From Halobaculum roseum (GTDB lineage Archaea; Halobacteriota; Halobacteria; Halobacteriales; Haloferacaceae), in NCBI RefSeq assembly GCF_019880245.1, contig NZ_CP082286.1, positions 310,001 to 374,000 of the forward strand: a DNA stretch of 64,000 nucleotides. Reading direction: 5' to 3'. Of this stretch, positions 1 through 64,000 are shown piece by piece. Made by a program: the position numbers and the translations under genes. Below the pieces are notes generated by a model. That model had not been told where the DNA came from. It made no database searches and worked only from the letters and a program-made list of their open reading frames with translations. The first letter of the stretch is position 1. The number at the start of each line of letters is the position of its first letter.

Positions 1-152
1 ATCGGCATCCCGGCGTACGACGCCGAGTTGACGACGTACAGCGCGTGGACGGTCGCCCCGTGCTGGACCGCCAGATCGACGGCGTGTCGGACCGCGCGCT
101 CGACGCCGTCGGAGCCGTCGGTCGGAACGAGGATCCGGTCGTACATCCCCAT
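1..152 (-). CDS. Universal stress protein (UspA family), N-terminal part, cut by window edge
   Basis: The reading frame on the minus strand begins at an ATG ending at 152 (MGMYDRILVPTDGS...) and runs off the left end after about 50 residues. The opening 'RILVPTDGSDGVERAVRHAVDLA' pattern is the first beta strand and helix of the UspA nucleotide-binding fold, in which the Asp of PTDGS contacts ATP in the ATP-binding members. A second in-frame ATG lies at 144-146. A TATA-like CCTTAATG (about 185-192 on the opposite strand) sits some 35 bases upstream and gives the gene its own promoter. The C-terminal G-x2-G-x9-GS/T nucleotide loop is outside the window, so ATP binding cannot be judged. Confidence 0.85.
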   Translation of the reverse strand, partial: MGMYDRILVPTDGSDGVERAVRHAVDLAVQHGATVHALYVVNSASYAGMP

Positions 153-351
153 GTGACTGTCTGTCGTACCCAGACGGCGGGGTCGCATTAAGGCTTCGCA
201 CGACGGCACCGGCGTCTCGTGGTTTCGTGTTTCGATTCGTAATGCGGGGGTCTGTCGTTCAACTTGGTCGAGCCGACGGCTCGCGGAGAACTGCGTCACA
301 CGCGAAAATCGCGAACGGTTCCGGCGCGGTGCCGGGGTCGAGCGCCGTCGA

Positions 352-618
352 CTACAGGCGGCCGACTTCCTCGACGCTCACGCTCTCGACGCCCTCGACG
401 CCGGAGAACGACTCCTCGACGGCCTCGGTGCCGCCGGCGTCGTCGGGGACGACGACCATCGGCAGGAGCGCGACGAGGCCGAACGCGACGTCGTCGCGCT
501 CGACGTTCCGGATCTCCGCGCCCTGCGGGAGCGACTCCTCCAGCTTCTGCTGGAGCTCGTCGAGGTCGATGTCGGGGCTCTGCGGCATGACCTTCATCTT
601 CGCGGCGACCTTCCCCAT
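352..618 (-). CDS. ef1b: Translation elongation factor 1-beta (aEF-1 beta)
   Basis: This 88-residue protein ([22 protein letters not shown]...) matches archaeal EF-1 beta in length and in its 'VAFGLVAL' and C-terminal '[13 protein letters not shown]' segments. EF-1 beta is the guanine-nucleotide exchange factor that recycles aEF-1 alpha during elongation. A longer in-frame start at 717 exists but would overlap the zinc-finger gene, and only the ATG at 616-618 gives the family length. The gene starts two bases after the stop of the upstream CPxCG zinc protein, so the two are almost certainly one transcript with translational coupling. Confidence 0.95.
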
Positions 619-620
619 CG

Positions 621-806
621 TTACGGCCCCCGGAACCCGCAGTCGGGACACTCGAAGAGGTTGCTCTGCTTGCGGCACTTCGCGCAGCGGCTGATCTGCG
701 TGCCACAGTCGGGGCACTTGAACGTCGCCGCGGCCGTCCCCGCGACGTTGATGCCACAGGAGACGCAGCGTCGCTCGGAACGCTGCTCGGACTCTGACTG
801 GCTCAT
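621..806 (-). CDS. Small CPxCG zinc-finger protein (HVO_2753-like)
   Basis: A 61-residue protein with four Cys pairs in order: CVSCG, CPDCG, CAKCR and CPDCG. These give two treble-clef or zinc-ribbon zinc sites across most of the chain. It is collinear with the small two-zinc-finger protein encoded before EF-1 beta in Haloferax volcanii (HVO_2753), which has been linked to swarming and biofilm formation. The gene is promoter-proximal: a TATA-like TTAAAAG lies about 25 bases before the ATG at 804-806, so the mRNA is probably leaderless. EF-1 beta follows after two bases. Partner and molecular activity are unknown; binding to nucleic acid or to translation factors is inference from context. Confidence 0.85.
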
Positions 807-828
807 ACGGCTAGAGACCGGCGCGCGG

Positions 829-838
829 CTTTTAACGG
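829..838 (-). promoter_or_regulatory. TATA-like element for the zinc-finger/EF-1 beta unit
   Basis: The minus strand reads GTTAAAAGCC here, centred about 27 bases before the ATG at 806. That is the usual spacing of a haloarchaeal TATA box from a leaderless start. The stretch 839-949 between this promoter and the end of the permease gene shows no further signal that I can support. Confidence 0.5.
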
Positions 839-949
839 TTGTCTTTCAGACGGCGCGAACGGCCGATCCGGCTTCCGTCATTCGGGCCCTAGTCGTGCGA
901 ATCGTTGGCGTACGACTTGCCGGCTGTGGACCGTTGTCGCGTCGACCGC

Positions 950-2206
950 TCACGCGATCACGAGCGGCCCGAGTAACACGCCCATCAGGTGGACCCGTCG
1001 GCAGCCGAGCCGGACGGGAACGAAGCCGACCGCGGCCGCGGCGACGAGCACGCCCAGCCCGAACGGGCCGGCGAACGCGAGCGACAGCAGCGCCAGCCCG
1101 ACGATCACTCCCCCGACCAGCGGGGCGTGCGGGAGTCCGCCGACGACGCGGAGCGCGGCGTCGCCGACCAGCACGACCGCGACGGTTCCGACCGCCCCCG
1201 CGACAACCACCGCCGAGAGCAGCGGCGGGAGCGCGGCCGGGACGCCCGCCCCGTCGAGGGCGACGAACACGCCCGAGCGCGTCGCGTCGAACGACCAGTA
1301 CGCGAACAGCGCGAACACCGCCGTCGCCGTGTTCGCCCCGCTGGTCGCGACGACGTACTCCCGCGCCGGGTCGCGGCCGGCGGTGGCCGGCAGCGCCAGC
1401 ACGGCCGCCACGCCCGCGGAGACGCCGGGGAGGTACCCGACCGCGGCGCCGCCGCCCGCGCCGGCGGCGGCCGCACCCGTCAGCTCGCGACCGGACAGCC
1501 CCAGGCGGGCGTCGGCCTGCGACGGGACGCCGGCGCCGCCGAGCGCGTCGACCAGCACCGGCACGCCGAACAGCCCGGCGAACAGCGGGGCGAGGACCCC
1601 GCCGGCGGCGACGAGCGGGTCCGTCGGCGCATCGAGCGTGACCAGTCCAAGCGCCGTCGCGAGCGCGAACGAGAGCGCGCCGGCGAGTCGACGGCGGTTG
1701 TTCGACTCGGTGAGCACGAGCAACAGCGCCACTCCCGCGAGCACGACCGGCAGCCACGCGCGTAGATACGGATACGCGACGCGCATCCCCGCGGTGACGA
1801 CGGCCGCGGCGGGGAGCGCGGTCGCCAGCGCCAGCCCCGACCCGACCGCCGAGAGACGCATCGCCTCACGCCCGCGCCCCTCCGCGACCAACCGATGGCC
1901 GGGGAGCGCCGCGGCCGCCATCGCGGCGTCGGGGACCCCGAGCGCCAGCGACGGCACGATGTCGAGGAACGTGTGGACGACGCCGGCGGCCACCATCGCG
2001 CAGCCGAGCGGGACCGGCGGGGCGTCCAGCGCCGGCGCCGCGGCCGCCAGGAGGAACGCGAAGTTGTTCGCGTGCAGCCCGGGGACCAGTCCGCTGCAGC
2101 AGCCGAGCGCACAGCCCGCGAGCGTGTACGCGAGCAGAACGGTGCCGGCGGGTGGGGCGGCGGCGAGAACTCCGGCGGGCGGGACGACGGCGGGAAGCGG
2201 GAACAC
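950..2206 (-). CDS. TctA-like tripartite tricarboxylate transporter permease, haloarchaeal type
   Basis: A 418-residue, highly hydrophobic protein with about ten to twelve predicted membrane spans. Its N-terminal 'GLVPGLHANNFAFLL' and internal 'GYLPGVSAGVAAVLALP' repeats are the paired GxxPGxH/S signatures of the TctA/DUF112 permease fold. In bacteria TctA works with a small membrane subunit (TctB) and a periplasmic binding protein (TctC) to import di- or tricarboxylates; neither partner gene is nearby, and this chain is shorter than the roughly 500-residue bacterial TctA. The start chosen is a GTG at 2204-2206; downstream ATG alternatives exist. Substrate and direction of transport are unknown. 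Confidence 0.75.
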   Translation of the reverse strand: MFPLPAVVPPAGVLAAAPPAGTVLLAYTLAGCALGCCSGLVPGLHANNFAFLLAAAAPALDAPPVPLGCAMVAAGVVHTFLDIVPSLALGVPDAAMAAAALPGHRLVAEGRGREAMRLSAVGSGLALATALPAAAVVTAGMRVAYPYLRAWLPVVLAGVALLLVLTESNNRRRLAGALSFALATALGLVTLDAPTDPLVAAGGVLAPLFAGLFGVPVLVDALGGAGVPSQADARLGLSGRELTGAAAAGAGGGAAVGYLPGVSAGVAAVLALPATAGRDPAREYVVATSGANTATAVFALFAYWSFDATRSGVFVALDGAGVPAALPPLLSAVVVAGAVGTVAVVLVGDAALRVVGGLPHAPLVGGVIVGLALLSLAFAGPFGLGVLVAAAAVGFVPVRLGCRRVHLMGVLLGPLVIA

Positions 2207-2384
2207 CGGGACGGAGTGGATCCGTCATCCGGTTTCAACGCTCGGGTCCCGAGCGACGCTCGAAGCTCGACGGGCGAGCCGCCGCGGCCGTCGCTCATAT
2301 CGGCGGCGCTGTCCCTCGGGAGTAGGCCTCGAAAGAAGTGCGATCTGCGGTCGAGTCGGTCGAGACGAGTGAGCGTCGCCGGCG

Positions 2385-2735
2385 TCAGCCGAAGAGCTCG
2401 CCCAGGCCCTCGCCCGAGCCCTCGTCGTCGTCCTCGTCGTCGTCGTCAGCGGCGGCCTCGTCGGCGGCCTCCTCCTCGGCCTCGTCGTCGCCGTCGTCGG
2501 CCTCCGCCTCGTCGGCGGAGCCGCCGGCGGCGCCGGCCGAGGCGCCCGCGGCGGGCGCGGCGGCGGCCGTCTCGATTGCCTCCTCGATGTCGACGTCCTC
2601 CAGCGCGGCCACGAGGGCCTTCACGCGGGATTCCTCGACGTCGACGCCGGCGGCTTCCAGCACCGCCGTGACGTTGTCCTCGTTGATCTCCTCGCCCGTC
2701 TCGTTCAGGATGAGTGCAGCGTAAACGTATTCCAT
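2385..2735 (-). CDS. rpl12: 50S ribosomal stalk protein L12 (P1)
   Basis: A 116-residue protein with the archaeal P1 layout. An N-terminal helical dimerisation domain ([22 protein letters not shown]...) is followed by an Ala/Gly hinge at about residues 60-75, a run of Asp/Glu, and the conserved C-terminal tail EGLGELFG. That tail recruits translational GTPases to the ribosome and is nearly repeated at the end of L10 (EGLGAMFG). The acidic hinge is long, as expected for a salt-in halophile. The gene follows L10 by 17 bases and closes the L1-L10-L12 unit. Confidence 0.97.
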
Positions 2736-2752
2736 GGTCCTGTGTAGTTGTC

Positions 2753-3796
2753 TTATCCGAACATCGCGCCGAGGCCCTCCGCTCCGTCGCCGTCGTCGTC
2801 ATCGTCGTCGGCGTCGTCGGGCTCGGCTTCCGTGTCCTCGTCGTCGCTCGATTCGTCAGTTTCCTCCTCGGCCTCGGCGGCCGGCTCGGGCGCGGGCGCC
2901 TCGACGCCGCGGAGCTCCTCGGGGAGCGCCTCGTCGTCGTCGATGGCGGCCGCGAGCGAGCGCAGCTGCGCGTCGGCGCGGCTCACGAGGTCGGGCATGA
3001 GTTCCTCGTCCTCGATGGCCGCGAACAGGCCGACGGACTTCGCCTCGCCGGCGGCCTTGCCGAGCAGGGTGCCCGCGGTGCGGGCGGTCGGGTAGGCGGC
3101 GTTGACCGAGAGGTTCCGCGCCGCCGCCGCGGCGGACTGGACGTCCGCGCGGTACTCGTCCACGTCGATGGCGAGCTCGTCCGGCTCGAACAGCACGCCG
3201 TCCGCGAAGACGGCGCGCAGGTCCAGCCCGACCTCCTTGGGCTCGATGCCGAGCTCGCCGAGCACGTTGGCGAGTTCCTCCGACACCGCCTCGCCGGCGT
3301 CGAGCACGTGCGAGTCGGACATGACCTTGATCGACCCGCCGTCGATCCGGGCGTCCGCGCCGACCTGCTGAAGCTCGCCGACGAACGGACCGGGGTCGAC
3401 CCCCGTGTCACCCTCGGGGATGACGATGTCGTTCGGGGCGACCTCGCCCGCGCCGATGGGCGCGGACGTCTTCGACGCCTCGAGCTGCTTGTACAGCCCG
3501 AAGGGGTTGTCGTTGGTGCCGATGAGGCCGACGTGACCGGAGACGAACTGTCCCAGGTCCTCGACGCCCTCGTCCACCTCGTCGAGCGCGCGCTCGATGA
3601 GGGTGTTGCGGGACATCCGCAGCTCGGCCCGCCCGTGCAGGTCGCGGCGCATGTCCTGGAGCTGCCGGCTCGGGATGCCCGTGAGGTCGACGACGCCGAC
3701 GGCGTCGTACGAGTCGACGAAGTCGGTCAGCTCGGCGACCTCCTGGCGCTTCCACTCCGGAATGGTCTCGGTCTTGCGCTCCTCTGCGGCGCTCAT
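2753..3796 (-). CDS. rpl10: 50S ribosomal protein L10 (P0), stalk base
   Basis: A 347-residue protein beginning [20 protein letters not shown], with the L10 RNA-binding domain '[24 protein letters not shown]' at about residues 30-55. The chain continues into the archaeal insertion domain, the C-terminal spine helices that dock L12 dimers, and an acidic tail ending EGLGAMFG. It anchors the stalk to 23S rRNA. Its ATG overlaps the L1 stop by four bases, so translation is probably coupled to L1. Length is normal for haloarchaeal P0. Confidence 0.97.
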
Positions 3797-4431
3797 ACGG
3801 GCACCTCCACGGACGGCCCCATCGTCGTCTTGACGTAGATGCCGTCGATGTTGAGCGGCCCCTTCTCGAGGTCCGCCTCCAGCCGGCGGACGATCACGTC
3901 GATGTTGTCGGCGATCTCGTCGGCCGTCATGTCCTCGGCGCCGACGCGCGTGTGGAACGTGCGGCGGTCGCGCGAGCGGATCTGGACGGTGTTTTTCATG
4001 CGGTTGACGGTTTCGACGACGTCGTCGTCGGGCTGGAGCGGCGTCGGCATCTTGCCGCGCGGCCCCAGAATGCGCCCGAGGTTGGACGCCACGTCCTGCA
4101 TCATGTCGGCCTCGGCGATGAAGAAGTCGGTCTCATCGGCGAGATCCTTGGCGTCGTTCTCCTCGGAGGCGAGCTCCGAGAGGTCGTCGCCCGACAGGAC
4201 TCTGTCGGCTACGTCTTCCGCGCGCAGGGCGGTCTCGCCCTCCGCAATGACGACGATCTGTGTCTCCTGGCCGGTGCCGGCCGGAAGCACGACTTCGTCG
4301 TCAACTCGATTCGACGGGTCGTTGAGGTCCAAGTCCCGGAGATTGATCGCCAAATCCACGGTCTCGCGGAAGTTGCGAGGGGGGGCGTCCTCCAGTGCTT
4401 GGGATACTGCGTCCTCGATTGAATCTGCCAT
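3793..4431 (-). CDS. rpl1: 50S ribosomal protein L1
   Basis: A 212-residue L1 with the archaeal features '[30 protein letters not shown]' and the C-terminal '[22 protein letters not shown]'. L1 forms the mobile stalk that helps eject E-site tRNA, and in many archaea it represses its own mRNA. The ATG at 4429-4431 has a strong Shine-Dalgarno (GGAGGTG, 4436-4442), unusual in a genome where many genes appear leaderless, and a structured leader lies in front of it. First gene of the L1-L10-L12 operon. Confidence 0.97.
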
Positions 4432-4435
4432 TTTT

Positions 4436-4497
4436 CACCTCCGTAGTACGCAGGAATGCTCCTACGGGTCAGTGAAACAGGCGTACGCCTGTCTCAC
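4436..4497 (-). promoter_or_regulatory. Structured 5' leader of the L1-L10-L12 operon (candidate L1 autoregulatory site)
   Basis: Two hairpins can be read in the mRNA leader. The distal one pairs GUGA...UCAC around the perfect 16-base palindrome at 4477-4492 (ACAGGCGTACGCCTGT). The proximal one pairs CCGUAG (4467-4462) with CUACGG (4446-4441), and its 3' arm runs into the Shine-Dalgarno GGAGGTG (4442-4436), so folding would hide the ribosome site. A TATA-like CTTAAG near 4520-4526 would give a leader of roughly 65 bases. Haloarchaeal L1 operons are known to be controlled through a leader site; assigning L1 binding here is inference. Confidence 0.55.
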
Positions 4498-4677
4498 CGT
4501 GGAATCCGCCCACGCGACACTTAAGACCGTCGAAGGGGCGAGGGGCGCGAGAGCCGTTCACACGGCCCGCCACGGCGGCGCATGGGCCCGACGTGTCGCC
4601 GGCGCCGTCGCTGGCGGGGATGCGGTCGCGAACCGACCGCCGAATCCGGCGGCCGGGGGCGAGAAGTGGAACCGGAG

Positions 4678-5166
4678 TTACGCCGTCGCTTCCTCGGCGA
4701 GGACGTCGTCGTACTCGCCGGCGTCGACGCGGTCGTCGAACGTGCGGGCGTCCTCGCCGTCGATGGTGACGCCGAGGGAGGCGCACGTGCCGCCGACCTC
4801 CTTGGCGGCGGCCTTCACGTCGTACGCGAGCAGGTCGGACATCTTCTGCTCGGCCACCTTCTTCACCTGTTCGACGGTCATGTCGGCGACGAAGTCCTTC
4901 TGGGGCTCGCCCGAGCCCGTCTCGAAGCCGACCTCGTCCTTGATCAGTTCCGCCGTCGGCGGGACGCCGACCTCGATGCTGAAGGAGCCGTCGTCGTCGT
5001 ACTCGACGGTGACGGGCACTTCCATGCCGTCGAACGCGGCGGTCTGGTCGTTGATCTCCGAGACGACCGCCTGCACGTCCACCGGCGTCGGACCGAGCTC
5101 GGGACCGAGCGGCGGGCCGGGATTGGCCTGGCCGCCGGGAACGAGCACTTCGATGGTTCCAGCCAT
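4678..5166 (-). CDS. rpl11: 50S ribosomal protein L11
   Basis: A 162-residue protein starting MAGTIEVLVPGGQANPGPPLGPELGP, the classic proline-rich L11 N-terminal domain. The C-terminal rRNA-binding domain includes 'MTVEQVKKVAEQKMSDLLAYDVKAAAKEVGGTCASLGV'. L11 shapes the GTPase-associated centre with 23S rRNA. A longer in-frame start at 5478 would read through the divergent aldo/keto reductase gene and is rejected. A TATA-like CTTAAAC at about 5190-5196 is 27 bases from the ATG, so L11 is transcribed separately from L1, leaderless, and divergently from the reductase gene. Confidence 0.97.
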   Translation of the reverse strand: MAGTIEVLVPGGQANPGPPLGPELGPTPVDVQAVVSEINDQTAAFDGMEVPVTVEYDDDGSFSIEVGVPPTAELIKDEVGFETGSGEPQKDFVADMTVEQVKKVAEQKMSDLLAYDVKAAAKEVGGTCASLGVTIDGEDARTFDDRVDAGEYDDVLAEEATA

Positions 5167-5186
5167 ACGTTCGGATTCCCCGTCGC

Positions 5187-5276
5187 GTCGTTTAAGGATT
5201 GTCTTTGCGACCGCTTCCGGCGATCGCGTGGGTGTGAACCGCTCGCATTCGGGCGCCGGATCAGCGGCGCTTATAC
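5187..5276. promoter_or_regulatory. Divergent promoter region between L11 and aldo/keto reductase 1
   Basis: The minus strand carries CTTAAAC at about 5190-5196 for L11. The plus strand carries CTTATACCC at about 5270-5278, centred 27 bases before the reductase ATG at 5300. Both spacings predict leaderless mRNAs. No operator-like palindrome stands out between them. Confidence 0.5.
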
Positions 5277-5299
5277 CCGCCGGCGACGGCGTCGAACGT

Positions 5300-6286
5300 A
5301 TGTCCGTGCCGGACTCGATGGCGTACACGAGGCTGGGCGACACCGGGCTAGAGGTGTCGCGGCTGTGTCTCGGCTGCATGAACTTCGGCAGCGAGCGGCC
5401 GTGGATGATGAACGACCGCGACGCGAGCGTCGACCTGATCCACGAGGCGCTCGATCTCGGCATTAACTTCCTCGACACCGCGAACGTCTACTCCACCGGC
5501 GAAAGCGAGGAGATCGTCGGCGCCGCCGTCGCCTCCGCGGACCGCGACGAGCTCGTCCTCGCCACGAAGGTCTTCGGCGAGATGCGCGACGGGCCGAACG
5601 GCTCGGGGCTCTCGCGCAAACACATTCTCGATCAGGTGGAGGCGAGCCTCGACCGCCTCGACACCGACTACATCGACCTCTACCAGATCCATCGCTGGGA
5701 CGAGGAAACGCCGATCGAGGAGACCCTCTCCGCGCTCGATCACCTCATCGAGACGGGTCGCGTACGCTACATCGGCGCCTCCACGATGACCGCCTACCAG
5801 TTCACGAAGGCCCTCTACACCAGCGACATCGAGGACTACGAGCGCTTCGCCTGCATGCAGCCCGAGTACTCCGCGGTCGCCCGGTACGAGGAGGCGAACC
5901 TCCTGGACGTGTGCGAGGGCGAGGGCGTCGGCGTGATCCCGTGGTCGCCGCTGGCGGGCGGCTTCCTCACCGGAAAGTACGACCGGGATTCGGAGCCGAC
6001 CGACGGCACCCGCGGGGCGGCCTCCGAGTCGGTCCGCGGGTACTTCACCGAGGAGAACTGGGCCGTACTCGACGCCGTCAGGAGCGTCGCCGAGGAGGTC
6101 GACGCGACGCCCGCACAGGTGGCGCTCGCGTGGCTGCTCGAACGGGAGGTCGTCACCGCGCCGATCATCGGCCCGCGATCGATCGAGCACCTCCGCGAGA
6201 ACGTCGGCGCGATCTCGGTCGACCTGAGCCCCGAGCAGGTCGAGCGCATCGCCGAGCCGAAGACGCCGCGGTACCCCGGTCCGTAG
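5300..6286 (+). CDS. Aldo/keto reductase 1 (tandem paralogue)
   Basis: A 328-residue TIM-barrel oxidoreductase of the AKR superfamily, starting MSVPDSMAYTRLGDTGLEVSRLCLGCMNFG. The catalytic tetrad can be read: Asp in 'FLDTANVYSTG', Tyr in the same segment, Lys in 'LATKVFGEM' and His in 'LYQIHRWD'. The C-terminal NADP(H) segment is 'TAPIIGPRSIEHLRENV'. It reduces an unknown aldehyde or ketose using NAD(P)H. A TATA box 27 bases upstream fixes the ATG at 5300; the much longer open frame upstream is read-through of antisense ribosomal DNA. The next gene is a close paralogue with blocks of identical DNA. Confidence 0.9.
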   Translation: MSVPDSMAYTRLGDTGLEVSRLCLGCMNFGSERPWMMNDRDASVDLIHEALDLGINFLDTANVYSTGESEEIVGAAVASADRDELVLATKVFGEMRDGPNGSGLSRKHILDQVEASLDRLDTDYIDLYQIHRWDEETPIEETLSALDHLIETGRVRYIGASTMTAYQFTKALYTSDIEDYERFACMQPEYSAVARYEEANLLDVCEGEGVGVIPWSPLAGGFLTGKYDRDSEPTDGTRGAASESVRGYFTEENWAVLDAVRSVAEEVDATPAQVALAWLLEREVVTAPIIGPRSIEHLRENVGAISVDLSPEQVERIAEPKTPRYPGP

Positions 6287-6349
6287 CCCGAGCGGTATCC
6301 GCCTCTCCCGCCGGGACGATTATCTATCTGCGCCGAGTCCGTGTGTCGC

Positions 6350-7354
6350 GTGAGCGACGCACACGAGTTCGACGGGATGACGTACACGAAGCTCGGCGAC
6401 ACGGGGCTCGACGTGTCCCGGTTGTGTCTCGGCTGTATGAACTTCGGATCCGGGGAACCGTGGATGATGAACGACCGCGACGCGAGCGTCGACCTGATCC
6501 ACGAGGCGCTCGATCTCGGGATCAACTTCCTCGACACCGCGAACGTCTACTCCACCGGCGAAAGCGAGGAGATCGTCGGCGACGCCGTCGCCTCCGCCAA
6601 CCGCGACGAGCTCGTCCTCGCCACAAAGGTGTACTGGGACATGTTCGACGGCCCGAACGGCTCGGGCCTCTCGCGCAAGCACATCCTCGATCAGGTGGAA
6701 GCCAGCCTCGACCGACTCGACACCGACTACATCGACCTGTATCAGATCCACCGCTGGGACGACGACACCCCGATCGAGGAGACGCTCGCGGCCCTCGATC
6801 ACCTCGTCGAGACCGGTCGGGTTCGGTACATCGGCGCCTCCACGATGACCGCCTACCAGTTCACGAAGGCCCTCTACACCAGCGACATCGAGGACTACGA
6901 GCGCTTCGCCTGCATGCAGCCCGAGTACAACGCCGTGGACCGCCACGAGGAGGCGAACCTGCTGGAGGTCTGTGCCGGCGAGGACGTGGGCGTGATCCCG
7001 TGGTCGCCGCTGGCGGGCGGCTTCCTCACCGGAAAGTACGACCGCGACGACGACACCGAGGAGGGCTACCGAGCCGAGACGGACGAGTACACCCGGAACC
7101 GATTCACCGAGGAGAACTGGGCCGTGCTGGACGAGATCCGCGCGATCGCCGACGAACGGGGCGTCACGCCGGCGCAGGTGTCGCTCGCGTGGCCGCTCCA
7201 CCGCGACGTGGTGGACGCCCCGATCATCGGTCCGGGGTCGAGCGAGCACCTCCGCGAGAACGTCGCCGCCCTCGGCCTCGATCTGACCGACGAGGAGATG
7301 ACGCGTATCGAGGCGCCCAAGACGCCGCGGTGGCCCGCACCCGGGAAGGACTGA
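6350..7354 (+). CDS. Aldo/keto reductase 2 (tandem paralogue)
   Basis: A 334-residue AKR with the same motifs as its upstream neighbour (GLDVSRLCLGCMNFG, FLDTANVYSTG, LATKVYWDM, LYQIHRWD, DAPIIGPGSSEHL). The start is uncertain. GTG at 6350 (MSDAHEFDGMTYTKLG) is preferred because a TATA-like ATTATCTAT at 6319-6327 lies about 27 bases before it; GTG at 6341 and ATG at 6377 are alternatives. Because it has its own promoter, it is not simply the second gene of an operon. It is followed by a TrmB-like regulator and the sugar importer, suggesting a role in sugar or sugar-acid reduction. Confidence 0.88.
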   Translation: MSDAHEFDGMTYTKLGDTGLDVSRLCLGCMNFGSGEPWMMNDRDASVDLIHEALDLGINFLDTANVYSTGESEEIVGDAVASANRDELVLATKVYWDMFDGPNGSGLSRKHILDQVEASLDRLDTDYIDLYQIHRWDDDTPIEETLAALDHLVETGRVRYIGASTMTAYQFTKALYTSDIEDYERFACMQPEYNAVDRHEEANLLEVCAGEDVGVIPWSPLAGGFLTGKYDRDDDTEEGYRAETDEYTRNRFTEENWAVLDEIRAIADERGVTPAQVSLAWPLHRDVVDAPIIGPGSSEHLRENVAALGLDLTDEEMTRIEAPKTPRWPAPGKD

Positions 7355-7472
7355 GCCCGCGCGGGCGGTGTCCTCGGCGTGACGGCTTTCGGATCGCGCG
7401 AGCACGCGCGGTCGGAGAAGCAGTCCCGTCCGTAGGCGGTACGGTTTTCCCCCAGCACGACAGCCACCCGGC

Positions 7473-8537
7473 ATGGAGACCGAGTCGCTCGTCGAGACGC
7501 TGGAGGCGGCGGGCCTGTCGCCGTACCAGGCGGAGGCGTACGTCGCGCTGCTGGAGCTGGGGACGGCGTCGGCGACCGACGTGGCGGAGGCGAGCGGCGT
7601 CCCGGCCCCTCGCATCTACGACGTGCTACGGACGCTGGAGGAACGGGAGTACATCGAGACGTACGAGGCCGGCTCGCTGCAGGCCCGGGCACACAGCCCG
7701 TCGGTCGTGTTGGAGGACCTCCGGAGCCGGGCCGACCGGCTGGAGGCGGCCGCCGAGGAGGTGGAACAGCGGTGGGAACAGCCCGAGTTGGAGGCCGGCG
7801 GCGCCAGCATCGTCACGCGCTTTCGGACCGTCATCGAGCGCGCGGAGGCGTTCATCGAGGACGCGAGCCACCAGATCCTGCTGTCGACGACGACCGCGAA
7901 CCTCCGACGGCTCGCGCCCGCGCTCCGCGACGCGACCGACCGGGGCGTCTCGGTGCGCGTGTCCGTCCACACCGACGACGCGAACGAGCGGCCGGACCCG
8001 AGCCTGTTCGAGGACATCTGCATGGAGGCGCGTCACCGTCCGCTTCCCGCGCCGTTCGTGGCGCTGGCCGACCGGCGACAGGCGTCGTTCGCCCACCACC
8101 CGGATTCGTACGACCGGTACGGCGTGCTCGTGAACGACCGGACGCACACGTACGTGTTCTACTGGTACTTCCTCACGACGCTGTGGGAGCCGTGGAAGTC
8201 CGTGTACGACGCGAGCGAGCCGGGGCTTCCCATCGAACATCTCGACGTTCGCCACCTCGTTCGCGACCTCCGGGAGCTGGGCTGGCGGGACGCCCCCATT
8301 CGCCTCCGCGTCGAAGGGTACGAGACCGACACGGGCGAGGAGTGCACCGTCGAGGGCACCGTCGTCGACGTGCGGGTCCCGTTCGCCTCGGAGGCCGACA
8401 CCGGCTTCGAGCTGGCCGGACAGGTCACGGTCGACCTCGACGTCGACGGCGAACACGTCAGCGTCGGCGGGTGGGGCGCGATCGTCGAGGACGTCGAGGG
8501 AACGAGACTCACGATCGTCGACGCGCCGATCGAGTGA
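7473..8537 (+). CDS. TrmB-family transcriptional regulator with effector domain
   Basis: A 354-residue protein. Residues 1-75 form a winged helix-turn-helix ('GLSPYQAEAYVALLELGTASATDVAEASGVPAPRIYDVLRTLEEREYIE') typical of TrmB. A coiled segment ('SRADRLEAAAEEVEQRWEQPE') is followed by a PLD-like region with 'ILLSTTTANLRRLAPALRDATDRGVSVRVSV' and a C-terminal beta-rich domain resembling the TrmB sugar-binding part. TrmB proteins control sugar transport and glycolytic genes in archaea. It sits directly upstream of the ABC importer and is the obvious candidate regulator of the cluster. The inducer is unknown. Confidence 0.85.
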   Translation: METESLVETLEAAGLSPYQAEAYVALLELGTASATDVAEASGVPAPRIYDVLRTLEEREYIETYEAGSLQARAHSPSVVLEDLRSRADRLEAAAEEVEQRWEQPELEAGGASIVTRFRTVIERAEAFIEDASHQILLSTTTANLRRLAPALRDATDRGVSVRVSVHTDDANERPDPSLFEDICMEARHRPLPAPFVALADRRQASFAHHPDSYDRYGVLVNDRTHTYVFYWYFLTTLWEPWKSVYDASEPGLPIEHLDVRHLVRDLRELGWRDAPIRLRVEGYETDTGEECTVEGTVVDVRVPFASEADTGFELAGQVTVDLDVDGEHVSVGGWGAIVEDVEGTRLTIVDAPIE

Positions 8538-8706
8538 ACGAATACACGCGAGCCACACGGCGATCCCCACCGTGCTTCTCCCGTCTGCAGCGTGAATCGA
8601 CGAGGGGATTCGACAGCACCCGGGTCGGCGGAGTGGTCGCGACCGCGGGCCGCTGAACGGCCGTGACGACGGTTCTCCCGTCGAGCGTCCGCCGTCACAT
8701 CCCCGC

Positions 8707-8750
8707 ACTGTTGTTAACAACTACTGTTGTAAAAGCCATAGCCTATATTA
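8707..8750 (+). promoter_or_regulatory. Promoter and candidate operator of the sugar importer
   Basis: A TATA-like CTATATTA (8743-8750) lies about 29 bases before the ATG at 8775. Just upstream are two copies of ACTGTTGT (8707-8714 and 8723-8730, 16 bases apart), the first overlapping the perfect 12-base palindrome GTTGTTAACAAC (8710-8721). The same ACTGTTGT octamer recurs at 16133-16140 before the isomerase gene of the same cluster. Its position over the BRE/TATA region suits a regulator site, but no binding data exist. The rest of 8538-8774 shows no gene. Confidence 0.5.
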
Positions 8751-8774
8751 ATGATTGTTCCCTATACCACCCTG

Positions 8775-10283
8775 ATGTCTAACGACAACACACGGAACGG
8801 GGTATCGCGGCGGGACTACCTCGCTGCGGCCGGCGGCGCCGGAGCCACGCTCGGGCTTGCAGGCTGTATGGGCGGCGGCAACGGTGACGGCGGTGGCAAC
8901 GGTGGAGGCGATGACGGCACCGGCGAGCCGATCGACACGGAGCCGCCCGAGGAGGACGTGACCATCCAGATCGCGGCCGACTCCAACTTCGCGAACGCGG
9001 CCGAGGACATCAAGGAGACGCTCCACGAGGACGGCGGGCTCCCGGACAACATCTCCATCGAGTTCCTCGCGGGGTCGTTCACGACGGGCGACCGGCGCTC
9101 GCAGTACCAGCAGATCCTCTCGGCCGGCCAGGAGCGGCCGACCGTCCTGATGATGGACAACGGGTGGACGATCCCGTTCATCGCGCGCGGCCAGCTCGCG
9201 AACCTGAGCGAGGAGCTGCCCGGTTCCATCGTCGACCAGGTGCAAAGCGACTACCTGTCGAACATGGTCGCCACCGCGCAGGACACCGAGGGCGACCTCT
9301 ACGGGATCCCGCTGTTCGCCGACTTCCCGACCATCCAGTACCGCAAGGACCTGATGCGGGAGGCCGGCTACACGGACGAGGACTTCGACACGTGGGCGAC
9401 CGAGCCGATGACGTGGTCGGAGTTCTCGACGGTCGTCACCGACACGCTCGAGGCGACCGACACCCAGGACGGCTTCACCTGGCAGGGATCCGCCTACGAG
9501 GGACTCGCGTGCTGTGACTTCATCGAGTTCATGGGCTCGCACGGCGGGTCGTACTTCGGCGAGTTCGAGAACTACTTCGGCCCGGTCGGCGACCGCCCGG
9601 TCACCGTCGACGAGGAGAACGTGATCAACGCGGTCCGCATGATGCGGACGTTCATCCACGGACAGGACGACGAGCACTCGCTGGAGGGGTACGACCAGAT
9701 CTCCCCGCAGGCGGTCGTCCAGTACACCGAGGAGCCGTCGCGTGAACCCTTCACGAACGGTAACGTCGTCGCGCACCGCAACTGGCCGTACTCGATCAAC
9801 ATCAACGGCGCCGAGGACGTCTTCGGCGAGGACCTGGGCGTGATGCCGATCCCGTACGCGGTGTCCGAGGAGGACTCCCCGTACAGCTCCATCGGCGGGA
9901 CCACCTCGGCGCTGGGCGGGTGGCACCTCACCCTCAACCCGAACGCGAACGAGGACCGCAAGCGCGCCGCGCTCCAGCTGTTCCGGGCGCTCCAGGAGGA
10001 CGAGGTTCGCCTCCGCATGTTCGAGATCGGCGGGTGGACGCCGCCCATCTCGGACCTCATCAACACCGAGCGCACCCGGGAGCTCGAACTCATCGGCCGT
10101 TACGTGGACACGCTGCAGGTCGCCGGCGAGGCCGCCCTGCCGCGTCCGGTCACGACCGTCTGGCCCCAGGAGTCGAGCCAGATCGCCAGCGAGGTGAACG
10201 ACAGCCTGCGCCAGGAGAAGAGCCCGGAGCAGGCGATGACCGACCTGAAGGAGTCGCTGGAGTCGATCGAGAGCCAGGCGTAA
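8775..10283 (+). CDS. Sugar ABC transporter substrate-binding lipoprotein (CUT1-like)
   Basis: A 502-residue exported protein. The N-terminus has a twin-arginine signal (SRRDYLAAAGG) followed by the lipobox LAGC at about residue 30, then a Gly/Asp linker, so it is expected to be Tat-exported and lipid-anchored. The body is a type 1 extracellular solute-binding fold, with 'AADSNFANAAEDIKETLHEDGGLPDNISIEFLAG' at the start and a Trp-rich ligand region. The start ATG at 8775 is favoured over TTG/ATT-region starts because of the upstream TATA box. It heads an operon with two permeases and an ATPase. Substrate is likely a carbohydrate or polyol; identity unknown. Confidence 0.9.
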   Translation: MSNDNTRNGVSRRDYLAAAGGAGATLGLAGCMGGGNGDGGGNGGGDDGTGEPIDTEPPEEDVTIQIAADSNFANAAEDIKETLHEDGGLPDNISIEFLAGSFTTGDRRSQYQQILSAGQERPTVLMMDNGWTIPFIARGQLANLSEELPGSIVDQVQSDYLSNMVATAQDTEGDLYGIPLFADFPTIQYRKDLMREAGYTDEDFDTWATEPMTWSEFSTVVTDTLEATDTQDGFTWQGSAYEGLACCDFIEFMGSHGGSYFGEFENYFGPVGDRPVTVDEENVINAVRMMRTFIHGQDDEHSLEGYDQISPQAVVQYTEEPSREPFTNGNVVAHRNWPYSININGAEDVFGEDLGVMPIPYAVSEEDSPYSSIGGTTSALGGWHLTLNPNANEDRKRAALQLFRALQEDEVRLRMFEIGGWTPPISDLINTERTRELELIGRYVDTLQVAGEAALPRPVTTVWPQESSQIASEVNDSLRQEKSPEQAMTDLKESLESIESQA

Positions 10284-10340
10284 GCCGGCCGGCTCCCGCA
10301 CCACACTTAAGACCATCATTTCCAATTGTTACCAAGACGC

Positions 10341-11351
10341 ATGAGCACAGATCAACAGACGGGCGACCTCCCCGGCGGGACACGGAGCGGGCCGTACGCG
10401 AGCGCCGTCCGGTGGATGGAGAACCTGTCGGAGACACAGTACGCGTACCTGTTGTTGACCCCGGCGCTCCTGCTGTTGGGCGTCGTCGCGTTCTGGCCGC
10501 TGTTGTCGACGTTCCGCCTGTCGCTGTTCGCCGACAGCTTCGGGCAGGCGAGCGTCGGGAACTTCGTGGGCCTCGGGAACTACGTGGCCATCCTCACCGG
10601 CGAACGGACCGCACTGTTGCCGTCGCCGTTCCTGCCGCAGGCGCTGACGGTCAACGCGATGTTCAACAGTGCGATCGCGGTCACGCTGGTGTTCACGATC
10701 ATCAGCGTCTCGATCGAGACGGTCATCGGCTTCGCGCAGGCGCTGATCCTCGACAAGGACTTCCGGGGACGCCGGTGGGTCCGGGTCGCGATCATCCTCC
10801 CGTGGGCGATCCCGATCGTCGTCCAGGGGATGATCTTCTACCTGATGTTCCAGCCGAACATCGGCTTCCTCGTCGGAACGCCGGAGGCGCCGGCGCTGTT
10901 GAACTCGCTGGGGCTGTTATCGTACACGCCACTGGCGAACGCGCAGGACGCGACGATGATCGTCATCGTGGCCGACGTGTGGAAGACGACGGCGTTCATG
11001 GCGCTGCTCATCCTCGCGGGGATGCAGTCGATCGACCGGAGCCTGTTCGACGTGGCGAAGGTCGCGGGCGCCTCGCCGTGGCAGCGCTTCAAGTACATCA
11101 CCCTGCCCATCATCCTCCCGACGGTGATGGTCGCGATGCTGTTCCGGACGATCCAGGCGATGCGGATCTACGGGCTCATCGAGACGGTCGCGGGGTGTAC
11201 GACGGTGCCGTCGCTGTCGTGTCTGGTGGTGACGACGTTCAGCAACCGGATGCTCGGTTCCTCGGCGACGGTCGCGTTCATCACGGCGGCGGTCATCGGG
11301 GTCGTCGTCTCGGTGTACATCGTCGGGTACGCGCGGGGTGATGTGGCATGA
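10341..11351 (+). CDS. Sugar ABC transporter permease 1 (MalF/UgpA type)
   Basis: A 336-residue integral membrane protein with about six spans. The first span is 'YAYLLLTPALLLLGVVAFWPLL', and the EAA loop that couples to the ATPase is 'AKVAGASPWQRFKYITLPIILP' near residue 240. The ATG at 10341 is chosen over an upstream in-frame non-ATG start. A TATA-like CTTAAG at about 10305-10310 in the 57-base gap behind the binding-protein gene could provide an internal promoter, which is common where the lipoprotein is needed in excess. It overlaps the next permease by four bases. Confidence 0.92.
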   Translation: MSTDQQTGDLPGGTRSGPYASAVRWMENLSETQYAYLLLTPALLLLGVVAFWPLLSTFRLSLFADSFGQASVGNFVGLGNYVAILTGERTALLPSPFLPQALTVNAMFNSAIAVTLVFTIISVSIETVIGFAQALILDKDFRGRRWVRVAIILPWAIPIVVQGMIFYLMFQPNIGFLVGTPEAPALLNSLGLLSYTPLANAQDATMIVIVADVWKTTAFMALLILAGMQSIDRSLFDVAKVAGASPWQRFKYITLPIILPTVMVAMLFRTIQAMRIYGLIETVAGCTTVPSLSCLVVTTFSNRMLGSSATVAFITAAVIGVVVSVYIVGYARGDVA

Positions 11352-12289
11352 CGAACGAACCACGAACGGACGGCGGCGTTCAGGGGGAACCGGAGCTCAA
11401 GCGCGGCCCGCTCCAGCGGTGGGTCGCGAAGTCGATCAAGGACCCGGAGCGCGCCTACCGGGCGATGTTCTACGTCGCGACGATCTTCTTCCTCGCGACG
11501 ACGCTGTTCCCGTTCTACTTCCTGCTCGTGCTGGCGGTGACGCCGGACAACGCGCCGCTGAGTCTCGCGCTCTTCGACACGCCGACGAACCTCGGCGTGT
11601 TCCTCGACGTGTTCGAGCGGATCGACTTCCTGCGGTACATGTTCAACAGCCTCGTGCTCGCGCTGTCGACCACGGTCATCGTGTTGGTCCTGGCGAGCCT
11701 CGCGGGGTACGTGTTCGGTCGCCTGGAGTTCCCCGGGAAGGCACCGCTCATGCTGCTGGTGCTCGCGATCAGCTACTTCCCGCCGGCGGCGTTCTTCGTT
11801 CCGCTGTACCGGCTGTTCACGGGGAACGTCATCAGCGGACTGAGCCTCTACAACACGCCGGGATCGATGATCCTGCCGTTCAGCTCGCTGTTCATGCCGC
11901 TGTCGATCTTCATCCTCACGACCTTCTACGGGCAGATCCCGGACGGACTTGAGGACGCCGCGCGCGTCGAGGGAACCACCCGGCTGGGAGCGCTGTTCCG
12001 GGTGATCATCCCGCTGTCGGCGCCGGGCGTCGCCACCGCGGGGGTGTTGACGTTCATCTCCGTGTATAACGAGTTCTTCTTCAGTCAGCTCATGAACAAC
12101 GGGCAGCCGGACAACTGGGCGCCCATCGTGGGCGGCCTGCTCCAGCTGCAGCGGGCGGGACAGTTCGAGGTCACCTACGGCGTGATGGCCGCGGGCAGCA
12201 TCATCGCGGTGGTGCCGGTCGCCATCCTCGTCGTGGTCGCACAGGAGCGCATCGTCAGCGGACTGACGGCGGGCGCACTCAAGGAGTAA
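11348..12289 (+). CDS. Sugar ABC transporter permease 2 (MalG/UgpE type)
   Basis: A 313-residue membrane protein with six predicted spans and the EAA coupling motif 'EDAARVEGTTRLGALFRVIIPLSAPG' at about residues 200-225. It pairs with permease 1 to form the channel of a CUT1-family importer. The ATG lies inside the last codons of permease 1 (4-base overlap), so translation is coupled. The ATPase gene starts six bases after its stop. Confidence 0.92.
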   Translation: MTNEPRTDGGVQGEPELKRGPLQRWVAKSIKDPERAYRAMFYVATIFFLATTLFPFYFLLVLAVTPDNAPLSLALFDTPTNLGVFLDVFERIDFLRYMFNSLVLALSTTVIVLVLASLAGYVFGRLEFPGKAPLMLLVLAISYFPPAAFFVPLYRLFTGNVISGLSLYNTPGSMILPFSSLFMPLSIFILTTFYGQIPDGLEDAARVEGTTRLGALFRVIIPLSAPGVATAGVLTFISVYNEFFFSQLMNNGQPDNWAPIVGGLLQLQRAGQFEVTYGVMAAGSIIAVVPVAILVVVAQERIVSGLTAGALKE

Positions 12290-12295
12290 TCAACA

Positions 12296-13480
12296 ATGGC
12301 ACGAGTACACTTACAGGACGTGACGAAGCGCTACGGGGACGTAACGGCCGTCGAGGGCATGAACCTCGACATCGAGGACGGCGAGTTCGTCACGCTCGTC
12401 GGCCCCTCGGGGTGTGGGAAGTCCACCACCATGGAGATGGTCGCCGGGCTGACGACGCCCACCGGCGGGACGGTCACCATCGGCGACCGCGACGTGACGA
12501 CGCTCCCGCCGAAGGACCGGGGCATCTCGATGGTGTTCCAGAACATCGCGCTGTTCCCGCACATGGACGTGTACGACAACATCTCCTTCGGGTTGCGGCT
12601 GCGCAACTACGACAAGGAGGAGATCGACCGCCGCGTCGAGAACGCGGCGAGCGTCGTCCAGATGGAGGGGATGCTCGACCGCATGCCCGACGAGATGTCC
12701 GGCGGGCAGCGCCAGCGCGTCGCCATCGCGCGCGCCATCGTCCGCGAGCCCGACGTGTTCCTCATGGACGAGCCGCTGGCGAACCTGGACGCGAAGCTGC
12801 GCGTTCACATGCGTACCGAGCTCCAGCGGCTCCACAAGGAACTGGACACGACGATCATCTACGTCACCCACGACCAGGCGGAGGCGATGACGATGTCCGA
12901 CCGCATCGCGGTGCTCAACGAGGGCGAGCTCCAGCAGTTCGACCCGCCGCTGGTGTGCTACAACCAGCCCGCGAACGAGTTCGTCGCCGGCTTCATCGGG
13001 TCGCCGTCGATGAACTTCACGGAGGGGGAGTTCACGAACGCCGGGTTCTCCTCGGAGTATTACGACGTGAGCTTCGACGTCGGAGCGGTCGGCGGGAGCC
13101 CGGGAGGCCCCGTGACGCTCGGGGTCCGGCCGGAGGACGTCCACCCCGTCGAGGTCGGCGACGACGCCGCCGACCCGACGGAGCCGATCGACGCCACCGT
13201 CGACGTGCTGGAGCCGATGGGCGACGAGATCTTCGTGTACCTCATGCTCGCCGAGGACCACGAGGGCGGAATGGGCGGCGCGGCGACCGGCGACGACAGC
13301 CTGCTCATGAGCGTCTCGCCCGACAGCGACATCACGGAGGGCGACGCCGTCGACGTGGTCCTCGACCGCGAGAAGATCCACCTGTTCGACGACGGGACGG
13401 GCGAGGCGATCACCCACGGCGTCTCGGGGGCCGCAACGGCCGCCGCCGACGCCGACCCGCAGGGGGAGGAGGCCGAGTAG
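12296..13480 (+). CDS. Sugar ABC transporter ATP-binding protein (MalK/UgpC/MsmK type)
   Basis: A 394-residue ATPase. Motifs in order are Walker A 'GPSGCGKST' (residues about 37-45), Q-loop 'VFQNIALFPH', signature 'MSGGQRQR', Walker B 'VFLMDEPLANLDAK' and the switch His in 'YVTHDQAEAM'. A C-terminal MOBE/TOBE regulatory domain follows ('LGVRPEDVHP...VDVLEPMGDEIFVYL'), as usual for CUT1 transporters, with an acidic tail. It energises the adjacent permeases. The tiny membrane protein gene begins two bases after its stop. Confidence 0.95.
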   Translation: MARVHLQDVTKRYGDVTAVEGMNLDIEDGEFVTLVGPSGCGKSTTMEMVAGLTTPTGGTVTIGDRDVTTLPPKDRGISMVFQNIALFPHMDVYDNISFGLRLRNYDKEEIDRRVENAASVVQMEGMLDRMPDEMSGGQRQRVAIARAIVREPDVFLMDEPLANLDAKLRVHMRTELQRLHKELDTTIIYVTHDQAEAMTMSDRIAVLNEGELQQFDPPLVCYNQPANEFVAGFIGSPSMNFTEGEFTNAGFSSEYYDVSFDVGAVGGSPGGPVTLGVRPEDVHPVEVGDDAADPTEPIDATVDVLEPMGDEIFVYLMLAEDHEGGMGGAATGDDSLLMSVSPDSDITEGDAVDVVLDREKIHLFDDGTGEAITHGVSGAATAAADADPQGEEAE

Positions 13481-13482
13481 GG

Positions 13483-13677
13483 ATGGTCGACGCCCTGTAC
13501 CTCGCGGCGGTGACGCTGCTGTTCGTCCCGTGGGTGTACGGGCTGTACGCGCTGGCGCGCGACGGGAAGAACCGCCTTCTCCCGCTCGTACGCCGGTACC
13601 TTCGCGGGCGTCGCCGCCTCAAGGAGGAGGCCGAAGCGGAGGCCGAGCGCGAGGAACAGGAACGACAACTATACTGA
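13483..13677 (+). CDS. Small single-span membrane protein of the sugar operon, function unknown
   Basis: A 64-residue protein starting MVDALYLAAVTLLFVPWVYGLYALARDGKNRLLPLVRRYLRGRRR. One hydrophobic segment (about residues 4-26) is followed by a strongly basic stretch and then a highly charged Glu/Arg helix (KEEAEAEAEREEQERQ). This predicts an N-out, C-in protein with a cytoplasmic coiled tail. It begins two bases after the ATPase stop, so it is co-transcribed and probably co-translated with the importer. I do not recognise the family. A role as an accessory or stability factor for the transporter is inference from position. Confidence 0.7.
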   Translation: MVDALYLAAVTLLFVPWVYGLYALARDGKNRLLPLVRRYLRGRRRLKEEAEAEAEREEQERQLY

Positions 13678-13708
13678 CCCCCCTCTCCTCCGTCCGAACA
13701 TGATGTGT

Positions 13709-13724
13709 TACTCGAACGCGAGTA
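13709..13724 (+). promoter_or_regulatory. TACT-N7-GAGTA site (TrmB-type operator)
   Basis: The bases TACTCGAACGCGAGTA match the TACT-N7/8-GAGTA consensus described for the Halobacterium TrmB regulator. They also form an inverted repeat (TACTCG...CGAGTA). The site lies 20-35 bases before the ATG of the oxidoreductase gene at 13744, where it would overlap the core promoter. A TrmB-family regulator gene is 6 kb upstream in the same cluster. That this paralogue binds the site is inference. Confidence 0.6.
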
Positions 13725-13743
13725 GTATCCCCGGGGTGCGACG

Positions 13744-14826
13744 ATGACGCTCGTCGACGGCTTCGACCCGTCCGGGATCCGCGTCGGCATCGTCGGGCTC
13801 GGCGGCATCGGCCACCACCACGCCGAGCGCCTGGAGTCGCTCGGGGCGGATCTCGTCGGCGGCATGGACGTCGACGCCGGCGCCCGCGAGCGCTTCGTTC
13901 ACGAGTTCGACGCGCACGCGTTCGAGGACGCCAGCGAGCTGTACGATCTGGTCGACGCCGTCCTGATCACGACGCCGAACCGGTTCCACGAGGAGTACGC
14001 CGTCTCCGCGCTGGAGTGGGGGCTCGACGTGCTCCTCGAGAAGCCGCTGGCGCACACGCTGGAGTCGGCCGAGCGGATCGCCGCGGCCGCCCGCGATGCC
14101 GACGGGATCTGCATGGTCGGGTTCAACAATCGCTTCGCGGCGCCCGTCGAGGTGCTGAAACACTACCAGGCCGAGGGGCGCTTCGGCGACGTGAACCACG
14201 TCGAGGCGAACTACGTGCGGCGCCGGGGCGTCCCCGGTCGCGGTTCGTGGTTCACGAGCAAGGAGGTCTCCGGCGGCGGGAGCCTCATCGACATCGGCGT
14301 CCACGCGATCGACCTGGCGCTGTACTTCCTGGATTTCCCGGAGGTCGTCGAGGTCTCCGGGATCGCGCGCTCGGAGTTCGGCGGCCGCGACGACTACACC
14401 TACATCGACATGTGGGGCGACGACTCCGGCCCCGAGGACTTCGACGTGGACGACTCCGTCTCGGCGTTCATCCGCACCGCCGACGGCGCGACCGTCTCGC
14501 TGGAGGCCGCGTGGGCGACGAACCGGCCGGAGAACAACGACTTCTTCGTCCGCGGGACGGAGGCGGGCGCACACTTCGACCGCGGGAGCGGCGACCTCAC
14601 GGTGTTCGAGAACGGGATCGGCGGCGGCCACCACCTCACCGACACGGACGTCGACACCCGCGAGGTCGACACCCACCGCGCCGAGCAGGCGGCGTTCCTC
14701 GAGGCGGTCGAGGCCGGCGAGGCGCCCACCCGGAACACCGTCGATCAGGCGCTGACGGTGCAGCGCGTCATCGACGGCATCTACCGTTCGACCGACGAGG
14801 GTCGGGCGGTCCGACTGGACGAGTAG
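13744..14826 (+). CDS. Gfo/Idh/MocA-family NAD(P)-dependent oxidoreductase 1
   Basis: A 360-residue protein. The N-terminal Rossmann fold carries 'VGIVGLGGIGHHHAERL' (residues about 14-30); the family motif 'EKPLAHTLESAE' contains the conserved Lys-Pro that positions the nicotinamide. The C-terminal half is the alpha/beta substrate domain with 'GGGSLIDIGVHAIDLALYFL', supplying the Asp and His pair of the active site. Members oxidise sugars or inositols at a ring carbon. It follows the importer after a short gap containing a TrmB-type site, so it may form its own transcript under sugar control. Confidence 0.9.
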   Translation: MTLVDGFDPSGIRVGIVGLGGIGHHHAERLESLGADLVGGMDVDAGARERFVHEFDAHAFEDASELYDLVDAVLITTPNRFHEEYAVSALEWGLDVLLEKPLAHTLESAERIAAAARDADGICMVGFNNRFAAPVEVLKHYQAEGRFGDVNHVEANYVRRRGVPGRGSWFTSKEVSGGGSLIDIGVHAIDLALYFLDFPEVVEVSGIARSEFGGRDDYTYIDMWGDDSGPEDFDVDDSVSAFIRTADGATVSLEAAWATNRPENNDFFVRGTEAGAHFDRGSGDLTVFENGIGGGHHLTDTDVDTREVDTHRAEQAAFLEAVEAGEAPTRNTVDQALTVQRVIDGIYRSTDEGRAVRLDE

Positions 14827-14840
14827 GCGACCGCGCCGCC

Positions 14841-14894
14841 GACGGTCGTCCGGTCTCCGACGGCCGTTCGGTCCCCGACGGCCGTCCGGTTTTT
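14841..14894 (+). repeat. Three tandem copies of an 18-base repeat
   Basis: Three 18-base units lie between the oxidoreductase stop and the CBS-protein gene: GACGGTCGTCCGGTCTCC, GACGGCCGTTCGGTCCCC and GACGGCCGTCCGGTTTTT. They differ by a few transitions each. The last unit ends in a T run, which could serve as a transcription terminator or TATA-like element for the following gene. Because the unit is a multiple of three, the repeat could also be a relic of coding sequence. Confidence 0.6.
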
Positions 14895-14920
14895 GGTCTC
14901 CCCTCGGCAACCCGGAGGCG

Positions 14921-16021
14921 ATGGTTACCACAGCGATGAGCACGCCGGAGGTCCTGATCAGACTCGTCGCGGGTATCGGCCTGATCCTCGCGAACGGGTT
15001 CTTCGTCGCGATCGAGTTCGCGCTGACGCGCGCGCGCCAGTTCACGGAGGAGGAGTTCGTCGGCGACACGCCGGCGCTCGAACGCGCCTGGGAGATGACC
15101 CAGAGCCTCGAGATCTACCTGACGACCTGTCAGGTCGGGATCACCGCATCGAGCATCGCCGTCGGGATCGTGGCCGAGCCGGCGCTGGCGGCGCTGTTCG
15201 CGCCGCTGTTCGAGAACACCGCGCTCGCCGGGGTGGGAACCGGGGCGCTGATCGCGTTCCTGATCATCAACCTCCTGCACCTCACCCACGGCGAGCAGAC
15301 GCCGACGTACCTCGGCGTCGAGCGCTCGCGGATGGTTTCCCGGTACGGCGCGACGCCCCTGTACTACTTCCACAAGCTGATCTCGCCGATCATCACCTTC
15401 GGCGACTGGGTCGCGAAGGCGACGCTGAAGCTGTTCGGGATCGAGATGACCGGCGCGTGGCTGGAGACCGAGGAGGACGTCATCGAGTCGCGCGCGGACC
15501 TCCACAGGGAGCTGTCCTCGACGCTGGAGGAGGGCGACCTCCCGGAGGAGCGCCGCGAGGAGATCGTCAACGCCCTCCGGGTCGGCGATCGAACGGTCTC
15601 GGATATCATGGTCCCGCCGGAGGATATCGTGTCGCTGTCGACGGGGAACACCACCGCGGAGAACCTCGCGACGATGCGCGATCACCCCCACACGCGGTTT
15701 CCGCTTCTGGGCGACGACGGCGAGGAGTTCCTCGGCATCGTGTACGTCCCGGCGTTCATCCGGGACGTCGACGTGCTCGACGACCCCGACCTCGATCTGC
15801 GTGAGATGGCGGCGCCGCCGATGACGCTGTCGCCGGACGCGACCGTCTCGGACGCCATCGATCGCTTCCAGGTCGAGGGGCAGGAGCTCGCGCTCGTCGT
15901 CTCCGACGGGGAGATCCGGGGGCTGCTCACGGCCACGGACGCCTTCGAGGAGGTCATGGGCGAACTGGAGGACCCGATGGACCGGCGGGCGGACAAGCGG
16001 GCGTCCGCCGGCGAGGCATAG
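14921..16021 (+). CDS. CNNM/DUF21-CBS membrane protein (hemolysin/CorC-like)
   Basis: A 366-residue protein. Residues 1-200 hold the DUF21 (CNNM) transmembrane domain with 'ANGFFVAIEFALTRARQF' and 'TCQVGITASSIAVGIVAEP'. A CBS pair follows ('RTVSDIMVPPEDIVSLSTGNTTAENL' and 'LDLREMAAPPMTLSPDATVSDAI'), ending near 'VVSDGEIRGLLTATDAFEEVMGEL'. The C-terminal CorC_HlyC domain of many relatives is absent. Relatives are implicated in Mg2+ efflux or ion-linked regulation; CBS pairs usually bind adenine nucleotides. ATG at 14936 (MSTPEV) is an alternative start. Its presence inside the sugar cluster may be incidental. Confidence 0.85.
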   Translation: MVTTAMSTPEVLIRLVAGIGLILANGFFVAIEFALTRARQFTEEEFVGDTPALERAWEMTQSLEIYLTTCQVGITASSIAVGIVAEPALAALFAPLFENTALAGVGTGALIAFLIINLLHLTHGEQTPTYLGVERSRMVSRYGATPLYYFHKLISPIITFGDWVAKATLKLFGIEMTGAWLETEEDVIESRADLHRELSSTLEEGDLPEERREEIVNALRVGDRTVSDIMVPPEDIVSLSTGNTTAENLATMRDHPHTRFPLLGDDGEEFLGIVYVPAFIRDVDVLDDPDLDLREMAAPPMTLSPDATVSDAIDRFQVEGQELALVVSDGEIRGLLTATDAFEEVMGELEDPMDRRADKRASAGEA

Positions 16022-16120
16022 CCCGACCGAGTTGGATTCAGCCCGGCCGAGTGGAATTTCACGTCCGCCTGGTCGACCGAGGACCGGGGGTCGGCCGTCG
16101 CCGGGATCGCGTCGACACAC

Positions 16121-16148
16121 AGATTTATTCGGACTGTTGTACAAACTG
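16121..16148 (+). promoter_or_regulatory. Promoter and shared ACTGTTGT motif before the isomerase gene
   Basis: A TATA-like GATTTATTC (16121-16129) lies about 28 bases before the ATG at 16154. Immediately downstream is ACTGTTGTACAAACTG (16133-16148), containing the palindromic core TTGTACAA and the same ACTGTTGT octamer found twice before the importer gene at 8707-8730. Its position between the TATA box and the start site would suit a repressor. Confidence 0.45.
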
Positions 16149-16153
16149 CGGCC

Positions 16154-17122
16154 ATGGACATCGGCGTACTGACCGTACCACTCGGTGGCGAGTCGCGATC
16201 GGACGCGTTCGAGTATCTCGCGGGCATCGGCGTCGAAACCGTCGAGCTCGGCGTCGGCGGCTACCCCGGGCAGGACCACACCGACCGCGAGGCGCTGTTG
16301 GCCGACGAGGACGCGCGGGAGGCGCTGCGGGCGGACCTTGACGAGTACGGCCTCCGCGTGAGCGCGTTCGCGACGCACAACAACCCCCTCCATCCCGACG
16401 AGGGGACGGCCGCCGAGGCCGACCGGGAGCTCCGCGAGGCGGTCGAACTCGCCGACGAGTTCGGCGTCGACACCGTGACCTGCTTCTCGGGGCTGCCCGC
16501 CGGCGGTCCGAACGACGAGGTTCCCAACTGGGTCACGGCCCCGTGGCCGACCGACCACGCGGAGGCCGAGGCGTATCAGTGGGAGGTCGCCGAGGACTAC
16601 TGGTCGGACCTCGCCGCGCACGCCGACCACCACGGCGTCGACCTGGCGATCGAGATGCACCCCAACATGCTCGTGTACGAGCCCCACGGCATGCTGAAGC
16701 TCCGGGAGCTGACCAACGAGCGCGTCGGCGCCAACTTCGACCCCTCACACCTCTACTGGCAGGGGATCGACGTGACGGAGGCGATCCGCCTGCTCGGGGA
16801 GCACGACGCGATCCACCACGTCCACGCGAAGGACACGCGGGTGTACGAGTCGCAGTCGCGCGAGAAGGGCGTGCTCGACACGACCGACTACGCCGACACC
16901 GAGAACCGGTCGTGGCTGTTCCGCTCAGTCGGCTACGGCCACGGCGAGGAACACTGGAAGGACGTGGTCAGCACGCTCCGGATGGTCGGCTACGACGGCG
17001 CGCTCTCCATCGAACACGAGGACGCGCTCACCTCCTCCCGGGAGGGCATGGAGAAGGCCGTCGACCTGCTGCAGCGCGCGCGCTTCGAGACCACGCCCGG
17101 CGAGGCCTACTGGGCGGAGTAA
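16154..17122 (+). CDS. Sugar phosphate isomerase/epimerase-like TIM barrel (AP_endonuc_2 family)
   Basis: A 322-residue TIM barrel with the metal ligands of the xylose-isomerase-like superfamily: Glu in 'LAIEMHPNML', Asp/His in 'VGANFDPSHLYWQG', His in 'HHVHAKDTRV' and Glu in 'ALSIEHEDAL'. The N-terminal 'THNNPLHPDEG' segment is typical of IolE/IolH-type and related enzymes. Relatives isomerise, epimerise or dehydrate sugars, inositols or keto-sugars. The gene ends 26 bases before the second Gfo/Idh/MocA gene, a recurring partner of this family. The substrate is unknown. Confidence 0.85.
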   Translation: MDIGVLTVPLGGESRSDAFEYLAGIGVETVELGVGGYPGQDHTDREALLADEDAREALRADLDEYGLRVSAFATHNNPLHPDEGTAAEADRELREAVELADEFGVDTVTCFSGLPAGGPNDEVPNWVTAPWPTDHAEAEAYQWEVAEDYWSDLAAHADHHGVDLAIEMHPNMLVYEPHGMLKLRELTNERVGANFDPSHLYWQGIDVTEAIRLLGEHDAIHHVHAKDTRVYESQSREKGVLDTTDYADTENRSWLFRSVGYGHGEEHWKDVVSTLRMVGYDGALSIEHEDALTSSREGMEKAVDLLQRARFETTPGEAYWAE

Positions 17123-17148
17123 TCACGCGGACCCCGCGAGACACAGAC

Positions 17149-18273
17149 ATGACCGACGAACCCATCGACATCGGCGTCCTGGGGTATCGCTTCATGGGCA
17201 AGGCGCACGCGAACGCGCTCGACCGCCTGCCCATGTTCTTCGAGGACGCGCCCGAGACGAACCGCCACACGGTGATCGGCCGCGACGAGGAGGCGCTAGC
17301 CGAGGCCGCAGAGACACTCGGCTTCGACCACACCGCGACCGACTGGCGCGACGTGATCGACGAGGTGGACGCCTTCTACAACCTCGGGCCGAACCACCTC
17401 CACGTCGAGCCGTCGATCGCCGCGCTGGAGGCGGGCACGCCCGTCCTCTGTGAGAAGCCGCTGGCGCCGACGCTTTCGGGCGCCGAGGAGATGCGCGACG
17501 CCGCCGCCGACGCGGACGTGCCCGCGGCCTGCGCGTTCAACTACCGGTTCGTCCCCGCGATCCGCTACGCGAAGCGACTCATCGACGCCGGCGAACTCGG
17601 CGAGATCCGGCAGGTCCGCGGCCGGTACCTCCAAGACTGGCTGTCGGACCCCGAGGCGCCGTGGAGCTGGCGCAACGACGAGGAGATGGCCGGCTCGGGC
17701 GCGCTCGGCGATCTGGGCGCGCACACGATCGACCTCGCGCGCTTCCTCGTCGGCGACCGCGTCGGCGAGGCCGCGAGCGTTTCCGGGTACCTGCAGACGT
17801 TCACCGACGAGCGCCCGGTCGAGGGCGAGGACGGCGAGACGCGACCCGTCACGGTCGACGACGCTTACTCCGCGCAGGTGGAGTACGACTCCGGCGCGAT
17901 GGCGACGTTCGAGGCCTCCCGGGTAACGGAGGGCCACAAGAACGACCACACGATCGCCGTCCACGGGAGCGAGGGGAGCCTCGAATTCTCGCTGGAGCGG
18001 CTGAACGAGCTGGAGGTGATGACCGGCGACGCGCGCGGGTACGAGACCGTGCTCGTCACCGACGAGGACGACCCGTACATCGACCACTGGTGGCCCCCGG
18101 GCCACGTCATCGGCTGGGAACACACGTTCGTCCACGAGAACTACGAGTTCCTGAAGAGCGTGGCGCGAGGCGAGGACTTCTCCCCGAGCTTCGAGGACGC
18201 CTACGAGGTCCAGCGCGTGCTCGACGCCGTCGAGCGCTCCGACGCCGAGGGCGTCCGCGTCGCTCTCGATTGA
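17149..18273 (+). CDS. Gfo/Idh/MocA-family oxidoreductase 2
   Basis: A 374-residue dehydrogenase starting MTDEPIDIGVLGYRFMGKAHANALDRLP. The dinucleotide loop reads GYRFMGKAHA in place of GxGxxG, seen in several family members that keep the cofactor. The catalytic Lys is in 'VLCEKPLAPTLSGAEEM', and 'GSGALGDLGAHTIDLARFLVG' gives the Asp-His pair. It is only distantly similar to the oxidoreductase at 13744. It sits immediately downstream of the TIM-barrel gene, so the two probably act in sequence on one keto-sugar or inositol pathway. Cofactor choice is unproven. Confidence 0.88.
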   Translation: MTDEPIDIGVLGYRFMGKAHANALDRLPMFFEDAPETNRHTVIGRDEEALAEAAETLGFDHTATDWRDVIDEVDAFYNLGPNHLHVEPSIAALEAGTPVLCEKPLAPTLSGAEEMRDAAADADVPAACAFNYRFVPAIRYAKRLIDAGELGEIRQVRGRYLQDWLSDPEAPWSWRNDEEMAGSGALGDLGAHTIDLARFLVGDRVGEAASVSGYLQTFTDERPVEGEDGETRPVTVDDAYSAQVEYDSGAMATFEASRVTEGHKNDHTIAVHGSEGSLEFSLERLNELEVMTGDARGYETVLVTDEDDPYIDHWWPPGHVIGWEHTFVHENYEFLKSVARGEDFSPSFEDAYEVQRVLDAVERSDAEGVRVALD

Positions 18274-18351
18274 TCTCGCGAGCGACATCCGAGCAGCCGG
18301 TCCTCGCCGACCGTGGGAACGTTTTTGCCCGAATCCGCGAAAGCGTGAGCC

Positions 18352-19911
18352 ATGACTACAACCGACGCGGCCGCGACGACGGTCCGGGTCGCGTTCGACG
18401 CCCCCGAGGGGCGTGCGGCCCTGGAGGCGGCCCGGCGGGCCGCCGACGCCGCGAGCGACCCCGACGGACCACCGATCGAGACGCTGGCCGTCGGCTCCCC
18501 CGGGACGGTCCACCTGCCGCTCGTCGCCGTGACCCGGGGCGGCCGGACCGTCGTTCATCGGTCGGTCGACCCGAACGAGGCCGCGAGCCTGGTGAGCCTG
18601 CTCGCCGACGGCGGCGACGACCTCCCCGTCGACGGCGCGGCCGCCGTCGTCGACCACGAGCCTGCCCCCGAGGACTTCCCCGTCGGCGACGGCCCGCTGT
18701 CGGCGGGCACGCGGCGGACGCTCCGCGGGGCGGGGTGGACCGACCCGACCGGGTTCGAGTCGCCGGCGGTCCTCGGCGCCGACGCGCTCGCGACGGTCTC
18801 GGACCTCGGCGTTCGCGGTCGCGGCTGGGGCGACGCCCGACAGGACGAGCCGGTCGCCGAGGGCTGGCGGGAGGCCCGCGACGCCGACGGCGACCCGGTC
18901 GTCGTGATCAACGGCCTCGACGCGGACCCGAAGGCCGACGGCGACAGACTTCTCCTCGGGAGCCTCACCGGCCGGGTCGTCGCCGGCGCGGTTGTCGCCG
19001 CCAGCGCGGTCGACGCCGGGGAGGTGGTCGCCGTCGTCCCCGAGGACGACCCGATCGTCGCCGACCGCGTGCGGAGCGTCGCCGACCGCGTCGCCGACGA
19101 GACGGATCTGACGGTGGAACTCGTGAGCGTCGACGCCGACTACATGACCGCCGAGCACACCGCGGTCCTGGAGTCGCTGGAGGGGAACGACCGGATCGAA
19201 GCCAGACGACGCCCGCCCGGACCGGAGGCGTGGGGACTGTTCGAGCGTCCGACGCTGGTGCATACGCCGCGGACGCTCGCGGCCGTCGAGCGGGCGATCG
19301 CCGACCCCGACGCCCTCGACGCCGACGCCGCCGATCCCGGAACCAGGCTCGTGACCGTCGTCGGTCCCGAACGGCGCACGGTCGAGCTTCCCACAGATTC
19401 GAGCCTTTCGCGCGCGCTCGCCGCTGGCGAGTTCGGCGACCGGGCGACCGGAGAGTCCGAGGGAACCGGCGGGTCCGGAGCGTTCGCCTGCGTCGGCGGG
19501 CAGTTCGGGGGGTTGACCCGCGACCTCGACACCCCGGCGTCGGCGCCCGCGCTGCGCGGGGCCGGGTTGGGGACCAACGGCTCGATCGAGCCGTTCGCGG
19601 CGGGCACCGACGGCGGCTGTCCGGTCGTCGTCGCGGGACGGCGGATGCGGGTCGCCCGCGAGGACAACTGCGGCCGGTGTGTCCCGTGTCGCACGGGCAG
19701 CGTCCGCGCCCACGAGCTGCTGCGGGATGTGTACGCCGGCGAGTTCGCGGAGTCGCGGTTGCGGGAACTGGCGCGGACAATGGAGCGCACCTCGCTGTGC
19801 GGCTTCGGGACCGACGCGGCCCGGCCGCTCGCGACCGCGCTCGACGAGTTCGCGGCGGACCTGCGCGCGCACGCCGACGGTCGCTGTCCCGCGGGGGTGT
19901 GTGACCCGTGA
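18352..19911 (+). CDS. NuoF/HoxF-like 4Fe-4S electron-transfer subunit with degenerate FMN/NAD site
   Basis: A 519-residue protein whose C-terminal 100 residues carry the NuoF iron-sulfur module 'EDNCGRCVPCRTGSVRAHELL...MERTSLCGFG' (three Cys plus one). A middle segment 'VVVINGLDADPKADGDRLLLGSLTGRVVAG' corresponds to the FMN-contacting strand of NuoF. The glycine-rich NADH loop (GRGGAGF) is reduced to 'RGRGWGDAR', so NADH oxidation is doubtful. A TATA-like CGTTTTTGCC about 28 bases upstream fits a leaderless ATG at 18352. It overlaps the formate-dehydrogenase-like gene by four bases and probably delivers or accepts electrons for it. Confidence 0.75.
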   Translation: MTTTDAAATTVRVAFDAPEGRAALEAARRAADAASDPDGPPIETLAVGSPGTVHLPLVAVTRGGRTVVHRSVDPNEAASLVSLLADGGDDLPVDGAAAVVDHEPAPEDFPVGDGPLSAGTRRTLRGAGWTDPTGFESPAVLGADALATVSDLGVRGRGWGDARQDEPVAEGWREARDADGDPVVVINGLDADPKADGDRLLLGSLTGRVVAGAVVAASAVDAGEVVAVVPEDDPIVADRVRSVADRVADETDLTVELVSVDADYMTAEHTAVLESLEGNDRIEARRRPPGPEAWGLFERPTLVHTPRTLAAVERAIADPDALDADAADPGTRLVTVVGPERRTVELPTDSSLSRALAAGEFGDRATGESEGTGGSGAFACVGGQFGGLTRDLDTPASAPALRGAGLGTNGSIEPFAAGTDGGCPVVVAGRRMRVAREDNCGRCVPCRTGSVRAHELLRDVYAGEFAESRLRELARTMERTSLCGFGTDAARPLATALDEFAADLRAHADGRCPAGVCDP

Positions 19912-22900
19912 GCGCCGACGAGCAGGACGGGAGCGACCCGCTCCCCCGGGTCCCGGACGCGACGCGGGTGTCCGACCCCCGTACGTCGACGCCGATAACC
20001 GAGACCTTCGCGCCCGGGACGGCGTCGGATCCGCCGGTCGGGATCGGCGAGAGCGACGGCGAGGGATGCGGCTGCGGGTCGTGCGGCTGTGGCGACGGTG
20101 TGAACGTACCCAACCGCGACGGGTCCATCGGCGACGAGGGCGAGCCCGTGACCGTCGTCGTCGACGGCACCGAAGTGTCGGTGCCTCCGGGCGCGACGCT
20201 GCTGGAGGCGATGGAGCGCGTCGACCACGAGGGGACCGTCCCGGCGCTGTGCGCGTACGACCGCGACGGCGACGACTGCTCGGACGACATCGGGCCGCGC
20301 TCGACGTGCCGGACCTGCACCGTCGAGGCCGACGGCGAGTTGGTACCGGCGTGCTCGCATCCGGCCGAGGCGGGGACCGAGATCCGCACCGACGACCCCG
20401 ACGCGCGCGAGAGCCGCGAGGTGAACCTCGACCTCGTCCTCTCGGATCACAACCTCCGGTGTACGACCTGCAACCAGAACGGCCGCTGTGAGCTGCAGGA
20501 CGCCGCGATCGAGACGGGCGTCGAGGAGCCCCGGTTCGGCGTCTTCGACGAGCGCGCCGAGTACGAGCCGCTGGACGACACCTCGCCGTTCATCCAGATC
20601 GACCGCAACAAGTGCATCACCTGCGCGCGCTGCGTCGACGCCTGCAACGACGTGCAGGTGTCGGGCGTCCTCCGGATCGAGGGGACCGGCGAGGACACCG
20701 AGATCGGCTTCCAGTCGGACGCCGGGACGATGGCCGACTCGGCGTGCGTCTCCTGCGGCCACTGCGCGACGGTGTGCCCGACGGGCTCGCTGACGGAGCA
20801 GGGGCTCGCCGGGCTGGCGACGCTGCCGATCCCCGGCTTCAATCACGCCAACAGCGTCGGGACGTCGCTGACGGCCGAGGCCGAGAAGGCCGCCCGGGCG
20901 ACGAGCGAGACCGGCGGCCGTCGCGGAGCCGGCGGCGGACCCGGGGACGCGAACGGTGCGACCGAGGATGCCGCCGACAGCGGCGACGCGGGCGCGACCG
21001 CAACCGTCGGACGCGACGACGCTCGCGGCCCCTCGCCGACCCGCGAGCGCGCCGAGTCGGACGGGCTCGCCTCGGCGCTACGGTGGGCGAAGCGAACGGC
21101 GAGCGACGCCGGCCGGTCGGCGATGCTCGCCGGCGAGCACGCCGCCGAGTCGCTGGCTGCGCGGACGATGAAGGAGGGGTGGCTCTTCGACGCCGCGAGC
21201 CGGGTCGCCGACCACCGCCTGAAGGACGTGGAGTTCACCGAGACCACCTGCGGCTTCTGTGCGGTCGGCTGTCGCTTCCAGCTGGTCTCGAAGGACGACG
21301 AGGTGCTCGGGGCGGTCCCGACCGACGACCCCGCGGACGCCCCGGTGAACGACTTCTCGACGTGCGTGAAGGGGAAGTTCGGCTACGAGTTCGCGAACTC
21401 GGACGAGCGCCTGACGACGCCGCTGGTGCGCGGTGACGACGGGGAGCTGCACGAGGCGACGTGGGAGGAGGCGCTCTCCCGGGTCGCCGAGGGGTTCGAG
21501 TCGATCCGCGAGCGCTCGGGGCCGGACGCGCTGGCGGCGTTCGCCTCCTCGAAGTGCACGAACGAGGAGGACTACCTGATGCAGAAGTTCGCGCGCGCTG
21601 TCCTCGGGACGAAGAACGTCGACAACTGCGCGCGCCTGTGTCACTCCTCGACGGTCGCGGCGCTGAAGCAGACGCTCGGCTACGGCGCGATGTCGAACCG
21701 CATCAACGAGGATATCGGCGATGCCGACGCCTACCTGATCACGGGGTCGAACACGACCGAGAGCCACCCCGTGCTCGCGACGCGGATCAAGCGCAACGTC
21801 GACGCCGGCGCGGACCTGGTCGTCTTCGATCCGCGGAAGGTCGAGATCGCGGAACACGCGAGCCAGTACGTGCGCACCGATCCGGGGTACGACGTGGCCT
21901 GGATCAACGGGTTGATCCGATACATCGTCGCCAACGACCTCCACGACGCCGAGTTCGTCGAGGATCGGACGCGCAACTTCGAGGCCCTCCGCGAGAAGGT
22001 GGAGCCGTTCACGCCCGAGGAGGTGGAGCGGCTCGCGGGCGTCGCCCCCGAGGACCTGAAGCGGGCCGCGGAGACCGTCGCCGGGGCCGACTCGGTCGTC
22101 TTCGGGTGGGCGATGGGGATGACCCAGCACAGCCACGGCACCCAGAACGTCCTCGCGCTGGCGGACCTCGCGCTCGTCACCGGCAACCTCGGCGAGCCCG
22201 GTGCCGGCGTCTCGCCGTTCCGCGGCCACAACAACGTCCAAGGCGGCGGCGGCGACATGGGAACCCTCCCGAATCTCCTGCCCGGCTACCGCGACCCCGG
22301 CGACCCGGACGTGCTCGACGAGTTCGAGGACGCGTGGGGCGTCCGCCCGCCAGCTGAGGAGGGGTTGACGGTGCCGGAAGTGTTCGACGAGGCGCTCGCG
22401 GGCAACGTGGAGGGGCTGTACGTGATGGGCGAGAACCCCGCGCTGTCGGAGCCCGATCTCGCCCACGCGGAGGAAGCGTTGCAGGCGCTGGACTTCCTCG
22501 TCGTGCAGGACGTGTTCCCGACCGAGACGGCCGCGTACGCCGACGTGGTGCTCCCGGCGGCGACGTTCTCCGAGAAGGAGGGCACGTTCACGAACACCGA
22601 ACGGCGCGTCCAGTTGGTCGGTCAGGCGACGGACCCTCCGGGCGACGCGCGCCAGGACTGGGCGATCATCCAAGCGCTGGCGAACCGGATCGACCACGCG
22701 GGCGACGCGTGGACGTACGACGGCCCGGCCGACGTGATGGACGAGATCGCGGATGTGGCGCCGATCTACGGCGGGATCACCCACGACCGCCTCGACGAGG
22801 AGGGCGGGCTCCAGTGGCCCTGCGAGGACGAGTCGGACCCGGGGACGCCGTACCTGTACGAGGAGGAGTTCAACTTCCCCGACGGGAGGGCACGGTTCGT

Positions 22901-23363
22901 GCCGGCCGACACGGGCGAGCCGGGGGATCTCCCGAGCGAGGAGTTCCCGCTCACGATGACGACGGGGCGCGTGCTGTACCACTGGCACACGGGGACGCTG
23001 ACGCGGAAGGTGGAGGGGCTGCTCGATCACGTCGGCGAAGCGTTCGTCGAGGTGAACCCCCAGACGGCCGAGCGCCTCGGGATCGCCGACGGCGAACGCG
23101 TCCGCGTCGAGTCCCCCCGCGGTTCCATCGAGGTGCGCGCCGAGATCGGCGACCGCCCCGGCGACGGCGTCGTGTTCGTCCCGATGCACTTCGCCGACGG
23201 CGCCGTCAACCGGCTCACCGGCGACCACGTCGATCCGACGAGCGGTATCCCCGAGTACAAGGTATCGAGCGTCCGGATCCGACGCCTCGGCGACGAGCGG
23301 GACCCCGAGTCGTCCCGCCCGCCGGCCGACACCGATTCGGACGGCGTCGCGGGCGACGACTGA
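19908..23363 (+). CDS. fdhA: Formate dehydrogenase alpha-like molybdopterin oxidoreductase with N-terminal Fe-S domains
   Basis: An 1,151-residue protein starting at GTG 19908. In order: a disordered start with a Cys/Gly cluster (GCGCGSCGCGDG, about residues 54-65); a 2Fe-2S plant-type domain; a NuoG-like 'DHNLRCTTCNQNGRCELQD' cluster; two 4Fe-4S motifs ('CITCARCVDAC', 'CVSCGHCATVCPTG'); a charged linker of about 100 residues; and the molybdopterin domain opening 'TTCGFCAVGC'. 'NCARLCHSS' near residue 578 supplies the active-site Cys in place of selenocysteine. The C-terminus is the MGD-binding domain. Formate is the likely substrate by family; no anchor subunit is fused, but a small membrane protein gene follows. 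Confidence 0.85.
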   Translation: MSADEQDGSDPLPRVPDATRVSDPRTSTPITETFAPGTASDPPVGIGESDGEGCGCGSCGCGDGVNVPNRDGSIGDEGEPVTVVVDGTEVSVPPGATLLEAMERVDHEGTVPALCAYDRDGDDCSDDIGPRSTCRTCTVEADGELVPACSHPAEAGTEIRTDDPDARESREVNLDLVLSDHNLRCTTCNQNGRCELQDAAIETGVEEPRFGVFDERAEYEPLDDTSPFIQIDRNKCITCARCVDACNDVQVSGVLRIEGTGEDTEIGFQSDAGTMADSACVSCGHCATVCPTGSLTEQGLAGLATLPIPGFNHANSVGTSLTAEAEKAARATSETGGRRGAGGGPGDANGATEDAADSGDAGATATVGRDDARGPSPTRERAESDGLASALRWAKRTASDAGRSAMLAGEHAAESLAARTMKEGWLFDAASRVADHRLKDVEFTETTCGFCAVGCRFQLVSKDDEVLGAVPTDDPADAPVNDFSTCVKGKFGYEFANSDERLTTPLVRGDDGELHEATWEEALSRVAEGFESIRERSGPDALAAFASSKCTNEEDYLMQKFARAVLGTKNVDNCARLCHSSTVAALKQTLGYGAMSNRINEDIGDADAYLITGSNTTESHPVLATRIKRNVDAGADLVVFDPRKVEIAEHASQYVRTDPGYDVAWINGLIRYIVANDLHDAEFVEDRTRNFEALREKVEPFTPEEVERLAGVAPEDLKRAAETVAGADSVVFGWAMGMTQHSHGTQNVLALADLALVTGNLGEPGAGVSPFRGHNNVQGGGGDMGTLPNLLPGYRDPGDPDVLDEFEDAWGVRPPAEEGLTVPEVFDEALAGNVEGLYVMGENPALSEPDLAHAEEALQALDFLVVQDVFPTETAAYADVVLPAATFSEKEGTFTNTERRVQLVGQATDPPGDARQDWAIIQALANRIDHAGDAWTYDGPADVMDEIADVAPIYGGITHDRLDEEGGLQWPCEDESDPGTPYLYEEEFNFPDGRARFVPADTGEPGDLPSEEFPLTMTTGRVLYHWHTGTLTRKVEGLLDHVGEAFVEVNPQTAERLGIADGERVRVESPRGSIEVRAEIGDRPGDGVVFVPMHFADGAVNRLTGDHVDPTSGIPEYKVSSVRIRRLGDERDPESSRPPADTDSDGVAGDD

Positions 23364-23405
23364 CGCCGCCGTAAGGGCTATTCGCGAGACCCGCCAGGTC
23401 GGACC

Positions 23406-23870
23406 GTGAACCCTCTCCAGGGCGGCGCTCCCGAGCCGAACGCGCTCGCGCTAACAGTTATCGCCGGCGGCCACCTCCTCGCGTGTCTCGTCGCCGCGGC
23501 GGTCGCCGACGGCGCCGCCGGCCGACGGCTTCGGCCGGCCCGCGCCATCGCGGGGGCCGTGGCGCTCGCTATCGTGATCCCGATAGCGGCGGCGGGCGCG
23601 CTCCGGTTCGACCTCTTCGATCCGGTCAGCGCGCTCGCCGGACGTGGCGGGTTCGGACCGTCCATCGCCGCGGCGGGCGCGCTCGGAGTCGCCGCGGTCG
23701 TCGTCGCCTCCGCGGCCGCCGACGCGGAGTTGACCGATCCGCGGTACCCGAGCGCCGTCGCGGCGGTTCGGGCCCGGCTGTCCGGCGACGACTTCACCGG
23801 TATCGTCGTCGGGACGGTGGCGTTGCTGTCGGGCGAGTTCGCGACGCTGACGGTCGTGAACTGGCTGTGA
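23406..23870 (+). CDS. Small membrane protein downstream of formate dehydrogenase, function unknown
   Basis: A 154-residue protein starting at GTG 23406, with four hydrophobic segments: 'ALTVIAGGHLLACLVAAAVA', 'AIAGAVALAIVIPIAAAGAL', 'AAAGALGVAAVVVASAAA' and a C-terminal 'IVVGTVALLSGEFATLTVVNWL'. No cofactor-binding His or Cys pattern is visible, so it is not an obvious cytochrome b anchor. It follows fdhA by 42 bases on the same strand. A role in anchoring the Fdh complex is only suggested by position; it may be unrelated. Confidence 0.65.
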   Translation: MNPLQGGAPEPNALALTVIAGGHLLACLVAAAVADGAAGRRLRPARAIAGAVALAIVIPIAAAGALRFDLFDPVSALAGRGGFGPSIAAAGALGVAAVVVASAAADAELTDPRYPSAVAAVRARLSGDDFTGIVVGTVALLSGEFATLTVVNWL

Positions 23871-23912
23871 GCGGGCGGACGATCCGGCGGTCGGTGTGGT
23901 GTGACGCGCCGA

Positions 23913-24767
23913 TCAGCGATCGATCACGCCCTCGTCGGTGATGACCTCGCTGACGAGGTGCATGGGCGTCGCGTCGTACGCGGGGTTCTCCAGGGTGATG
24001 TCGTCCGCGGGTTCGAGCATCACCTCGCTGGGCGGGCGGAACTCGTTCTCGAAGCGGAACCCGCCGTCGATGACCTTTGTTCCCGAGCCGACAACGACGA
24101 CCGGTACGCCGACCTCCGCGGCCGCGGCGGCGATCGGGAACGTCCCGATCCGGTTGTAGAGGGTGTCCTCGACGATGCAGTCCATGCCGACGACGACCCG
24201 GTCGGGCTCGACCTCGCGCAGGAGGTGGCCCGCGGCGGCGTCGACCGAGAGGTGGGCGTCGATCCGGTCCATCGCCGCGAGCGTCCGCGCCGTCTTGCGG
24301 CCCAGGAACCGCGGCCGCGCCTCGGTGACGTACGCCGTCAGGTGTGTGCCGCCCGCGGCCGCCGACTCGATCGCCTCCAACACCGTCGAGGAGTAATCGT
24401 GCGTGAGGAACGTCTCGCCGTCCTCGAAGGTGTCCGCGGCGTTGGCTGCGGCCTCGCGTTTCCCCGTCTCGATCCGCTCGACCTCCCGTTCGACCGCCGC
24501 TTCGAGGAGGTCCTTCCCGCCCTCCACGTTCTCGGCGTTGCCGAGCACGTCGTCGGTAACCGCGCGCATCGTCCGGTGAAGGCTCGCGTGCGAGGGGTTC
24601 GCGCGCCGCAGCGCCCCCGCGTTGTGGTCGAGGTCGCGCTCGAACTCGTCGAGCGTGGCGTACTCGCGGCCGAGCAGCTCCCGCAGCGCACGGGCGGCCT
24701 TCACCGCGACGACCGACGAGGAGTGCGTCTGCATCTCGCGGATCTCGGCGACCGTCTCGTCTATCAT
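23913..24767 (-). CDS. eIF2B-alpha / ribose-1,5-bisphosphate isomerase-like protein
   Basis: A 284-residue member of the IF-2B fold, with the N-terminal helical region (MIDETVAEIREMQTHSSSVVAVKAARAL) and the core 'YVTEARPRFLGRKTARTLA', 'VVVGMDCIVEDTLYNRIGTFPIA' and 'VVVVGSGTKVID'. In ribose-1,5-bisphosphate isomerases of the archaeal nucleotide-salvage pathway a catalytic Cys follows the His of the LTHC loop; here the loop is 'FLTHDYSSTV' with Asp instead. The conserved Asp of the 'GMD' segment is present. It could be a diverged isomerase or an eIF2B-like regulator. The gene is solitary and convergent with the upstream membrane protein. Confidence 0.75.
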   Translation of the reverse strand: MIDETVAEIREMQTHSSSVVAVKAARALRELLGREYATLDEFERDLDHNAGALRRANPSHASLHRTMRAVTDDVLGNAENVEGGKDLLEAAVEREVERIETGKREAAANAADTFEDGETFLTHDYSSTVLEAIESAAAGGTHLTAYVTEARPRFLGRKTARTLAAMDRIDAHLSVDAAAGHLLREVEPDRVVVGMDCIVEDTLYNRIGTFPIAAAAAEVGVPVVVVGSGTKVIDGGFRFENEFRPPSEVMLEPADDITLENPAYDATPMHLVSEVITDEGVIDR

Positions 24768-24909
24768 GCGTCCGTGGTCGTCGCTTCGGCGGTTAGGTGT
24801 TCCGGGAATTCGTGAGATCGGTCGTGGGCGGTGGTGGTCGCGTGTCGGGTATCGTGGGTGAGAGGAGTACGGTGGTGACGACCCAGAACGACATCTTGGT
24901 GACGACCGC

Positions 24910-25040
24910 GAAAGCCCCCGACAGTCTCGTGGCCTGCGACTCGCTGCGCGCTTCGCACTCGGTCGCTCCGCTCCCTCGTGCTTCGGTGCTTGCCTCGTCT
25001 CGGCTCACGAGACTGTCGGCCCCTTTCAGTCCCACCCACC
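24910..25040 (-). ncRNA. Structured intergenic element, copy A (GTGGGACTGAAAGGGGC family)
   Basis: Read on the minus strand, the leader GGTGGGTGGGACTGAAAG (25040-25023) is followed by GGGC, a 13-base arm CGACAGTCTCGTG (25018-25006) and a loop of 74 bases. The perfect complement CACGAGACTGTCG (24931-24919), then GGGG and CTTTC (24914-24910) close the structure. GAAAG pairs with CTTTC, leaving a GGGC/GGGG internal loop. The copy at 40549-40664 has the same plan with a different arm sequence, so pairing is conserved rather than sequence. It could be a non-coding RNA or a non-coding mobile repeat; no transcript evidence is available. Confidence 0.6.
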
Positions 25041-25340
25041 ACGACCGCACCGCCGCCTCACTTACGTCGGAGCAAGCTCCGACGAACTCACACTCGCTTC
25101 GCTCACGGCTCACTTCGTTCGCCGTTCGCAATCGCGGTCTCATTCCATTCGACCGCGCACCGCTCGCGTGAGCCTCCCCAACCGACTCGCCTCGCTGGCT
25201 CACGGGTCGCTTCACTCGACCGCGCACCGCTCGGCTCGCCCCTCGCGCGCGTCCGGCCGACACGCAGGTCGGCCGGCGCGCGCCAACCGCGGTTCGTGCA
25301 CACCGAGCAAACAGGGTCGGTGCTCGGCCCGTCCGAGCCA

Positions 25341-25360
25341 GGGTGGGACTGAAAGGGGCC
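25341..25360 (+). repeat. Half copy (B) of the GTGGGACTGAAAGGGGC element
   Basis: The bases GGGTGGGACTGAAAGGGGCC match the leader of copies A and C. The expected distal arm and GGGGCTTTC end are not found downstream before the inverted-repeat unit starts at 25422, nor directly after that unit. This copy is therefore truncated or divergent. Confidence 0.6.
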
Positions 25361-25421
25361 GAGCGTCCGCGGTCGTCGTGGTCCGCTTCGCGGTCGGGGT
25401 GTCGGTGGAATCGACGGATCC

Positions 25422-25434
25422 GGCTCTGTTGAAA
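25422..25434 (+). repeat. Left terminal inverted repeat of the IS-like unit
   Basis: GGCTCTGTTGAAA, the exact reverse complement of 26453-26465. Preceded by the 8-base flank ACGGATCC. Confidence 0.75.
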
Positions 25435-25603
25435 CCCTTAAGAACTGTCAGGATTGGCGTGTGAGATACAGCGGATTCATTCTGCAGTAATGTTTATTGT
25501 AACGACGTTCCGATTCGGAGAGATATGCATGAGAATAGCTCACAAGCACTAATCGTCCGACGATCGAGATGTGACCTCCCACCGACCAGGTGAAGTAAGC
25601 GAC

Positions 25604-26359
25604 ATGCCATCGGAGACTGACACCACCGCGCCCATTCGACGCTACGCATTCTACGTCGCCGTCGCCGTCACCATCGCCTTGGTGGGCGTCTCACTTGGCC
25701 AGTTTTTACCCAATGCCATCTCTGGGTGGACCGGCTCCCTCGGCGATCGCTCGATTTTTGGTCTGGTCCTCATGGCCGGTTCTTGGACTGCCTTGTTCGG
25801 TATGGCGGTCCAGTTCTACCGCCCCACCGAGCGGGTGAACGCCATCCTGTTGCTGCCCGTTGTCACGGTTCTTTCCGGGGTCATCGGATTTGCGACCGGC
25901 ACCATATTCGCTGTTGAAACCCTCCTCATAGCTGCCATCACCCTCGTACCGCTGGTGCTGCATCCGGCAGGACGGTCGGTGCTTCGATTCGATCGCGTGG
26001 GGTCGCCGAACCGGCTGCTGGTCGGCCTGTACGCCATTGGTGCCATCTTCATGATCGTCTACTCCGGCCAAGAGTTCGTCAAGCAGTTCACGCTCACCGG
26101 CGAAGACGTCCTCAGAGGGCACTACAGTGACCTCGCCATATGGGCGTTCTCTATTGCAGTGTGGGGCGGGCTGGCAGTCTTCCGACGGCGTGACTGGCGA
26201 TTCGCCGCCTGGATGTCGGGGTTCGTCGCCCTCTACCTCGGGGTGAGTTCGGCGGCCTTCCCTGATGCAACATCGAGCCTCGGGCTGGCCGGCGGCGTCT
26301 CGGTCGCAGCATGGGCCGTCGCCTTCGTCGCCATGACCGAGCGTGTCCGGGGTCGGTAA
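25604..26359 (+). CDS. Multi-span membrane protein inside the IS-like unit, function unknown
   Basis: A 251-residue hydrophobic protein (MPSETDTTAPIRRYAFYVAVAVTIALVGVSLGQFL...) with about eight predicted membrane spans separated by short Arg-rich or acidic loops. I recognise no family motif. The ATG at 25604 is preferred; GTG at 25571 would add eleven residues. Upstream TTTATTGTAA at about 25493-25502 may be a TATA element. Codon use has more A/T-ending codons than adjacent genes, consistent with transfer. It lies wholly within the inverted-repeat-bounded 25422-26465 unit as a passenger gene. The antisense frame 25706-26392 is a shadow. Confidence 0.7.
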   Translation: MPSETDTTAPIRRYAFYVAVAVTIALVGVSLGQFLPNAISGWTGSLGDRSIFGLVLMAGSWTALFGMAVQFYRPTERVNAILLLPVVTVLSGVIGFATGTIFAVETLLIAAITLVPLVLHPAGRSVLRFDRVGSPNRLLVGLYAIGAIFMIVYSGQEFVKQFTLTGEDVLRGHYSDLAIWAFSIAVWGGLAVFRRRDWRFAAWMSGFVALYLGVSSAAFPDATSSLGLAGGVSVAAWAVAFVAMTERVRGR

Positions 26360-26452
26360 CTCGATACGTCCGGTACCATCGAGCAATCGCACGTTCGCTG
26401 AATTAGCGCTCTATATTCGGCACGTTCCCCAAAACACACCAATATTTGAGTA

Positions 26453-26465
26453 TTTCAACAGAGCC
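26453..26465 (+). repeat. Right terminal inverted repeat of the IS-like unit
   Basis: TTTCAACAGAGCC, the exact reverse complement of 25422-25434. Followed by ACGGATTC, matching the left flank at seven of eight bases. Confidence 0.75.
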
Positions 26466-26583
26466 ACGGATTCGGAACCGACAGGTCCGAATCAGACGGG
26501 TTCCGATCGGACAGCCGACCCCCACGAGTCGAACGCGGACGGCAACACTGATACCACACACGCCACTACCCACCCTCCGTCAG

Positions 26584-27753
26584 ATGAACCGCCGCACCCG
26601 CGAGTATCTGAGGGGCCGCTTCGGCGACTACTACCGGAGCGCGTCCGTCTCCCCGCCGCCGCAGGCCAACGAGCGCGAGTGGGGACACATCCCGTTCACC
26701 GCGGGCGACGGCACCACGATGGTTCGCCACCAGTCGCTGTTGGACATCGGCGAGGTGGGCGAGTTCCTCGCTCGCGAGACGCCGCGCCACGCCTACTTCT
26801 CGGCCGCCCGGTACGACGACCCGGCGAACAAGCGGATGAGCGACAAGGGGTGGCGCTCGGCCGATCTCGTGTTCGACCTCGACGCCGACCACCTCCCCGG
26901 CGTCGACCCGGAGGAGACGAGCTACGGGGAGATGCTCGCCGCCTGCAAGGAGGAACTGCTCGCGCTGCTGGACATCCTCGGGGACGACTTCGGCTTCGCG
27001 GACGACGACATGCAAGTGGTCTTCTCGGGCGGCCGCGGCTACCACGTCCACGTCCGCCACGACGCCGTCGCCGACCTCGACTCGACGGCACGCCGGGAGG
27101 TCGTCGATTACATCCGCGCGGTCGACCTCAACTACGACGGGCTCATCGAGCGTCGGCCCAACGAGCGCGGGACGACCCTCCAGAAGCAGCTCCGCCGCGA
27201 GGGCGGGTGGGGGCGGCGCGTCCACGAGAAACTCGTCGCCTACGCCGAGGGCCTGCGTGCGATGGATGAGGCCGACGCGCTCGCGGAGCTCCAGGAACTC
27301 GACGGCGTCGGCGAGAAGACCGCCCGAACCATCTACGGCGTGCTCGAACGCAACCCCGAGGGAGTGAAATCGGGCAACGTCGAGCTCGGGCCCGGTGCCT
27401 CGACGCTCGTGCGGGCGATCGCCGAGCGCGTGACCGCCGAACAGACCGCCCCCATCGACGAGCCGGTGACGACCGACATCCGCCGGCTCATTCGGCTGCC
27501 CGGCTCCATCCACGGCGGCAGCGGCCTGCTCGTGTGCCCGCTGGAGCGCGACGCGATCGACGGGTTCGACCCGCTGATAGACGCCGTCCCCGGGCGCTTC
27601 CGCGGCCGCGACATCCTCGTCGACGTGCACGAGCCGGGGCCCGTGGACGTGGGCGACGATAGAGATAAGGTGGAGGAGGGAATCGTATCGGTTCAAGAGT
27701 ATCTCGGCGTGTTCCTCATGGCGAGAGGACGCGCGGAGAAGGCACGCGAGTAG
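26584..27753 (+). CDS. priS: DNA primase small catalytic subunit PriS
   Basis: A 389-residue archaeal/eukaryal-type primase. Motif I is 'LVFDLDADHL' (metal-binding Asp residues, about 95-104), motif II 'FSGGRGYHVHVRHD' and motif III 'RRLIRLPGSIHGGSGL'. The N-terminus 'MNRRTREYLRGRFGDYYRSA' is typical. Between motifs II and III is a helix-hairpin-helix-like 'LDGVGEKTARTIYGVL'. It synthesises RNA/DNA primers with PriL. The ATG at 26584 gives family length; the longer open frame reaching back to 26446 starts inside the IS-like unit. The gins gene follows 23 bases later, a replication pair conserved in haloarchaea. The IS-like unit sits about 110 bases upstream and may have replaced the native promoter. 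Confidence 0.95.
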   Translation: MNRRTREYLRGRFGDYYRSASVSPPPQANEREWGHIPFTAGDGTTMVRHQSLLDIGEVGEFLARETPRHAYFSAARYDDPANKRMSDKGWRSADLVFDLDADHLPGVDPEETSYGEMLAACKEELLALLDILGDDFGFADDDMQVVFSGGRGYHVHVRHDAVADLDSTARREVVDYIRAVDLNYDGLIERRPNERGTTLQKQLRREGGWGRRVHEKLVAYAEGLRAMDEADALAELQELDGVGEKTARTIYGVLERNPEGVKSGNVELGPGASTLVRAIAERVTAEQTAPIDEPVTTDIRRLIRLPGSIHGGSGLLVCPLERDAIDGFDPLIDAVPGRFRGRDILVDVHEPGPVDVGDDRDKVEEGIVSVQEYLGVFLMARGRAEKARE

Positions 27754-27776
27754 CGGATTCGAGTGAGTAGCACACG

Positions 27777-28745
27777 ATGGACTTAGACGAACTACGCTCG
27801 GTACAGTCGAAGGAGCGCACCAAGGACAGCCTCCAGCACCTGCGCGATTCCTTCTACGAGGACGTCGCCGCGTACCTCGCCGAGCGCAAGCGCCAGCGCG
27901 ACGAGCGCGCCGCGGGCGTCGACAACCCCTTCTCCGACGAGCACGTCCGCAAGCTCTCCGACGAGATCGAGACGGCCGAGGAGGTCGTGGAGTCGCTGTA
28001 CGAGCGCCGCGTCGGCAAGGTGGTGAAGCTCTCGTCGTTCGCCGCCGCCGGCGCGCCGACCGACACCGAGGGCATGACCGTCCAGGAGGCGGAGCTGTTC
28101 GAGGACCTGGTCGTCCGCATCGAGCAGAACAAGGGTCGCGTCCTCGACGTGCTGGAGAACGGCGCCGACGTTGACATCGACGCCGAGGCGGCCGCCTCAG
28201 AGGTCGCGGGGTCGGAAGCACCCGACGCGGAACCGACGGCGTCCGCGACCGTCGAGAACGCCCCCGCAGACGAGGCTCCCGGCGCCGCCGCCGGCGATGC
28301 GGGCGGCGTCCTCGCGGACGCGATGGGTGCCGACGACGGAGCGGTCACGGACGAGACCGCCGAGCAGTCCGTCGAGGGGACCGAGAATGACCACCCGACT
28401 GACGCCTCGGCGTCGACGGACGCCGAATCGCCCGCCGACGCCGGCACACCGGCGGAACACGCCCCTCCGTCGGACGCTCCGACACGCGACCCCGACGACC
28501 CTCCCGAGGAGTTCGTTCCGGGGTCGGAACCGGACCGTGCGGCCGACGGCTCCGCCGGGGGCGACGGGGCGGTCGCCTCGAACGGCGACGCCGACCGCCG
28601 CACGGTCCGGATCACCAGCGATGTGGGGCAGATCCTCGGCGTCGACGAGCGCGAGTACGAGCTCGCGAGCGACGACGTGGTGACGCTGCCGGCGGCCAAC
28701 GCCGACCCGCTCGTCGAGCGGGACGCCGCCGAACCGATCGAGTGA
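27777..28745 (+). CDS. gins: GINS complex subunit (Gins51/Gins15 type)
   Basis: A 322-residue protein. The N-terminal helical A-domain (MDLDELRSVQSKERTKDSLQHLRDSFYEDVAAYLAERKRQ...) ends near residue 120. A disordered Ala/Asp/Glu-rich linker follows at about residues 125-275, and a small beta B-domain at the C-terminus is 'RTVRITSDVGQILGVDEREYELASDDVVTLP'. GINS bridges MCM and the Cdc45/GAN nuclease in the archaeal replicative helicase. The linker is much longer than in non-halophilic archaea, which have about 190 residues in total. It is co-transcribed with priS. Confidence 0.92.
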   Translation: MDLDELRSVQSKERTKDSLQHLRDSFYEDVAAYLAERKRQRDERAAGVDNPFSDEHVRKLSDEIETAEEVVESLYERRVGKVVKLSSFAAAGAPTDTEGMTVQEAELFEDLVVRIEQNKGRVLDVLENGADVDIDAEAAASEVAGSEAPDAEPTASATVENAPADEAPGAAAGDAGGVLADAMGADDGAVTDETAEQSVEGTENDHPTDASASTDAESPADAGTPAEHAPPSDAPTRDPDDPPEEFVPGSEPDRAADGSAGGDGAVASNGDADRRTVRITSDVGQILGVDEREYELASDDVVTLPAANADPLVERDAAEPIE

Positions 28746-28808
28746 GCGCGGCGGGGAACCACCGCCGGCACCGACACGCCTTTTCGAGCCGCCCTCGCAT
28801 CGCCACAC

Positions 28809-29285
28809 ATGCTCGACACCGGCACCGATGCGCCAGCGTTCTCGCTTCCCGACCACGTCGGCCGCGAGGTCTCGCTCTCGGAGTTCGAGGGGCGACGCCT
28901 CGTCCTCTACTTTTACCCTCGGGCGGACACGCCCGGCTGCACGACCGAGGCGTGCGGCTTCCGTGACGCGTACGACGAGTTCCAGGGGCGCGACACGGCG
29001 ATCCTCGGCGTGAGCGACGACCCGGTCGACGACCTCACCGACTTCGCCCGCGAGTACGACCTTCCGTTCCCGCTGCTGTCCGACGAGGACGGCTCCGTCG
29101 CCGACGCGTACGACTCCTACGGCGAGAAGAACGTCTTCGGCAACGTCGTAGAGGGCGTGTTCCGCAACACGTACCTCATCGGCCCCGACGGGACGATCGA
29201 ACGGACCTACGAGGGGGTCTCCCCGGAGGAGCACGCCGAGGAACTGCTCGCGGACATCGACGAGCTGCGCGAGGCCGAGTCCTGA
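28809..29285 (+). CDS. bcp: Thioredoxin-dependent peroxiredoxin (Bcp/PrxQ type)
   Basis: A 158-residue protein. The peroxidatic Cys lies in 'YPRADTPGCTTEACGFRD' at about residue 43, with the resolving Cys five residues on (TTEAC), as in PrxQ. The N-terminal 'GTDAPAFSLPDHVGREVSLSEFEGRRLVLYF' and C-terminal 'NVVEGVFRNTYLIGPDGTI' complete the thioredoxin fold. It reduces hydrogen peroxide and organic hydroperoxides in the cytoplasm. A TATA-like CCTTTTCG lies about 28 bases upstream. Confidence 0.95.
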   Translation: MLDTGTDAPAFSLPDHVGREVSLSEFEGRRLVLYFYPRADTPGCTTEACGFRDAYDEFQGRDTAILGVSDDPVDDLTDFAREYDLPFPLLSDEDGSVADAYDSYGEKNVFGNVVEGVFRNTYLIGPDGTIERTYEGVSPEEHAEELLADIDELREAES

Positions 29286-29324
29286 CGGCGCGGGCGGGGC
29301 GTCCGCCCGGCCTGTCGCGCCCGG

Positions 29325-30236
29325 TCACCACGGATGCCCGCGTAACTCACGGCGGATCGCCTCGCGTTTCACGAGCGCGAAGCCGGCGACGACCACGACG
29401 AAGCCGGCGACGGTCAGCGGCGTCACCGGCTCCGAGAGGATGACCGCGCCGGCGACGGTCGCGACGACGGGGACGACGTAGCTCACGAGGTTGATCTCGA
29501 AGGGCCCCAGCAGGTCCAGCAGGCCGAAGTAGATGCCGAAGCCGATCGCCGAGGCGAACAGCCCTAGGAACGCCAGCGAGAACACCACGGCCGGCGACAG
29601 CGCCGTCGGGAGCGGCTGGGGCTCGCCGGCGGCGACGCTCATGCCGTGGAGCAACACGGCGCCGATCGCCATCCCCCACGCGGTCCGGGGGAGCGCCTCG
29701 GAGTCGGGCTCCAGCCAGCGGGTGGCGACGCTCCCGAAGGAGACGGCGACGGCGGCGACGAACACCAGCGCGACGCCGATCGTCGTGTCGCCGGCCAGAT
29801 CCGCGGGGGACGGCTGGGCGACCAGCCCGACCCCCGCGATCCCCAGCAGCACCCCGACGTAGCCGCGGACGTCGAGGCTCCCCTCGCCGAGCAGCCACAC
29901 GGTGAAGAACGTCGTCAGTATCGGGTTGAGGCTGTAGACGATGGAGGCGATCCCGCCGGTCGTGTACTGCTGGCCGTACGCGAGGAAGGCGATGTTGGCG
30001 ACGACGAACAGCAGGGCCGCGACGGCGACCGCGCCGAGGTCCGCCCGCGAGCGCGGGATGGGTTCGTCGGCGCGCCAGAACACGTACGCGAGCGCGACGA
30101 CCGCGCCCACGTCGAAGCGGTACGCGCCGAGCAACAGCGGGCGCAGTTCCGTCAGTGCGACCTCTATCGCCGGGAAGCTCCCGCCCCAACAGACCCCGAG
30201 GGCGAGAAACAGGGCCGCGTTCCGGGAGGTGCTCAC
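29325..30236 (-). CDS. EamA/DMT-family transporter
   Basis: A 303-residue protein with ten predicted membrane spans in two EamA repeats. The first starts 'NAALFLALGVCWGGSFPAIEVAL', the second 'LVFVAAVAVSFGSVATRWL', with 'FEINLVSYVVPVVATVAGAVILSEPVTPLTVAGFVVVVAGFALV' near the end. DMT exporters move small metabolites such as amino acids or nucleosides; the substrate cannot be read from sequence. Start is GTG at 30234-30236. It is convergent with the peroxiredoxin gene. Confidence 0.88.
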   Translation of the reverse strand: MSTSRNAALFLALGVCWGGSFPAIEVALTELRPLLLGAYRFDVGAVVALAYVFWRADEPIPRSRADLGAVAVAALLFVVANIAFLAYGQQYTTGGIASIVYSLNPILTTFFTVWLLGEGSLDVRGYVGVLLGIAGVGLVAQPSPADLAGDTTIGVALVFVAAVAVSFGSVATRWLEPDSEALPRTAWGMAIGAVLLHGMSVAAGEPQPLPTALSPAVVFSLAFLGLFASAIGFGIYFGLLDLLGPFEINLVSYVVPVVATVAGAVILSEPVTPLTVAGFVVVVAGFALVKREAIRRELRGHPW

Positions 30237-30348
30237 GGGGAACTCACGGCTGGAGTAGCGGTCGGGACCGACTTCGGCGTTTCCGTTCCGGACGGGACGA
30301 CCGGATCGCGACGGGCGGTCGCGACGGATCCGTCACCGTGCGGCCGCC

Positions 30349-31398
30349 TCAGTAGCCCCGGGTGATGAGGTAGTCCGCCAGGTCCGCGAGCAGGTCGCGG
30401 GCCGGTCCCTCGGGGAGCACCGTCAGGCGCTCCTTCGAGCGCGCGGTGAGGTCCTCGGCCATCTCGCGGGCGTAGTCGATGGAGCCGGCCTCCTCGAGCG
30501 TCGAGACGGCCGCGTCGATCTCCGCCTCGCTCACCTCGGCCGGCGTCTCCGCGCTCACGAGCGCGTCCACGTCGACGCCCTGCTGGCGCGCGTGGAGCGT
30601 GATGAGCGTCTCCTTGTCCTCGACGAGGTCCGAGCCGCGCTGTTTGCCCAGCTTCTCGGAGGGGACCGTGAGATCGAGCACGTCGTCCTGGATCTGGAAC
30701 GCGCGCCCGGAGTCGACGCCGTACTGGTACAGGGCCTCCACCGTCTCCTCGTCGGCGCCCATGAGGACCGCGGGGATGGCCGCCGACGCGCCGTACAGCA
30801 CGGCTGTCTTCAGCTCGACCATCTCCAGGTACTCCTCGGGCGTCACGTCGTCGCGGGTCTCGAACTCCACGTCGAGCGACTGCCCCTCGCAGATCCGGGT
30901 ACACGCGGACGCGAGCCGATTGACCGCCTCGACCGTGTTCGCCGGGGCGGCGCCGGTGTCCGAGAGCAGCTCGAACGCCTTCGCGTACAGCGTGTCGCCG
31001 GCGAGGATCGCCGTCTCGATGTCGTACGCGCGGTGGACCGCCGGCTCGCCGCGCCGGAGGTCGTCCTCGTCCATGATGTCGTCGTGGATGAGGGTGAACG
31101 ACTGGATCACCTCGACGCTGACAGCCGTGCGCATGAGGTCGAACGGCTCGCCGTCGAGCGCCGGGAACGACCGATAGTCGGTCGTCGGGTCGGCGTCGAC
31201 GCCCGCGAGCGCCTCGCCCACGAGGAGCGCGGCTGTCGGCCGAAGGCGCTTGCCGCCCGCCTCGAGGATGTACCGACTGGCCTCGTACAGCCGCTCCGGC
31301 TCGGCCATCGGGAGGTCCTCGTCGATGGCGGCGTTGACGCGGTCGCGGCGCTGTTTCACCGCCGCGAGCACCCGTTCGGCCGTCGCGTCCTGTGTCAT
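30349..31398 (-). CDS. idsA: Geranylgeranyl/polyprenyl diphosphate synthase
   Basis: A 349-residue trans-prenyltransferase. The first Asp-rich motif is 'LIHDDIMDEDDLRRG' and the second is 'FQIQDDVLDLTVPSEKLGKQRGSDL'; 'LEAGGKRLRPTAALLVGEAL' is the allylic-substrate region. It condenses IPP units to give GGPP for archaeal ether lipids and other isoprenoids. It begins two bases after the RNase J stop, forming an rnj-idsA operon of a kind common in haloarchaea. Confidence 0.93.
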   Translation of the reverse strand: MTQDATAERVLAAVKQRRDRVNAAIDEDLPMAEPERLYEASRYILEAGGKRLRPTAALLVGEALAGVDADPTTDYRSFPALDGEPFDLMRTAVSVEVIQSFTLIHDDIMDEDDLRRGEPAVHRAYDIETAILAGDTLYAKAFELLSDTGAAPANTVEAVNRLASACTRICEGQSLDVEFETRDDVTPEEYLEMVELKTAVLYGASAAIPAVLMGADEETVEALYQYGVDSGRAFQIQDDVLDLTVPSEKLGKQRGSDLVEDKETLITLHARQQGVDVDALVSAETPAEVSEAEIDAAVSTLEEAGSIDYAREMAEDLTARSKERLTVLPEGPARDLLADLADYLITRGY

Positions 31399-31400
31399 CG

Positions 31401-32753
31401 TTACTCGGTCAGCTGGATCATGTTCCCGTTCTGCGTGACGTGGAGGTCACGGCCCAGCTTGTAGCCCTTCTTGCCGGCGAGGTCGACGTACGGCGAGAAG
31501 CCCTTCATGTCCTGGTGGGCGGGGATGACGTGCTGGGGTTCGAGCGCGTCGAGCATCTGGTAGTGCCCCTCCTCGCGGAGGTGGCCCGACACGTGGATGT
31601 CGTCGTAGATCCGCGCGCCCTGCATCTTCAGGAGGCGCTCGGACTGGTACCGCTGCCCCTCGTTCGTCGGCTCCGGGATGACCCGTGCCGAGAAGACGAC
31701 CTTGTCGCCGTCGTCCAGTTCGTACGGGGTCTCGCCGCGGCCCATGCGGGTGAGCATCGCGCGCGGCTCGCCCTGGTGACCCGTGACGATGGGGAGGTAC
31801 TTCTCCTTGCCCTCCTGCATGATCCGCTTGAACGTGCGGTCGACGGACTTCCGGTGGCCGTACATCCCGAGGTCGTCCGGGAAGTCGACGAAGTCCAGGC
31901 GCTCTGCCGTGCCGGAGTACTTCTCCATCGAGCGTCCCAGGAGCACCGGCTCGCGCCCGATGTCCTGTGCGAACTCGACGAGCGAGGAGACGCGCGAGAC
32001 GTGCGAGGAGAACGTGGTGGCGACGATGCCGCCGTCGTAGTCCTCGATGCTCATCAGCGTGTCCTTGAGGTGGTTCCGTGCGTGCGACTCGGAGGGGGTG
32101 CGGCCCTTGCGGCCGGCGTTCGTACAGTCCTCGATGTAACAGAGGACGCCGTTGCCCTCGCGACCGATCTCGCGGAAGCGCTCCATGTCGATGGGGTCCT
32201 CGAGGACCGGCGAGTGGTCCATGCGCTTGTCGAGCCCGTAGACGACCGCGCCCTCGGGGGTGTGAAGGACCGGGTTGACCGCGTCGATGATGGAGTGAGT
32301 CACGTGGACGAACTCCATCTCGACGTTTCCGGAGTCGCCGATGGACATCGTCTCGCCGGCCTCCATCTTGACGAGGTCGTTGTCGACGTTGAACTTGTTC
32401 TCGCCCTTCACCTGCTGTTTGACCAGCTCGATGGTGAACGGCGCGGCGACGACCGGTGCGTCGTACCGGTGGGCCAGCTTCGAGATGGCGCCGATGTGGT
32501 CGAGGTGGCCGTGCGTCGGCACGATCGCCTGCACGTCGCCCTCCATGTCGCTCATGATCCGGTCGTCCGGGATGGCCCCCATGTCGATGAGGTCCAGGCT
32601 GTGCATCTTCTCTGTCTCGACGTTGTCGTGGATCAGGACCTGACTCAGGTTGAGGCCCATGTCGAACACGACGATGTCGTCCCCTGCGCGAACTGCCGTC
32701 ATCTGGCGGCCGACTTCCTCGTAGCCGCCGATTGTTGCGATTTCGACTTCCAT
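31401..32753 (-). CDS. rnj: Ribonuclease J (metallo-beta-lactamase, beta-CASP)
   Basis: A 450-residue exoribonuclease. It opens '[35 protein letters not shown]', and the zinc signature is '[19 protein letters not shown]'. The beta-CASP motifs include '[12 protein letters not shown]' and '[13 protein letters not shown]'. The late histidine motif is '[29 protein letters not shown]'. Archaeal RNase J degrades RNA 5' to 3'. The ATG ends at 32753; idsA follows after two bases. Confidence 0.95.
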
Positions 32754-33089
32754 TGTGTTTCGTTGTCTGCGTTGCGAGCGTGAATCCCGCGCGTCGCGCG
32801 CGGCCGATGCTCGTACGGAAAGCCCCGGTACGGGTCGCTGTGGACCCCGGCGTCTTACAGCGCGTCGGTCCGCAATCCCGCAATACGGGGTCGATCCCCG
32901 TACTTACCCGCGGGCTATGGTGGATGTACCGTATCGGTCATCTGTTAAAACTGCTCGGGTTCGAGCGTCGCGACCCCGGACGGCTCCGTCGCTCATCGAA
33001 CCCTCGAAACGAACGGACCCCCGGGGCGGGACTGTCCCGCCTCGTCACCGTCCGGTACGCTTAAACCCGAATCCGCCGACGACCCGAAC
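32754..33089. other. Divergent intergenic region rnj / lsm
   Basis: 336 bases without a supportable gene. The stretch 32831-32915 contains palindromic GC-rich segments such as ACGGGGTCGATCCCCGT (32885-32901), superficially like a tRNA T-arm, but no full cloverleaf with a 7-bp acceptor and GTTCRA loop can be made. A TATA-like GCTTAAACC at 33058-33066, about 28 bases before 33090, is the likely promoter for lsm. Confidence 0.5.
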
Positions 33090-33305
33090 ATGACTGGCCG
33101 CCCGCTCGACGTGCTCGAGGAGGCCCTTGACACCCCGGTAACGGTCCACCTCAAAGACGAAACGGCTCACTTCGGCGTTCTCGCCGGCTACGATCAGCAC
33201 ATGAACGTCGTGCTCGATCCCACCGAACTGGAGGGCTCGGCGGACGACGAAGTCGAAGACACAACGATTATCCGTGGCGACAACGTCGTTTCCATCAACG
33301 TATGA
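33090..33305 (+). CDS. lsm: Sm-like archaeal protein (LSm)
   Basis: A 71-residue protein. The Sm1 motif is '[41 protein letters not shown]' and the Sm2 motif is '[12 protein letters not shown]' at the C-terminus. Archaeal LSm forms heptameric or hexameric rings that bind U-rich RNA and small RNAs. It is about the shortest Sm form, and its stop overlaps the L37e start by four bases, the arrangement described in Haloferax volcanii where the two are co-transcribed. Confidence 0.96.
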
Positions 33306-33478
33306 CCGGAGCCGGAACGCCGTCTCAGGGGAAGAAGAACAAGACGACGCACGTCAAGTGTCGACGCTGCGGCGAGAAGTCCTACCACGTGAAGAAGAAG
33401 AAGTGCTCCTCGTGCGGCTTCGGGAAGTCCGCCAAGCGCCGCGACTACGAGTGGCAGTCGAAGGCCGGCGACAACTGA
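33302..33478 (+). CDS. rpl37e: 50S ribosomal protein L37e
   Basis: A 58-residue basic zinc-ribbon protein, '[41 protein letters not shown]...'. The two CxxC pairs (CRRC and CSSC) bind zinc and the lysine-rich N-terminus contacts 23S rRNA. Unusually basic for this acidic proteome, as expected for an rRNA-buried protein. Translation is coupled to lsm through the ATGA overlap. A T-rich stretch TTTCTCTCTTCTC directly after the stop (about 33484-33496) may terminate the transcript. Confidence 0.97.
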
Positions 33479-33721
33479 GCGCCGTTTCTCTCTTCTCGTC
33501 TCGACCGAGCCGACCAGCGGCAGCGTCGTCACCTTCCTGGCCGGTCCTCGCCGATAGTTGACGGTTCCGTGATGGATCCTCACCGGCAACTGACGACTCC
33601 GAGCGTACAGCCCTTCGCGACCGATCGGAACCGGAGGACACGAGAACGGTCGGCCGGCGGAACCGAATCGATCCACATTCCTGCACACCAATTCGAATTC
33701 TCTCGGTGACCTACGCACGAT

Positions 33722-33742
33722 AACGAGGGTTTTTGTGGAATC
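33722..33742 (+). promoter_or_regulatory. Core promoter of purF
   Basis: GGGTTTTTGTGG lies roughly 25-32 bases before the ATG at 33760, as a weak TATA element for a leaderless mRNA. The rest of the gap 33479-33721 shows no gene or RNA that I can support. Confidence 0.35.
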
Positions 33743-33759
33743 GGCGTCCAGTAGCGACT

Positions 33760-35298
33760 ATGTCACACGGCGACTCCGGTGACGACGGGGCGGCACCGGT
33801 CACATCGCTCACCGAGCCGCTCGGCGACGGTTCGCGCGATCCGACCCCCGTCGACGGACCCACCGAGAAGTGCGGCGTCGTCGGGGTCTCGCTGGCCGAC
33901 CGAGACGCCGCCCGGCCGCTGTACTACTCGCTGTACGCGCTCCAGCACCGGGGGCAGGACTCCGCCGGGATCGCCACCCACGACGGATTTCAGCAGCACA
34001 GCCACGTCGAGATGGGGCTCGTCGGCGACGCCTTCTCGCAGTCGGACCTCGACAGCCTCGCGGGGTCGGCGGGGATCGGCCACGTCCGCTACCCGACCGC
34101 CGGCGGGGTCAACGCCTGCTGTGCCCAGCCGTTCTCGGTGTCGTTCAAGTCCGGCGCGCTCGGGCTCGCGCACAACGGGAACCTCGTCAACGCCGACGAG
34201 ATACGCGACGAACTCGCCGAATCGGGCCACGCGTTCACCTCGCAGGGGGACACGGAGGTCATCGCCCACGACCTCGCGCGCAACCTCCTGGAGTCGGACC
34301 TGATCCGGGCGGTCAAGCGGACGATGAGCCGGATTCACGGCTCGTACTCGCTCACCGTGATGCACGACGACACCGTCATCGGGGTTCGCGATCCGCGGGG
34401 GAACCGTCCGCTGTGCATCGGCGAACTCGAGGACGGCTACGTCATCGCCAGCGAATCGGCGGCGATCGACACGCTGGACGGTGAGCTCGTTCGCGACGTG
34501 AAGCCAGGCGAGCTGGTCGTGCTCGACGGCGACGGGAGCGGCTTCGACTCCTACCAACTGTTCGAGGAGGAGAACTCCGCCCACTGCTTCTTCGAGCACG
34601 TCTACTTCGCGCGCCCCGACTCGGTCATCGACGACACGCTCGTGTACGAGGCCCGACGCGACCTCGGTCGGGCGCTGTGGGACGAGGCCGGCGTGGACTC
34701 GGACGTGGTGATGCCCGTGCCCGACTCCGGGCGCGCGTTCGCCTCGGGGTACGCCGACGCGGCCGCCGAGGACGGCGCAGACGTGGAGTTCGCCGAGGGG
34801 CTGATGAAGAACCGCTACGTCGGCCGGACGTTCATCATGCCGACGCAGGACGAGCGCGAGCGGGCGGTGCGACTCAAGCTGAACCCGATCCGGTCGACCG
34901 TCGAGGGGAAGACGGTCACGCTCATCGACGACTCGATCGTTCGCGGGACGACCTCGACGCAGCTCGTGCAGCTGCTCCGGGACGCCGGCGCGGAGGCGGT
35001 CCACGTCCGGATCGGGGCGCCCGCGATCGTCGCGCCGTGTTACATGGGCATCGACATGGCGACGCGCGAGGAGCTCATCGCCGCGGACCGCTCGGTCGAG
35101 GAGGTCCGGGAGGATATCGGCGCCGACTCGCTGTCGTACCTGTCGGTCGACGCCGTCGCCGGCGCGCTGTCGTCGACGACGGCGGACCTGTGTCTCGGCT
35201 GTGTCACCGGCGAGTATCCGTACGACATCGACGGCGAGGCGACCGACCGTGACGTGAGCCGGCCGACGGTTGGTGAACCCTCCCCCGCGGACGACTAA
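33760..35298 (+). CDS. purF: Amidophosphoribosyltransferase (PurF)
   Basis: A 512-residue enzyme for the first step of purine synthesis (PRPP plus glutamine to phosphoribosylamine). The glutaminase nucleophile is Cys38 in 'EKCGVVGV', which should become the N-terminus after removal of a 37-residue acidic propeptide. Further glutaminase motifs are 'YALQHRGQDSAGI', 'GHVRYPTAGG' and 'LAHNGNLVN'. The PRPP loop is 'VTLIDDSIVRGTTSTQLVQLLRDAGA', and 'NRYVGRTFIMPTQDERERAVRLKLNPI' is typical. Two Cys of a possible 4Fe-4S site lie near the end (TADLCLGCVTG). Start at ATG 33760 by promoter spacing. Confidence 0.96.
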   Translation: MSHGDSGDDGAAPVTSLTEPLGDGSRDPTPVDGPTEKCGVVGVSLADRDAARPLYYSLYALQHRGQDSAGIATHDGFQQHSHVEMGLVGDAFSQSDLDSLAGSAGIGHVRYPTAGGVNACCAQPFSVSFKSGALGLAHNGNLVNADEIRDELAESGHAFTSQGDTEVIAHDLARNLLESDLIRAVKRTMSRIHGSYSLTVMHDDTVIGVRDPRGNRPLCIGELEDGYVIASESAAIDTLDGELVRDVKPGELVVLDGDGSGFDSYQLFEEENSAHCFFEHVYFARPDSVIDDTLVYEARRDLGRALWDEAGVDSDVVMPVPDSGRAFASGYADAAAEDGADVEFAEGLMKNRYVGRTFIMPTQDERERAVRLKLNPIRSTVEGKTVTLIDDSIVRGTTSTQLVQLLRDAGAEAVHVRIGAPAIVAPCYMGIDMATREELIAADRSVEEVREDIGADSLSYLSVDAVAGALSSTTADLCLGCVTGEYPYDIDGEATDRDVSRPTVGEPSPADD

Positions 35299-35305
35299 CG
35301 CGAGG

Positions 35306-35449
35306 GCGAGCGAACGGAGTGAGCGAGCCCTCGGAAGAACGGCGGTGAGGTCTTCGTGCCGAGCCGCCCATCGAACAGCGAGCGAACGGAGTGAGCGAGC
35401 CCTCGGAAGGACGGCGATGAAGTCTTCGTGCCGAGCCTCCCCTGCCGAA
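35306..35449 (+). repeat. Two tandem copies of a 72-base intergenic repeat
   Basis: Copy 1 spans 35306-35377 and copy 2 35378-35449. Both begin GCGAGCGAACGGAGTGAGCG and contain CTTCGTGCCGAGCC near their ends, with only scattered substitutions between them. They start eight bases after the purF stop. The 'GAACGGAGTGAGCGAG' stretch resembles the low-complexity sequence in the loop of the structured element at 40600-40620. No coding signal; the remaining bases up to the DUF420 gene stop at 35658 show no gene. Confidence 0.7.
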
Positions 35450-35657
35450 GGCGCTCGCTGCGCGATCGATCGCGTGTGAGACCGCGATAGCGAACAGGCG
35501 ACACCCGCACCGCCCGCGGACCGCCGTGTCGTACCCCCGCTGTCGGTCCGCGGCGACGATCACCGCATCGACGGCACTGGCCCCGTCATCGTATTTCAAG
35601 CCTCGCGAGGCACCCATCGCGAGCGACGGCCCGGGGGCCGCACGCCTCGGGGTCGGT

Positions 35658-36248
35658 TCAGTAGACGAGATACAGCAGCACGTACACGGCGACGCCGAGG
35701 CCGAACGAAACGACCCACAGCACGGCCGCCACGCGACCGATCCGCTTGTGGGCGGTGTCGAACAGATCGGCGATCGGACGCGTCGCCGCGAGCGTGAGCA
35801 CGTACACGACGAGCGGAACGCAGACGATAGCGAGGAGGATGTGCACGGCAAGCAGCGGGAGGTAGACGAACCGCTCGACGACCGCCGGGCCCGCGAAGTC
35901 GGTCGTCCCGAGAACGGCGAGCCGGTAGAGGTACATCGCGAGGAACGCGCCGAACAGCCCGGTCGAGGCGAGCATGAACCGTCTGTGGGTCTCGAAGTCG
36001 CGAGCACGGGCCGCCCGGACCCCGAGCGAGATCGTGGCGATCGCCGCGAGCGAGACGGCGGCGTTGAGCGTCGGGATCGCGTCGAGCACCGCGGGGGCCC
36101 GCGGAAGCGCCGAACCGGGGACGAGCCCCCCGACGACCGCGAAGACGAGACCGAGCGCGACCGCCGAGAGCGCCCCGGCGACGCCGAGGGTGTGCTCGCG
36201 CGCGAATCCGGTGACTCGACTACCAGACGACGGGGCGTCCGTGCTCAT
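35658..36248 (-). CDS. DUF420-family membrane protein
   Basis: A 196-residue protein with six predicted spans, starting MSTDAPSSGSRVTGFAREHTLG. Conserved DUF420 features are 'IPTLNAAVSLAAIATISLGVRAARARDFETHRRFMLAST', with a His in a membrane-edge loop, and 'YLPLLAVHILLAIVCVPLVVYVLTLAATRPIADLFDTAHKRIGRVAAVLW', with two further His. Conserved His suggest metal or heme handling; the family is often near cytochrome oxidase assembly genes, but none is here. The upstream extension to 36506 would run antisense through tRNA-Leu and is rejected. Confidence 0.88.
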   Translation of the reverse strand: MSTDAPSSGSRVTGFAREHTLGVAGALSAVALGLVFAVVGGLVPGSALPRAPAVLDAIPTLNAAVSLAAIATISLGVRAARARDFETHRRFMLASTGLFGAFLAMYLYRLAVLGTTDFAGPAVVERFVYLPLLAVHILLAIVCVPLVVYVLTLAATRPIADLFDTAHKRIGRVAAVLWVVSFGLGVAVYVLLYLVY

Positions 36249-36420
36249 TGTCGGGGGGACGGACGGGAGGAGTAAAGCCGTTGTCCGATCGGCGAGACAG
36301 GGCGTCCCACGTCGGAGACGGCTGACTCTCGACGCGTGGGATCCCCTGGCGGATACTCGTCCGAATGGAAAGCCCTTTATCTGTAACCGGGATACATCGC
36401 AATGCGTACTGACGCACGAT

Positions 36421-36505
36421 GCGTGGGTAGCCAAGCCAGGCCAACGGCGCAGCGTTGAGGGCGCTGTCCTGTAGAGGTCCGCCGGTTCAAATCCGGTCCC
36501 ACGCA
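36421..36505 (+). tRNA. tRNA-Leu (anticodon GAG)
   Basis: An 85-base class II tRNA. The acceptor stem pairs GCGTGGG (36421-36427) with CCCACGC (36498-36504) and has discriminator A. The D-arm is followed by anticodon stem CAGCG/CGCTG and loop TTGAGGG, giving anticodon GAG, which reads CUC/CUU. A long variable arm and a T-arm CCGG-TTCAAAT-CCGG complete it. CCA is not encoded. Upstream TTTAT (about 36375-36379) may be the promoter. The 3' end is exactly duplicated 79 bases downstream. Confidence 0.95.
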
Positions 36506-36508
36506 TCT
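36484..36508 (+). repeat. tRNA-Leu 3' end, first copy of a 25-bp direct repeat (att-like)
   Basis: The T-arm, acceptor 3' strand and three flanking bases of tRNA-Leu form a 25-base sequence that recurs without mismatch at 36563-36587. Direct repeats of a tRNA 3' end are the usual footprint of tyrosine-integrase elements. Confidence 0.75.
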
Positions 36509-36562
36509 AACGGATGCGGACACGAGCGGATTTGAAGCAGGAGGCGCGGAACGCGCGACCGA

Positions 36563-36587
36563 GGTTCAAATCCGGTCCCACGCATCT
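36563..36587 (+). repeat. Displaced copy of tRNA-Leu 3' end (att-like scar)
   Basis: Perfect 25-base duplicate of 36484-36508, starting GGTTCAAATCCGG and ending CACGCATCT. The 54 bases between the copies contain no gene, so any element between them has been lost, or the duplicate marks the outer edge of an excised element. No integrase gene is seen nearby. Confidence 0.75.
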
Positions 36588-36771
36588 CACGTGGTGCGGA
36601 ACGCACCACAGGATGCAGGTGCTGTGCGCCCCTCGGGGCGCCCTACAGACAGCACCCACGCACAATCCTTCCGAACGCTACACCTCCACCGACGGGTGTC
36701 TCTCCGGATGTCGATCGTCTCGGAATCCCAGAGAGTAACGGTTTTCCGGGGAGCAACCGCCCTCACCTGGT

Positions 36772-37359
36772 ATGCACGCGATCACCGGCTCCGGGTGGAT
36801 AGAGGTTATCTCGGGGTCGATGTTCTCCGGAAAGACGGAGGAACTCCTCCGACGGCTTCGTCGCGCGGAGATCGCGGGCCAGGAGATCGCCGTCTTCACG
36901 CCCGCGCTCGACGACCGCTACGGCGAGACGACCATCGGAACCCACAACGGCCGCTCGTGGGAGGCGAGCGTCGTCGACAACGAGGGCGAGGGACCGTGGG
37001 ACATCGCGGACGACCTGAACGGCGAGATGGTCGTCGCGGTCGACGAGGCGAACTTCTTCTCCGACGCGCTCGTCGAGGTCTGTCAGTCGTTGGCGGAGGA
37101 CGACCGGCGGGTGATCGTCTCGGGCACCGACCAGACCTACCGCGGGGAGCCCTTCGACCCGCTGCCGGACCTGATGGCCGTCGCCGAGTACGTCGACAAG
37201 CTCCAGGCGATCTGCGCGGAGTGCGGGGAGCCCGCGACGCGCAACCAGCGGCTGATCGAGGGGGAGCCCGCTCACGTCGACGACCCCACGATCCTCGTCG
37301 GCGCCGAAGAGAGCTACGAGGCGCGCTGTCGGAACTGCCACGTGCTCCGGGACGACTGA
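36772..37359 (+). CDS. tdk: Thymidine kinase (type II)
   Basis: A 195-residue enzyme. The P-loop is 'ISGSMFSGKTEELLRRLRR', Walker B-like 'VVAVDEANFF', and the lasso region is 'VSGTDQTYRGEPFDPLPDL'. The zinc site has 'CAECG' and 'CRNCH' pairs. It phosphorylates thymidine for DNA precursor salvage and is the TK1-like tetrameric form. It is transcribed alone, downstream of the tRNA-Leu region. Start at ATG 36772, with 'GTAACGGTTTTCC' upstream as a possible promoter element. Confidence 0.95.
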   Translation: MHAITGSGWIEVISGSMFSGKTEELLRRLRRAEIAGQEIAVFTPALDDRYGETTIGTHNGRSWEASVVDNEGEGPWDIADDLNGEMVVAVDEANFFSDALVEVCQSLAEDDRRVIVSGTDQTYRGEPFDPLPDLMAVAEYVDKLQAICAECGEPATRNQRLIEGEPAHVDDPTILVGAEESYEARCRNCHVLRDD

Positions 37360-37447
37360 GCAGGGTCTGGATCGACCGCCTTCGTGGTTATCCCGTGCTC
37401 GCCGAAGAGACCGCAACCGTCATGGCCGCGCCGTCGCTACGTCTGGT

Positions 37448-38050
37448 GTGACGACGTGGGTCGAGAATCCCGAGGGGGGACGGGCACGCGGACCGGTCGC
37501 GGTCGCGCGGGCGTGGGCCGAGGTGCTCGTTCGCCCGACCAGGTTCTTCCGGACCGGCGTCGCCCCCGGCGATCAGGCGCCGGGACTCGTGTTCGCCGTC
37601 TGCGTCGCCGTCGCGTTCGCCGGCGGCCGGTTCCTGCTCGACCCGTCAACGATCCCGACGGCGTTCGGCGGCCCGGTGATGTCGGCGGTCGTCTCGCTGT
37701 TGTTCGTGGCCGTGTTCATCGCGCCCGCGACCCTCCATCTGACGGCGGCGCTCCAGACGGTGTTGCTGATCGCGTTCGTGCGCGACCGCGCGGGGATCAG
37801 CGAGACCGTACAGGTGATCGCGTACGCGAGCGCCCCCTGTGCGCTCGCCGGCGCGCCGGTTCCGGCGCTTCGGGCCGCGTGTGCGCTGTACGGTGCCGGC
37901 TTGCTCGCGGTGGGGATCCGCGAGGTCCACGGGACGACGACGCGGCGGGCGGTCGCCGCGACAGTCGTGCCCGCGACGCTGGTGTTCGGCTACGGCTTCC
38001 GCGGCCTCGACGCGATCGCGACGCTGCTGACCCGGTGGTACATCATCTGA
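37448..38050 (+). CDS. YIP1-family membrane protein
   Basis: A 200-residue protein starting at GTG 37448 (MTTWVENPEGGRARGPVAVARAWAEVLVRPTRFFRTGVAPGDQAPGL...). The 'VLVRPTRFFR' opening and five hydrophobic segments, including 'VQVIAYASAPCALAGAPVPALRA', match the haloarchaeal YIP1-domain family. Function is unknown. Confidence 0.8.
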   Translation: MTTWVENPEGGRARGPVAVARAWAEVLVRPTRFFRTGVAPGDQAPGLVFAVCVAVAFAGGRFLLDPSTIPTAFGGPVMSAVVSLLFVAVFIAPATLHLTAALQTVLLIAFVRDRAGISETVQVIAYASAPCALAGAPVPALRAACALYGAGLLAVGIREVHGTTTRRAVAATVVPATLVFGYGFRGLDAIATLLTRWYII

Positions 38051-38204
38051 CGGCGTCGCCGCAACCGAGTCGGAATCCGCGGCGAACGGATCGGAGCGAG
38101 CGAACCGATCGGGGCTATCCGGGAACGACGTGGCGGTCGTCCGCCGAGCGCGCGCGTCGGCGTTTCGACAACCGTTTTAGGCAGGGGCCACTCGCTTCAC
38201 ACAA

Positions 38205-40367
38205 ATGGGTAAGTGTATCATCTGTGGTGCGTCCGTGGACGGACGCATCTGCTCCTCCCACGAGGAAGACGTCGTCTTCGAGTTCCGCGGCAACGACCCG
38301 AACCAGCTGAAGCCGAACCGATTCTACAGCGGCGTCGTCGACGGCTACGCCGACTTCGGCGTGTTCATCGACCTGTCGTCGAACGTCACCGGCCTCCTCC
38401 ACCGCTCGGAACTGGACCGCCGGATCGAATCCCTCGACTGGGAGCCCGGCGACGAGGTGTTCGTCCAGGTAAAGAACGTCCGCGAGAACGGCAACGTCGA
38501 CCTCGCGTGGTCCATCCGACAGGCCGAGCGCGAGTTCCGCGGCGTGCTCGTTCAGGAGGGAACACAGGAGGTCGAACCCGGGCCCGACGAGGACGACGAC
38601 GACGACGGTGGCACCAACGGCGGCGTCACCCACAAGCCAACTCCGGACAAGCCGGGCGACGAGTCCGACGGCGAGTCCGATGCCGACGAATCCGAGGACG
38701 ACGCGGGCACGACCGACGAGCAGCCCGCCGATGACGCCGGCGAGGCCGGCGCGGGCGCGGACGACGCCGGCCGCGCGACGACCCCCGAAAGCGACTCCGA
38801 CGCCGGCGAATCCGACGGCGACGACATCGAGGCCGTTCGCGAACGGAAGCAGTCGACGCCCGACGGCGACGTCGAGCGCGTCGAGATCGGCACGCTCTCG
38901 GACCGCGTCGGCGAGACGGTCCGGATCGAGGGCGAGGTCGTCGGGGCCCGCCAGACGGGCGGCCCGACGGTGTTCGAGATGCGCGACGAGACGGGCGTCG
39001 TCGACTGTGCGGCGTTCGTGAAGGCGGGCGTCCGTGCGTACCCCGAGATCGAGGTCGGCGACATCGTCCGCCTCGAGGGCGACATCGAGGTCCGGCGCAA
39101 CGAGATCCAGGTGGAGACGGAGGCGCTGGCGGCGCTGGAGGGAAATGAAGCCGCGGCGGTCGAACAGCGGCTCGCCGACGCGCTGAGCGACGAGGCACGC
39201 CCCGACGGCGTCGCGGCGCTGGGCGATCACCCGGCGGTCGACGCCGTCGGCGACGACCTGCTCGAGGCGGCCGAGTCGATCCGCCGCGCGGTCATCGAGT
39301 CGCGTCCGATCGTCGTTCGACACGCCGCCACCGCCGACGGCTACGTCGCCGGCGCGGCCGTCGAGCGCGCCGTGCTCCCGCTGATCCGCGAGGAACACGC
39401 CAAGAGCGACGCCGAGTACCACTACTTCACGCGCCGGCCGCTCGACGACCCCGTGTACGACATGGACGCGGCGACGAAGGACACCACCCGGATGCTGCAG
39501 GACCGGGACCGCCACGGCGAGCAGCTCCCGCTCGTGTTGCTCGTGGGGACGGGCTCGACCGTCGAGTCCGAGGACGGCCTCGACCTGCTTGGCGTGTACG
39601 ACGCCGAGCGCGTCGTCGTCGACGCCGCGACCGCGGACCCGGAGATCGCCGACGCCGTCGCGACGCTGGTCAACCCGGGCCTCGCGGGCGCCGAGACGGC
39701 CGACCTGACCACGGGCGCGCTCGCGTCGGTGCTGGCGGCGACCGTGAACGGGGACGTGGCCGACGACCTCGCGCACCTCCCGGCCGTGAGCTACTGGGAG
39801 GGGACGCCCGAGGCGTACGCCGACCTCGCCGAGGACGCCGGCGTCGACGCCGGCCGCGTCACCGACCTCCGCGAGGCGATCGCGCTGGAGGCGTACTACC
39901 AGAGCTACCAGGACAAGCGCGAGCTCATCACCGACATCCTCTTCGACAGCGAGGGCGGCGACCTCGCGGGCCACATCGCGGGCCAGTTCCGCGAGAAGCT
40001 GGAGACGGAGCTGGACACCGCCGAGGCGAACATCGAGGAGCGCGAGGTCGACGGGCTCACGTTCGCGACGCTGGACGCCGACGCGTACAGCCACCGCTTC
40101 GACTTCCCGTCGACGACCCTGCTGGCGGACGAACTCCAGCGTCGCGGCGACCGCGACGCGACGGTCCTGTACGGCACCGACGAGCTGTACGTGCGCGCCG
40201 ACGACGAGGTCGACGTGCGGGAGGCCGCCGGCGACGCCGCGATGGCGGTTCCGGACGCGAGCGTCACCGCCGTCGGCGTCCGCCAGGGCCGCATCGAGTA
40301 CCTCGCGGGTCGCCGCGACGAGGTGACCGACGCCGTCGTCGACGCCGTCGCCGGGCAGCTGAACTGA
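38205..40367 (+). CDS. DHH-like protein with zinc, S1 and OB domains; DHH motifs degenerate
   Basis: A 720-residue protein. The N-terminal zinc motif is 'CIICGASVDGRICSSH', followed by an S1 RNA-binding domain (about residues 38-105), an acidic disordered linker (about 122-222), an OB fold ('VGETVRIEGEVVGARQTGGPTVFEMRDETGVVDCAAFV') and a RecJ/DHH-type C-terminal half. The motifs that bind Mn2+ in active DHH enzymes are altered: the HxDxDG position reads 'RHAATADG' (about residue 371), and the DHH motif reads 'VVDAATADPE' (about residue 470). Nuclease activity is therefore doubtful. It may be a structural or nucleic-acid-binding relative of RecJ/GAN/Cdc45. Confidence 0.8.
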   Translation: MGKCIICGASVDGRICSSHEEDVVFEFRGNDPNQLKPNRFYSGVVDGYADFGVFIDLSSNVTGLLHRSELDRRIESLDWEPGDEVFVQVKNVRENGNVDLAWSIRQAEREFRGVLVQEGTQEVEPGPDEDDDDDGGTNGGVTHKPTPDKPGDESDGESDADESEDDAGTTDEQPADDAGEAGAGADDAGRATTPESDSDAGESDGDDIEAVRERKQSTPDGDVERVEIGTLSDRVGETVRIEGEVVGARQTGGPTVFEMRDETGVVDCAAFVKAGVRAYPEIEVGDIVRLEGDIEVRRNEIQVETEALAALEGNEAAAVEQRLADALSDEARPDGVAALGDHPAVDAVGDDLLEAAESIRRAVIESRPIVVRHAATADGYVAGAAVERAVLPLIREEHAKSDAEYHYFTRRPLDDPVYDMDAATKDTTRMLQDRDRHGEQLPLVLLVGTGSTVESEDGLDLLGVYDAERVVVDAATADPEIADAVATLVNPGLAGAETADLTTGALASVLAATVNGDVADDLAHLPAVSYWEGTPEAYADLAEDAGVDAGRVTDLREAIALEAYYQSYQDKRELITDILFDSEGGDLAGHIAGQFREKLETELDTAEANIEEREVDGLTFATLDADAYSHRFDFPSTTLLADELQRRGDRDATVLYGTDELYVRADDEVDVREAAGDAAMAVPDASVTAVGVRQGRIEYLAGRRDEVTDAVVDAVAGQLN

Positions 40368-40768
40368 GCGCGACTCGACCGCCTTCTGCGATAACCGTTC
40401 TCGAGGGGGAGCGACGCGTTTCTTCCTGTCCGTTGTGGCGCGTGCCGGCGAGCCTCCGTGCTCGCCGGACGCGCGCGAGGGATGAGCGACCGAGCAGCAG
40501 CGAGGGAGCGAATCGGTTGGGGAGGGCGTGGTTGCGGTCGGTCCTGTCGGGTGGGACTGAAAGGGGCTGCTGCTCTCGATAGGCGAGCCGACGCACGCAC
40601 CACAGCGAACGAAGTGAGCGAGGAGCACAGCGAGGCGCAGCCATCGAGAGCAGCAGGGGCTTTCCCGGAAGATCACGTGGTTGTAGCAGTGACAATAGTT
40701 CCGGCAACAGAGAACGTCGATCCCCACGAACGAAACCCTTACCCACCGAACGCGACCACTCACACCCA
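40368..40768. other. Intergenic region with hairpin and structured element, no gene
   Basis: Contains the perfect hairpin CCGGCGAG-N8-CTCGCCGG at about 40450-40473, then the complete structured element copy C (40549-40664). Open frames here (for example 40458-40772) are built from the repeat and have no family signature. Confidence 0.6.
40549..40664 (+). ncRNA. Structured intergenic element, copy C (GTGGGACTGAAAGGGGC family)
   Basis: The leader GGGTGGGACTGAAAG (40549-40563) is followed by GGGC, the 13-base arm TGCTGCTCTCGAT (40568-40580), a 62-base loop, the perfect complement ATCGAGAGCAGCA (40643-40655), GGGG and CTTTC (40660-40664). Compared with copy A the arms differ at seven of 13 positions and every change is compensated on the opposite arm, while leader, internal loop and terminal CTTTC are unchanged. 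Loop sequences are also related. It ends about 105 bases before elp3 on the same strand. Transcription is not shown. Confidence 0.6.
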
Positions 40769-42535
40769 ATGAGCGGCACCGCGGAGCCGGACCCGGAGCT
40801 GTCCGAGTACGCCGAGGAGTCCGACGAGCCCGAGGCGTTCGAGCGCGCGTGCGCACACCTCGTCGAGCGGATCCTCGAGGGCGAGATCGACCGCGACGAC
40901 CTCGAGTCCGCCAAGCTCGACGCCTGCTCGGCGTTCTCCTCCCCGAAGGTTCCGCAGAACACCGACCTGCTCCAGCGCGCCCCCGAGGGCCGCCGCGAGG
41001 AAGTGCGGGAGGTCGTCCGGCGCAAGCCCGTGCGCACCGCCTCGGGCGTGTCGCCGGTCGCGATCATGACCTCGCCGCACACGTGCCCGCACGGGAAGTG
41101 CCTCTACTGCCCCGGCGGGCCCGCCTCGGAGTTCGACTCCTCCCAGAGCTACACCGGGCACGAGCCAGCCGCGGCGCGCGGCCAGCAGAACGACTACGAC
41201 CCCTACGGGCAGGTCACCCTCCGGCTGGAACAGCTCCGCCACATCGGTCACCCCGTCGACAAGGCGGAGCTGATCCTGATGGGCGGGACGATGACCGCCC
41301 GCTCGCACGACTACCAGGAGTGGTTCGTCAAGCGCGCGCTCCAGGCGATGAACGAGTACGACACCGACGCGCGGCCGAACCCCGCCGAGGGACGCAGCTT
41401 CGCGCAGGACCCGGGCGAGTACGACTTCGAGTACCTGGAGGACGTGAAATCGCGCAACGAGGAGGCCGACGTGCGCTGCATCGGGATCACCTTCGAGACC
41501 AAGCCCGATTGGTGCGACCCCGAACAGATCGACCGGATGCTGACGCTCGGCGGCACCAAGGTCGAGGTCGGCGTCCAGACCACCTACGAACGGGTCAACC
41601 GCGAGATGCACCGCGGCCACGGCAACCAGGCGTCGGTCGACGCGAACCGCAGGCTGCGCGATGCGGCGTTCAAGGTCGGATTCCACATGATGCCGGGCCA
41701 GCCCGGAATGAGCAGGGAGATGTGCCGGGAGGACTTCCGCCAGCTGTTCGAGAACCCCGACTGGCGCCCGGACTACCTGAAGATCTATCCGACGCTCGTC
41801 GTCCGCGGGACGCGGGTGTACGACTCGTGGCGCCGCGACGAGTTCGAGCCGCTGGACAACGAGGAGGCGGCGGATCTGGTCGCCGAGGCGATGAACGAGA
41901 TCCCGAAGTACTGCCGCCTCCAGCGCGTCCAGCGCGACATCCCCGCCGACTTCATCGACGCCGGCGTCTGGAAGTCGAACCTCCGGCAGCTCGCCGAGCA
42001 GCGCGCCGCCGAGAAGGGGTACCAGCTCCGGGACATTCGCGCCCGGGAGGTCGGGCACAACGACGCCGACCCGCGCCCCGAGGACGTCGAGCTGGACGTG
42101 GTGACCTACGAGTCCGGCGGCGGGCTGGAGCACTTCATCTCATTCGAGGACACCGAGCAGGACCTCCTGGTCGGCTTCTGTCGCCTGCGGTTCCCCTCCT
42201 ACTCCCACGCCGCGCCGGGTGCCGGGCCGGCCGCCGGCGGCGACGCGGTTCGCCGGGAGCTGACGGACGCCGCGCTCGTCAGGGAACTGCACGTGTACGG
42301 GTCGCCGGCGACGTTCGACGGCCCGGACGGAGCCGGACAGGGCGACGGGAACGGCCGCGACGGCGACTGGCAACACCGCGGGTACGGCCGGCGGCTGCTC
42401 CGGGAGGCCGAGGACATCGCCGCCGACGCCGGCTTCCCGAAGCTGTCGGTCATCTCGGGGATCGGCGTCCGCGGCTACTACCGCGACAAGCTCGGCTACC
42501 ACCAGGACGGGCCGTACGTGAGCAGGCGGCTGTAA
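40769..42535 (+). CDS. elp3: tRNA uridine(34) acetyltransferase/radical SAM Elp3
   Basis: A 588-residue protein. The radical-SAM cluster motif is 'CPHGKCLYCPGG' (about residues 108-119), with 'MGGTMTARSHDYQEWFVKRALQAMN' and 'GVQTTYERVNREMHRGH' in the SAM domain. A C-terminal GNAT acetyltransferase domain has 'RELHVYGSPATF' and 'QHRGYGRRLLREAEDIAADAGFPKLSVISGIGVRGYYRDKLGY'. It starts cm5U-type modification of U34 in tRNA; archaeal Elp3 works alone without other Elongator subunits. Length and domain order are normal apart from a Gly/Asp insertion in the GNAT domain. Confidence 0.95.
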   Translation: MSGTAEPDPELSEYAEESDEPEAFERACAHLVERILEGEIDRDDLESAKLDACSAFSSPKVPQNTDLLQRAPEGRREEVREVVRRKPVRTASGVSPVAIMTSPHTCPHGKCLYCPGGPASEFDSSQSYTGHEPAAARGQQNDYDPYGQVTLRLEQLRHIGHPVDKAELILMGGTMTARSHDYQEWFVKRALQAMNEYDTDARPNPAEGRSFAQDPGEYDFEYLEDVKSRNEEADVRCIGITFETKPDWCDPEQIDRMLTLGGTKVEVGVQTTYERVNREMHRGHGNQASVDANRRLRDAAFKVGFHMMPGQPGMSREMCREDFRQLFENPDWRPDYLKIYPTLVVRGTRVYDSWRRDEFEPLDNEEAADLVAEAMNEIPKYCRLQRVQRDIPADFIDAGVWKSNLRQLAEQRAAEKGYQLRDIRAREVGHNDADPRPEDVELDVVTYESGGGLEHFISFEDTEQDLLVGFCRLRFPSYSHAAPGAGPAAGGDAVRRELTDAALVRELHVYGSPATFDGPDGAGQGDGNGRDGDWQHRGYGRRLLREAEDIAADAGFPKLSVISGIGVRGYYRDKLGYHQDGPYVSRRL

Positions 42536-42632
42536 CCGGAGTCGGGCCGTCGTGGGCGACCGCGCGCGACCGGGGAATCGCGTTCGATAGTCGCACCGCC
42601 GCGCTTTTCGGGCTCGTATCGTTTCTGCGCGT

Positions 42633-43835
42633 ATGCAACTCGCCTTCCTCGCGACCCTCCGGGAGACCCTCGAGGGCTTCGTGACGGTCGAGGCCCGCCT
42701 CGCCGCGACCGCCGTGCTCCTCGCGGCCGCGGGGGTGACGGCACTCCTGCTCACACCGCGTGCGGTGCGGGCCCTCCACCGGCTCGTCCGCGACCGGGTG
42801 CTCGGCAGCGAGCGCGTTCCCGTGGAGGTGACGGAGTTCGACTGGCACCTTCCGGTGACGGGGATCGTCCGCACGCTCCAGTTCGCGGTGGTCCTGGCTA
42901 CCGGCCTCGCGGCCCTGATCCTGTGGGGGTACGTGAACGTGGCGCTGGCGGCGGTGACGACGATGGCCGCGGCGCTGCCGACGCTCGGGAGGACGGTGAC
43001 GAGCGTCGCGCTCGTCGCCGGCGCGCTGATCGCCATCGACGTGCTGGAGACCCGGCTCGACGACTACGCAGCCGAGTCGGACGCGATCAACCAACACCAG
43101 AAGGGGATCGTCTTCCGCGTGCTCCAGTTGACCGTGCTGGTCGCCGCCATCGTCGGCGGGCTCACGGTGTGGGGGGTCAATCTCGGCGGCCTGCTCGTCG
43201 GCGCGGGCTTCCTCGGCATCGTCGTCGGCACGGCCGCCCGCAGCACCATCGGCTCGCTCATCGCCGGCTTCGTGCTCATGTTCTCGCGGCCGTTCGAGTT
43301 GGGCGACTGGGTCGAGATCGACGGCGAGGAGGGGATCGTCGCCGACATCACCGTCATCAACACCCGGATCCGCACCGCCGGCGGCGAGGTGGTCGTCATC
43401 CCCAACGACCGCGTCGCGAACGCGACCGTCTCGAACCGGACGCGGCTGGGCCAGCTTCGCCTCTCGGTGGACGTGGGAGTCGACTACGAGGCTGACTTGG
43501 AGACCGCCGAGTCCGTCGTCGCGGACGCGCTCGCGGCCGTGAGCCACGTCGAGAACAACCCGCCACCGCAGGTGGTTCCGAAGTCGTTCGGCGACTCGGC
43601 TGTCGTGCTGGAGTGTCGCTACTGGATCGACACGCCCAGCGCGCCTAAACGCGCGCTGGCGACGGCGGCGGTCGTTCGCGAGGTGAAGGCGGCGCTCGAC
43701 GAGGCGGGGGTCAAGATCCCGTATCCGCAGCGCGAACTGTCGGGCCGCGCGGAGACCGGGGGTTTCCGCGTCGCCGACGGCGAGGAGATTGGCTCCGCGG
43801 CCGTCGCCTCGCCGAACCCGTCGGGCGGCGACTGA
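42633..43835 (+). CDS. Mechanosensitive ion channel MscS family protein 1
   Basis: A 400-residue channel. Four N-terminal spans precede the pore helix 'LLVGAGFLGIVVGTAARSTIGSLIAGFVLMFSRPFELGDWVEIDGEEGIVADITVINTRI', followed by the beta domain 'GGEVVVIPNDRVANATVSNRTR' and the C-terminal alpha/beta cage. MscS channels release solutes on hypo-osmotic shock, a special hazard for halophiles. The ATG at 42633 follows elp3 by about 100 bases. A second, more distant MscS protein is at 60647-61609. Confidence 0.93.
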   Translation: MQLAFLATLRETLEGFVTVEARLAATAVLLAAAGVTALLLTPRAVRALHRLVRDRVLGSERVPVEVTEFDWHLPVTGIVRTLQFAVVLATGLAALILWGYVNVALAAVTTMAAALPTLGRTVTSVALVAGALIAIDVLETRLDDYAAESDAINQHQKGIVFRVLQLTVLVAAIVGGLTVWGVNLGGLLVGAGFLGIVVGTAARSTIGSLIAGFVLMFSRPFELGDWVEIDGEEGIVADITVINTRIRTAGGEVVVIPNDRVANATVSNRTRLGQLRLSVDVGVDYEADLETAESVVADALAAVSHVENNPPPQVVPKSFGDSAVVLECRYWIDTPSAPKRALATAAVVREVKAALDEAGVKIPYPQRELSGRAETGGFRVADGEEIGSAAVASPNPSGGD

Positions 43836-43955
43836 GGTCCACGGTCGACCGGTGTCGGCAAGGTCGCCCCGGTGGAGACGCCCCCCTCGGCGGTTCGACA
43901 TCGGACGATCGCCACGGCCGGTAGCTTTTGATGGACGCCGGTCGGTGTCGGGGAC

Positions 43956-44795
43956 GTGTTCGAGGAACAGTTCGTCCGGCTCGTCGGCGCCGACCCCGTG
44001 ATCCAGGCGCTCGTCGGCGGCGTCGTCATCGCCGGGATGAACATGGTCGGCGCGCTGCTGGTGTTGGTCGTCCGCGACCCGAGCAAGCGCGCGCTCGACG
44101 GCGCGCTCGGGTTCGCAGCCGGCGTCATGCTCGCGGCGTCGTTCACCTCCCTCATCGTCCCCGGGATCGACCTGACGGAGATCGTCGTGCCCGGCGTCCC
44201 CGCGACGGGGCTGCTCTCGCCTGTTCCGGTGCTCGCGGGCATCGGCCTCGGCGTGCTCGTGCTCGATCAGGCCGACCACTGGGTGCCGCACGTCCACGTG
44301 CTCGTCACGGGACGGGCCCGCCCAGACCAGACCGTCGTCGACGCGAAGGTCGCCTCGGTGATCCTGTTCATCGTCGCCATCACGATCCACAACATGCCCG
44401 AGGGGTTGGCCGTCGGCGTCGGCTTCGGCTCCGGGAACGTGGCGAACGGCCTCTCGCTCATGCTCGCGATCGGCCTCCAGAACGTCCCCGAGGGGCTCGC
44501 GGTGTCCATCGCCGCGGTCAACGCCGGCTTCGACCGCCGGACGTACGCCGTGCTCACCGGGATCCGGTCGGGGCTCGTCGAGATCCCGCTCACGGTGCTG
44601 GGCGCCGTCGCCGTCGCGCTCGCGGCGCCGGTGCTTCCCTACGCGATGGGCTTCGCCGCCGGCGGCATGCTGTTCGTCATCTCCGACGAGATCCTCCCCG
44701 AGACGCACTCGCGGGGCCACGAGCGTGTTGCGACGCTCGGAACGATGCTTGGTGTGGTGGTGATGCTGTATCTCGACGTGGCGCTAGCCGCTTGA
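43956..44795 (+). CDS. ZIP-family divalent metal transporter
   Basis: A 279-residue protein with eight predicted spans, starting at GTG 43956. Metal-binding helices are 'IVAITIHNMPEGLAVGVGFG' (HNMPEG) and 'LAIGLQNVPEGLAVSIAAVNAG' (QNVPEG); the latter has Gln where many ZIPs have His. A His-containing loop 'DHWVPHVHVLVTG' lies between spans 3 and 4. It resembles the ZupT/GufA group that moves Zn2+ and other divalent ions. A TATA-like GGTAGCTTTTGATG lies about 27 bases upstream. Confidence 0.92.
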   Translation: MFEEQFVRLVGADPVIQALVGGVVIAGMNMVGALLVLVVRDPSKRALDGALGFAAGVMLAASFTSLIVPGIDLTEIVVPGVPATGLLSPVPVLAGIGLGVLVLDQADHWVPHVHVLVTGRARPDQTVVDAKVASVILFIVAITIHNMPEGLAVGVGFGSGNVANGLSLMLAIGLQNVPEGLAVSIAAVNAGFDRRTYAVLTGIRSGLVEIPLTVLGAVAVALAAPVLPYAMGFAAGGMLFVISDEILPETHSRGHERVATLGTMLGVVVMLYLDVALAA

Positions 44796-45005
44796 GTTCG
44801 AACGAACGCGACGCAAGTCGTCCTCGTTCGCGACGCCGACTGGAAGGTGACCAGAACCGTGAACGAGACGACGCTGACCGCGAAAGCCCCACCCGGTTGC
44901 TGTCCGACGATCGTCGCCGCGGCGGTTCTCCTGCGGTCGTTGCCTCGGGCTCCCCTCGGACCGCGGCGGGGAGTCGGTAATCGTCGCACCGGGGGTCGAC
45001 GGACG

Positions 45006-46265
45006 TTATTCCGCGCCGGCGACGTCGGCGATCGCGCCCGCCAGCACCCGGGTGGCCGCGGCGCAGTCTTCCCAGTCGGTCCACTCGCGAGGGTTGTGGC
45101 TGATTCCCTCCCGGGAGGGGGCGAACAGGAGGCTCGCGTCGGTCACGTTCGCGACGTGCATCGTGTCGTGGGCGGCGCCCGAGTGGAGATCGAGGGTGTC
45201 GATCCCGACGGCGTCGCCGGCGCGGTGGGCCGCCTCGCGGAGGCGTTCGGCCATCGGCGTCGGCCGGAGGTCGAACGGGCGTGCGAGCTCGGTCTCGACG
45301 CCGCGCTCGTCCTCGATACGCGCGAGGGTGTCGCGAACCGCGACGACGACCGCCTGCATCGAGTCGTACTCCACGTCGCGGATGTCGACGCCCGCCTCGA
45401 CGCGGCCGGGCACGACGTTCGTCGCGTTCGGCGACACGTCGAGCGAGCCCACCGTGCCGACCGCCGAGTCGCTGCTCGCCTCGACCACGTCGTTCGCCGC
45501 CGCCTCCACGTCGAGAACGAGTTCGGCCGCGGCCGCGAGCGCGTCCGTCCGGTCGCGCATGTGGGTGGCGCCAGCGTGGTTCGCCTCGCCCAGGATCTCC
45601 ACGTCGAGGTGGGTGATCCCCGTGATCGTCGTCACGACGCCGACGGGGACGCCGGCCTCCTCCAGGGTCGTGTCCTGCTCGATGTGCAGCTCGTAGAAGG
45701 CGTCCCACTCGCTCGCGTCGAGGCGACCCTCGCCGCGGAAGCCGATGTCCTCCAGTGCGTCCTCCAGGGTGACGCCGTCGTCGTCTGTGAGCGCGAGCGC
45801 CTCCTCGACGGTGCGCTCGCCGACGGCGACCGAGGAGCCGAGCAGGCCGTCGGCGAAGCGCTGGCCCTCCTCCTCGGTGAAACAGACGACGACCACCGGG
45901 CGGTCCGGGGTCGCGTCCGCCTCCCGCATCGCCCGAACCGATTCGAGGGCGGCGTACACGCCGAGCGGGCCGTCGAAGATGCCGCCCTCCGGCACCGAGT
46001 CGAGGTGGCTGCCGGCGGCGACGGGGGCGGCGTCGGGGTCCGCCCCGTCGGGGATCCAGGTGCCCGCGACGTTGCCGACGGCGTCGACGGTCACGTCGAG
46101 CCCGACGGCCTCCATGCGGTCGACGAGGTACTCGCGGGCGCGGCGGTTCGCCTCGGTGCCGACGAGGACGGTCCGCCCGCGGCCCTCGCCGGCGTCGATG
46201 TTCCCGAACGCGGCGGTCGCTTCGATGTCGTCGCGGAGGCGGTCGCCGTCGACGGTGAGGTTCAT
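45006..46265 (-). CDS. M20-family amidase/hydantoinase (carbamoylase-like)
   Basis: A 419-residue binuclear zinc amidohydrolase. Metal and catalytic motifs are 'AAGSHLDSVPEGGIFDGPLGV', 'VVCFTEEEGQRFADGLLGS' and 'FYELHIEQDTTLEEAG', with 'ATNVVPGRVEAGVDIRDVE' and the C-terminal 'SGAAHDTMHVAN'. It belongs to the N-carbamoyl-amino-acid / allantoate / ureidoglycolate hydrolase group; the substrate is not decidable here. The ATG at 46263-46265 is preferred; a longer start at 46397 lacks family support. It is divergent from thrS. Confidence 0.88.
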   Translation of the reverse strand: MNLTVDGDRLRDDIEATAAFGNIDAGEGRGRTVLVGTEANRRAREYLVDRMEAVGLDVTVDAVGNVAGTWIPDGADPDAAPVAAGSHLDSVPEGGIFDGPLGVYAALESVRAMREADATPDRPVVVVCFTEEEGQRFADGLLGSSVAVGERTVEEALALTDDDGVTLEDALEDIGFRGEGRLDASEWDAFYELHIEQDTTLEEAGVPVGVVTTITGITHLDVEILGEANHAGATHMRDRTDALAAAAELVLDVEAAANDVVEASSDSAVGTVGSLDVSPNATNVVPGRVEAGVDIRDVEYDSMQAVVVAVRDTLARIEDERGVETELARPFDLRPTPMAERLREAAHRAGDAVGIDTLDLHSGAAHDTMHVANVTDASLLFAPSREGISHNPREWTDWEDCAAATRVLAGAIADVAGAE

Positions 46266-46429
46266 GGCTCCCGATTCTCCGCCGTCGGTGTTGGGTCTTT
46301 CCGAAGCGGGGATGTGGGCCGGGCGGGCGGAGATCGAGCGACCGGATCTAGCGCCCGCGATCGGTGGCGTCCGTGGCGCTCTCGCACGGTTCGACAAGAC
46401 TTATTCGCGCCCCCCGGCACCGAACGCGT

Positions 46430-48364
<1,935 letters not shown>

Positions 48365-48561
48365 CGGCCGCGCCACAGCCGCGGCGGCAACAGGTTTTCT
48401 TCAGAGGCGACCGCCGACACTACAGCCACAGGTCAGTTCTCGGATCGACGCCGACAGCGACGGCGACGCCCTCGCGTCGGATCGGCTCCGGATCGGATGC
48501 AAGTATCACGGCCACCACACCGTGGTAACATTTAACACCACATCTCTCATACGCTCGGTCG

Positions 48562-48681
48562 ATGGTCGGACGGTCCTTCGTCTGTCGCGAGTGCGAAACG
48601 AGCGTCAGCTCCCTCTCCTACCGGGCGACGTGTCCGGACTGCTCGGGGCCGCTCGAACAGCGAACGTTCACGGGGACGTAG
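48562..48681 (+). CDS. Tiny zinc-ribbon protein (rubrerythrin-like domain)
   Basis: A 39-residue protein, 'MVGRSFVCRECETSVSSLS...', with two Cys pairs (CREC and CPDC) spaced as a rubredoxin-like zinc ribbon. Such miniature proteins are common in haloarchaea. A TATA-like CATTTAACAC at about 48530-48539 lies roughly 27 bases before the ATG, supporting expression as a leaderless mRNA. It overlaps no other gene and is followed seven bases later by the interrupted gene at 48688. Confidence 0.7.
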   Translation: MVGRSFVCRECETSVSSLSYRATCPDCSGPLEQRTFTGT

Positions 48682-48687
48682 GTCCGC

Positions 48688-49056
48688 GTGCCGCAGTCCG
48701 ACGACTCCGATCCCGCAGTCATCCGCCAGCTCGCGGTGACCGCCGACGACGTGCTCGCCGCGCTCGAGGCCCGCGACCGCGGGCGACGCGAGGCGGTGCT
48801 CCGGATCACGCCGCCGTTCTCGGGACGGATGCGCGCACGGCTCCACGTCGCCGGCGCGGAGGGGGAGTAAGGGTACGACGGCGACGCCGAGCCGATCCAC
48901 GTCGAGCCGCGGGCGTTCCTCCCCGACGACTTCCCTCGGTTCCCTGGAACCGGCGCCGACAGCTGGCGCTCGGCGGCGCGTGACTCCCTGCAAGAACGGG
49001 TCGAACTGAGTAGCTCCGACGGACCGATCGCGGTCCGGGTTCGATACCTCGGATAG
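48688..49056 (+). pseudogene. Conserved haloarchaeal protein interrupted by an in-frame stop
   Basis: Starting at GTG 48688, the frame reads 'MPQSDDSDPAVIRQLAVTADDVLAALEARDRGRREAVLRITPPFSGRMRARLHVAGAEGE', then TAA at 48868-48870. It continues in the same frame as 'GYDGDAEPIHVEPRAFLPDDFPRF...PIAVRVRYLG' to a TAG at 49054-49056. The text across the stop is that of one small conserved haloarchaeal protein (DUF8009-like, as I recall the family), so codon 61 is a nonsense mutation of the gene, or a sequencing error. No frameshift is needed. The part after the stop has no good start codon. Confidence 0.75.
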
Positions 49057-49060
49057 CGCC

Positions 49061-49255
49061 CTACAGGCGCTGGAGGTTCGTGGCCCGTGGGCCCTTCTCG
49101 GCCTCCTCGATGTCGAACTCGACTTCCTGTCCTTCCTCGAGATCGGGACCGCCGACGTCCTCCATGTGGAAGAAGACGTCGTCGTCCGCGTCCTCGGTTT
49201 CGATGAATCCGTAACCGCCGGTGTCGTTGAAGAATGCGACCGTGCCTTTCGCCAT
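49061..49255 (-). CDS. cspA: Cold-shock domain protein
   Basis: A 64-residue CSD protein, 'MAKGTVAFFNDTGGYGFIETEDADDDVFFHMEDVGG...'. RNP1 is 'GYGFIET' and RNP2 is 'DVFFHM'. It binds single-stranded RNA/DNA and acts as an RNA chaperone. Its acidity is typical of haloarchaeal CspA. A clear TATA box is read on the minus strand at about 49301-49291 (ATATAAATAC), giving a short leader of roughly a dozen bases. Confidence 0.96.
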   Translation of the reverse strand: MAKGTVAFFNDTGGYGFIETEDADDDVFFHMEDVGGPDLEEGQEVEFDIEEAEKGPRATNLQRL

Positions 49256-49595
49256 TCGCGTGTACCTCGTCCCACAGTGAGGCGACTTCGGTATTTATAT
49301 CTGTGGGTCGAGGTGGCACGACACCACCCCCGGCCGACCCGATACCACGGCTCCGGAGGGTTGCGATTCGGCCGCGGTCAGCCGTAACGCTGATTACACA
49401 CAACGGTTTTAGTCAACATTGCCTGCGGACGGCCGTCCCGTCGTGTGCCTCTCTCATCCCCCCCAGGTACGACGTGGCCCCCGCGGGCACTTTTCACACC
49501 GAGTTCGGATCGAGCGTCGAACCGTCGCCGTAGCGTGAGGCGATTTCGGGACGTGTTCGTGCCGACGGTCGACAGCTTCGAGCTCGGAACGTTCG
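49256..49595. other. cspA promoter and empty intergenic DNA
   Basis: Holds the cspA TATA box (49291-49301, minus). A T/A-rich patch ACGGTTTTAGTCAAC at about 49403-49417 could be a plus-strand promoter, but no supportable gene follows. Nothing else is seen. Confidence 0.5.
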
Positions 49596-51095
49596 CTACC
49601 CGTCGCCGACCGCCGGGAGCGCCTTCCGTCCGTACCGGATCACGCCCTCCCGTTCGTAGATCCGCCTGAACACGGCGCGAACGGGGTCGCCCGCCGCGAC
49701 CGACTCGGGGTCGGCGTCCGCGACCTGCATGGGCACGCTCGCGGCCGCCCCCTCGCGCTCGAACCGGACGATCGCGACCGCGTAGTCGCCGCCCCGCTCG
49801 GCCTGGCGGGCGAACTCGGGGGGCGCCCCGTCGGGGGAGACGCCGGTCACGGTCTCGACGGTACCCTCCGAGGGAAGCCCCACCGACTCGTAGTCGACCA
49901 GATCATGACAGTCCGGACACGCGCCCTCCGGCGGGAACGCGAGCCCGCCGCAGTCGGGACAGCGACCCGCCCGGAGGCGATAGCGCGCGGGGATCGACCG
50001 TCGCCACGTCGGCACCGACACCGCCGCGCCGCCGCCCGCCGGCGGCTCGTCGCTCGCGATCTCGCCGCGGCGTCGCAGCGCCGCCGCGTACGACAGCTCA
50101 CGGTCGGCGTCGAGGTCGCCCTCGACGGGCGCGAGCCCGTCGACGAGGAGCGCGTCTGCGCCGGCGCCGCTGCCCCAGCCGACGACGAGCGTCCGGGTCG
50201 CGCCCGCGCGAAGCGCCGCAGTCAGGCCGAGGAGCGGCCCGGCCGCGCCCGTGTCGCCGAGCGTGTCCACGGGCGTCGAGACCGCGTCGGCGTCCAGTCC
50301 GACGGACCGGGCCGCCCGCGCGGGGAGGTCGCCGTCGGGTGCGGTCACCGCGAACGCAGCGGCCTCCTCGGGGGCGAACGCGTCCGCGTCGTCCCCCAGC
50401 AGGTCGACGGCCGCGCGGATCGGGCGGGTGAACGCCTTGCGGTCGTAGGTGGTGACACCCAGTCCCTCGACGCCGTCGTCGGCGTCGTCGGCGTCCCCCG
50501 CGCGCCGGAAGCGGGTTCCGGGGTAGTCGGCCGCGACCTCCGCGTCGCCGACGAGGCCCGCGCCGGACCCCGAGTCGGGACCCAACACGACCGCCGCCGC
50601 GCCCGCGCCGGCGGCGTGGCCCTCGGGGGCGTTCGGCGCCGCACGCGGCGCGTCGGCGGCGACGACGAGCGCCGGGAGCGCGCCGGCGTCGCGGGCGGCC
50701 CGCAACGCCCGCGTTCCCGCGCGCGTGCTCCGGCCGACGTAGTGGGTTCGCGCGTCGCCGGGGGCGCCGAGGGCGGCACCGAGGCGGGGGAGGAGGTCCT
50801 CCTCCTCCAGGGGCGGCGTGGTCGTCGCGAACGCGAGCCCCGCGAGGTCGCCGGCGTCGACCCCGGCGGCAGCGAGCGCGCGCTCGCCGGCCGCAACGCT
50901 CATCGTGAGCGCGTCCTCGTCGGGTCCCGGGACGGCGACGGCGTCGATTCCGCGGGCCCGCGAGCGACCCCACGCCTCGGCGACCGCCTCGCGGGGGAGC
51001 CGGGCGGACGGCGCGTAGACGCCCGCGCCGAGGATCCGGGCGTCGGCGTCGAGTCGATCGGCGGGTTCCCCCGGACCCGGTTCGGGCGCGCTCAC
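49596..51095 (-). CDS. HMG-CoA-synthase-like thiolase-fold protein fused to DUF35 OB/zinc domain; catalytic Cys missing
   Basis: A 499-residue fusion. Residues 15-360 follow the archaeal HMG-CoA synthase fold ('ILGAGVYAPSARLPREAV', 'LAFATTTPPLEEEDLLPRLGAAL', 'STPVDTLGDTGAAGPLLGLTAAL'). Where HMG-CoA synthase has its Cys nucleophile (FACKAGTAAL-like), this protein has 'GRSTRAGTRAL' (residues 121-131). From about residue 370 comes a DUF35 module with zinc pairs 'CPDCGG' and 'CPDCHD' and an OB fold. Related thiolase/HMGCS/DUF35 complexes channel acetoacetyl-CoA. Start is GTG 51093-51095, overlapping the thiolase stop by four bases. It may be a scaffold rather than an enzyme. Confidence 0.75.
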   Translation of the reverse strand: MSAPEPGPGEPADRLDADARILGAGVYAPSARLPREAVAEAWGRSRARGIDAVAVPGPDEDALTMSVAAGERALAAAGVDAGDLAGLAFATTTPPLEEEDLLPRLGAALGAPGDARTHYVGRSTRAGTRALRAARDAGALPALVVAADAPRAAPNAPEGHAAGAGAAAVVLGPDSGSGAGLVGDAEVAADYPGTRFRRAGDADDADDGVEGLGVTTYDRKAFTRPIRAAVDLLGDDADAFAPEEAAAFAVTAPDGDLPARAARSVGLDADAVSTPVDTLGDTGAAGPLLGLTAALRAGATRTLVVGWGSGAGADALLVDGLAPVEGDLDADRELSYAAALRRRGEIASDEPPAGGGAAVSVPTWRRSIPARYRLRAGRCPDCGGLAFPPEGACPDCHDLVDYESVGLPSEGTVETVTGVSPDGAPPEFARQAERGGDYAVAIVRFEREGAAASVPMQVADADPESVAAGDPVRAVFRRIYEREGVIRYGRKALPAVGDG

Positions 51096-52264
51096 GCGCC
51101 GGTCACCCCCTCGGCCTCGAACACGTGAACGACGGCCGCGCCGCCGGAGCCGCCGACGTTGTGCGTCAGTCCCCGCTCAGGGTCGTCGAGTTGGCGCTCG
51201 CCCGCACGACCGGTCAACTGGTCGAACGCCTCGACTGCCTGGCCGGCGCCGGTCGCGCCGATCGGGTGGCCCTTCGCCTTCAGCCCGCCGGAGGTGTTGA
51301 CCGGGAGGTCGCCGTCGGCGGCCGTGACGCCCTCCAGCGCGAGGTCGGCGGCCTCGCCCCGGTCACAGAAGCCGAGGTCCTCGTAGGCGAGCAGCTCGGC
51401 GATCGCGAAGCAGTCGTGCACCTCGGCGAAGTCGAGGTCGACCCGCGGGTCGGCGAGGCTCGCGCGGTCGTAGGCCGTCTCGGCGGCCGACTCGGTGGCG
51501 GGGATCGCGGTGTAGGTGTCGCGCTGAAACAGGCCGACGCGGTCGGAGACGGCGCCGACGCCGGCGACCCGGACGCGGTCGTCGAACGACCGGGCCGCCT
51601 CCTCGCCGGCGACCAGCACCGCCGCGGCGCCGTCGCTCGTCGGACAGCAGTGATACAGGGTGAGCGGGTCGGCGACGACGGCGGCCGTCTCGGCGTCCTC
51701 GATCGAACACTCGAAGCCGAGGTGCGCCTTCGGGTTGCGCGCGCCGTTGGCGTGGCTCTTGGCGGCGACCGCCGAGAGCGCCCGGCGGGGGGCGTCGTAC
51801 TCGCGGAGGTACGCGTCGGCCATCTGAGCGTACACCCCCGAGAACGTCGTCCCGGCCATGCGCTCCCACTCGGTCTCCCCGGAGACGCCCAGCCAGTACT
51901 TCGTCGCCTCGGCGGAGGCGTCCGTCATCACCTCGACCCCGCCGGCGAGCACGAGGTCCGCCATCCCGGACTCGACGGCCATCACGGCCTGGCGAAGGGC
52001 CGAGCCCGACGCGGCGCAGGCGTTCTCTACGCGCGTGCAGGGAACCCCGTGGAGCCCGACGTGCTCGGTGACGGCGGGGCCGGCGAGGCCGATCTGTCGG
52101 CCGCCGACCCCGAGCGTCCCGACGAACGCCTCGTCCACGTCCGTCGGCGTCAGATCCGTAGGCGTCGCGGCCTCGTACGCCTCGCGAAAGAGGGTCCGGT
52201 ACGTCTCCTCGGGGAACGAGCCGAACGGCGACTGGCCCGCCCCGACGATGTAGGCGTCGGTCAT
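51092..52264 (-). CDS. Acetyl-CoA acetyltransferase / thiolase (SCP2-like archaeal type)
   Basis: A 390-residue thiolase. The nucleophilic Cys is in 'RVENACAASGSALRQAVMAV' (about residue 85). The late motif is 'VNTSGGLKAKGHPIGATGAGQAVEAFDQL' and 'HNVGGSGGAAVVHVFE' ends the chain. It lacks the C-terminal second Cys motif of bacterial degradative thiolases, as SCP2-type archaeal members do. It is co-transcribed with the HMGCS-like/DUF35 fusion, whose start overlaps its stop. It probably forms or cleaves a 3-ketoacyl-CoA. Confidence 0.9.
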   Translation of the reverse strand: MTDAYIVGAGQSPFGSFPEETYRTLFREAYEAATPTDLTPTDVDEAFVGTLGVGGRQIGLAGPAVTEHVGLHGVPCTRVENACAASGSALRQAVMAVESGMADLVLAGGVEVMTDASAEATKYWLGVSGETEWERMAGTTFSGVYAQMADAYLREYDAPRRALSAVAAKSHANGARNPKAHLGFECSIEDAETAAVVADPLTLYHCCPTSDGAAAVLVAGEEAARSFDDRVRVAGVGAVSDRVGLFQRDTYTAIPATESAAETAYDRASLADPRVDLDFAEVHDCFAIAELLAYEDLGFCDRGEAADLALEGVTAADGDLPVNTSGGLKAKGHPIGATGAGQAVEAFDQLTGRAGERQLDDPERGLTHNVGGSGGAAVVHVFEAEGVTGA

Positions 52265-52593
52265 GGCGGAGACCGGCCCCGCGTCGTGGTAAGTGTTGCC
52301 GGTCGCCGACCGACGCCGAGCCGTGGGCGGCAGACCCGGAGCCGGCGGCAGGACGAACCGGACGGGAACGGACAGTGTGAACGAGTACCGAACGATTTTT
52401 AACTATGATCTCCCCCTGGTATGACCGATACGAAACACCCTGTTTCCGGCGTTTTCGGGCTCATGGCGGCGTGAGAACCCCATGCACATCAGCGAAACGT
52501 TTATATACTTTTCGTTCGTAACGAGTAGTAAGGACGACACGGTCGGAGGTCGATTTTTTCGCCTTCGGTCCGCCGTCGATCCGGGAGCACACC
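52265..52593. other. Divergent region thiolase / tfb with tfb promoter and possible micro-frame
   Basis: Near the thiolase end is a weak minus-strand TATA (ACTTACCAC, about 52289-52297). On the plus strand GATTTTTAAC (52394-52403) precedes an ATG at 52421 that opens an 17-codon frame (MTDTKHPVSGVFGLMAA) ending at 52474; the spacing is a little short for a leaderless start. The strong tfb promoter follows at 52493-52508. Confidence 0.45.
52493..52508 (+). promoter_or_regulatory. BRE and TATA box of tfb
   Basis: CGAAACG (52493-52499) directly precedes TTTATATA (52501-52508), a near-perfect archaeal BRE-TATA pair. The start site would be near 52530, leaving an unusually long leader of about 65 bases before the ATG at 52594. 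The leader contains GGAGG (52547-52551) and a T6 run. Confidence 0.7.
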
Positions 52594-53604
52594 ATGAGCG
52601 AGTCAGAAACCACCATCAGTAGTTACACGCGAGACGAAAGGGAGTCAGACGAACGAACCGAGGAGAGCGAATCCGTCCGCGTCTGCCCCGAGTGCGGCGG
52701 CAGCGTCGTCGCCGACGAGGAGCACGGGGAGACCGTCTGTACCGACTGCGGGCTCGTCCTCGAGGAGGACGCCATCGACCGCGGTCCCGAGTGGCGGTCG
52801 TTCGACCGCGAGGGAGAGAGCAAATCGCGCGTCGGCGCCCCGACGACGAAGATGATGCACGACAACGGCCTGTCGACCAACATCGGCTGGCAGAACAAGG
52901 ACGCCTACGGGAACACGCTCTCTGCCGAGCGACGCCAGCAGATGCAGCGCCTGCGCACCTGGCACGAGCGCTTCCGCACGCGCGACTCGAAGGAGCGCAA
53001 CCTCAAGCAGGCGCTCGGCGAGATCGACCGCATGGCGAGCGCCCTCGGGCTGCCCGAGAACGTCCGCGAGACCGCCTCGGTCATCTACCGCCGCGCGCTC
53101 TCGGAGGACCTCCTCCCGGGCCGGTCCATCGAGGGGGTCGCCTCGGCGAGCCTGTACGCGGCCGCCCGCCAGGCGAACACCCCGCGCTCGCTCGACGAGC
53201 TGACGGCCGTGTCGCGGGTCGACCGGATGGAGCTCACCCGGACGTACCGCTACATCGTCCGCGAGCTGAAGCTGGAGGTCGCGCCCGCGGACCCCGCCCA
53301 GTACCTCGCGCGGTTCGCCTCCGAGCTCGGGCTCTCCGACGAGGGCGAGTGGCGCGCTCGCGGGCTGTTGAAGACGGCCGAGGAAGCCGGCGTCACCAGC
53401 GGGAAGTCCCCGGTCGGGCTCGCCGCCGCGGCCGTCTACGCCGCCTCGCTGCTCACCAACGAGGCGCTCACCCAGAGCCAGGTGAGCGATGTCGCGGGCG
53501 TCAGCGAGGTGACCATCCGGAACCGCTACAAGGAGCTGCTCGATGCGGCCGAGACCGCCGAGGGAACCCCCGGCGCGGGCGACCGTAGCCCCGCCGGCGC
53601 CTGA
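52594..53604 (+). CDS. tfb: Transcription initiation factor IIB (TFB)
   Basis: A 336-residue TFB. The zinc ribbon is 'VCPECGGSVVADEEHGETVCTDCGLVLEEDAID' (about residues 29-61). The B-finger/linker is 'RGPEWRSFDREGESKSRVGAPTTKMMHDNGLSTNIGW', and two cyclin repeats include 'LPENVRETASVIYRRALSEDLLPGRSIEGVASASLYAAARQ' and 'GKSPVGLAAAAVYAASLLTNEALTQSQVSDVAGVSEVTIRNRYKEL', with the BRE-reading helix-turn-helix in the second. It bridges TBP and RNA polymerase. Haloarchaea encode several TFBs; which paralogue this is cannot be told here. Confidence 0.97.
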   Translation: MSESETTISSYTRDERESDERTEESESVRVCPECGGSVVADEEHGETVCTDCGLVLEEDAIDRGPEWRSFDREGESKSRVGAPTTKMMHDNGLSTNIGWQNKDAYGNTLSAERRQQMQRLRTWHERFRTRDSKERNLKQALGEIDRMASALGLPENVRETASVIYRRALSEDLLPGRSIEGVASASLYAAARQANTPRSLDELTAVSRVDRMELTRTYRYIVRELKLEVAPADPAQYLARFASELGLSDEGEWRARGLLKTAEEAGVTSGKSPVGLAAAAVYAASLLTNEALTQSQVSDVAGVSEVTIRNRYKELLDAAETAEGTPGAGDRSPAGA

Positions 53605-53747
53605 TCCCGCCGCTCCCGTCGACGGTCGACACCCCGATCTCTGCGATTCCGTTCTGTTGTCCTGTTCGGCTTCACGAACCTGAGCCACGGCCGACGCGTG
53701 AAACCGCCCGCAAGGATTTATTGGGCCGCCGGGCGAGGGGACCGCGT

Positions 53748-53927
53748 ATGGTGGAGGCCTTCGTCCGACTGCTGTGTCCCGAGTGCTCGAAAGACTGGGA
53801 AGAGGCGCCCACCGACCTCCCGAACCACAGGGAGAACTTCTCGTGTCCCTCGTGTCACGCGACGCGGCGGCTCGCGGAGTTCATGCGGACCGAACGGGAC
53901 CTCGACGCTGTTAAACAGTTCGAGTGA
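53748..53927 (+). CDS. Small zinc-ribbon protein, 59 residues
   Basis: 'MVEAFVRLLCPECSKDWEEAPTDLPNHRENFSCPSCHATRRLAEFMRTERDLDAVKQFE'-type chain with Cys pairs CPEC and CPSC about 24 residues apart, followed by an amphipathic helix. It is a conserved haloarchaeal family (DUF7836-like, as I recall). A TATA-like GATTTATTGG at 53715-53724 is about 28 bases before the ATG at 53748, so the mRNA is leaderless. The upstream alternative start at 53721 would lie inside the promoter. It is convergent with aIF2-beta. The role is unknown, perhaps nucleic-acid binding. Confidence 0.8.
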   Translation: MVEAFVRLLCPECSKDWEEAPTDLPNHRENFSCPSCHATRRLAEFMRTERDLDAVKQFE

Positions 53928-53962
53928 GCGTCGCAGACGCCCCGGGCGTCGCAGCGGCGTGA

Positions 53963-54367
53963 CTACCGTCCCAGGCTGGAGATCGCGCCACAGGCGTCGC
54001 ACTTGAGCACGTCCGTGCCGCCCTGCTCGACGATACGCGTGTCCGGGAGTCCGCACTCCGAGCAGATGACGTACCCCTCGGTGTACGCCTCCACGGCGTC
54101 GGCGACACGGCCCTGCTTGAAATCGCCCGTGAGGCGCGCACGCCCGGACTCGTCGATGCGCGCGGCCGTCCCGAGTTCGTCCTGAAGGAACTTCAACAGC
54201 GCCGACTCCTCGCGGTTCAGCGTGTCGACCAGTTCCTGAAAGTTCTCGACGACGGTGACGTTCCCCTCCGGCCGGACGACCGGGTCCGGAACCTCGAACC
54301 GCGAGCCGCGCTCGTCAATGTCGGGCGTCTCCTCGATCGCGCGGTCTAACATGTCGTCGTACTCCAT
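53963..54367 (-). CDS. eif2b: Translation initiation factor aIF2 subunit beta
   Basis: A 134-residue protein starting MEYDDMLDRAIEETPDIDERGSRFEVPDP. The central alpha/beta domain carries 'NFQELVDTLNREESALLKFLQDELGTAARIDESGRARLTGDF'. The C-terminal zinc ribbon has 'CSECGLPDTRIVEQGGTDVLKCDACGA'. It is the small subunit of the aIF2 trimer that brings initiator tRNA to the small ribosomal subunit. The ATG at 54365-54367 gives the family length; the extension to 54520 has no homologous character. Confidence 0.95.
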   Translation of the reverse strand: MEYDDMLDRAIEETPDIDERGSRFEVPDPVVRPEGNVTVVENFQELVDTLNREESALLKFLQDELGTAARIDESGRARLTGDFKQGRVADAVEAYTEGYVICSECGLPDTRIVEQGGTDVLKCDACGAISSLGR

Positions 54368-54621
54368 ACACGCCCGTAGGCGCGCGCCGGCCCAAAAAAC
54401 GTTCGTGGCCCGCCGAGCGTCCGCTCGCCGCGAGGACGGCGTCCGCGCGAGACCGAAATCGGCCGGGAATCGGGCCCGTTTCCCGCCGAGACGGCCGAAA
54501 CGAACCTTCCGAATTCTCAATTTCTAGACTCGTCCGCTCGACCCACCTAAATCCGTCGAGGACCGTGCTAACGAGCCTCAAGATAAGTCTTTAACCCTTG
54601 GGTCGCAACCCGGATTCGTCC

Positions 54622-54864
54622 ATGAAGAAGCAGGAGCTCATTCACCTGCACGGCCTTCTCAGCGAGGTACGCAGCGAGTACGAGCAGTGGGGCACAGATC
54701 TCGACCTGACCGAGTACCAGGAACTCGGCGTCAAACCGACATCGATCCACCGATCGAAGACGGACCACAAGGCGGCCGTGTTCAAGCTGGCGTCCGGAAT
54801 CACGTCCTCCGCCGAGGAGACGACCGAGGCCGAGGCCGAGACCGTCGCGCCTCGCGCCGACTGA
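54622..54864 (+). CDS. UPF0058 family protein
   Basis: An 80-residue protein, 'MKKQELIHLHGLLSEVRSEYEQWGTDLDLTEYQELGVKPTSIHRSKTDHKAAVFKLASGI...'. The conserved 'ELIHLHGLL' and 'PTSIHRSKTDHKAAVF' with several His are the family signature and suggest metal binding. A TATA-like TCTTTAACC at about 54587-54595 precedes the ATG by roughly 30 bases. The family is widespread in Euryarchaeota with no assigned function. The 254-base gap to aIF2-beta contains the two divergent promoters only. Confidence 0.88.
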   Translation: MKKQELIHLHGLLSEVRSEYEQWGTDLDLTEYQELGVKPTSIHRSKTDHKAAVFKLASGITSSAEETTEAEAETVAPRAD

Positions 54865-54986
54865 AGTCGGGCACTTACTCCCCCGCAACGACCGACCGTC
54901 CGACAGCGGCGGCGCCGGGTCGGTTCCATCCGGTACCACACGCGATGACCGCGAGCGACGCCCGAGACGTGGCGTCGAGGGTCGCC

Positions 54987-55529
54987 TCAGCGTTCGTCCT
55001 CGACCATCTCCTCGAACTCCGGGAGCAAGTCGTCCTCCCCGTCGCCCTCGGCGTCCGGGTCACCGTTGTCGGACCCGCCCGACCCGTCGCCGTCGCGTCC
55101 GCCGTCTCGGTCGTCCCCCCGATCGTGGTTACTGCCGCCGTCGCCGCCGTCCCCGCCCTCGCCCCCGTTGCCGTGGTTGCCGTGGTCCTCGCCGTCCTCC
55201 AGCGGCTCGACGCGCAGGACCTTGAGCGGGATGTCGTGGAGTCGTTGGCCGATCTCCTTGCGGGCGATCCGCGCCGCGTGTTCCTCCCGTTCCACGTTGA
55301 ACACGGACATCTCCAGCTCCAGCGCCACCAGCGCCTCGTCGGCGGCGACGAACGCCGGCGGCAACTGTTCGCCGTCGGGCGACGTGCGCGTGCCCATCGA
55401 GATCTCGACGTAGTTGAGGTCGGGGTTGAGCATCTCCCCCGTCTTCGAGATCGCGATGCGGACCGCCTCGTCGGTCGTCTCGACGTCGTACACCGGCACC
55501 GCGGCCTCGACGACGACCCTACAGTCCAT
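54987..55529 (-). CDS. DUF555/UPF0212 family protein with long acidic Gly/Asp tail
   Basis: A 180-residue protein. The first 115 residues are the conserved domain ('MDCRVVVEAAVPVYDVETTDEAVRIAISKTGEMLNPDLNYVEISMG...'). After 'IPLKVLRVEPLE' comes a low-complexity tail rich in Gly, Asp, Asn and His ('DHGNHGNGGEGGDGGDGG...') of about 60 residues, ending in an acidic stretch 'DLLPEFEEMVEDER'. The domain is archaeal and of unknown function. The start at 55527-55529 is preferred over an ATG at 55554-55556, which adds nine residues. Confidence 0.82.
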   Translation of the reverse strand: MDCRVVVEAAVPVYDVETTDEAVRIAISKTGEMLNPDLNYVEISMGTRTSPDGEQLPPAFVAADEALVALELEMSVFNVEREEHAARIARKEIGQRLHDIPLKVLRVEPLEDGEDHGNHGNGGEGGDGGDGGSNHDRGDDRDGGRDGDGSGGSDNGDPDAEGDGEDDLLPEFEEMVEDER

Positions 55530-55582
55530 GTCAGATAGTACCACTGGCTCGGGCATGAATGTTCGGCCGGCCCGGAGTGAGA

Positions 55583-55608
55583 AACGACTAATAGCCAGTA
55601 ATATTACT
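55583..55608 (+). promoter_or_regulatory. Promoter and palindromic candidate operator of thi4
   Basis: A TATA-like GACTAATAG (55586-55594) lies about 29 bases before the ATG at 55619. The perfect 12-base palindrome AGTAATATTACT (55597-55608) sits between the TATA box and the start, where a bound repressor would block initiation. Haloarchaeal thiamine genes are known to have ThiN-domain repressors (ThiR); this palindrome is a candidate site for one. Confidence 0.5.
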
Positions 55609-55618
55609 AGGTAGTCGC

Positions 55619-56548
55619 ATGCAGTTCGACGGCTTCACCGACGCGAGCGAGGCACAGGTCACCCGAGCCATCGGCGACTCATGGCACGGGGAGTTCATGG
55701 ACGGCACGGAGACGGAGGTCATCGTGATCGGCGGCGGTCCCTCGGGGCTCACCGCCGCGAAGGAGCTGGCCGAGCGCGGGGTCGACGTGACCGTCGTCGA
55801 GAAGAACAACTACCTCGGTGGCGGCTTCTGGCTCGGCGGCTTCCTGATGAACAAGCTCACCGTGCGCGAGCCGGCCGACCGGATCCTCGACGAGCTCGGC
55901 GTCCCGTACGAGGAGAGCGACGAGGCGTCCGGCCTCCACGTCGCGGACGCCCCGCACTGTTCGTCGGCGCTGATCGAGGCCGCGTGTGCCGCCGGCGCGC
56001 GGATCCAGAACATGACCGAGTTCACCGACGTGGTGGTTCGGGAGGACCACCGCGTCGCCGGCGCCGTGGTGAACTGGACGCCGGTCCACTCGCTTCCGCG
56101 CGAGTTGACCTGCGTTGACCCGATCGCCGTCGAGTCCGACCTCGTCATCGACGCGACGGGCCACGAGGCGGTCGTCGTCTCGAAGCTCCACGAGCGCGGC
56201 GTCATCGACGCCCCGGGGATCGGGCACGCAGGCGAGCACAACACCGGGATGGACGGGACCGCCGACGGGGAGTACGGCGCCCCCGGCCACGACTCGCCGG
56301 GTCACGACTCGATGTGGGTCTCCGACAGCGAGGACAAGGTCGTCGAGGAGACCGGCGTCGTCCACGACGGCCTGATCGCCGCCGGCCTCGCGACCGCGAC
56401 GACCCACGGGCTCACCCGGATGGGGCCGACCTTCGGCGCGATGCTCGTCTCGGGCAAGCGTGCGGCCGAGGTCGCGCTCGAGGAACTCGGCGTGGACGCC
56501 TCCCCGGTCGAACTCGGCGGGTCGACCCCGGCCCCGGCGGACGACTAA
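55619..56548 (+). CDS. thi4: Thiamine thiazole synthase Thi4 (Cys-type)
   Basis: A 309-residue flavoprotein-like enzyme. The dinucleotide fold is '[48 protein letters not shown]'. '[22 protein letters not shown]' contains Cys165, the same number as the active-site Cys described for Haloferax volcanii Thi4. The C-terminus has '[24 protein letters not shown]'. It makes the ADP-thiazole precursor of thiamine; Cys-type enzymes use their own Cys as sulfur donor, while His-type use sulfide. thiDN follows after three bases. Confidence 0.94.
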
Positions 56549-56551
56549 GCC

Positions 56552-57937
56552 GTGGCCGACCCCACGGCCCCGAACCGCGCCGGCGACCCGCCGGCGACCC
56601 CGCCGGTCGCGCTGACGGTCGCCGGCACCGACAGCGGCGGCGGCGCCGGCGTCGCCGCCGACCTCAAGGCGATGGCCGCCCGCGGCGCGTTCGGCGCGGC
56701 CGCCGTCACCGCCGTCACGGCACAGAACACCGGCGGCGTCGACTCGGCGCATCCGGTACCGCCCGGGGAGGTCGCCGCCCAGATCCGCGCGGTCGTCTCG
56801 GATCTCCCGGTCGCGGCCGCCAAGACGGGGATGCTCGGCGACGCCGAGTGCGTCGAGGCGGTCGCCGAGGCACTCCCCGAATCGCTTCCGCTGGTGGTGG
56901 ATCCCGTGGTCGTCGCCGCCTCGGGTGCCCGGCTGCTCGACGAGTCTGGCGTCGAGGCCCTCCGCGAGCGCCTGCTCGACCGCGCGACCGTCGTCACCCC
57001 GAACGCACCCGAGGCGGAGCTGCTGACCGGGCGGGAGGTGGCGACGCCCCCGGACGCGCTGGCGGCCGCCCGTGACCTTCGGTCGGCCGGTGCCGAGGCG
57101 GCCCTCGTGACGGGCGGCCACCTCGACCCGGGGCCGGGTGACGGCGTCGTCGACGCGTTCGCGGGTCCCGAAGGGACCGCGCGCTTCGAGCGCGACCGCG
57201 TGGACACGGAGGCGACCCACGGCACCGGCTGCACGCTTTCGGCGGCGATCGCGGCCGAGCTCGCCGACAGCGCGTCGCCGCGGGCGGCGGTCGCCGCCGC
57301 GGAGTCGTACCTCGACCGAACCCTCCCGCGGGGGCTCCCCTACGGGGACGGTCGGGGCCCGGTGAACCACCTCGGCGCGACGCGGACCGACGCCGCGACG
57401 CCCGCCGCCGCCGCCCGACTCCGGGAGGCGGTCGGCCGGCTCGAACGCGCCGGGCCGGCGGTCGCCGACGCGGTCCCCGAGGTGGGGACGAACGTCGCGG
57501 CGTCGCCCGCCGGAGCGCGCCAGCCCGACGAGGTTGTCGCCGTCGAGGGACGCCTCCGAGCGACGGGTGAGGGGGTACGCGCCGCCGGCGGCGTCGCCCG
57601 CGGCGCCTCGGACCACCTCGCGCGCCTGTTGTGTGGCGTCCGCGAGGTCGACCCCGGGGCGCGCGCGGTCGCGAACGTCCGGCCGACCGAGGCGGCCGTC
57701 GACCGGCTCGCGGAACTCGGCGACGTGGTCCGCGTCGACCGACGCGAGGAGCCGGCGGACGCCCCCGGGACGATGGACTGGACGGCCGTGACGGCGATGG
57801 CCGACAGGGCGCGCGCGCCGGTCGCGATCGTCGACGACGGCGCCCACGGCAAGGAACCGATGGCGCGGGTGTTCGGGGACTCGGCCGCGACGGTGGTCGA
57901 TCGAGTGCTCGTCGCCGCCGGCGTCGACGGCGACTGA
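56552..57937 (+). CDS. thiDN: Bifunctional HMP/HMP-P kinase and thiamine-phosphate synthase (ThiD-ThiN)
   Basis: A 461-residue fusion starting at GTG 56552. The ThiD part has 'ALTVAGTDSGGGAGVAADLKAMAARGAFGAAAVTAVTAQNT', 'AAKTGMLGDAE', 'VVDPVVVAASGARLL' and the kinase base region 'DTEATHGTGCTLSAAIAAEL'. From about residue 285 comes the ThiN domain ('VPEVGTNVAASPAGARQPDEVVAVEGRL', 'DHLARLLCGVREVDPGARAVANVRPT', 'IVDDGAHGKEPMARVFGDSA'). It phosphorylates hydroxymethylpyrimidine and joins it to the thiazole from Thi4, so the two genes cover the thiazole and coupling steps. Confidence 0.94.
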   Translation: MADPTAPNRAGDPPATPPVALTVAGTDSGGGAGVAADLKAMAARGAFGAAAVTAVTAQNTGGVDSAHPVPPGEVAAQIRAVVSDLPVAAAKTGMLGDAECVEAVAEALPESLPLVVDPVVVAASGARLLDESGVEALRERLLDRATVVTPNAPEAELLTGREVATPPDALAAARDLRSAGAEAALVTGGHLDPGPGDGVVDAFAGPEGTARFERDRVDTEATHGTGCTLSAAIAAELADSASPRAAVAAAESYLDRTLPRGLPYGDGRGPVNHLGATRTDAATPAAAARLREAVGRLERAGPAVADAVPEVGTNVAASPAGARQPDEVVAVEGRLRATGEGVRAAGGVARGASDHLARLLCGVREVDPGARAVANVRPTEAAVDRLAELGDVVRVDRREEPADAPGTMDWTAVTAMADRARAPVAIVDDGAHGKEPMARVFGDSAATVVDRVLVAAGVDGD

Positions 57938-57961
57938 GTTCGAATCGTCGGCCGCCGGCAG

Positions 57962-58891
57962 CTACTCCCCGCCGGCGCGCAGGTAGTAGAAGACGTAGGT
58001 CTGCGCGTAGCCGGCGTACTCGCCGCCGAAGCGCTCCCGGATCGCGCGGCTCGTCTCCGTGTAGCCGCCGGCGTCGCATTCGGGGTAGTAGTCCGCGATC
58101 GCGGTCCGGATCCAGGTGTCCAGGGGAACCGCCTCCAAGAAGTCCAGCGAGAACAGCAAGACGCAGTCTGCCACCTTCTCGCCGACGCCGACGAATTGCG
58201 TCAGGTACTCTCGGGCGTCCTCGTATGCCATGTCGCGGGCGGCGGCCGGGTCGGCCTCGCCGTGTTCACGGCTCTCGTCGCCGGCGACCATCTCGGCGGT
58301 GCGCTGGACGTACGGCGCGCGATAGCCCAACGAGAGGTCGCGCAGTTCGTCCTCGGTGCGCGCGGCGAGCTGCTCGGGCGTCGGGAACGCGTGGAGCGTT
58401 CGGCCGTCGAACTCGACCGGGTCGCCGAACTGTTCGGCCATGTCCATCTGCATCCCGTGGATCCGGCCGACGCGCATCTGCGCCGAGCAGATGAACGAGA
58501 TCAGACAGGCGAACGGCGGGTCGCGGACGAGTCGCATCCCGCGGTACCGCTCGTACGCCCGGTTCAACAGGGGCAGATCCGGCGTCGAATCGAGGATCCC
58601 GTCGAGGTCGTCGTCCAGGCGAAGGAGGTGCGTGAGGATCGGGACCGCGTCGGTCGTCGACTCCCACTCCAGCCGCCCGTCGGTCTGGCGGACGCGGACG
58701 ACGGCGCGCTCGTCGCTGACGCCCGCTATCGGGGGGACGACCGTCTCGTACCAGTGGTCGCCGCCGTGGGCGGACATCGTCCCGTACATGTTCCCGTCCG
58801 CGCGGTCCCACAGGTACGTCTGACCGCTCTCGACGGTCGCCTGCAGGTCGAACGGGCCGACCGATTCGAGGGGAATGGCCCCGGTCTCCAT
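57962..58891 (-). CDS. HhH-GPD DNA glycosylase (OGG1-like 8-oxoguanine glycosylase)
   Basis: A 309-residue protein. The helix-hairpin-helix and catalytic stretch is 'LTQFVGVGEKVADCVLLFSLDFLEAVPLDTWIRTAI', containing the Lys after the hairpin (VGEK) and the Asp (PLDTW) expected of a bifunctional OGG1-type glycosylase. The N-terminal beta domain ('FDLQATVESGQTYLWDRADGNMYG') matches the OGG N-domain. 'LISFICSAQMRVGRIHGMQMDMAEQFG' corresponds to the OGG1 helix that has Asn in most relatives. It removes oxidised purines. Start at ATG 58889-58891. AlkA-like specificity cannot be excluded. Confidence 0.87.
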   Translation of the reverse strand: METGAIPLESVGPFDLQATVESGQTYLWDRADGNMYGTMSAHGGDHWYETVVPPIAGVSDERAVVRVRQTDGRLEWESTTDAVPILTHLLRLDDDLDGILDSTPDLPLLNRAYERYRGMRLVRDPPFACLISFICSAQMRVGRIHGMQMDMAEQFGDPVEFDGRTLHAFPTPEQLAARTEDELRDLSLGYRAPYVQRTAEMVAGDESREHGEADPAAARDMAYEDAREYLTQFVGVGEKVADCVLLFSLDFLEAVPLDTWIRTAIADYYPECDAGGYTETSRAIRERFGGEYAGYAQTYVFYYLRAGGE

Positions 58892-58992
58892 TGGGGATCA
58901 CCAGCACCGCCAGCGGGTTCCGGGTTACGGTTCCGGCGGGCCGCGGGCGAGTCGGCGGGCCGAGCGTCCGGGGTCACCCCTCGTCTCCGGGG

Positions 58993-60573
58993 TCACTCCC
59001 CCTCCTCGGCGGCGGCATCCAGCGGGGGGAGGTCCGCCCCGGTCGACGCCCGGTAGTCGCCGAGCACGACGTACAGGCCGGCGCCGGCGAGTTCGACGGC
59101 GAGCAGCGCGAGGACGTGCCCGCCCAGCGGGTCGGCCACGAGCTCGAACTCGAACACCGCGAGCGCGACGCGATGGAGCGTCAACGACAGGGTCGTCGCC
59201 GGATCGCTCGCGAGCGCGACCCCTAGCACCGTGGTCGCGACGGCGACGCCCCCGAGGATCGTTCCCCGGCCGAGCGACCCCGAGGGCCGGACCGGACACG
59301 CGGCCCACAGGTCGGGGCGTCGGGAGGGCATCGCCGCGACCGTCACGGCGACCGCGAGATACGACAGGGCCAGTCCGGGGACGGCGACGTACAACGCCGG
59401 CGCCACGAGATCCCCGACGGCCAGCGCCGCCGCGACGGCGTAGACGACCGCGAACGCGAGGCCGGGCCGGTCGTCGGTTCGTCGTCGAAGCGGCGGGAAC
59501 AGCTCGGCCACCCCGGCGAGGGTGCGCGCCGCGGGGACGGCGAGCGCCACCAGGGCGGCGACCCCCGCGACGAGCGAGACCGCGACCGTGAGCCCGTTGG
59601 TGTCGATGGGGAGGTACGCAGCGATCGCGTCGGCCGCGGGAACGTCCGCGAGGTTGAGCCTGACCCAGTTGACGACGCCGAGCGCCACCAGCGCTGCAAG
59701 CGAGACCAGCACCGCGAGCACGGCGGCGGCCACGACCGGGGTGTACGCTTCGTACCCATTGTCGGACGCCCCTATCCCCGCGTCGCTCGTGGGACGATCC
59801 GTCTTGGAAGCCTCGCGCTCCGAACGCCCGCTCGTGCCGACTCCGTATGCCGCCGCCTCGACGCCGAGGAAGGCGAACAGCGCCGCGCCGACGCCGCCGA
59901 CGAGGCTCGCGAGCGGGGCGCTCCGGAGCCCCTCGGTCGGGTACAGCGGGTCGAAGTTCCCGGGGACGAACTCCCCGATCCCTGGGACGAACGCCGCGAT
60001 CAGCATGGCAGCGAGCCCGGCGACAACCGACCAGGCGAACAGCGCCGCCGCCCCCGCGGCGCGGCGTCTCCCAAGCAGGTGCACGCCGAGCGCGAGGGCG
60101 CAGGCGGCGACTGCGACCGCGTCGCCGACGGGCGGCGCGACCGACTCGACCCCGAGGACGGCCGCGAGCCCGGTGGGCGCGTCGAGCGTGCCGGCGACGT
60201 ACGCACCGGTGCTGCGCGGCAGCGGGGCGAGCCGGCCGAGCCACTCGGCCAGCAGCGCGACGAGCGCGACGTAGCCGACGAGCGCGGGCCAGGCCGCCAA
60301 CGCGCCGACGAACCGGGACCCCCAGACCCGCGAGACCGACCCGTACACCGGCCCCCGGTCGGCGAACGGGCCCGACGCGACGACCGCGAAGGCGACCGCC
60401 AGACAGACGACCCCGCAGCCGGCGAGGAAATACGCTGCCGGCGCGGGCGGACCGGTTCCCTGAGCGACTCCGTCGGGGACGTACAACAGCCCGCCGCCGA
60501 GCGCGGCGGCGATCCCGAGGCCTGCCGGCCGGGCCGTCCCGCGGACGACGCCGAGGAGTCGCCCCGTATCCAT
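58993..60573 (-). CDS. APC-superfamily amino-acid permease-like protein
   Basis: A 526-residue protein with about twelve predicted spans, starting MDTGRLLGVVRGTARPAGLGIAAALGGGLLYVPDGVAQGTGP. This resembles the unwound first helix of APC transporters, with a glycine-rich 'AALGGGLLYVP'. A charged, disordered loop (about residues 245-280) separates helices. The C-terminus is acidic. It probably moves an amino acid or other amine; the substrate is not readable. The start at 60571-60573 gives a normal N-terminus; earlier starts lack hydrophobic character. Confidence 0.75.
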   Translation of the reverse strand: MDTGRLLGVVRGTARPAGLGIAAALGGGLLYVPDGVAQGTGPPAPAAYFLAGCGVVCLAVAFAVVASGPFADRGPVYGSVSRVWGSRFVGALAAWPALVGYVALVALLAEWLGRLAPLPRSTGAYVAGTLDAPTGLAAVLGVESVAPPVGDAVAVAACALALGVHLLGRRRAAGAAALFAWSVVAGLAAMLIAAFVPGIGEFVPGNFDPLYPTEGLRSAPLASLVGGVGAALFAFLGVEAAAYGVGTSGRSEREASKTDRPTSDAGIGASDNGYEAYTPVVAAAVLAVLVSLAALVALGVVNWVRLNLADVPAADAIAAYLPIDTNGLTVAVSLVAGVAALVALAVPAARTLAGVAELFPPLRRRTDDRPGLAFAVVYAVAAALAVGDLVAPALYVAVPGLALSYLAVAVTVAAMPSRRPDLWAACPVRPSGSLGRGTILGGVAVATTVLGVALASDPATTLSLTLHRVALAVFEFELVADPLGGHVLALLAVELAGAGLYVVLGDYRASTGADLPPLDAAAEEGE

Positions 60574-60646
60574 ATCCGGAGTGTGGGACGGAGTAGCAAA
60601 AGTCCGCGGGCGGGTGGGCGGCGCCGTCGGACACGCGCGAGCGTCG

Positions 60647-61609
60647 TCAGCGGTTCCGGCTGACCGGGAACGCCACGCGGTCGGGCGCCTCGTTGAACTC
60701 GGCGAGCACGCGCTCGTAGAGGTCGTTGCGGACGCGGGTCGCGCGGCGGTGGTGGACAAGGTAGCGCAGGCGGAGCTCGACCCACGACTCCCGCTGGACG
60801 ACGTTCACCGAGGGGCCGTCCGCGACATCCAGGTCGACGGCGGTCTCGTCGAGTCGATCCCGGTAGCGGTCGACGGCGTCGCCCATTTCCTCGCCGAGGT
60901 AGTCGGCGGCCACGCCGGTCATTCGCTCGCGGGCGAACTCGAGATCCGTCTCGTAGGCAACCTGCACCGAGAGCTCGTTGTAGACGTACGGGGAGCCGGC
61001 CCCGGCGAAGTTCACCGCCTCCGAGGAGAGCACCAGGCTGTTCGGGACGGTGACCACCCGGCCGGAGGGCTGGTTCGTGGAGACGAGCGGGCCGTTCACC
61101 TCCCACAGCGTCGTCACGAGGAAGTCCACCTCGACCACGTCGCCGGTGACCTCGCCCAGCTGGACGCGGTCGCCGACGGCGTAGGGACGCTTCACAACGA
61201 GGTAGAACCAGCCGACCAGCGACAGCAGCGGCTGCTGGAGCGCGAAGGTGATTGCGAAGCCGACCACGCCGAGGGAGACGAGCAGGCCGACCCACTGGTC
61301 GGTGAGCACGCCGAGCACGCCCGCGAGCGCGAGTCCGCCGAACACCAGCCGGAGGACGTTGCGTACGTCGTGGGCGCGACGTTTGCTCGCCCGTCGAGCG
61401 GCCACCCCGTAGACGACGAAGTACGCCCCGTTCGCCGACAGCACCACCGAGGCGGCCAACAGCGCCGTCGCCGCCGCCGCGTCCGGGGGCGTGTCGCCGA
61501 GCCCGGGCACGGCCAGGTCCGAAAGCGGCGTGGTCGCTCGGACGACGCCGGCGGCGACCGCCGCGACGAGGGCGGCCGCCACGGACACGTAGCCGATCGG
61601 TCGTCGCAC
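60647..61609 (-). CDS. Mechanosensitive ion channel MscS family protein 2
   Basis: A 320-residue channel protein. Spans include 'IGYVSVAAALVAAVAAGVV', and the pore region is 'VVGFAITFALQQPLLSLVGWFYLVVKRPYAVGDRVQLGEVTGDVVEVDFLVTTLWEVNGPLVSTNQPSGRVVTVPNSLVLSS'. The GTG at 61607-61609 is chosen because a TATA-like CGGTTTTGC lies about 27 bases upstream on the minus strand; the ATG at 61753 would run through this promoter. The loop after the beta segment has a small insertion. It is only distantly related to the MscS at 42633. Confidence 0.85.
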   Translation of the reverse strand: MRRPIGYVSVAAALVAAVAAGVVRATTPLSDLAVPGLGDTPPDAAAATALLAASVVLSANGAYFVVYGVAARRASKRRAHDVRNVLRLVFGGLALAGVLGVLTDQWVGLLVSLGVVGFAITFALQQPLLSLVGWFYLVVKRPYAVGDRVQLGEVTGDVVEVDFLVTTLWEVNGPLVSTNQPSGRVVTVPNSLVLSSEAVNFAGAGSPYVYNELSVQVAYETDLEFARERMTGVAADYLGEEMGDAVDRYRDRLDETAVDLDVADGPSVNVVQRESWVELRLRYLVHHRRATRVRNDLYERVLAEFNEAPDRVAFPVSRNR

Positions 61610-61721
61610 GGGCGGACCTGTCCCGGCGGGAGCAAAACCGTTGGCATCGATCGGGACGCAACGGCCCGTTTCATAAGTTATCCCGTGGTTCGCTGTCGCC
61701 ACGTGAAGACCGACTGAACAG

Positions 61722-61755
61722 CTATGGGAAACACCTATATTACACCTATCCATAG
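61722..61755 (+). promoter_or_regulatory. Promoter with nested repeats before the small membrane protein
   Basis: The inverted pair CTATGG (61722-61727) and CCATAG (61750-61755) encloses two direct copies of ACACCTAT (61731-61738 and 61742-61749). The TATA box CCTATATTA overlaps the first. The ATG at 61768 lies about 30 bases downstream. This layout is what an operator over a core promoter looks like; the regulator is unknown. Confidence 0.4.
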
Positions 61756-61767
61756 TATGTGTTGTCT

Positions 61768-62019
61768 ATGACTGGCTACTACGACTACGTCCTCGGCCTC
61801 ATCCCCGCCGCGTTGCTCGGAACCACGTTCGCGCTGGAGGGGCTGGGCTGGTCGATGCAGGTAGCCGTTCCCGTCGGGGGCGCCGTCGCGGCCGGGCTCG
61901 TGGCCCACGCGATGTTCGTTCGCGGCCCCGCCCCCGGTACGACGGTTCCGGACGCGCCGGCGCGTCCGGCCGGCCCCGGCGCCGACGGGTCCCCCGGCTC
62001 GCCGCAGAACGCCGACTGA
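61768..62019 (+). CDS. Small two-span membrane protein with Pro/Gly-rich tail
   Basis: An 83-residue protein, 'MTGYYDYVLGLIPAALLGTTFALEGLGWSMQVAVPVGGAVAAGLVAHAMFVRGP...'. Two hydrophobic segments (about 8-26 and 32-50) are joined by a short turn and followed by a 30-residue Pro/Ala/Gly tail. A TATA element CCTATATTA lies about 30 bases upstream. The family seems common in haloarchaea, but I know no function. The alternative start MLSM at 61759 is possible. Confidence 0.75.
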   Translation: MTGYYDYVLGLIPAALLGTTFALEGLGWSMQVAVPVGGAVAAGLVAHAMFVRGPAPGTTVPDAPARPAGPGADGSPGSPQNAD

Positions 62020-62108
62020 TCCGGTTGGGTTCGGCCGGAGTCATTTCGGACACTCCGGGTCGCACGATGCCGGCCACGCTTTTCACCACCGCGGCCCAAC
62101 CGCCGCAC

Positions 62109-63107
62109 ATGACGGAGACGCTGTTCCTGACGAGCGAGGAGGTCGCCGGACTGGCCGACCCCGCGGAGTACGTGGACGCTGTTCGCGACGCCTACCGCCA
62201 GATCGGCGAAGGAGCGCCCGCGGAGCCGCGGACGAAGCTCGTGAACGCCGACCCGCCCGGGTTCCTCACCACCTACGCCGCGGTGCTCCCGGAGACGGGA
62301 GCGATGGGCGGGTACACCTACTCCGCCGGGTTCGGCGGGCGCGACGCGTGGTTCATGACGCCGCTGTTCGACGCGGAGTCGGGCGAGCCGCTCGCGCTGC
62401 TCGACGGCGCCTCGATGAATCCCCACAAGACCGGCGCGGCCGGCGCCGTCGGCGTCGACGCGCTCGCCCGCGAGGACGCGACCTCGGTCGCGGTGATCGG
62501 CTCGGGCGCGCAGGCGCGGGGGCAGCTGCGCGCGACGGCGACCGTCCGCGACCTGGAGACGGTGTGGGTGTACTCCCCGACGAAGGAGCACCGCGAGGAG
62601 TTCGCGGGCGACATGAACAAGCGCCTCGACGCGTCGGTCGCCGCCGTCGCGAGCGCCGCGGCCGCCGTCGAGGACGCCGACGTGGTGATCACCGCGACGA
62701 ACGCCGCCGAGCCCGTGTTCGACGGCGCCGACCTCGACCCCGGTACCCACGTCACCGCGATGGGGCAGTACAACGCGGACAAGCGCGAACTCGACCACGA
62801 GACGATCGAGCGCGCGACGTACGTTCCCGACCTGCGCGCCCGGGCGCTGCACGACGCCGGGTCGTTCCTCTCGGCGCTGGAGGCCGGCGTCGTCGACGAG
62901 GACCATATCCACGCCGAGTTGGGGGAGGTCGTCGCCGGCGTCGAGCCCGGCCGGACGAGCGACGACGAGATCACCGTCTTCGACTCCGGCGGCACCGGGA
63001 TCGAGACGGCCGCGTCGGCGTACCTGCTGTACGAGAAGGCCGTCGACGCCGGCCTCGGGGAGACCATCGACTTCGCGCCCGCGAGCGAGGCGCTCACCGG
63101 GGAGTAG
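62109..63107 (+). CDS. Ornithine cyclodeaminase / mu-crystallin family protein (alanine dehydrogenase-like)
   Basis: A 332-residue NAD(P)-binding protein starting MTETLFLTSEEVAGLADPAEYVDAV. The Rossmann loop is 'SVAVIGSGAQARGQLRATATV', and 'DGASMNPHKTGAAGAVGVDALAR' gives the substrate Lys region. 'ITATNAAEPVFDGADLDPGTHVTAMGQYNADKREL' contains the family Asp. Members include ornithine cyclodeaminase, archaeal alanine dehydrogenase and ketimine reductase; the substrate cannot be told from sequence. A TATA-like GCTTTTCACC lies about 29 bases before the ATG. Confidence 0.9.
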   Translation: MTETLFLTSEEVAGLADPAEYVDAVRDAYRQIGEGAPAEPRTKLVNADPPGFLTTYAAVLPETGAMGGYTYSAGFGGRDAWFMTPLFDAESGEPLALLDGASMNPHKTGAAGAVGVDALAREDATSVAVIGSGAQARGQLRATATVRDLETVWVYSPTKEHREEFAGDMNKRLDASVAAVASAAAAVEDADVVITATNAAEPVFDGADLDPGTHVTAMGQYNADKRELDHETIERATYVPDLRARALHDAGSFLSALEAGVVDEDHIHAELGEVVAGVEPGRTSDDEITVFDSGGTGIETAASAYLLYEKAVDAGLGETIDFAPASEALTGE

Positions 63108-63143
63108 AACGACACTGATAGCGACGACGACCACCCCCGATAC

Positions 63144-63623
63144 GTGTCCGAACCCCCGGCCCCGTCTACCCTCCGAACCCGCGTTCGCGAGTCGCCGCTG
63201 ATCGCGGTCAGCGGCGGGCTCGCGCTCGTCGTTCTGGTCGGCGCGGTCGCCGTGCTCGTGACGCTCGTCGGGCCCGGCCGGATCCCGGACCCCGGCGGGC
63301 GCAGACTCGGGGCCGCGATCCTCGCGGCGATGGTCGTCGTCGCCCTCCTGTGGCTGTCTGTCGTCGCGCGGGCGGTCGCGGGCGTCGTCGCCTACGCCGA
63401 CGCCGGGGCCCGGCCGACGGGGATCCCGCTGGCCCTCGCGGTCGTCGAGGGGGCGATCGCCGTGGCGATGCTGGCCGTCGCGAGCGTCGTCGTCGCGCTC
63501 GGCGGGCCGGGACCGGAACCGGAGGTGTACGCCATCGCCGCGTACGCCGTCACCGCGATCGGGGTCGGTCTCGCGCCCGTGTCGCTGGCGCGTGCGGGCG
63601 TCGCGCTGTCGGGCGACTTCTGA
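63144..63623 (+). CDS. Four-span membrane protein, function unknown
   Basis: A 159-residue hydrophobic protein starting at GTG 63144, with spans 'SGGLALVVLVGAVAVLVTLVG', 'LGAAILAAMVVVALLWLSVVARAVAGVVAYA', 'LALAVVEGAIAVAMLAVASVVVALGG' and 'YAIAAYAVTAIGVGLAPVSLARAGVAL'. No motif is recognised. It follows the ornithine-cyclodeaminase-like gene by 36 bases and may be co-transcribed. It is convergent with the MFS gene. Confidence 0.65.
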   Translation: MSEPPAPSTLRTRVRESPLIAVSGGLALVVLVGAVAVLVTLVGPGRIPDPGGRRLGAAILAAMVVVALLWLSVVARAVAGVVAYADAGARPTGIPLALAVVEGAIAVAMLAVASVVVALGGPGPEPEVYAIAAYAVTAIGVGLAPVSLARAGVALSGDF

Positions 63624-63629
63624 TCCCCC

Positions 63630-64000
63630 TCAGTCGCCGCCGGAGGTCGACGCGGTCCCCGGCGCGTCCGGCGACCGCCTCTCGCGACGGCGCACGCGAA
63701 CGTGGAGCGCGATCGCACACAGCGTCGCGATCACGCCGCCGAGCACGACGATCCCGAACGCGACGCGGTAGCCGGCCACGGAATACGCCCGCGCGCCGTC
63801 GACGACGCGGCCGGTCCAGTAGGCGTCGAGGGCCGCGCCGAGCACCGCGGGGAAGACGGCCGCCCCGAAGTACGCCATCCCGTTGACCGTGCCCGTGGCC
63901 GCGCCGCTGTCGGCGGCGTGGCGCTCCTTCGCGACCGTGTAGGCCACGGACGCGCCGCCGGTGATGCCCATCCCCACGAACAGCGCCAGCGCGACGACGA
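63630..64000 (-). CDS. Major facilitator superfamily transporter, C-terminal part, cut by window edge
   Basis: The open frame ends at 63630 and continues past the right edge. The visible C-terminal 123 residues include spans '...ALALFVGMGITGGASVAYTVAKE', 'GTVNGMAYFGAAVFPAVLGAAL' and 'GYRVAFGIVVLGGVIATLCAIALHV', ending in a basic/acidic tail. The 'G-x-x-N-G-M-A-Y-F-G' segment is typical of helix 11 in MFS carriers of the nitrate/nitrite or sugar-phosphate type. The substrate cannot be judged from a fragment. Confidence 0.75.
   Translation of the reverse strand, partial: VVALALFVGMGITGGASVAYTVAKERHAADSGAATGTVNGMAYFGAAVFPAVLGAALDAYWTGRVVDGARAYSVAGYRVAFGIVVLGGVIATLCAIALHVRVRRRERRSPDAPGTASTSGGD

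Follow-up and report, generated by a model that had tools for sequence, protein, structure and literature searches.

Sequence comparisons support the view that a widespread repeat of the archaeal order Halobacteriales is under selection for its structure, and that the letters of its stem are nearly free to change. Two full copies lie in the window, i.e. the whole stretch of 64,000 nucleotides from Halobaculum roseum that was analysed. The reading we favour, with a confidence a little short of even, is a family of tagged hairpin repeats, dispersed through genomes across the order and working like the REP/REPIN elements of bacteria. A constant tag (GGGTGGGACTG together with the GAAAG/CTTTC clamp and the GGG/GGG loop) would carry a hairpin cassette of nearly free stem sequence, and selection would act on the fold of the tag-to-tail strand, be it ssDNA or RNA. 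We infer that a protein recognises the tag plus the foldback, and that cassettes may spread either as copies into tagged sites or through conversion from one such site to another. The family is abundant and old across an archaeal order, yet it is absent as a family from the collections searched.

The element plan consists of GGGTGGGACTG, the GAAAG/CTTTC clamp, a GGG/GGG internal loop and a (1+13)-bp stem-loop, and uninterrupted copies measure 103-128 nt. Both full copies present a common order: GGGTGGGACT, GAAAG, GGG, C, a 13-nt arm, the loop and the complementary arm, followed by GGGG and CTTTC. Because the initial G of GGGG is the partner of the C, the stem comes to 14 bp; it sits on a 3x3 G-G internal loop, which is closed by a clamp of 5 bp. 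Copy A (24910..25037, minus strand) reads GGGTGGGACTGAAAGGGGC, CGACAGTCTCGTG, a 74-nt loop, CACGAGACTGTCG, GGGG and CTTTC. Its constant leader or tag, with the GAAAG clamp and GGGC included, occupies 25019..25037 and is conserved order-wide; the 5' arm follows at 25006..25018, a type-1 loop with the core AAGCACC...GCGCAGCGAGTCGC at 24932..25005, the 3' arm at 24919..24931 and the constant tail GGGG CTTTC at 24910..24918, all on the minus strand. The second full copy (40549..40664, plus strand) has its leader at 40549-40567, the arms TGCTGCTCTCGAT and ATCGAGAGCAGCA at 40568-40580 and 40643-40655, the loop at 40581-40642 and the tail at 40656-40664. The covariance model scores them at 123 bits (copy A) and 120 bits (second copy), both being members of its training alignment. 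Compared with shuffled sequence, folding yields a z of -3.4 for either copy, and leader matches in the window number three against 0.05 expected by chance. The third match is a solitary leader at 25341..25359 (plus strand, 22.6 bits); it is oriented away from copy A and its hairpin is gone, so that copy A belongs to a decayed inverted dimer. On the minus strand at 44882..44902 there is a collapsed copy, GGGTGGGGCTTTCGCGG, with its hairpin deleted. Its GGGT/GGGG junction is the one seen in the congener G005, where at the L009 locus GGGT is joined to GGGGCTTTC, an example of loss by deletion between G runs. In agreement with an earlier note on this DNA are the layout of copy A, the plan shared by the second copy and the seven compensated stem differences, all of which hold on both copies; new are the extra C-G pair beside the stem, the GG ahead of the leader, and the dimer formed by copy A and the remnant at 25341.

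The stems of the two copies differ at exactly 7 of 13 positions per arm, and both are perfectly paired. Among 18 distinct stems of the same genome, compared with the loops cut out, 98.8% of cells are paired (72.1% when shuffled), and two-sided changes occur in 13 of the 14 inner pairs; the covariation score of 0.657 (0.152 shuffled) was reached in none of 500 shuffles. For 327 elements from many genera, pairing amounts to 95.0% against 49.7% after re-dealing the arms; these elements had been required to show 8 or more of 12 pairs, and for this reason the percentage has to be read against the shuffle. Relatedness is best controlled for by comparing the same locus. In 26 orthologous pairs within the genus the leader is 97.2% identical, a value inflated because the loci were fetched by the leader, as were several other sequence sets in which the estimate of leader conservation is likewise biased; the tail, which was not used for fetching, is 99.1% identical among copies with a recognisable tail. 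In the same pairs the arms (75.0 and 77.6%) are similar to the flanking 60 nt (78.3 and 74.0%), and the loop reaches 76.9%. The orthologous loci contain 82 changed stem pairs. In 61 of them both sides have changed and each species has a Watson-Crick pair; wobble pairs are involved in another 13, and the remaining 8 are broken. These figures, together with the shuffles, bear out the earlier claim of selection on structure.

In 17 close pairs with near-identical loops, we count five two-sided and eight one-sided stem changes, beside 33 loop differences at 1234 sites, and this coupled change exceeds the expectation from independent hits. Its source could be cassette exchange inside existing stems or a hairpin-templated change. 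Wholesale replacement as the sole cause was rejected: orthologous interiors are bimodal in similarity, and the divergent ones sit where the flanks are also older, so that ordinary near-neutral turnover is enough for many of them. As a natural record of compensatory evolution the stem data are unusually clean, combining the same locus, near-neutral letters, strict pairing and one strand.

The mismatches that remain point to a single strand. Transitions are expected to create G-T and A-C mismatches equally, and symmetry would likewise be expected if both DNA strands folded. On the tag-to-tail strand, non-redundant stems contain 93 G-T and 16 A-C mismatches (p about 2e-14), a strict subset 47 and 14 (p about 3e-5), and an inner helix of the type-2 elements described below 96 and 8. 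The excess of G-T indicates that the selected object is the fold of one strand, RNA or ssDNA. Surplus C-to-T mutation is not the obvious cause, given that tag-to-tail loops contain more A than T. This asymmetry and the conserved G-G mismatch argue against a two-strand cruciform.

An exact search finds 22 chromosomal leaders in this genome, followed in 20 cases by a full-length hairpin (uninterrupted or enlarged) and in one by a short hairpin. The covariance model, built from 16 copies of this genome that match by construction, finds 39 copies, 38 of them chromosomal (main contig); further copies with compensated stems, which the earlier note had named as a test, do exist. Ten congeners possess between 2 and 44 copies each according to the same model, and one of them (G003), which a pattern-only reading took to be devoid of the element, has two. 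The congener locus L044 is identical in sequence to L055 of H. gomorrense, which points to Halobaculum as the genus. With a pattern that fixes only GAAAGGGGC and GGGGCTTTC, 108 of 195 Halobacteriales genomes are positive; pattern matches are zero in many genera. Outside this order, a phylum-wide sample gives only two matches, AT-rich and with no apparent stem, which are taken as chance. The exact leader has no match in viruses, where four matches to a shorter word proved to be unrelated sequence without a hairpin, and none was found in the phage collection. Type-2 relatives are present on megaplasmids of Haloarcula, Halorussus and Haladaptatus. Rfam covariance models identify only a tRNA in the window, and the element itself has no match up to E 5; the motif is also absent from all haloarchaeal paper texts searched in an open library. 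The family thus seems to be undescribed so far. That several genera of the same family yield no match to the strictest patterns may explain why it was overlooked.

The loops fall into two types. Type 1, AAGCACC...GCGCAGCGAG, occurs in Halobaculum and many other genera. Type 2, found in Halorussus and relatives, has several helices in its interior, a CTAT/ATAT motif and a covarying helix of its own; here it is the inner helices that vary, on an outer stem that hardly changes. The conserved internal motifs AAGCAC...GCGCAGCGAG and CTATC...GATAT look RNA-like. Two different copies, L012 and L015, share a small foldback, GTTCGAGACGGCTTCGCCGTCTCGTCATCACGAAAGAC...GTCTTTCGAAC, within their loops, and it reads as a second repeat family with the loop as its target.

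The Halorussus genome G124 contains three copies with identical interiors, whose flanks beyond tag and tail are unrelated or only weakly similar, and G170 and G092 present the same pattern; in G170, one stem pair differs on both arms between two copies with identical loops. Copying of cassettes with sharp ends does occur in these genomes, and relatives of Haloarcula possess inverted heterodimers spaced 28-45 bp apart. Most Halobaculum copies sit at shared loci, so that little recent movement is visible there. The earlier suggestion of a non-coding mobile element is partly supported by the cassette copying, with the shared Halobaculum loci on the other side.

Gene context was obtained with a codon-model gene finder built for this analysis. 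All 97 copies examined lie between genes: 30 are co-directional with both neighbours, 28 are opposite to both, 27 are in divergent gaps and 12 in convergent ones. Orientation relative to genes is random, and the distance to the start codon that a copy faces is often 85-130 nt. In the window, a gene of the IF-2B family lies downstream of copy A and an Elp3-like gene downstream of the second copy; at the copy-A locus, the element is missing in four congeners. No shared neighbour gene appears as a driver except at orthologous loci. By inspection, a nucS/endA gene pair flanks the element at L067, L078, L087, L146 and L163, and this locus has a different intact stem in each of several genomes. For 323 copies, the 120 nt upstream of the tag contain neither a TATA-like peak nor an AT-rich box, and the sequence there is AT-poor. 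A coding origin of the leader was discarded, as there is no conserved frame. On contig C1 of this genome, the plus strand appears by eye to predominate among copies before about 1.4 Mb and the minus strand among those beyond it, a pattern that would suit co-orientation with replication. Upstream of the Halobaculum copies stands one or another of three repeat modules, GAGTTCGTCGGAGCTTGCTCCGACGTAAGTG, ATCGGYTGGGGAGG...GCGGTGCGGT or GGTTCGTGCACACC...CCCGTCCGACC (window 25038-25340 and 40437-40548; upstream flanks of L001-L022), which swap at orthologous loci (L001 vs L037).

Several other explanations compete with the REP-like reading. A possible one, to which we give a substantial minority chance, is a new class of element in which nothing but the platform (tag, clamp and G-G loop) would be fixed, the displayed hairpin being continually replaced or rewritten as a matched pair. 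Hairpin-templated change or the copying of cassettes would give each locus and species a different but always intact folded strand; the element would be either a very abundant, so far undescribed RNA family or a foldback diversifier without known counterpart. The main rival, which we consider unlikely on balance, is a structured ncRNA family whose loci would be transcribed from tag to tail, the RNA folding and binding a protein or target. It would account for the surplus of G-T wobbles over A-C mismatches, for the multi-helix consensus fold of type 2 with its conserved internal loops and covariation, for the retention of leader and tail at orthologous loci, and for the mostly chromosomal location (38 of 39 copies). 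Against it stand the AT-poor upstream sequence with no sign of an own promoter, the random orientation to flanking genes, a copy number that varies from 2 to 44 inside one genus with zero pattern matches in many genera, and a different stem in every copy. Of the earlier proposal of an undescribed ncRNA family, the word undescribed stands, as no match was found in Rfam or the literature searched, and the mismatch asymmetry fits RNA; an independent ncRNA is disfavoured by the promoter and orientation data. If the element does act as RNA, it would be a major ncRNA family not known before.

Other readings fare less well, and terminators, ordinary MITEs, CRISPR relics and omegaRNAs all fit worse. 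It is improbable that the repeat acts in cis between neighbouring genes, as a transcription insulator, a terminator or an mRNA-end hairpin: its strictly intergenic position, typically 85-130 nt from the faced start codon, and a hairpin stable in either direction would suit such a role, but orientation is random, convergent gaps are rare (12 of 97), a T run is missing, the G-T asymmetry points to one fixed strand, and four congeners lack the element at the copy-A locus. Most copies have four G runs of at least three, the runs persist although the spacer between the second and third varies from 5 to 8 nt, and G-G mismatches persist inside an otherwise paired foldback; all this recalls a tag-anchored G-quadruplex with the hairpin as third loop (GGG-T-GGG-ACTGAAA-GGG-hairpin-GGG), a structure that would put no constraint on the stem letters. 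We regard it as quite improbable. The GAAAG/CTTTC clamp competes with it, and the second run is frequently just GG in the Halorussus group (GGGTGGACTG), so that a quadruplex could form in most copies and not in all. There is even less reason to assume an ordinary MITE of a DDE insertion sequence with the stem arms as terminal inverted repeats, which we judge very improbable. The outer ends GAAAGCCCC...GGGGCTTTC are conserved and do form inverted repeats, and inverted dimers as well as insertion/deletion polymorphism exist; the arms, however, vary between copies of one genome whereas a transposase needs constant ends, no transposase gene is common to the neighbourhoods of the copies, and the alignments reveal no clear target duplication. 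Hardly credible, finally, is a palindrome with no function, kept perfect by template-switch correction at replication. The coupled two-sided changes in copies with near-identical loops (5 among 17 close pairs) would be its signature; the GGG/GGG mismatch within the foldback, which is never corrected, the conserved leader and tail, and the G-T/A-C asymmetry speak against it. Asymmetry and conserved mismatch largely refute this model, although such correction may still speed compensation.

With regard to known systems, the motif GTGGGAnTGAA recalls the 3' half of haloarchaeal type I-B CRISPR repeats, a likeness that the earlier note had pointed out. This resemblance is not supported: only the 13-nt leader is shared, the flank upstream of GGG has little shared sequence, and unlike CRISPR repeats the elements are dispersed single copies with no array and with a palindromic foldback in place of spacers. 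A one-strand hairpin adjoining a short tag is also typical of IS200/IS605 ends and omegaRNA; identity with TnpB omegaRNA was rejected, as the element is not at the tnpB 3' end and the 14 TnpB loci of this genome all lack the leader. Haloarchaeal intergenic sRNAs measure 50-200 nt and include conserved RNAs without assigned function in Halobacteria (PMC7002113, PMC3956466); our element is likewise intergenic and of comparable size. REP/REPIN elements have GTAG/CGTC tags and 20-40 bp, and their families differ by complementary stem changes; G-T pairs were also noted by the authors (PMC3733652, PMC3116915). Differences from them are the tag GGGTGGGACTGAAAG, the length of 105-130 nt, the archaeal host, the long loops with two interchangeable architectures, and the fact that almost every stem differs within one genome, unlike in a REP class. 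A RAYT (Y1/HUH) transposase tied to the repeats was found neither in this genome nor in G009, G002, G003, G004 and G008; this genome has a single Y1_Tnp, on contig C3 with a TnpB gene about 1 kb away, and none was found in G009, which is 93% complete and has 21 copies. As in REP/REPIN, the element is a multi-copy, extragenic, dispersed palindrome beside a constant tag, and inverted dimers are present, which in REPINs are homo- or heterodimers. Anatomically, it works like a tagged REP/REPIN while falling outside REP proper by tag, size and the RAYT search. If the folded strand is ssDNA, it would represent a clearly tagged REP-like system in archaea and point to a putative foldback-recognising protein.

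Follow-up and report, generated by a model that had tools for sequence, protein, structure and literature searches.

In the Bacillus cereus group, IS231 and its MIC231 relatives (IS4 family) combine modular insertion sequence ends with variable passenger genes, with or without a transposase. Excerpts of PMC2266710 and PMC6542083 describe these cassettes as relying on an active transposase, and the former states that the modular aspect was not seen in other IS families. Mobile insertion cassettes are treated in parts of PMC6542083 and PMC3129680, the latter also covering transporter ISs. The haloarchaeal set that we describe here shares the organization of IS231/MIC231 but is archaeal, goes with an IS5 transposase and an 8-bp duplication, has other ends, and carries its passengers on the far side of the transposase; it is best read as an archaeal IS5 counterpart of the Bacillus system.

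TIME and TIME-COMP elements are also similar, in that transposase-free ends acquire a variety of core genes and carry them along (PMC4133298, excerpts), yet they are bacterial, with Tn3 ends, 5-bp duplications and two whole miniature elements as borders. For haloarchaea, the excerpted text of PMC3119063 describes MITEs, among them an ORF-containing ISH2 type, as well as MITEs that are mobile in the absence of a functional transposase. ISH2/HqIRS32 thus resembles the present unit as a haloarchaeal transposase-free element with a short ORF, but as described there it forms one ~520-bp family with a homologous ORF and no series of unrelated passengers. The haloarchaeal IS5-like elements ISHla2/ISHxa2 bear the same end as our unit (GGCTCTGTTGAAA, 52 bp upstream of the transposase start codon, in their left end) and encode a transposase, whereas the unit does not. 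The IS6 family has a similar-looking tip sequence and 8-bp duplications but a different transposase, its archaeal members in two clades are 700-750 bp long, and a single passenger-carrying member is named in the excerpts of PMC7986276. Among the titles and abstract openings returned from an open-licence library, we found no account of such a haloarchaeal set.

The unit beside priS and its passenger gene

The window, by which we mean the whole 64-kb stretch of DNA that was analysed, contains at 25422-26465 a 1,044-bp transposase-free unit with transposon ends, exactly as a sequence-only reading had described it. The perfect 13-bp inverted ends of that description were recovered as exact copies of GGCTCTGTTGAAA at 25422-25434 (+) and 26453-26465 (-), with inverted homology between the two ends reaching 20 nt at 85%. 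Its 8-bp flanks with one mismatch likewise stand, with 7/8 identity between the left target-site duplication ACGGATCC (25414-25421) and the right copy ACGGATTC (26466-26473). A search for exact inverted 13-mers spaced 60-7000 bp apart, with flank identity of at least 7/8, returned this pair as the sole one in the window. Moreover, a 70-bp end profile built from 54 ends, all of other genomes, covered both window ends nearly full length (nhmmer), delimiting a left end module at 25422-25480 (+; outer terminal repeat GGCTCTGTTGAAACCCT plus a subterminal part; E 1.2e-7, profile positions 1-66) and a right end module at 26399-26465 (-; E 2.6e-9, profile positions 1-69), with no third match in the 64 kb up to E 10. 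At the inner side of the left module lies GTGTGAGATACAGCGGATTCATTCTGCA (25459-25486, +), by eye a putative degenerate form of the GTGCTGAATACAGAG...TTCAGCA border of relatives, and at the right one GTGCCGAATATAGAGCGCTAATTCAGCG (26396-26423, -), the best match to TGCTGAATA, with 1 mismatch.

Between the ends lies the passenger gene (25604-26359, +), a 251-aa ORF at 25604-26356 followed by its stop codon. A simple hydropathy count predicts 6 spans for its product, in line with the multi-span membrane protein proposed earlier, and the A/T-richer codons noted at the same time are borne out by a GC3 of 0.76, compared with 0.92 and 0.94 in the two neighbours of the unit, priS and an eIF2B-like/ribose-1,5-bisphosphate-isomerase-like gene. 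The unit as a whole has a GC content of 0.586, versus 0.701 for the window. The protein search that had been proposed shows the ORF to be a real gene family, with matches in 56/391 genomes of the class (E<=0.001, host genome included), the best match outside the host having 44% identity; a search of genome contigs with the single 251-aa protein gave no match, and one with a closer alignment gave two loci. No Pfam family was assigned to the protein. In an alignment judged by eye, histidines at columns 49, 52 and 168 that are near-invariant in relatives are replaced by R, F and L, so that the function of the window protein may differ or be decaying. A structure prediction from three sequences gave a mean pLDDT of 42.8 and a pTM of 0.30.

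Other identities for the passengers were rejected. A match of the window protein to the magnetosome protein MamI (E 0.0063, 16 bits against a cut-off of 80) is ascribed to chance. PADLOC, searched for defence genes, matched no model to this protein and four weak models (Csa3, CARF3--CARF_TM) to 1/50 proteins each. Within the passenger ORF, the 13 bp at 25911-25923 repeat the inner left-end sequence (CTGTTGAAACCCT) exactly; the residues A-V-E-T-L that they encode are not shared by aligned homologues, and the match is probably a coincidence.

The sequence-only reading had held that the gene occurring elsewhere without the ends would count against the unit. This is how it does occur: ends bracket 0/31 other homologue loci in the fetched stretches (29 loci with 1.5 kb flanks, plus L294 and L295). 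Among the 29, L022 and L040 have a single end nearby and none has a pair; no ends were found at L294 and L295. Relatives of the passenger are otherwise chromosomal or plasmid-borne, and their lack of bracketing ends indicates that the passenger derives from the ordinary gene pool, which leaves the unit itself intact.

The host genome is probably Halobaculum-like, as the same-genus genome G146 and H. magnesiiphilum NZ_CP081960 have the homologous gene at almost identical coordinates. The priS locus is present in all 10 congeners. In the 8/10 for which both neighbours were located, these anchors stand 93-155 bp apart, versus ~1.78 kb in the window. The exact empty site could not be resolved to the base in these relatives, since ~0.65 kb of the extra DNA lies beyond the ends of the unit, at 24815-25413 and in a shorter piece at 26474-26520, and is also specific to the host genome. 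The former segment, ~0.6 kb of non-coding DNA absent from congeners at this locus, contains a 22-bp perfect inverted repeat that includes GTGGGACTGAAAGGGGC, a sequence found again at 40551-40567 of the window, and is possibly another mobile repeat.

The transposase that goes with the ends

From the ends and the duplication length, the unit had been placed in the IS6 family, a placement that the distribution of transposases contradicts. IS6-like transposases match the host genome in six places, and the four 212-aa host copies terminate in GGCGGTGTTCAGATAAG and not in GGCTCTGTTGAAA. The transposase in elements with the latter ends is a 273-aa IS5-family enzyme (NF033579 E 1.1e-64; PF01609 E 2.3e-18), for which some plasmid records give the label IS5-like, ISHla2 or ISHxa2 family. 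We examined end position in 31 loci of this transposase, and found that at identities of at least 73% the end lay exactly 52 bp upstream of the start codon in 24/24. Loci of 69-70% identity carried GGCCTYGTTGAAACCCT at -53/-54 (3/3), those of 44-48% identity carried GGCTCTGGTGAATC (also given as GGCTCTGGTGAATCGCT) at -62 (2/3), and the one locus of 33% identity had no end. The end sequence thus shifts with the identity class of the transposase, indicating that the ends and the IS5 enzyme vary together. By eye, the inner borders of the window unit seem to resemble those beside the ~70% transposase clade.

The 8-bp duplication (7/8 in the window unit) fits IS6 but is not specific to it. In the ISH1 group of IS5, target duplications are 8 bp long, and of 26 loci of the present transposase, 11 have a right end in reach with a 7-8/8 duplication, of the same 8-bp length as that of the window unit. 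An IS1595/ISH4 source for the ends was rejected, as three host IS1595 regions contain no GGCTCTGTTGAAA-like end with up to 3 mismatches.

The end sequence is thus common to the window unit and to transposase-bearing members of the ISHla2/ISHxa2 group, while the unit is not itself an autonomous IS5 element: no transposase of this type was found inside it or, at E<=0.1, in the host genome. Within the genus, 6/11 genomes searched have a match to the enzyme. With 1044 bp and a conserved 251-aa gene, the unit differs from the short, non-coding elements known as MITEs. It has the IS ends, the passenger gene and the lack of a transposase of mobile insertion cassettes; the combination of a transposase with an unrelated passenger, which defines transporter ISs, is found in 11 of its relatives.

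The search for further ends in the host genome that the sequence-only reading had proposed turned up two more transposase-free units, both on contig C2 and both with perfect duplications. Unit B (147022-149178; GGACTTGC, 8/8) encodes a 520-aa candidate beta-helix-like lipoprotein; in an empty-site search its right flank was found in two Halobaculum plasmids and its left flank was not. Unit C (115439-117880; ACCAGGCC, 8/8) encodes a formate/nitrite transporter and a TrkA-C protein. End-like sequences lacking a partner occur in the host genome at C2:37439 (E 7e-4 with the end profile), C1:2208567, C1:1500868 and C2:196125.

Sister units, their passengers and signs of movement

Passenger units of this kind had been thought to be rarely described in haloarchaea. 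The 13-mer occurs in 48/59 sampled genomes of the class (host included), the reversed pattern being matched once overall, and 22 of the 31 units called below lack the transposase, so that the units themselves are anything but rare. We surveyed 1,256,836 bases (1.26 Mb) in 35 blocks, most of them picked for holding the 13-mer, so that densities are not genome averages. An end profile built with the window ends left out gave 156 matches in this DNA and 0 on the same DNA reversed. Allowing up to 2 mismatches per end and 60-7000 bp between ends yielded 94 inverted pairs, of which 31 had flanks of 7-8/8 identity, 25 of them perfect; with the left flank shifted by 1-20 bases, the mean fell to 0.1 units. 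The 63/94 pairs without a duplication comprise cross-pairs between units and old or recombined copies. Two of the 31 units are nested in one locus (G011); the end of one of the two is related yet distinct. At three extra plasmid loci, we found one pair with 6/8 flank identity (L302) and otherwise unpaired ends. The count of 22/31 units without a transposase match refers to this IS5 enzyme alone and not to every transposase family.

The units share just ~65-77 bp at their ends. The 11 transposase-bearing elements (1238-2042 bp) have 11 different passenger regions, with no mutual blastn similarity. Passengers across the set are nearly all unrelated and mostly membrane proteins: by simple rules of our own for ORF choice and span count, the main ORF has at least one predicted span in 32/41 units and at least two in 25/41, compared with 27% and 12% of random windows from the same blocks (n=347). 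These 41 units remain from 44 that were called or fetched once two duplicates and a 125-bp unit lacking an ORF are removed; the G011 pair had been taken out of the span count beforehand. Among 65 picked ORFs, similarities were limited to shared cassettes and to two zinc-ribbon-like small proteins at 35% identity, whose genes lie in units of two genomes (L129:599-814 and L136:1728-1937). Pfam families were scattered, and included a transporter, TrkA-C, SBF/arsenic-resistance-like, Rhomboid, cupin, HTH and flavin oxidoreductase. At the small end of the size range, 125-bp miniature elements at G040:C10:856264-856388 and G003:C2:187230-187354 are 86% identical, the latter copy lying within a larger unit, 17 bp in from its end. 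We read this archaeal set as mobile insertion cassettes with IS5-type ends, widespread and with nearly one passenger per copy, of which the window unit is a modest, perhaps stranded member.

Several units bear traces of movement. In G008, a transposase-free cassette of 462 bp (duplication AGACAGAC) has a counterpart in Halorubrum ezzemoulense, a 463-bp copy that is 88% identical and has the flanks AAATTGGC/GAATTGGC. A 1249-bp unit with an ACR3-like gene in G036 lies inside a multicopper oxidase gene and is flanked by two copies of GTACATCC, and 2/2 aligned named plasmid records run without a gap over the rejoined junction, with one copy of the duplication.

Other pairs are consistent with exchange between carriers. 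The passenger of unit C is identical at 2323/2362 positions (98.3%) to a Halorussus halophilus plasmid, where its carrier, 3325 bp long and flanked by two copies of CTAAAAAT, includes an IS5 transposase. Over the outer 42 bp of the left end the two carriers agree at just 24/42 positions, and the place of the Halorussus transposase is taken in unit C by a 38-bp end. Similarly, the ACR3-like gene also occurs in a 3424-bp transposase-free element of Haloferax lucentense, together with merA and with GAACAGCA on both sides, and there the inner identity of 959/1042 falls to 32/43 at the outer right end. In both pairs the change in identity falls at the subterminal border motif GTGCTGAATA, which suggests that recombination may take place at this motif, either through ordinary homology or through a dedicated process. 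We considered and rejected a palindrome common to all inner borders (4/34 motif-group ends score at least 7, versus 1.8% in shuffles), and we regard the inner border as a conserved motif rather than a universal stem. Of the two partner elements, the Halorussus one (L284:3459-6783) looks mosaic, with one end of each end type and a post-transposase region like that of the ~70% clade, and the one from Haloferax lucentense pSVX82-3 (L285:162-3585) has an HTH gene, merA and an arsenic-resistance gene within a perfect 8-bp duplication.

A cassette probably moved in trans, and its alternatives

We favour, with a probability of about 0.85, the reading that the window unit is a mobile insertion cassette that has no transposase of its own and is moved in trans. 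Two ~70-bp ends of a haloarchaeal IS5-type family (ISHla2/ISHxa2 group) would enclose a gene that was captured from the chromosome and encodes a membrane protein with six spans; an IS5-type transposase provided in trans would bind both ends, and the segment would be cut out or copied and then inserted with an 8-bp target duplication. Passengers may be exchanged by recombination at the subterminal border motifs. Mobilisation by a related transposase is supported indirectly by the sister cassette present at two sites. With the helper transposase absent from the host genome, the unit is probably stuck in place unless a helper is brought in, for instance by a plasmid.

A bolder and rather unlikely extension is an integron-like cassette economy of haloarchaea run by an IS5-type transposon, in which nearly every copy would hold a different gene and swaps would occur at TGCTGAATAnAG...TTCAGCA or, in a sister group, at GCGGTCARTACAG; the stock traded between carriers with and without a transposase would be the unrelated passengers, for the most part membrane proteins.

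We consider it improbable that the unit is instead a relic, an element that once had a transposase, lost it by deletion and can no longer move. The mismatch in its duplication, the lack of a helper in the host genome and the three near-invariant histidines lost from its passenger would suit such a history; against it, transposase-free units with perfect duplications are common, their short ends do not look by eye like plain deletions of the transposase-side end, and one of them is found at two different sites, indicating that such units move as such. More doubtful still is a composite of the TIME-COMP kind, in which two independent miniature elements beside a resident gene were later moved as one. 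One relative has this appearance (G013:C1:1671682-1674706, a 3025-bp unit with an 8/8 duplication that keeps the inner ends of two short elements), but in the window unit the profile finds the two outer ends alone and no inward-facing second pair, although inner pairs may have decayed. We give very little credence to an IS6 derivative, in which an IS6 transposase would have moved a passenger lying between IS6 ends: the pattern GG..CTGTTG..AAA resembles IS6 ends, IS6 elements make 8-bp duplications (PMC7986276, excerpts) and IS6-like copies exist in the host, but those copies end in GGCGGTGTTCAGATAAG and the unit's own ends stand at a fixed distance from an IS5 transposase in 24/24 loci. A chance inverted repeat around an ordinary gene can be dismissed, given 4 matches to GGCTCTGTTGAAA with up to 2 mismatches in the window versus 0.37 expected, the sole qualifying pair there, 31 surveyed units versus 0.1 with slid flanks, and an independent profile that finds both window ends.

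Annotation based on transposases misses such units, which are open to testing in tractable Haloferax hosts. A merA mercury reductase gene and an arsenic-resistance gene lie together in one transposase-free member, and the same transporter pair, at 98.3% identity, is found in two haloarchaeal families. Haloarchaea exchange genes heavily, and a transposon family whose copies nearly all differ in their small gene and mostly lack the enzyme is a concrete vehicle for that exchange.

Follow-up and report, generated by a model that had tools for sequence, protein, structure and literature searches.

What does it mean when the 3' end of a tRNA gene is repeated a few dozen bases downstream, with no integrase gene in between? 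The question is raised by the tRNA-Leu(GAG) gene in the window analysed here, a stretch of 64,000 nucleotides of Halobaculum roseum (genome G000, contig C1, 310001-374000). Haloarchaeal integrative elements and proviruses insert at the 3' ends of tRNA genes, leave the tRNA whole and have part of it repeated at their far end, according to the accessible parts of PMC7921747 and PMC7230728. The first-pass annotation of the window read the repeat in these terms, as the integration scar of an element that had excised or collapsed and as the mark of an active attachment site. The repeat is one member of a widespread haloarchaeal family of tRNA-linked units, not a lone scar.

The repeat at tRNA-Leu(GAG) and its distribution in relatives

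The target tRNA-Leu(GAG) gene is located on the plus strand at 36420-36507 according to ARAGORN and at 36421-36505 according to the Rfam RF00005 match (44 bits), which places N73 at 36505. The direct repeat covers 29 nt (36484-36512 and 36563-36591) with 97% identity, the first 25 nt being identical. The two copies start 79 bp apart and 54 nt separate the 25-nt copies, as was originally annotated. The first copy of the last 22 nt of the tRNA (R1, GG plus T54-N73) occupies 36484-36505, and the exact repeat extends to 36508. R1 and all the features that follow are on the plus strand. The unit body (36506-36526) begins with a resemblance to the native 3' flank (a small GCATC..GGATGC hairpin) and continues as a short stretch to an inverted arm. 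This arm, I (36527-36536, CGGATTTGAA), repeats the T-loop of the tRNA, with part of its 3' stem, in inverted orientation. It is followed by the core (36537-36562, GCAGGAGGCGCGGAACGCGCGACCGA), a type A hairpin whose internal loop contains GA on both strands, and by the second copy of GG plus T54-N73 (R2, 36563-36584), which is identical over the 22 nt, and over 25 nt up to 36587. With DNA parameters, the plus strand of 36527-36574 folds as I-core-R, and the z value of 36526-36574 is -6.3 against dinucleotide shuffles. The 54 nt contain no integrase gene or remains of one, and the ORFs that cross them are mechanical reading frames. To regard them as a mere non-coding gap is nevertheless insufficient, since they hold the inverted T-loop copy and the hairpin.

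A further hairpin is located 3' of the tRNA at 36612-36666. It ends in CACCCACGCACAAT, repeats 8 nt of the acceptor 3' strand and is distinct from the unit, being evolutionarily far more stable. In 23 of the 30 relatives' loci inspected, CACCCACGCAnAA is found at most 220 nt from tRNA-Leu(GAG), with a stem that varies on both sides.

All 60 genomes searched match the tRNA-bearing query. Within the genus, the unit is present in five of the 11 genomes (G000, G002, G006, G007 and G010, the state of the last being taken from the alignment of the locus search only) and absent in six (G001, G003, G004, G005, G008 and G009). Outside the genus, a decayed unit is found in G028 and none in G025. The empty site is represented by G009: when one repeat copy is removed from the window, 760 of 782 aligned bases match. 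Because G009 retains a 31-nt flank resembling the one behind the second R of G000, the sequences point to loss as the likely cause of absence in G009.

No large element was seen at tRNA-Leu(GAG) in the 11 genus genomes, and the gene can hardly be called an active attachment site on these grounds; it is a plausible viral target, 58 nt of it being present in the virus HSTV-2. The comparison of relatives is two-sided, as integrated elements are absent in the genus, yet the short arrangement is polymorphic. Of the scar interpretation, what stands is a presence/absence insertion at the tRNA 3' end, whereas the remnant of a collapsed integrative element is not supported. The arrangement is tentatively read, with confidence somewhat short of even, as a 79-bp non-coding and non-autonomous insertion unit, on which a trans-acting tyrosine recombinase would operate at G53|T54 with I-core-R as attachment site.

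Spread, anatomy and turnover of the units

Downstream R copies (the tRNA's own last 22 nt at a match of at least 17/22, within 700 bp) are widespread. They are found behind 22 of 43 main-contig tRNA genes in G000, 18 of 43 in G009 and 16 of 41 in G006, against none upstream in any of the three genomes. Permuted tRNA ends give a mean of 2.4-2.45 copies in this three-genome survey (2.4 in G000), and the inverted orientation of the ends gives 3, 1 and 1 copies in G000, G009 and G006. A chance repeat is ruled out by the upstream and permutation controls. The survey left out two tRNAs of G006, the secondary contigs of G000 (C2, C4) and G009 (C2) and a cluster of G009 at 722-724 kb. Leu(TAG) and Gly(CCC) of G000 also have units, displaced by elements of 6.1 kb and 3.4 kb, respectively, and are counted outside the 22/43. 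Inverted T-loop pairs, when searched in G000, occur at three sites, each behind a different tRNA.

Of 293 genomes of the order, 88 contain the strict pattern of the type A core, and the reversed-pattern control matches none. A phylum sample of 294 genomes contains it in 16, every one of which is among the 53 genomes of the same order; the other 241 genomes are without it. A looser pattern, with any core between inverted T-loops, matches 24 of 30 genomes of the taxonomic family of G000 and 19 of 28 genomes of family f17, which had no type A match in the order-wide search; both controls are zero. Most type A modules (72 of 83, from 80 named loci) are no more than 700 bp away from a tRNA 3' end, of which they carry a terminal copy (at least 17/22), and the remaining 11 include weaker copies and modules near the locus edge. 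Across 92 modules, most distances fall in the range 40-140 nt, and the units mostly measure 70-210 bp.

The units share one order: R, a short and variable body, I, the hairpin core and R. R is a copy of T54-N73 of the tRNA that it trails, and I is an inverted copy, about 12 nt long, of the T-loop half-site of the same tRNA. Edge statistics were obtained from 54 of 78 units of the three genomes (R at least 20/22 and I at least 8/11; 69 of the 78 have I at least 8/11). In these 54 units, the identity of R is 0.94-1.0 at each position from T54 to N73 and falls to the control level upstream of position 52. The match past N73 mostly extends 0-3 nt, three units reaching 24, 50 and 60. I matches the inverted tRNA over 10 nt at 0.85-1.0, then at 0.65, 0.52 and 0.52, and then at background. 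A decayed full-length inverted tRNA end is unsupported as the general source of I, whose length is defined at 10-13 nt while R is intact. Both I and R track the T-loop variant of the host tRNA, as TTCGAAT at Lys(TTT), TTCAATT at Gly(CCC) and TTCAACT at Lys(CTT). Units form tandem arrays. Several core types exist and the same types recur behind different tRNAs; the G000 cores at Gly(TCC), Gly(GCC) and Met(CAT) are 93-95% alike, whereas their tRNA ends match only at 10-17/20.

The content of the loci changes rapidly between species. Between G000 and G009 (median upstream identity 0.965), the unit number differs at 15 of 40 orthologous tRNA loci, is equal and non-zero at 7 and is zero at 18. Between G000 and G006 (median upstream identity 0.882), the corresponding counts are 20, 4 and 12 of 36 loci. 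The Leu(GAG) difference runs from R to R, the differences at Lys(CTT) and Tyr consist of a stretch bounded by I and I, and at Gly(GCC) body and flank are the same with another core between I and R. These edges suggest that I and R both act as exchange points, with a contribution of ordinary homology. At Ser(GGA), similar pieces stand in a different combination. The body at Gly(TCC) is chimaeric with a joint inside GAACGAAGTGAG, for which ordinary short homology suffices, and this counts against insertion by a recombinase.

The last two loci are in line with an unlikely alternative, namely replication slippage, fold-back template switching and ectopic gene conversion via shared T-loops and local palindromes, with no dedicated enzyme. 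Jumping nascent strands would then make both the direct and the inverted copies of tRNA ends and spread cores between tRNAs. Palindromes in the bodies (e.g. locus L046) and exact tandem copies (a 119-bp pair in G006 and a 99-bp pair in locus L063) also speak for such events. However, R has the same edges, T54 and N73, behind different tRNAs, and the core types are conserved across genera, both of which are at odds with template switching.

The core hairpin was analysed in 35 of the 122 distinct type A sequences, which have one length (43 nt). In this set, 25 cells changed on both sides, compared with 5.9 +/- 1.7 after shuffling, all of them in the terminal stem. Pairing is found in 99.2% of the cells of the type A structure and in 27-44% when the partners are slid, the outer arms and flanking GA steps being largely fixed by the search pattern and thus uninformative on structure. 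Quasi-palindrome correction could imitate covariation, which counts in favour of template switching. On the other hand, the mismatched GA steps by the covarying stem are invariant, in part because the search pattern fixes them, and are not corrected away. Three further observations count against insertion through a folded site. The cores alone are not better folded than dinucleotide shuffles (median z -0.38, 180 cores). At positions where R departs from the tRNA, I agrees with the tRNA in 15 cases and with R in two, a count that does not support compensatory upkeep of the I:R pairing. The I:R mismatches (G.T 23, A.C 15, other 34) have no clear strand bias. The hairpin core looks constrained, and the I:R pairing is seemingly without compensatory upkeep.

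The strand on which the core folds bears on whether the unit is a structured RNA, transcribed with the tRNA, whose hairpin would serve in 3' processing, termination or regulation, with mobility being secondary. The mismatches of the cores on the sense strand are G.T in 97 cases against A.C in 54 and purine-purine in 794 against pyrimidine-pyrimidine in 43, and the tRNA-sense strand is the better folded one in 162 of 180 cores, although these counts are not independent by descent and the cores are purine-rich on that strand. The G-T type pairs of the covarying stem all occur as such on the sense strand. An RNA role is nonetheless quite improbable: the units are patchy and turn over fast between sister species, T-rich tracts often stand directly behind the tRNA and ahead of the unit, Rfam gives no family of weight besides tRNA, and the shuffles fold as well as the cores do.

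Relation to integrase elements and viruses

The units could also be collapsed remnants of an integrative element or provirus, in which the body would be the P' arm, I-core would be the P arm and contain the integrase binding sites, and the intervening genes would have been deleted. This is judged rather unlikely. R is a tRNA 3'-end repeat of the kind found at integrated elements, but the extent of the overlap is different. The units share about 22 nt with the tRNA (exactly 22 in 24 of 54), whereas the overlap is 45 nt in the Gly(CCC) element, 56 nt in the Leu(TAG) element and 58 nt between HSTV-2 and tRNA-Leu(GAG). This comparison covers two elements and one virus; other element families may overlap less. 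The Gly(CCC) element of G000 does contain a stretch of inverted T-loop sequence, GGGAATTGA, which is located some 60 nt past the tRNA. However, the 3.4-kb Gly(CCC) and 6.1-kb Leu(TAG) elements of G000 lie between the tRNA and a separate, intact unit, and their attR are without I-core. When the Gly(CCC) element is removed in silico, 682 of 728 aligned positions agree with G009, which has the unit without the element. For Leu(TAG), a junction of the tRNA with the sequence past the last copy agrees with G009 at 776 of 785 positions without gaps, and both element and unit are absent there. Given the different overlap, the coexistence of elements with units and the attR without I-core, the units appear, as far as these sequences go, not to be simply collapsed forms of the measured integrase elements. 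The conserved inner anatomy of units behind many tRNAs in many genera likewise argues against a remnant.

In locus L233, the order is tRNA, about 3 kb, R, body, I-core and R. The 3-kb stretch closes at its own R ahead of the unit, so that another R and a body come before the I-core, and the unit was rejected as the end of a gene-bearing element. Partial tRNAs of Haloferax gibbonsii that stand beside full ones are placed next to true integrated elements in the available part of PMC7921747, which is in keeping with remnants.

The Gly(CCC) element (G000:C1:1500239-1503640, L085) also shows a replaced anticodon-stem part of the tRNA, which reads CAAAGCCTTCCCAAGGCTTT in G000 and CATTAGCTTCCCAAGCTAAT in G009. 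The displaced G009-like sequence is found at the attR of the element, which swapped in its own tRNA 3' half.

A viral counterpart of the target is carried by HSTV-2 (L209 2997-3075; KC117376.1 about 49617-49695), where the 58 nt of tRNA-Leu(GAG) stand about 40 bp upstream of the XerCD gene. This stretch is likely the attP, and the same match is present in seven further Halorubrum and Haloarcula virus records. Such a tRNA sequence beside an integrase gene favours the remnant explanation, but the scar of an HSTV-2-like virus was discarded, as the site in the virus has 58 nt in common with the tRNA and is without I-core.

Exact modules are absent from IMG/VR (0 matches), a result that also weighs against the remnant explanation. 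The shorter right-half pattern returned three stretches there, none of them a module; two lie within tRNA-Pro of tRNA-rich contigs and one is without a tRNA. With a 96-nt unit query, the 20 plasmid records listed contain only weak matches (at most 32% of the query), and among phages only the site of the HSTV-2 group was matched. No circular unit form and no virus or plasmid donor was found in the IMG/VR, plasmid and phage searches, which counts against insertion by a recombinase.

Possible mechanism and comparison with known systems

In the favoured reading, a putative tyrosine recombinase supplied in trans would join the unit to the tRNA gene at G53|T54. The inserted unit would provide a new T54-N73 and restore the tRNA, and the old T54-N73, displaced downstream, would become the next R. 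I-core-R would be the attachment site, probably recognised when folded on one strand. Recombination between R copies would remove units, and exchange between I copies would reshuffle the arrays. Insertion at G53|T54 fits the edge data; it predicts a native last flank and a single orientation of the modules, and both are seen: at Val(GAC), the last flank is the native one when G000 is compared with G009, and the modules of the loci inspected hold one orientation relative to the tRNA. On the other hand, a plain crossover fails to account for a moved core that gains the arms of its new tRNA, and the 11 Phage_integrase matches in G000 include none coded in a unit; both facts count against such insertion. 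The core may gain arms matching the new tRNA via exchange through shared T-loop sequence.

Integron arrays consist of cassettes behind attI, with attC sites recombined by IntI. The attC is an imperfect inverted repeat of conserved structure, with a variable tip and the arm consensus GTTRRRY. The proposed layout would resemble that of integron cassettes, with the tRNA T-loop in the place of attI. The units are likewise arranged in direct tandem order behind a fixed site. Their ends resemble attC, in anatomy only, as inverted-repeat sites in which outer arms, internal loop, inner stem and variable tip can be told apart. The junction is also placed alike, adjoining G|TT on the inner side of the right arm, where the G of I-core is followed by the TT of the next R. 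Unlike in integrons, the fixed site is a tRNA gene, gene cassettes are absent and no IntI is coded in the unit; the arm is GTTCRAAT-like or the host tRNA's own variant and differs with each tRNA, instead of following GTTRRRY. A full analogy, in which tRNA genes would serve as attI, a trans tyrosine recombinase would insert miniature cassettes with attC-like ends at G53|T54 and live, reshuffling arrays would stand behind about half of the tRNA genes, is doubtful.

Phages of the CTX type have a folded single-stranded attP that is used by Xer recombinases. The units are similar in having two inverted site copies split by a short hairpin-forming stretch. They differ in targeting the tRNA T-loop and not dif, and in being without phage genes; as regards strands, only the asymmetry of the cores is seen.

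With the haloarchaeal elements that target tRNA genes (XerC/D-type integrase; Haloferax gibbonsii LR2-5, proviruses of the HF1 group and HSTV-2), the units share insertion at the tRNA 3' end, the far-end repeat, the whole tRNA and the empty site in a relative. They differ from them in having no genes, in measuring mostly 70-210 bp, in the overlap of about 22 nt instead of 45-58 and in the conserved I-core at the right end, present in many copies behind many tRNAs per genome. The small mobile repeats and MITEs of Haloquadratum walsbyi are also short, non-coding and multicopy with terminal inverted repeats. In the accessible part of PMC3119063 the small mobile repeats are listed as causing no target duplication, and neither kind is described as tRNA-linked, whereas the units are tRNA-linked and carry the R copy.

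Even if insertion at tRNA ends is well known, the I-core form is perhaps not. A full-text search that mostly excluded subscription papers turned up no description of the I-core anatomy, of its covariation or of its genome-wide spread, so that its unpublished status is unproven. The unit family is annotated at most as partial tRNAs, and PMC7921747 (available part) mentions partial tRNAs of Haloferax gibbonsii that directly adjoin full ones. If the units enter and leave at G53|T54, many tRNA genes of Halobacteria would repeatedly receive replacement 3' ends from a hidden non-coding mobile family. This would account for partial tRNAs beside full ones, advise caution in taking each tRNA-end repeat for an island scar and offer a natural system for tests of single-strand site-specific recombination in archaea. 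The fast turnover of units between sister species could double as a strain marker.

Two minor observations concern the arrangement of tRNA genes. In G040 (L140 7215-8200), tRNA-Asp is duplicated together with its unit at a spacing of 832 bp, with one ORF between the copies (7446-7943), presumably resembling a group I intron-associated PD-(D/E)XK endonuclease. A dense tRNA gene cluster on a secondary contig (G000:C2:103386-105421, L138) is reminiscent of viral tRNA arrays, and the cluster at 722-724 kb of the G009 main contig is similar to it.
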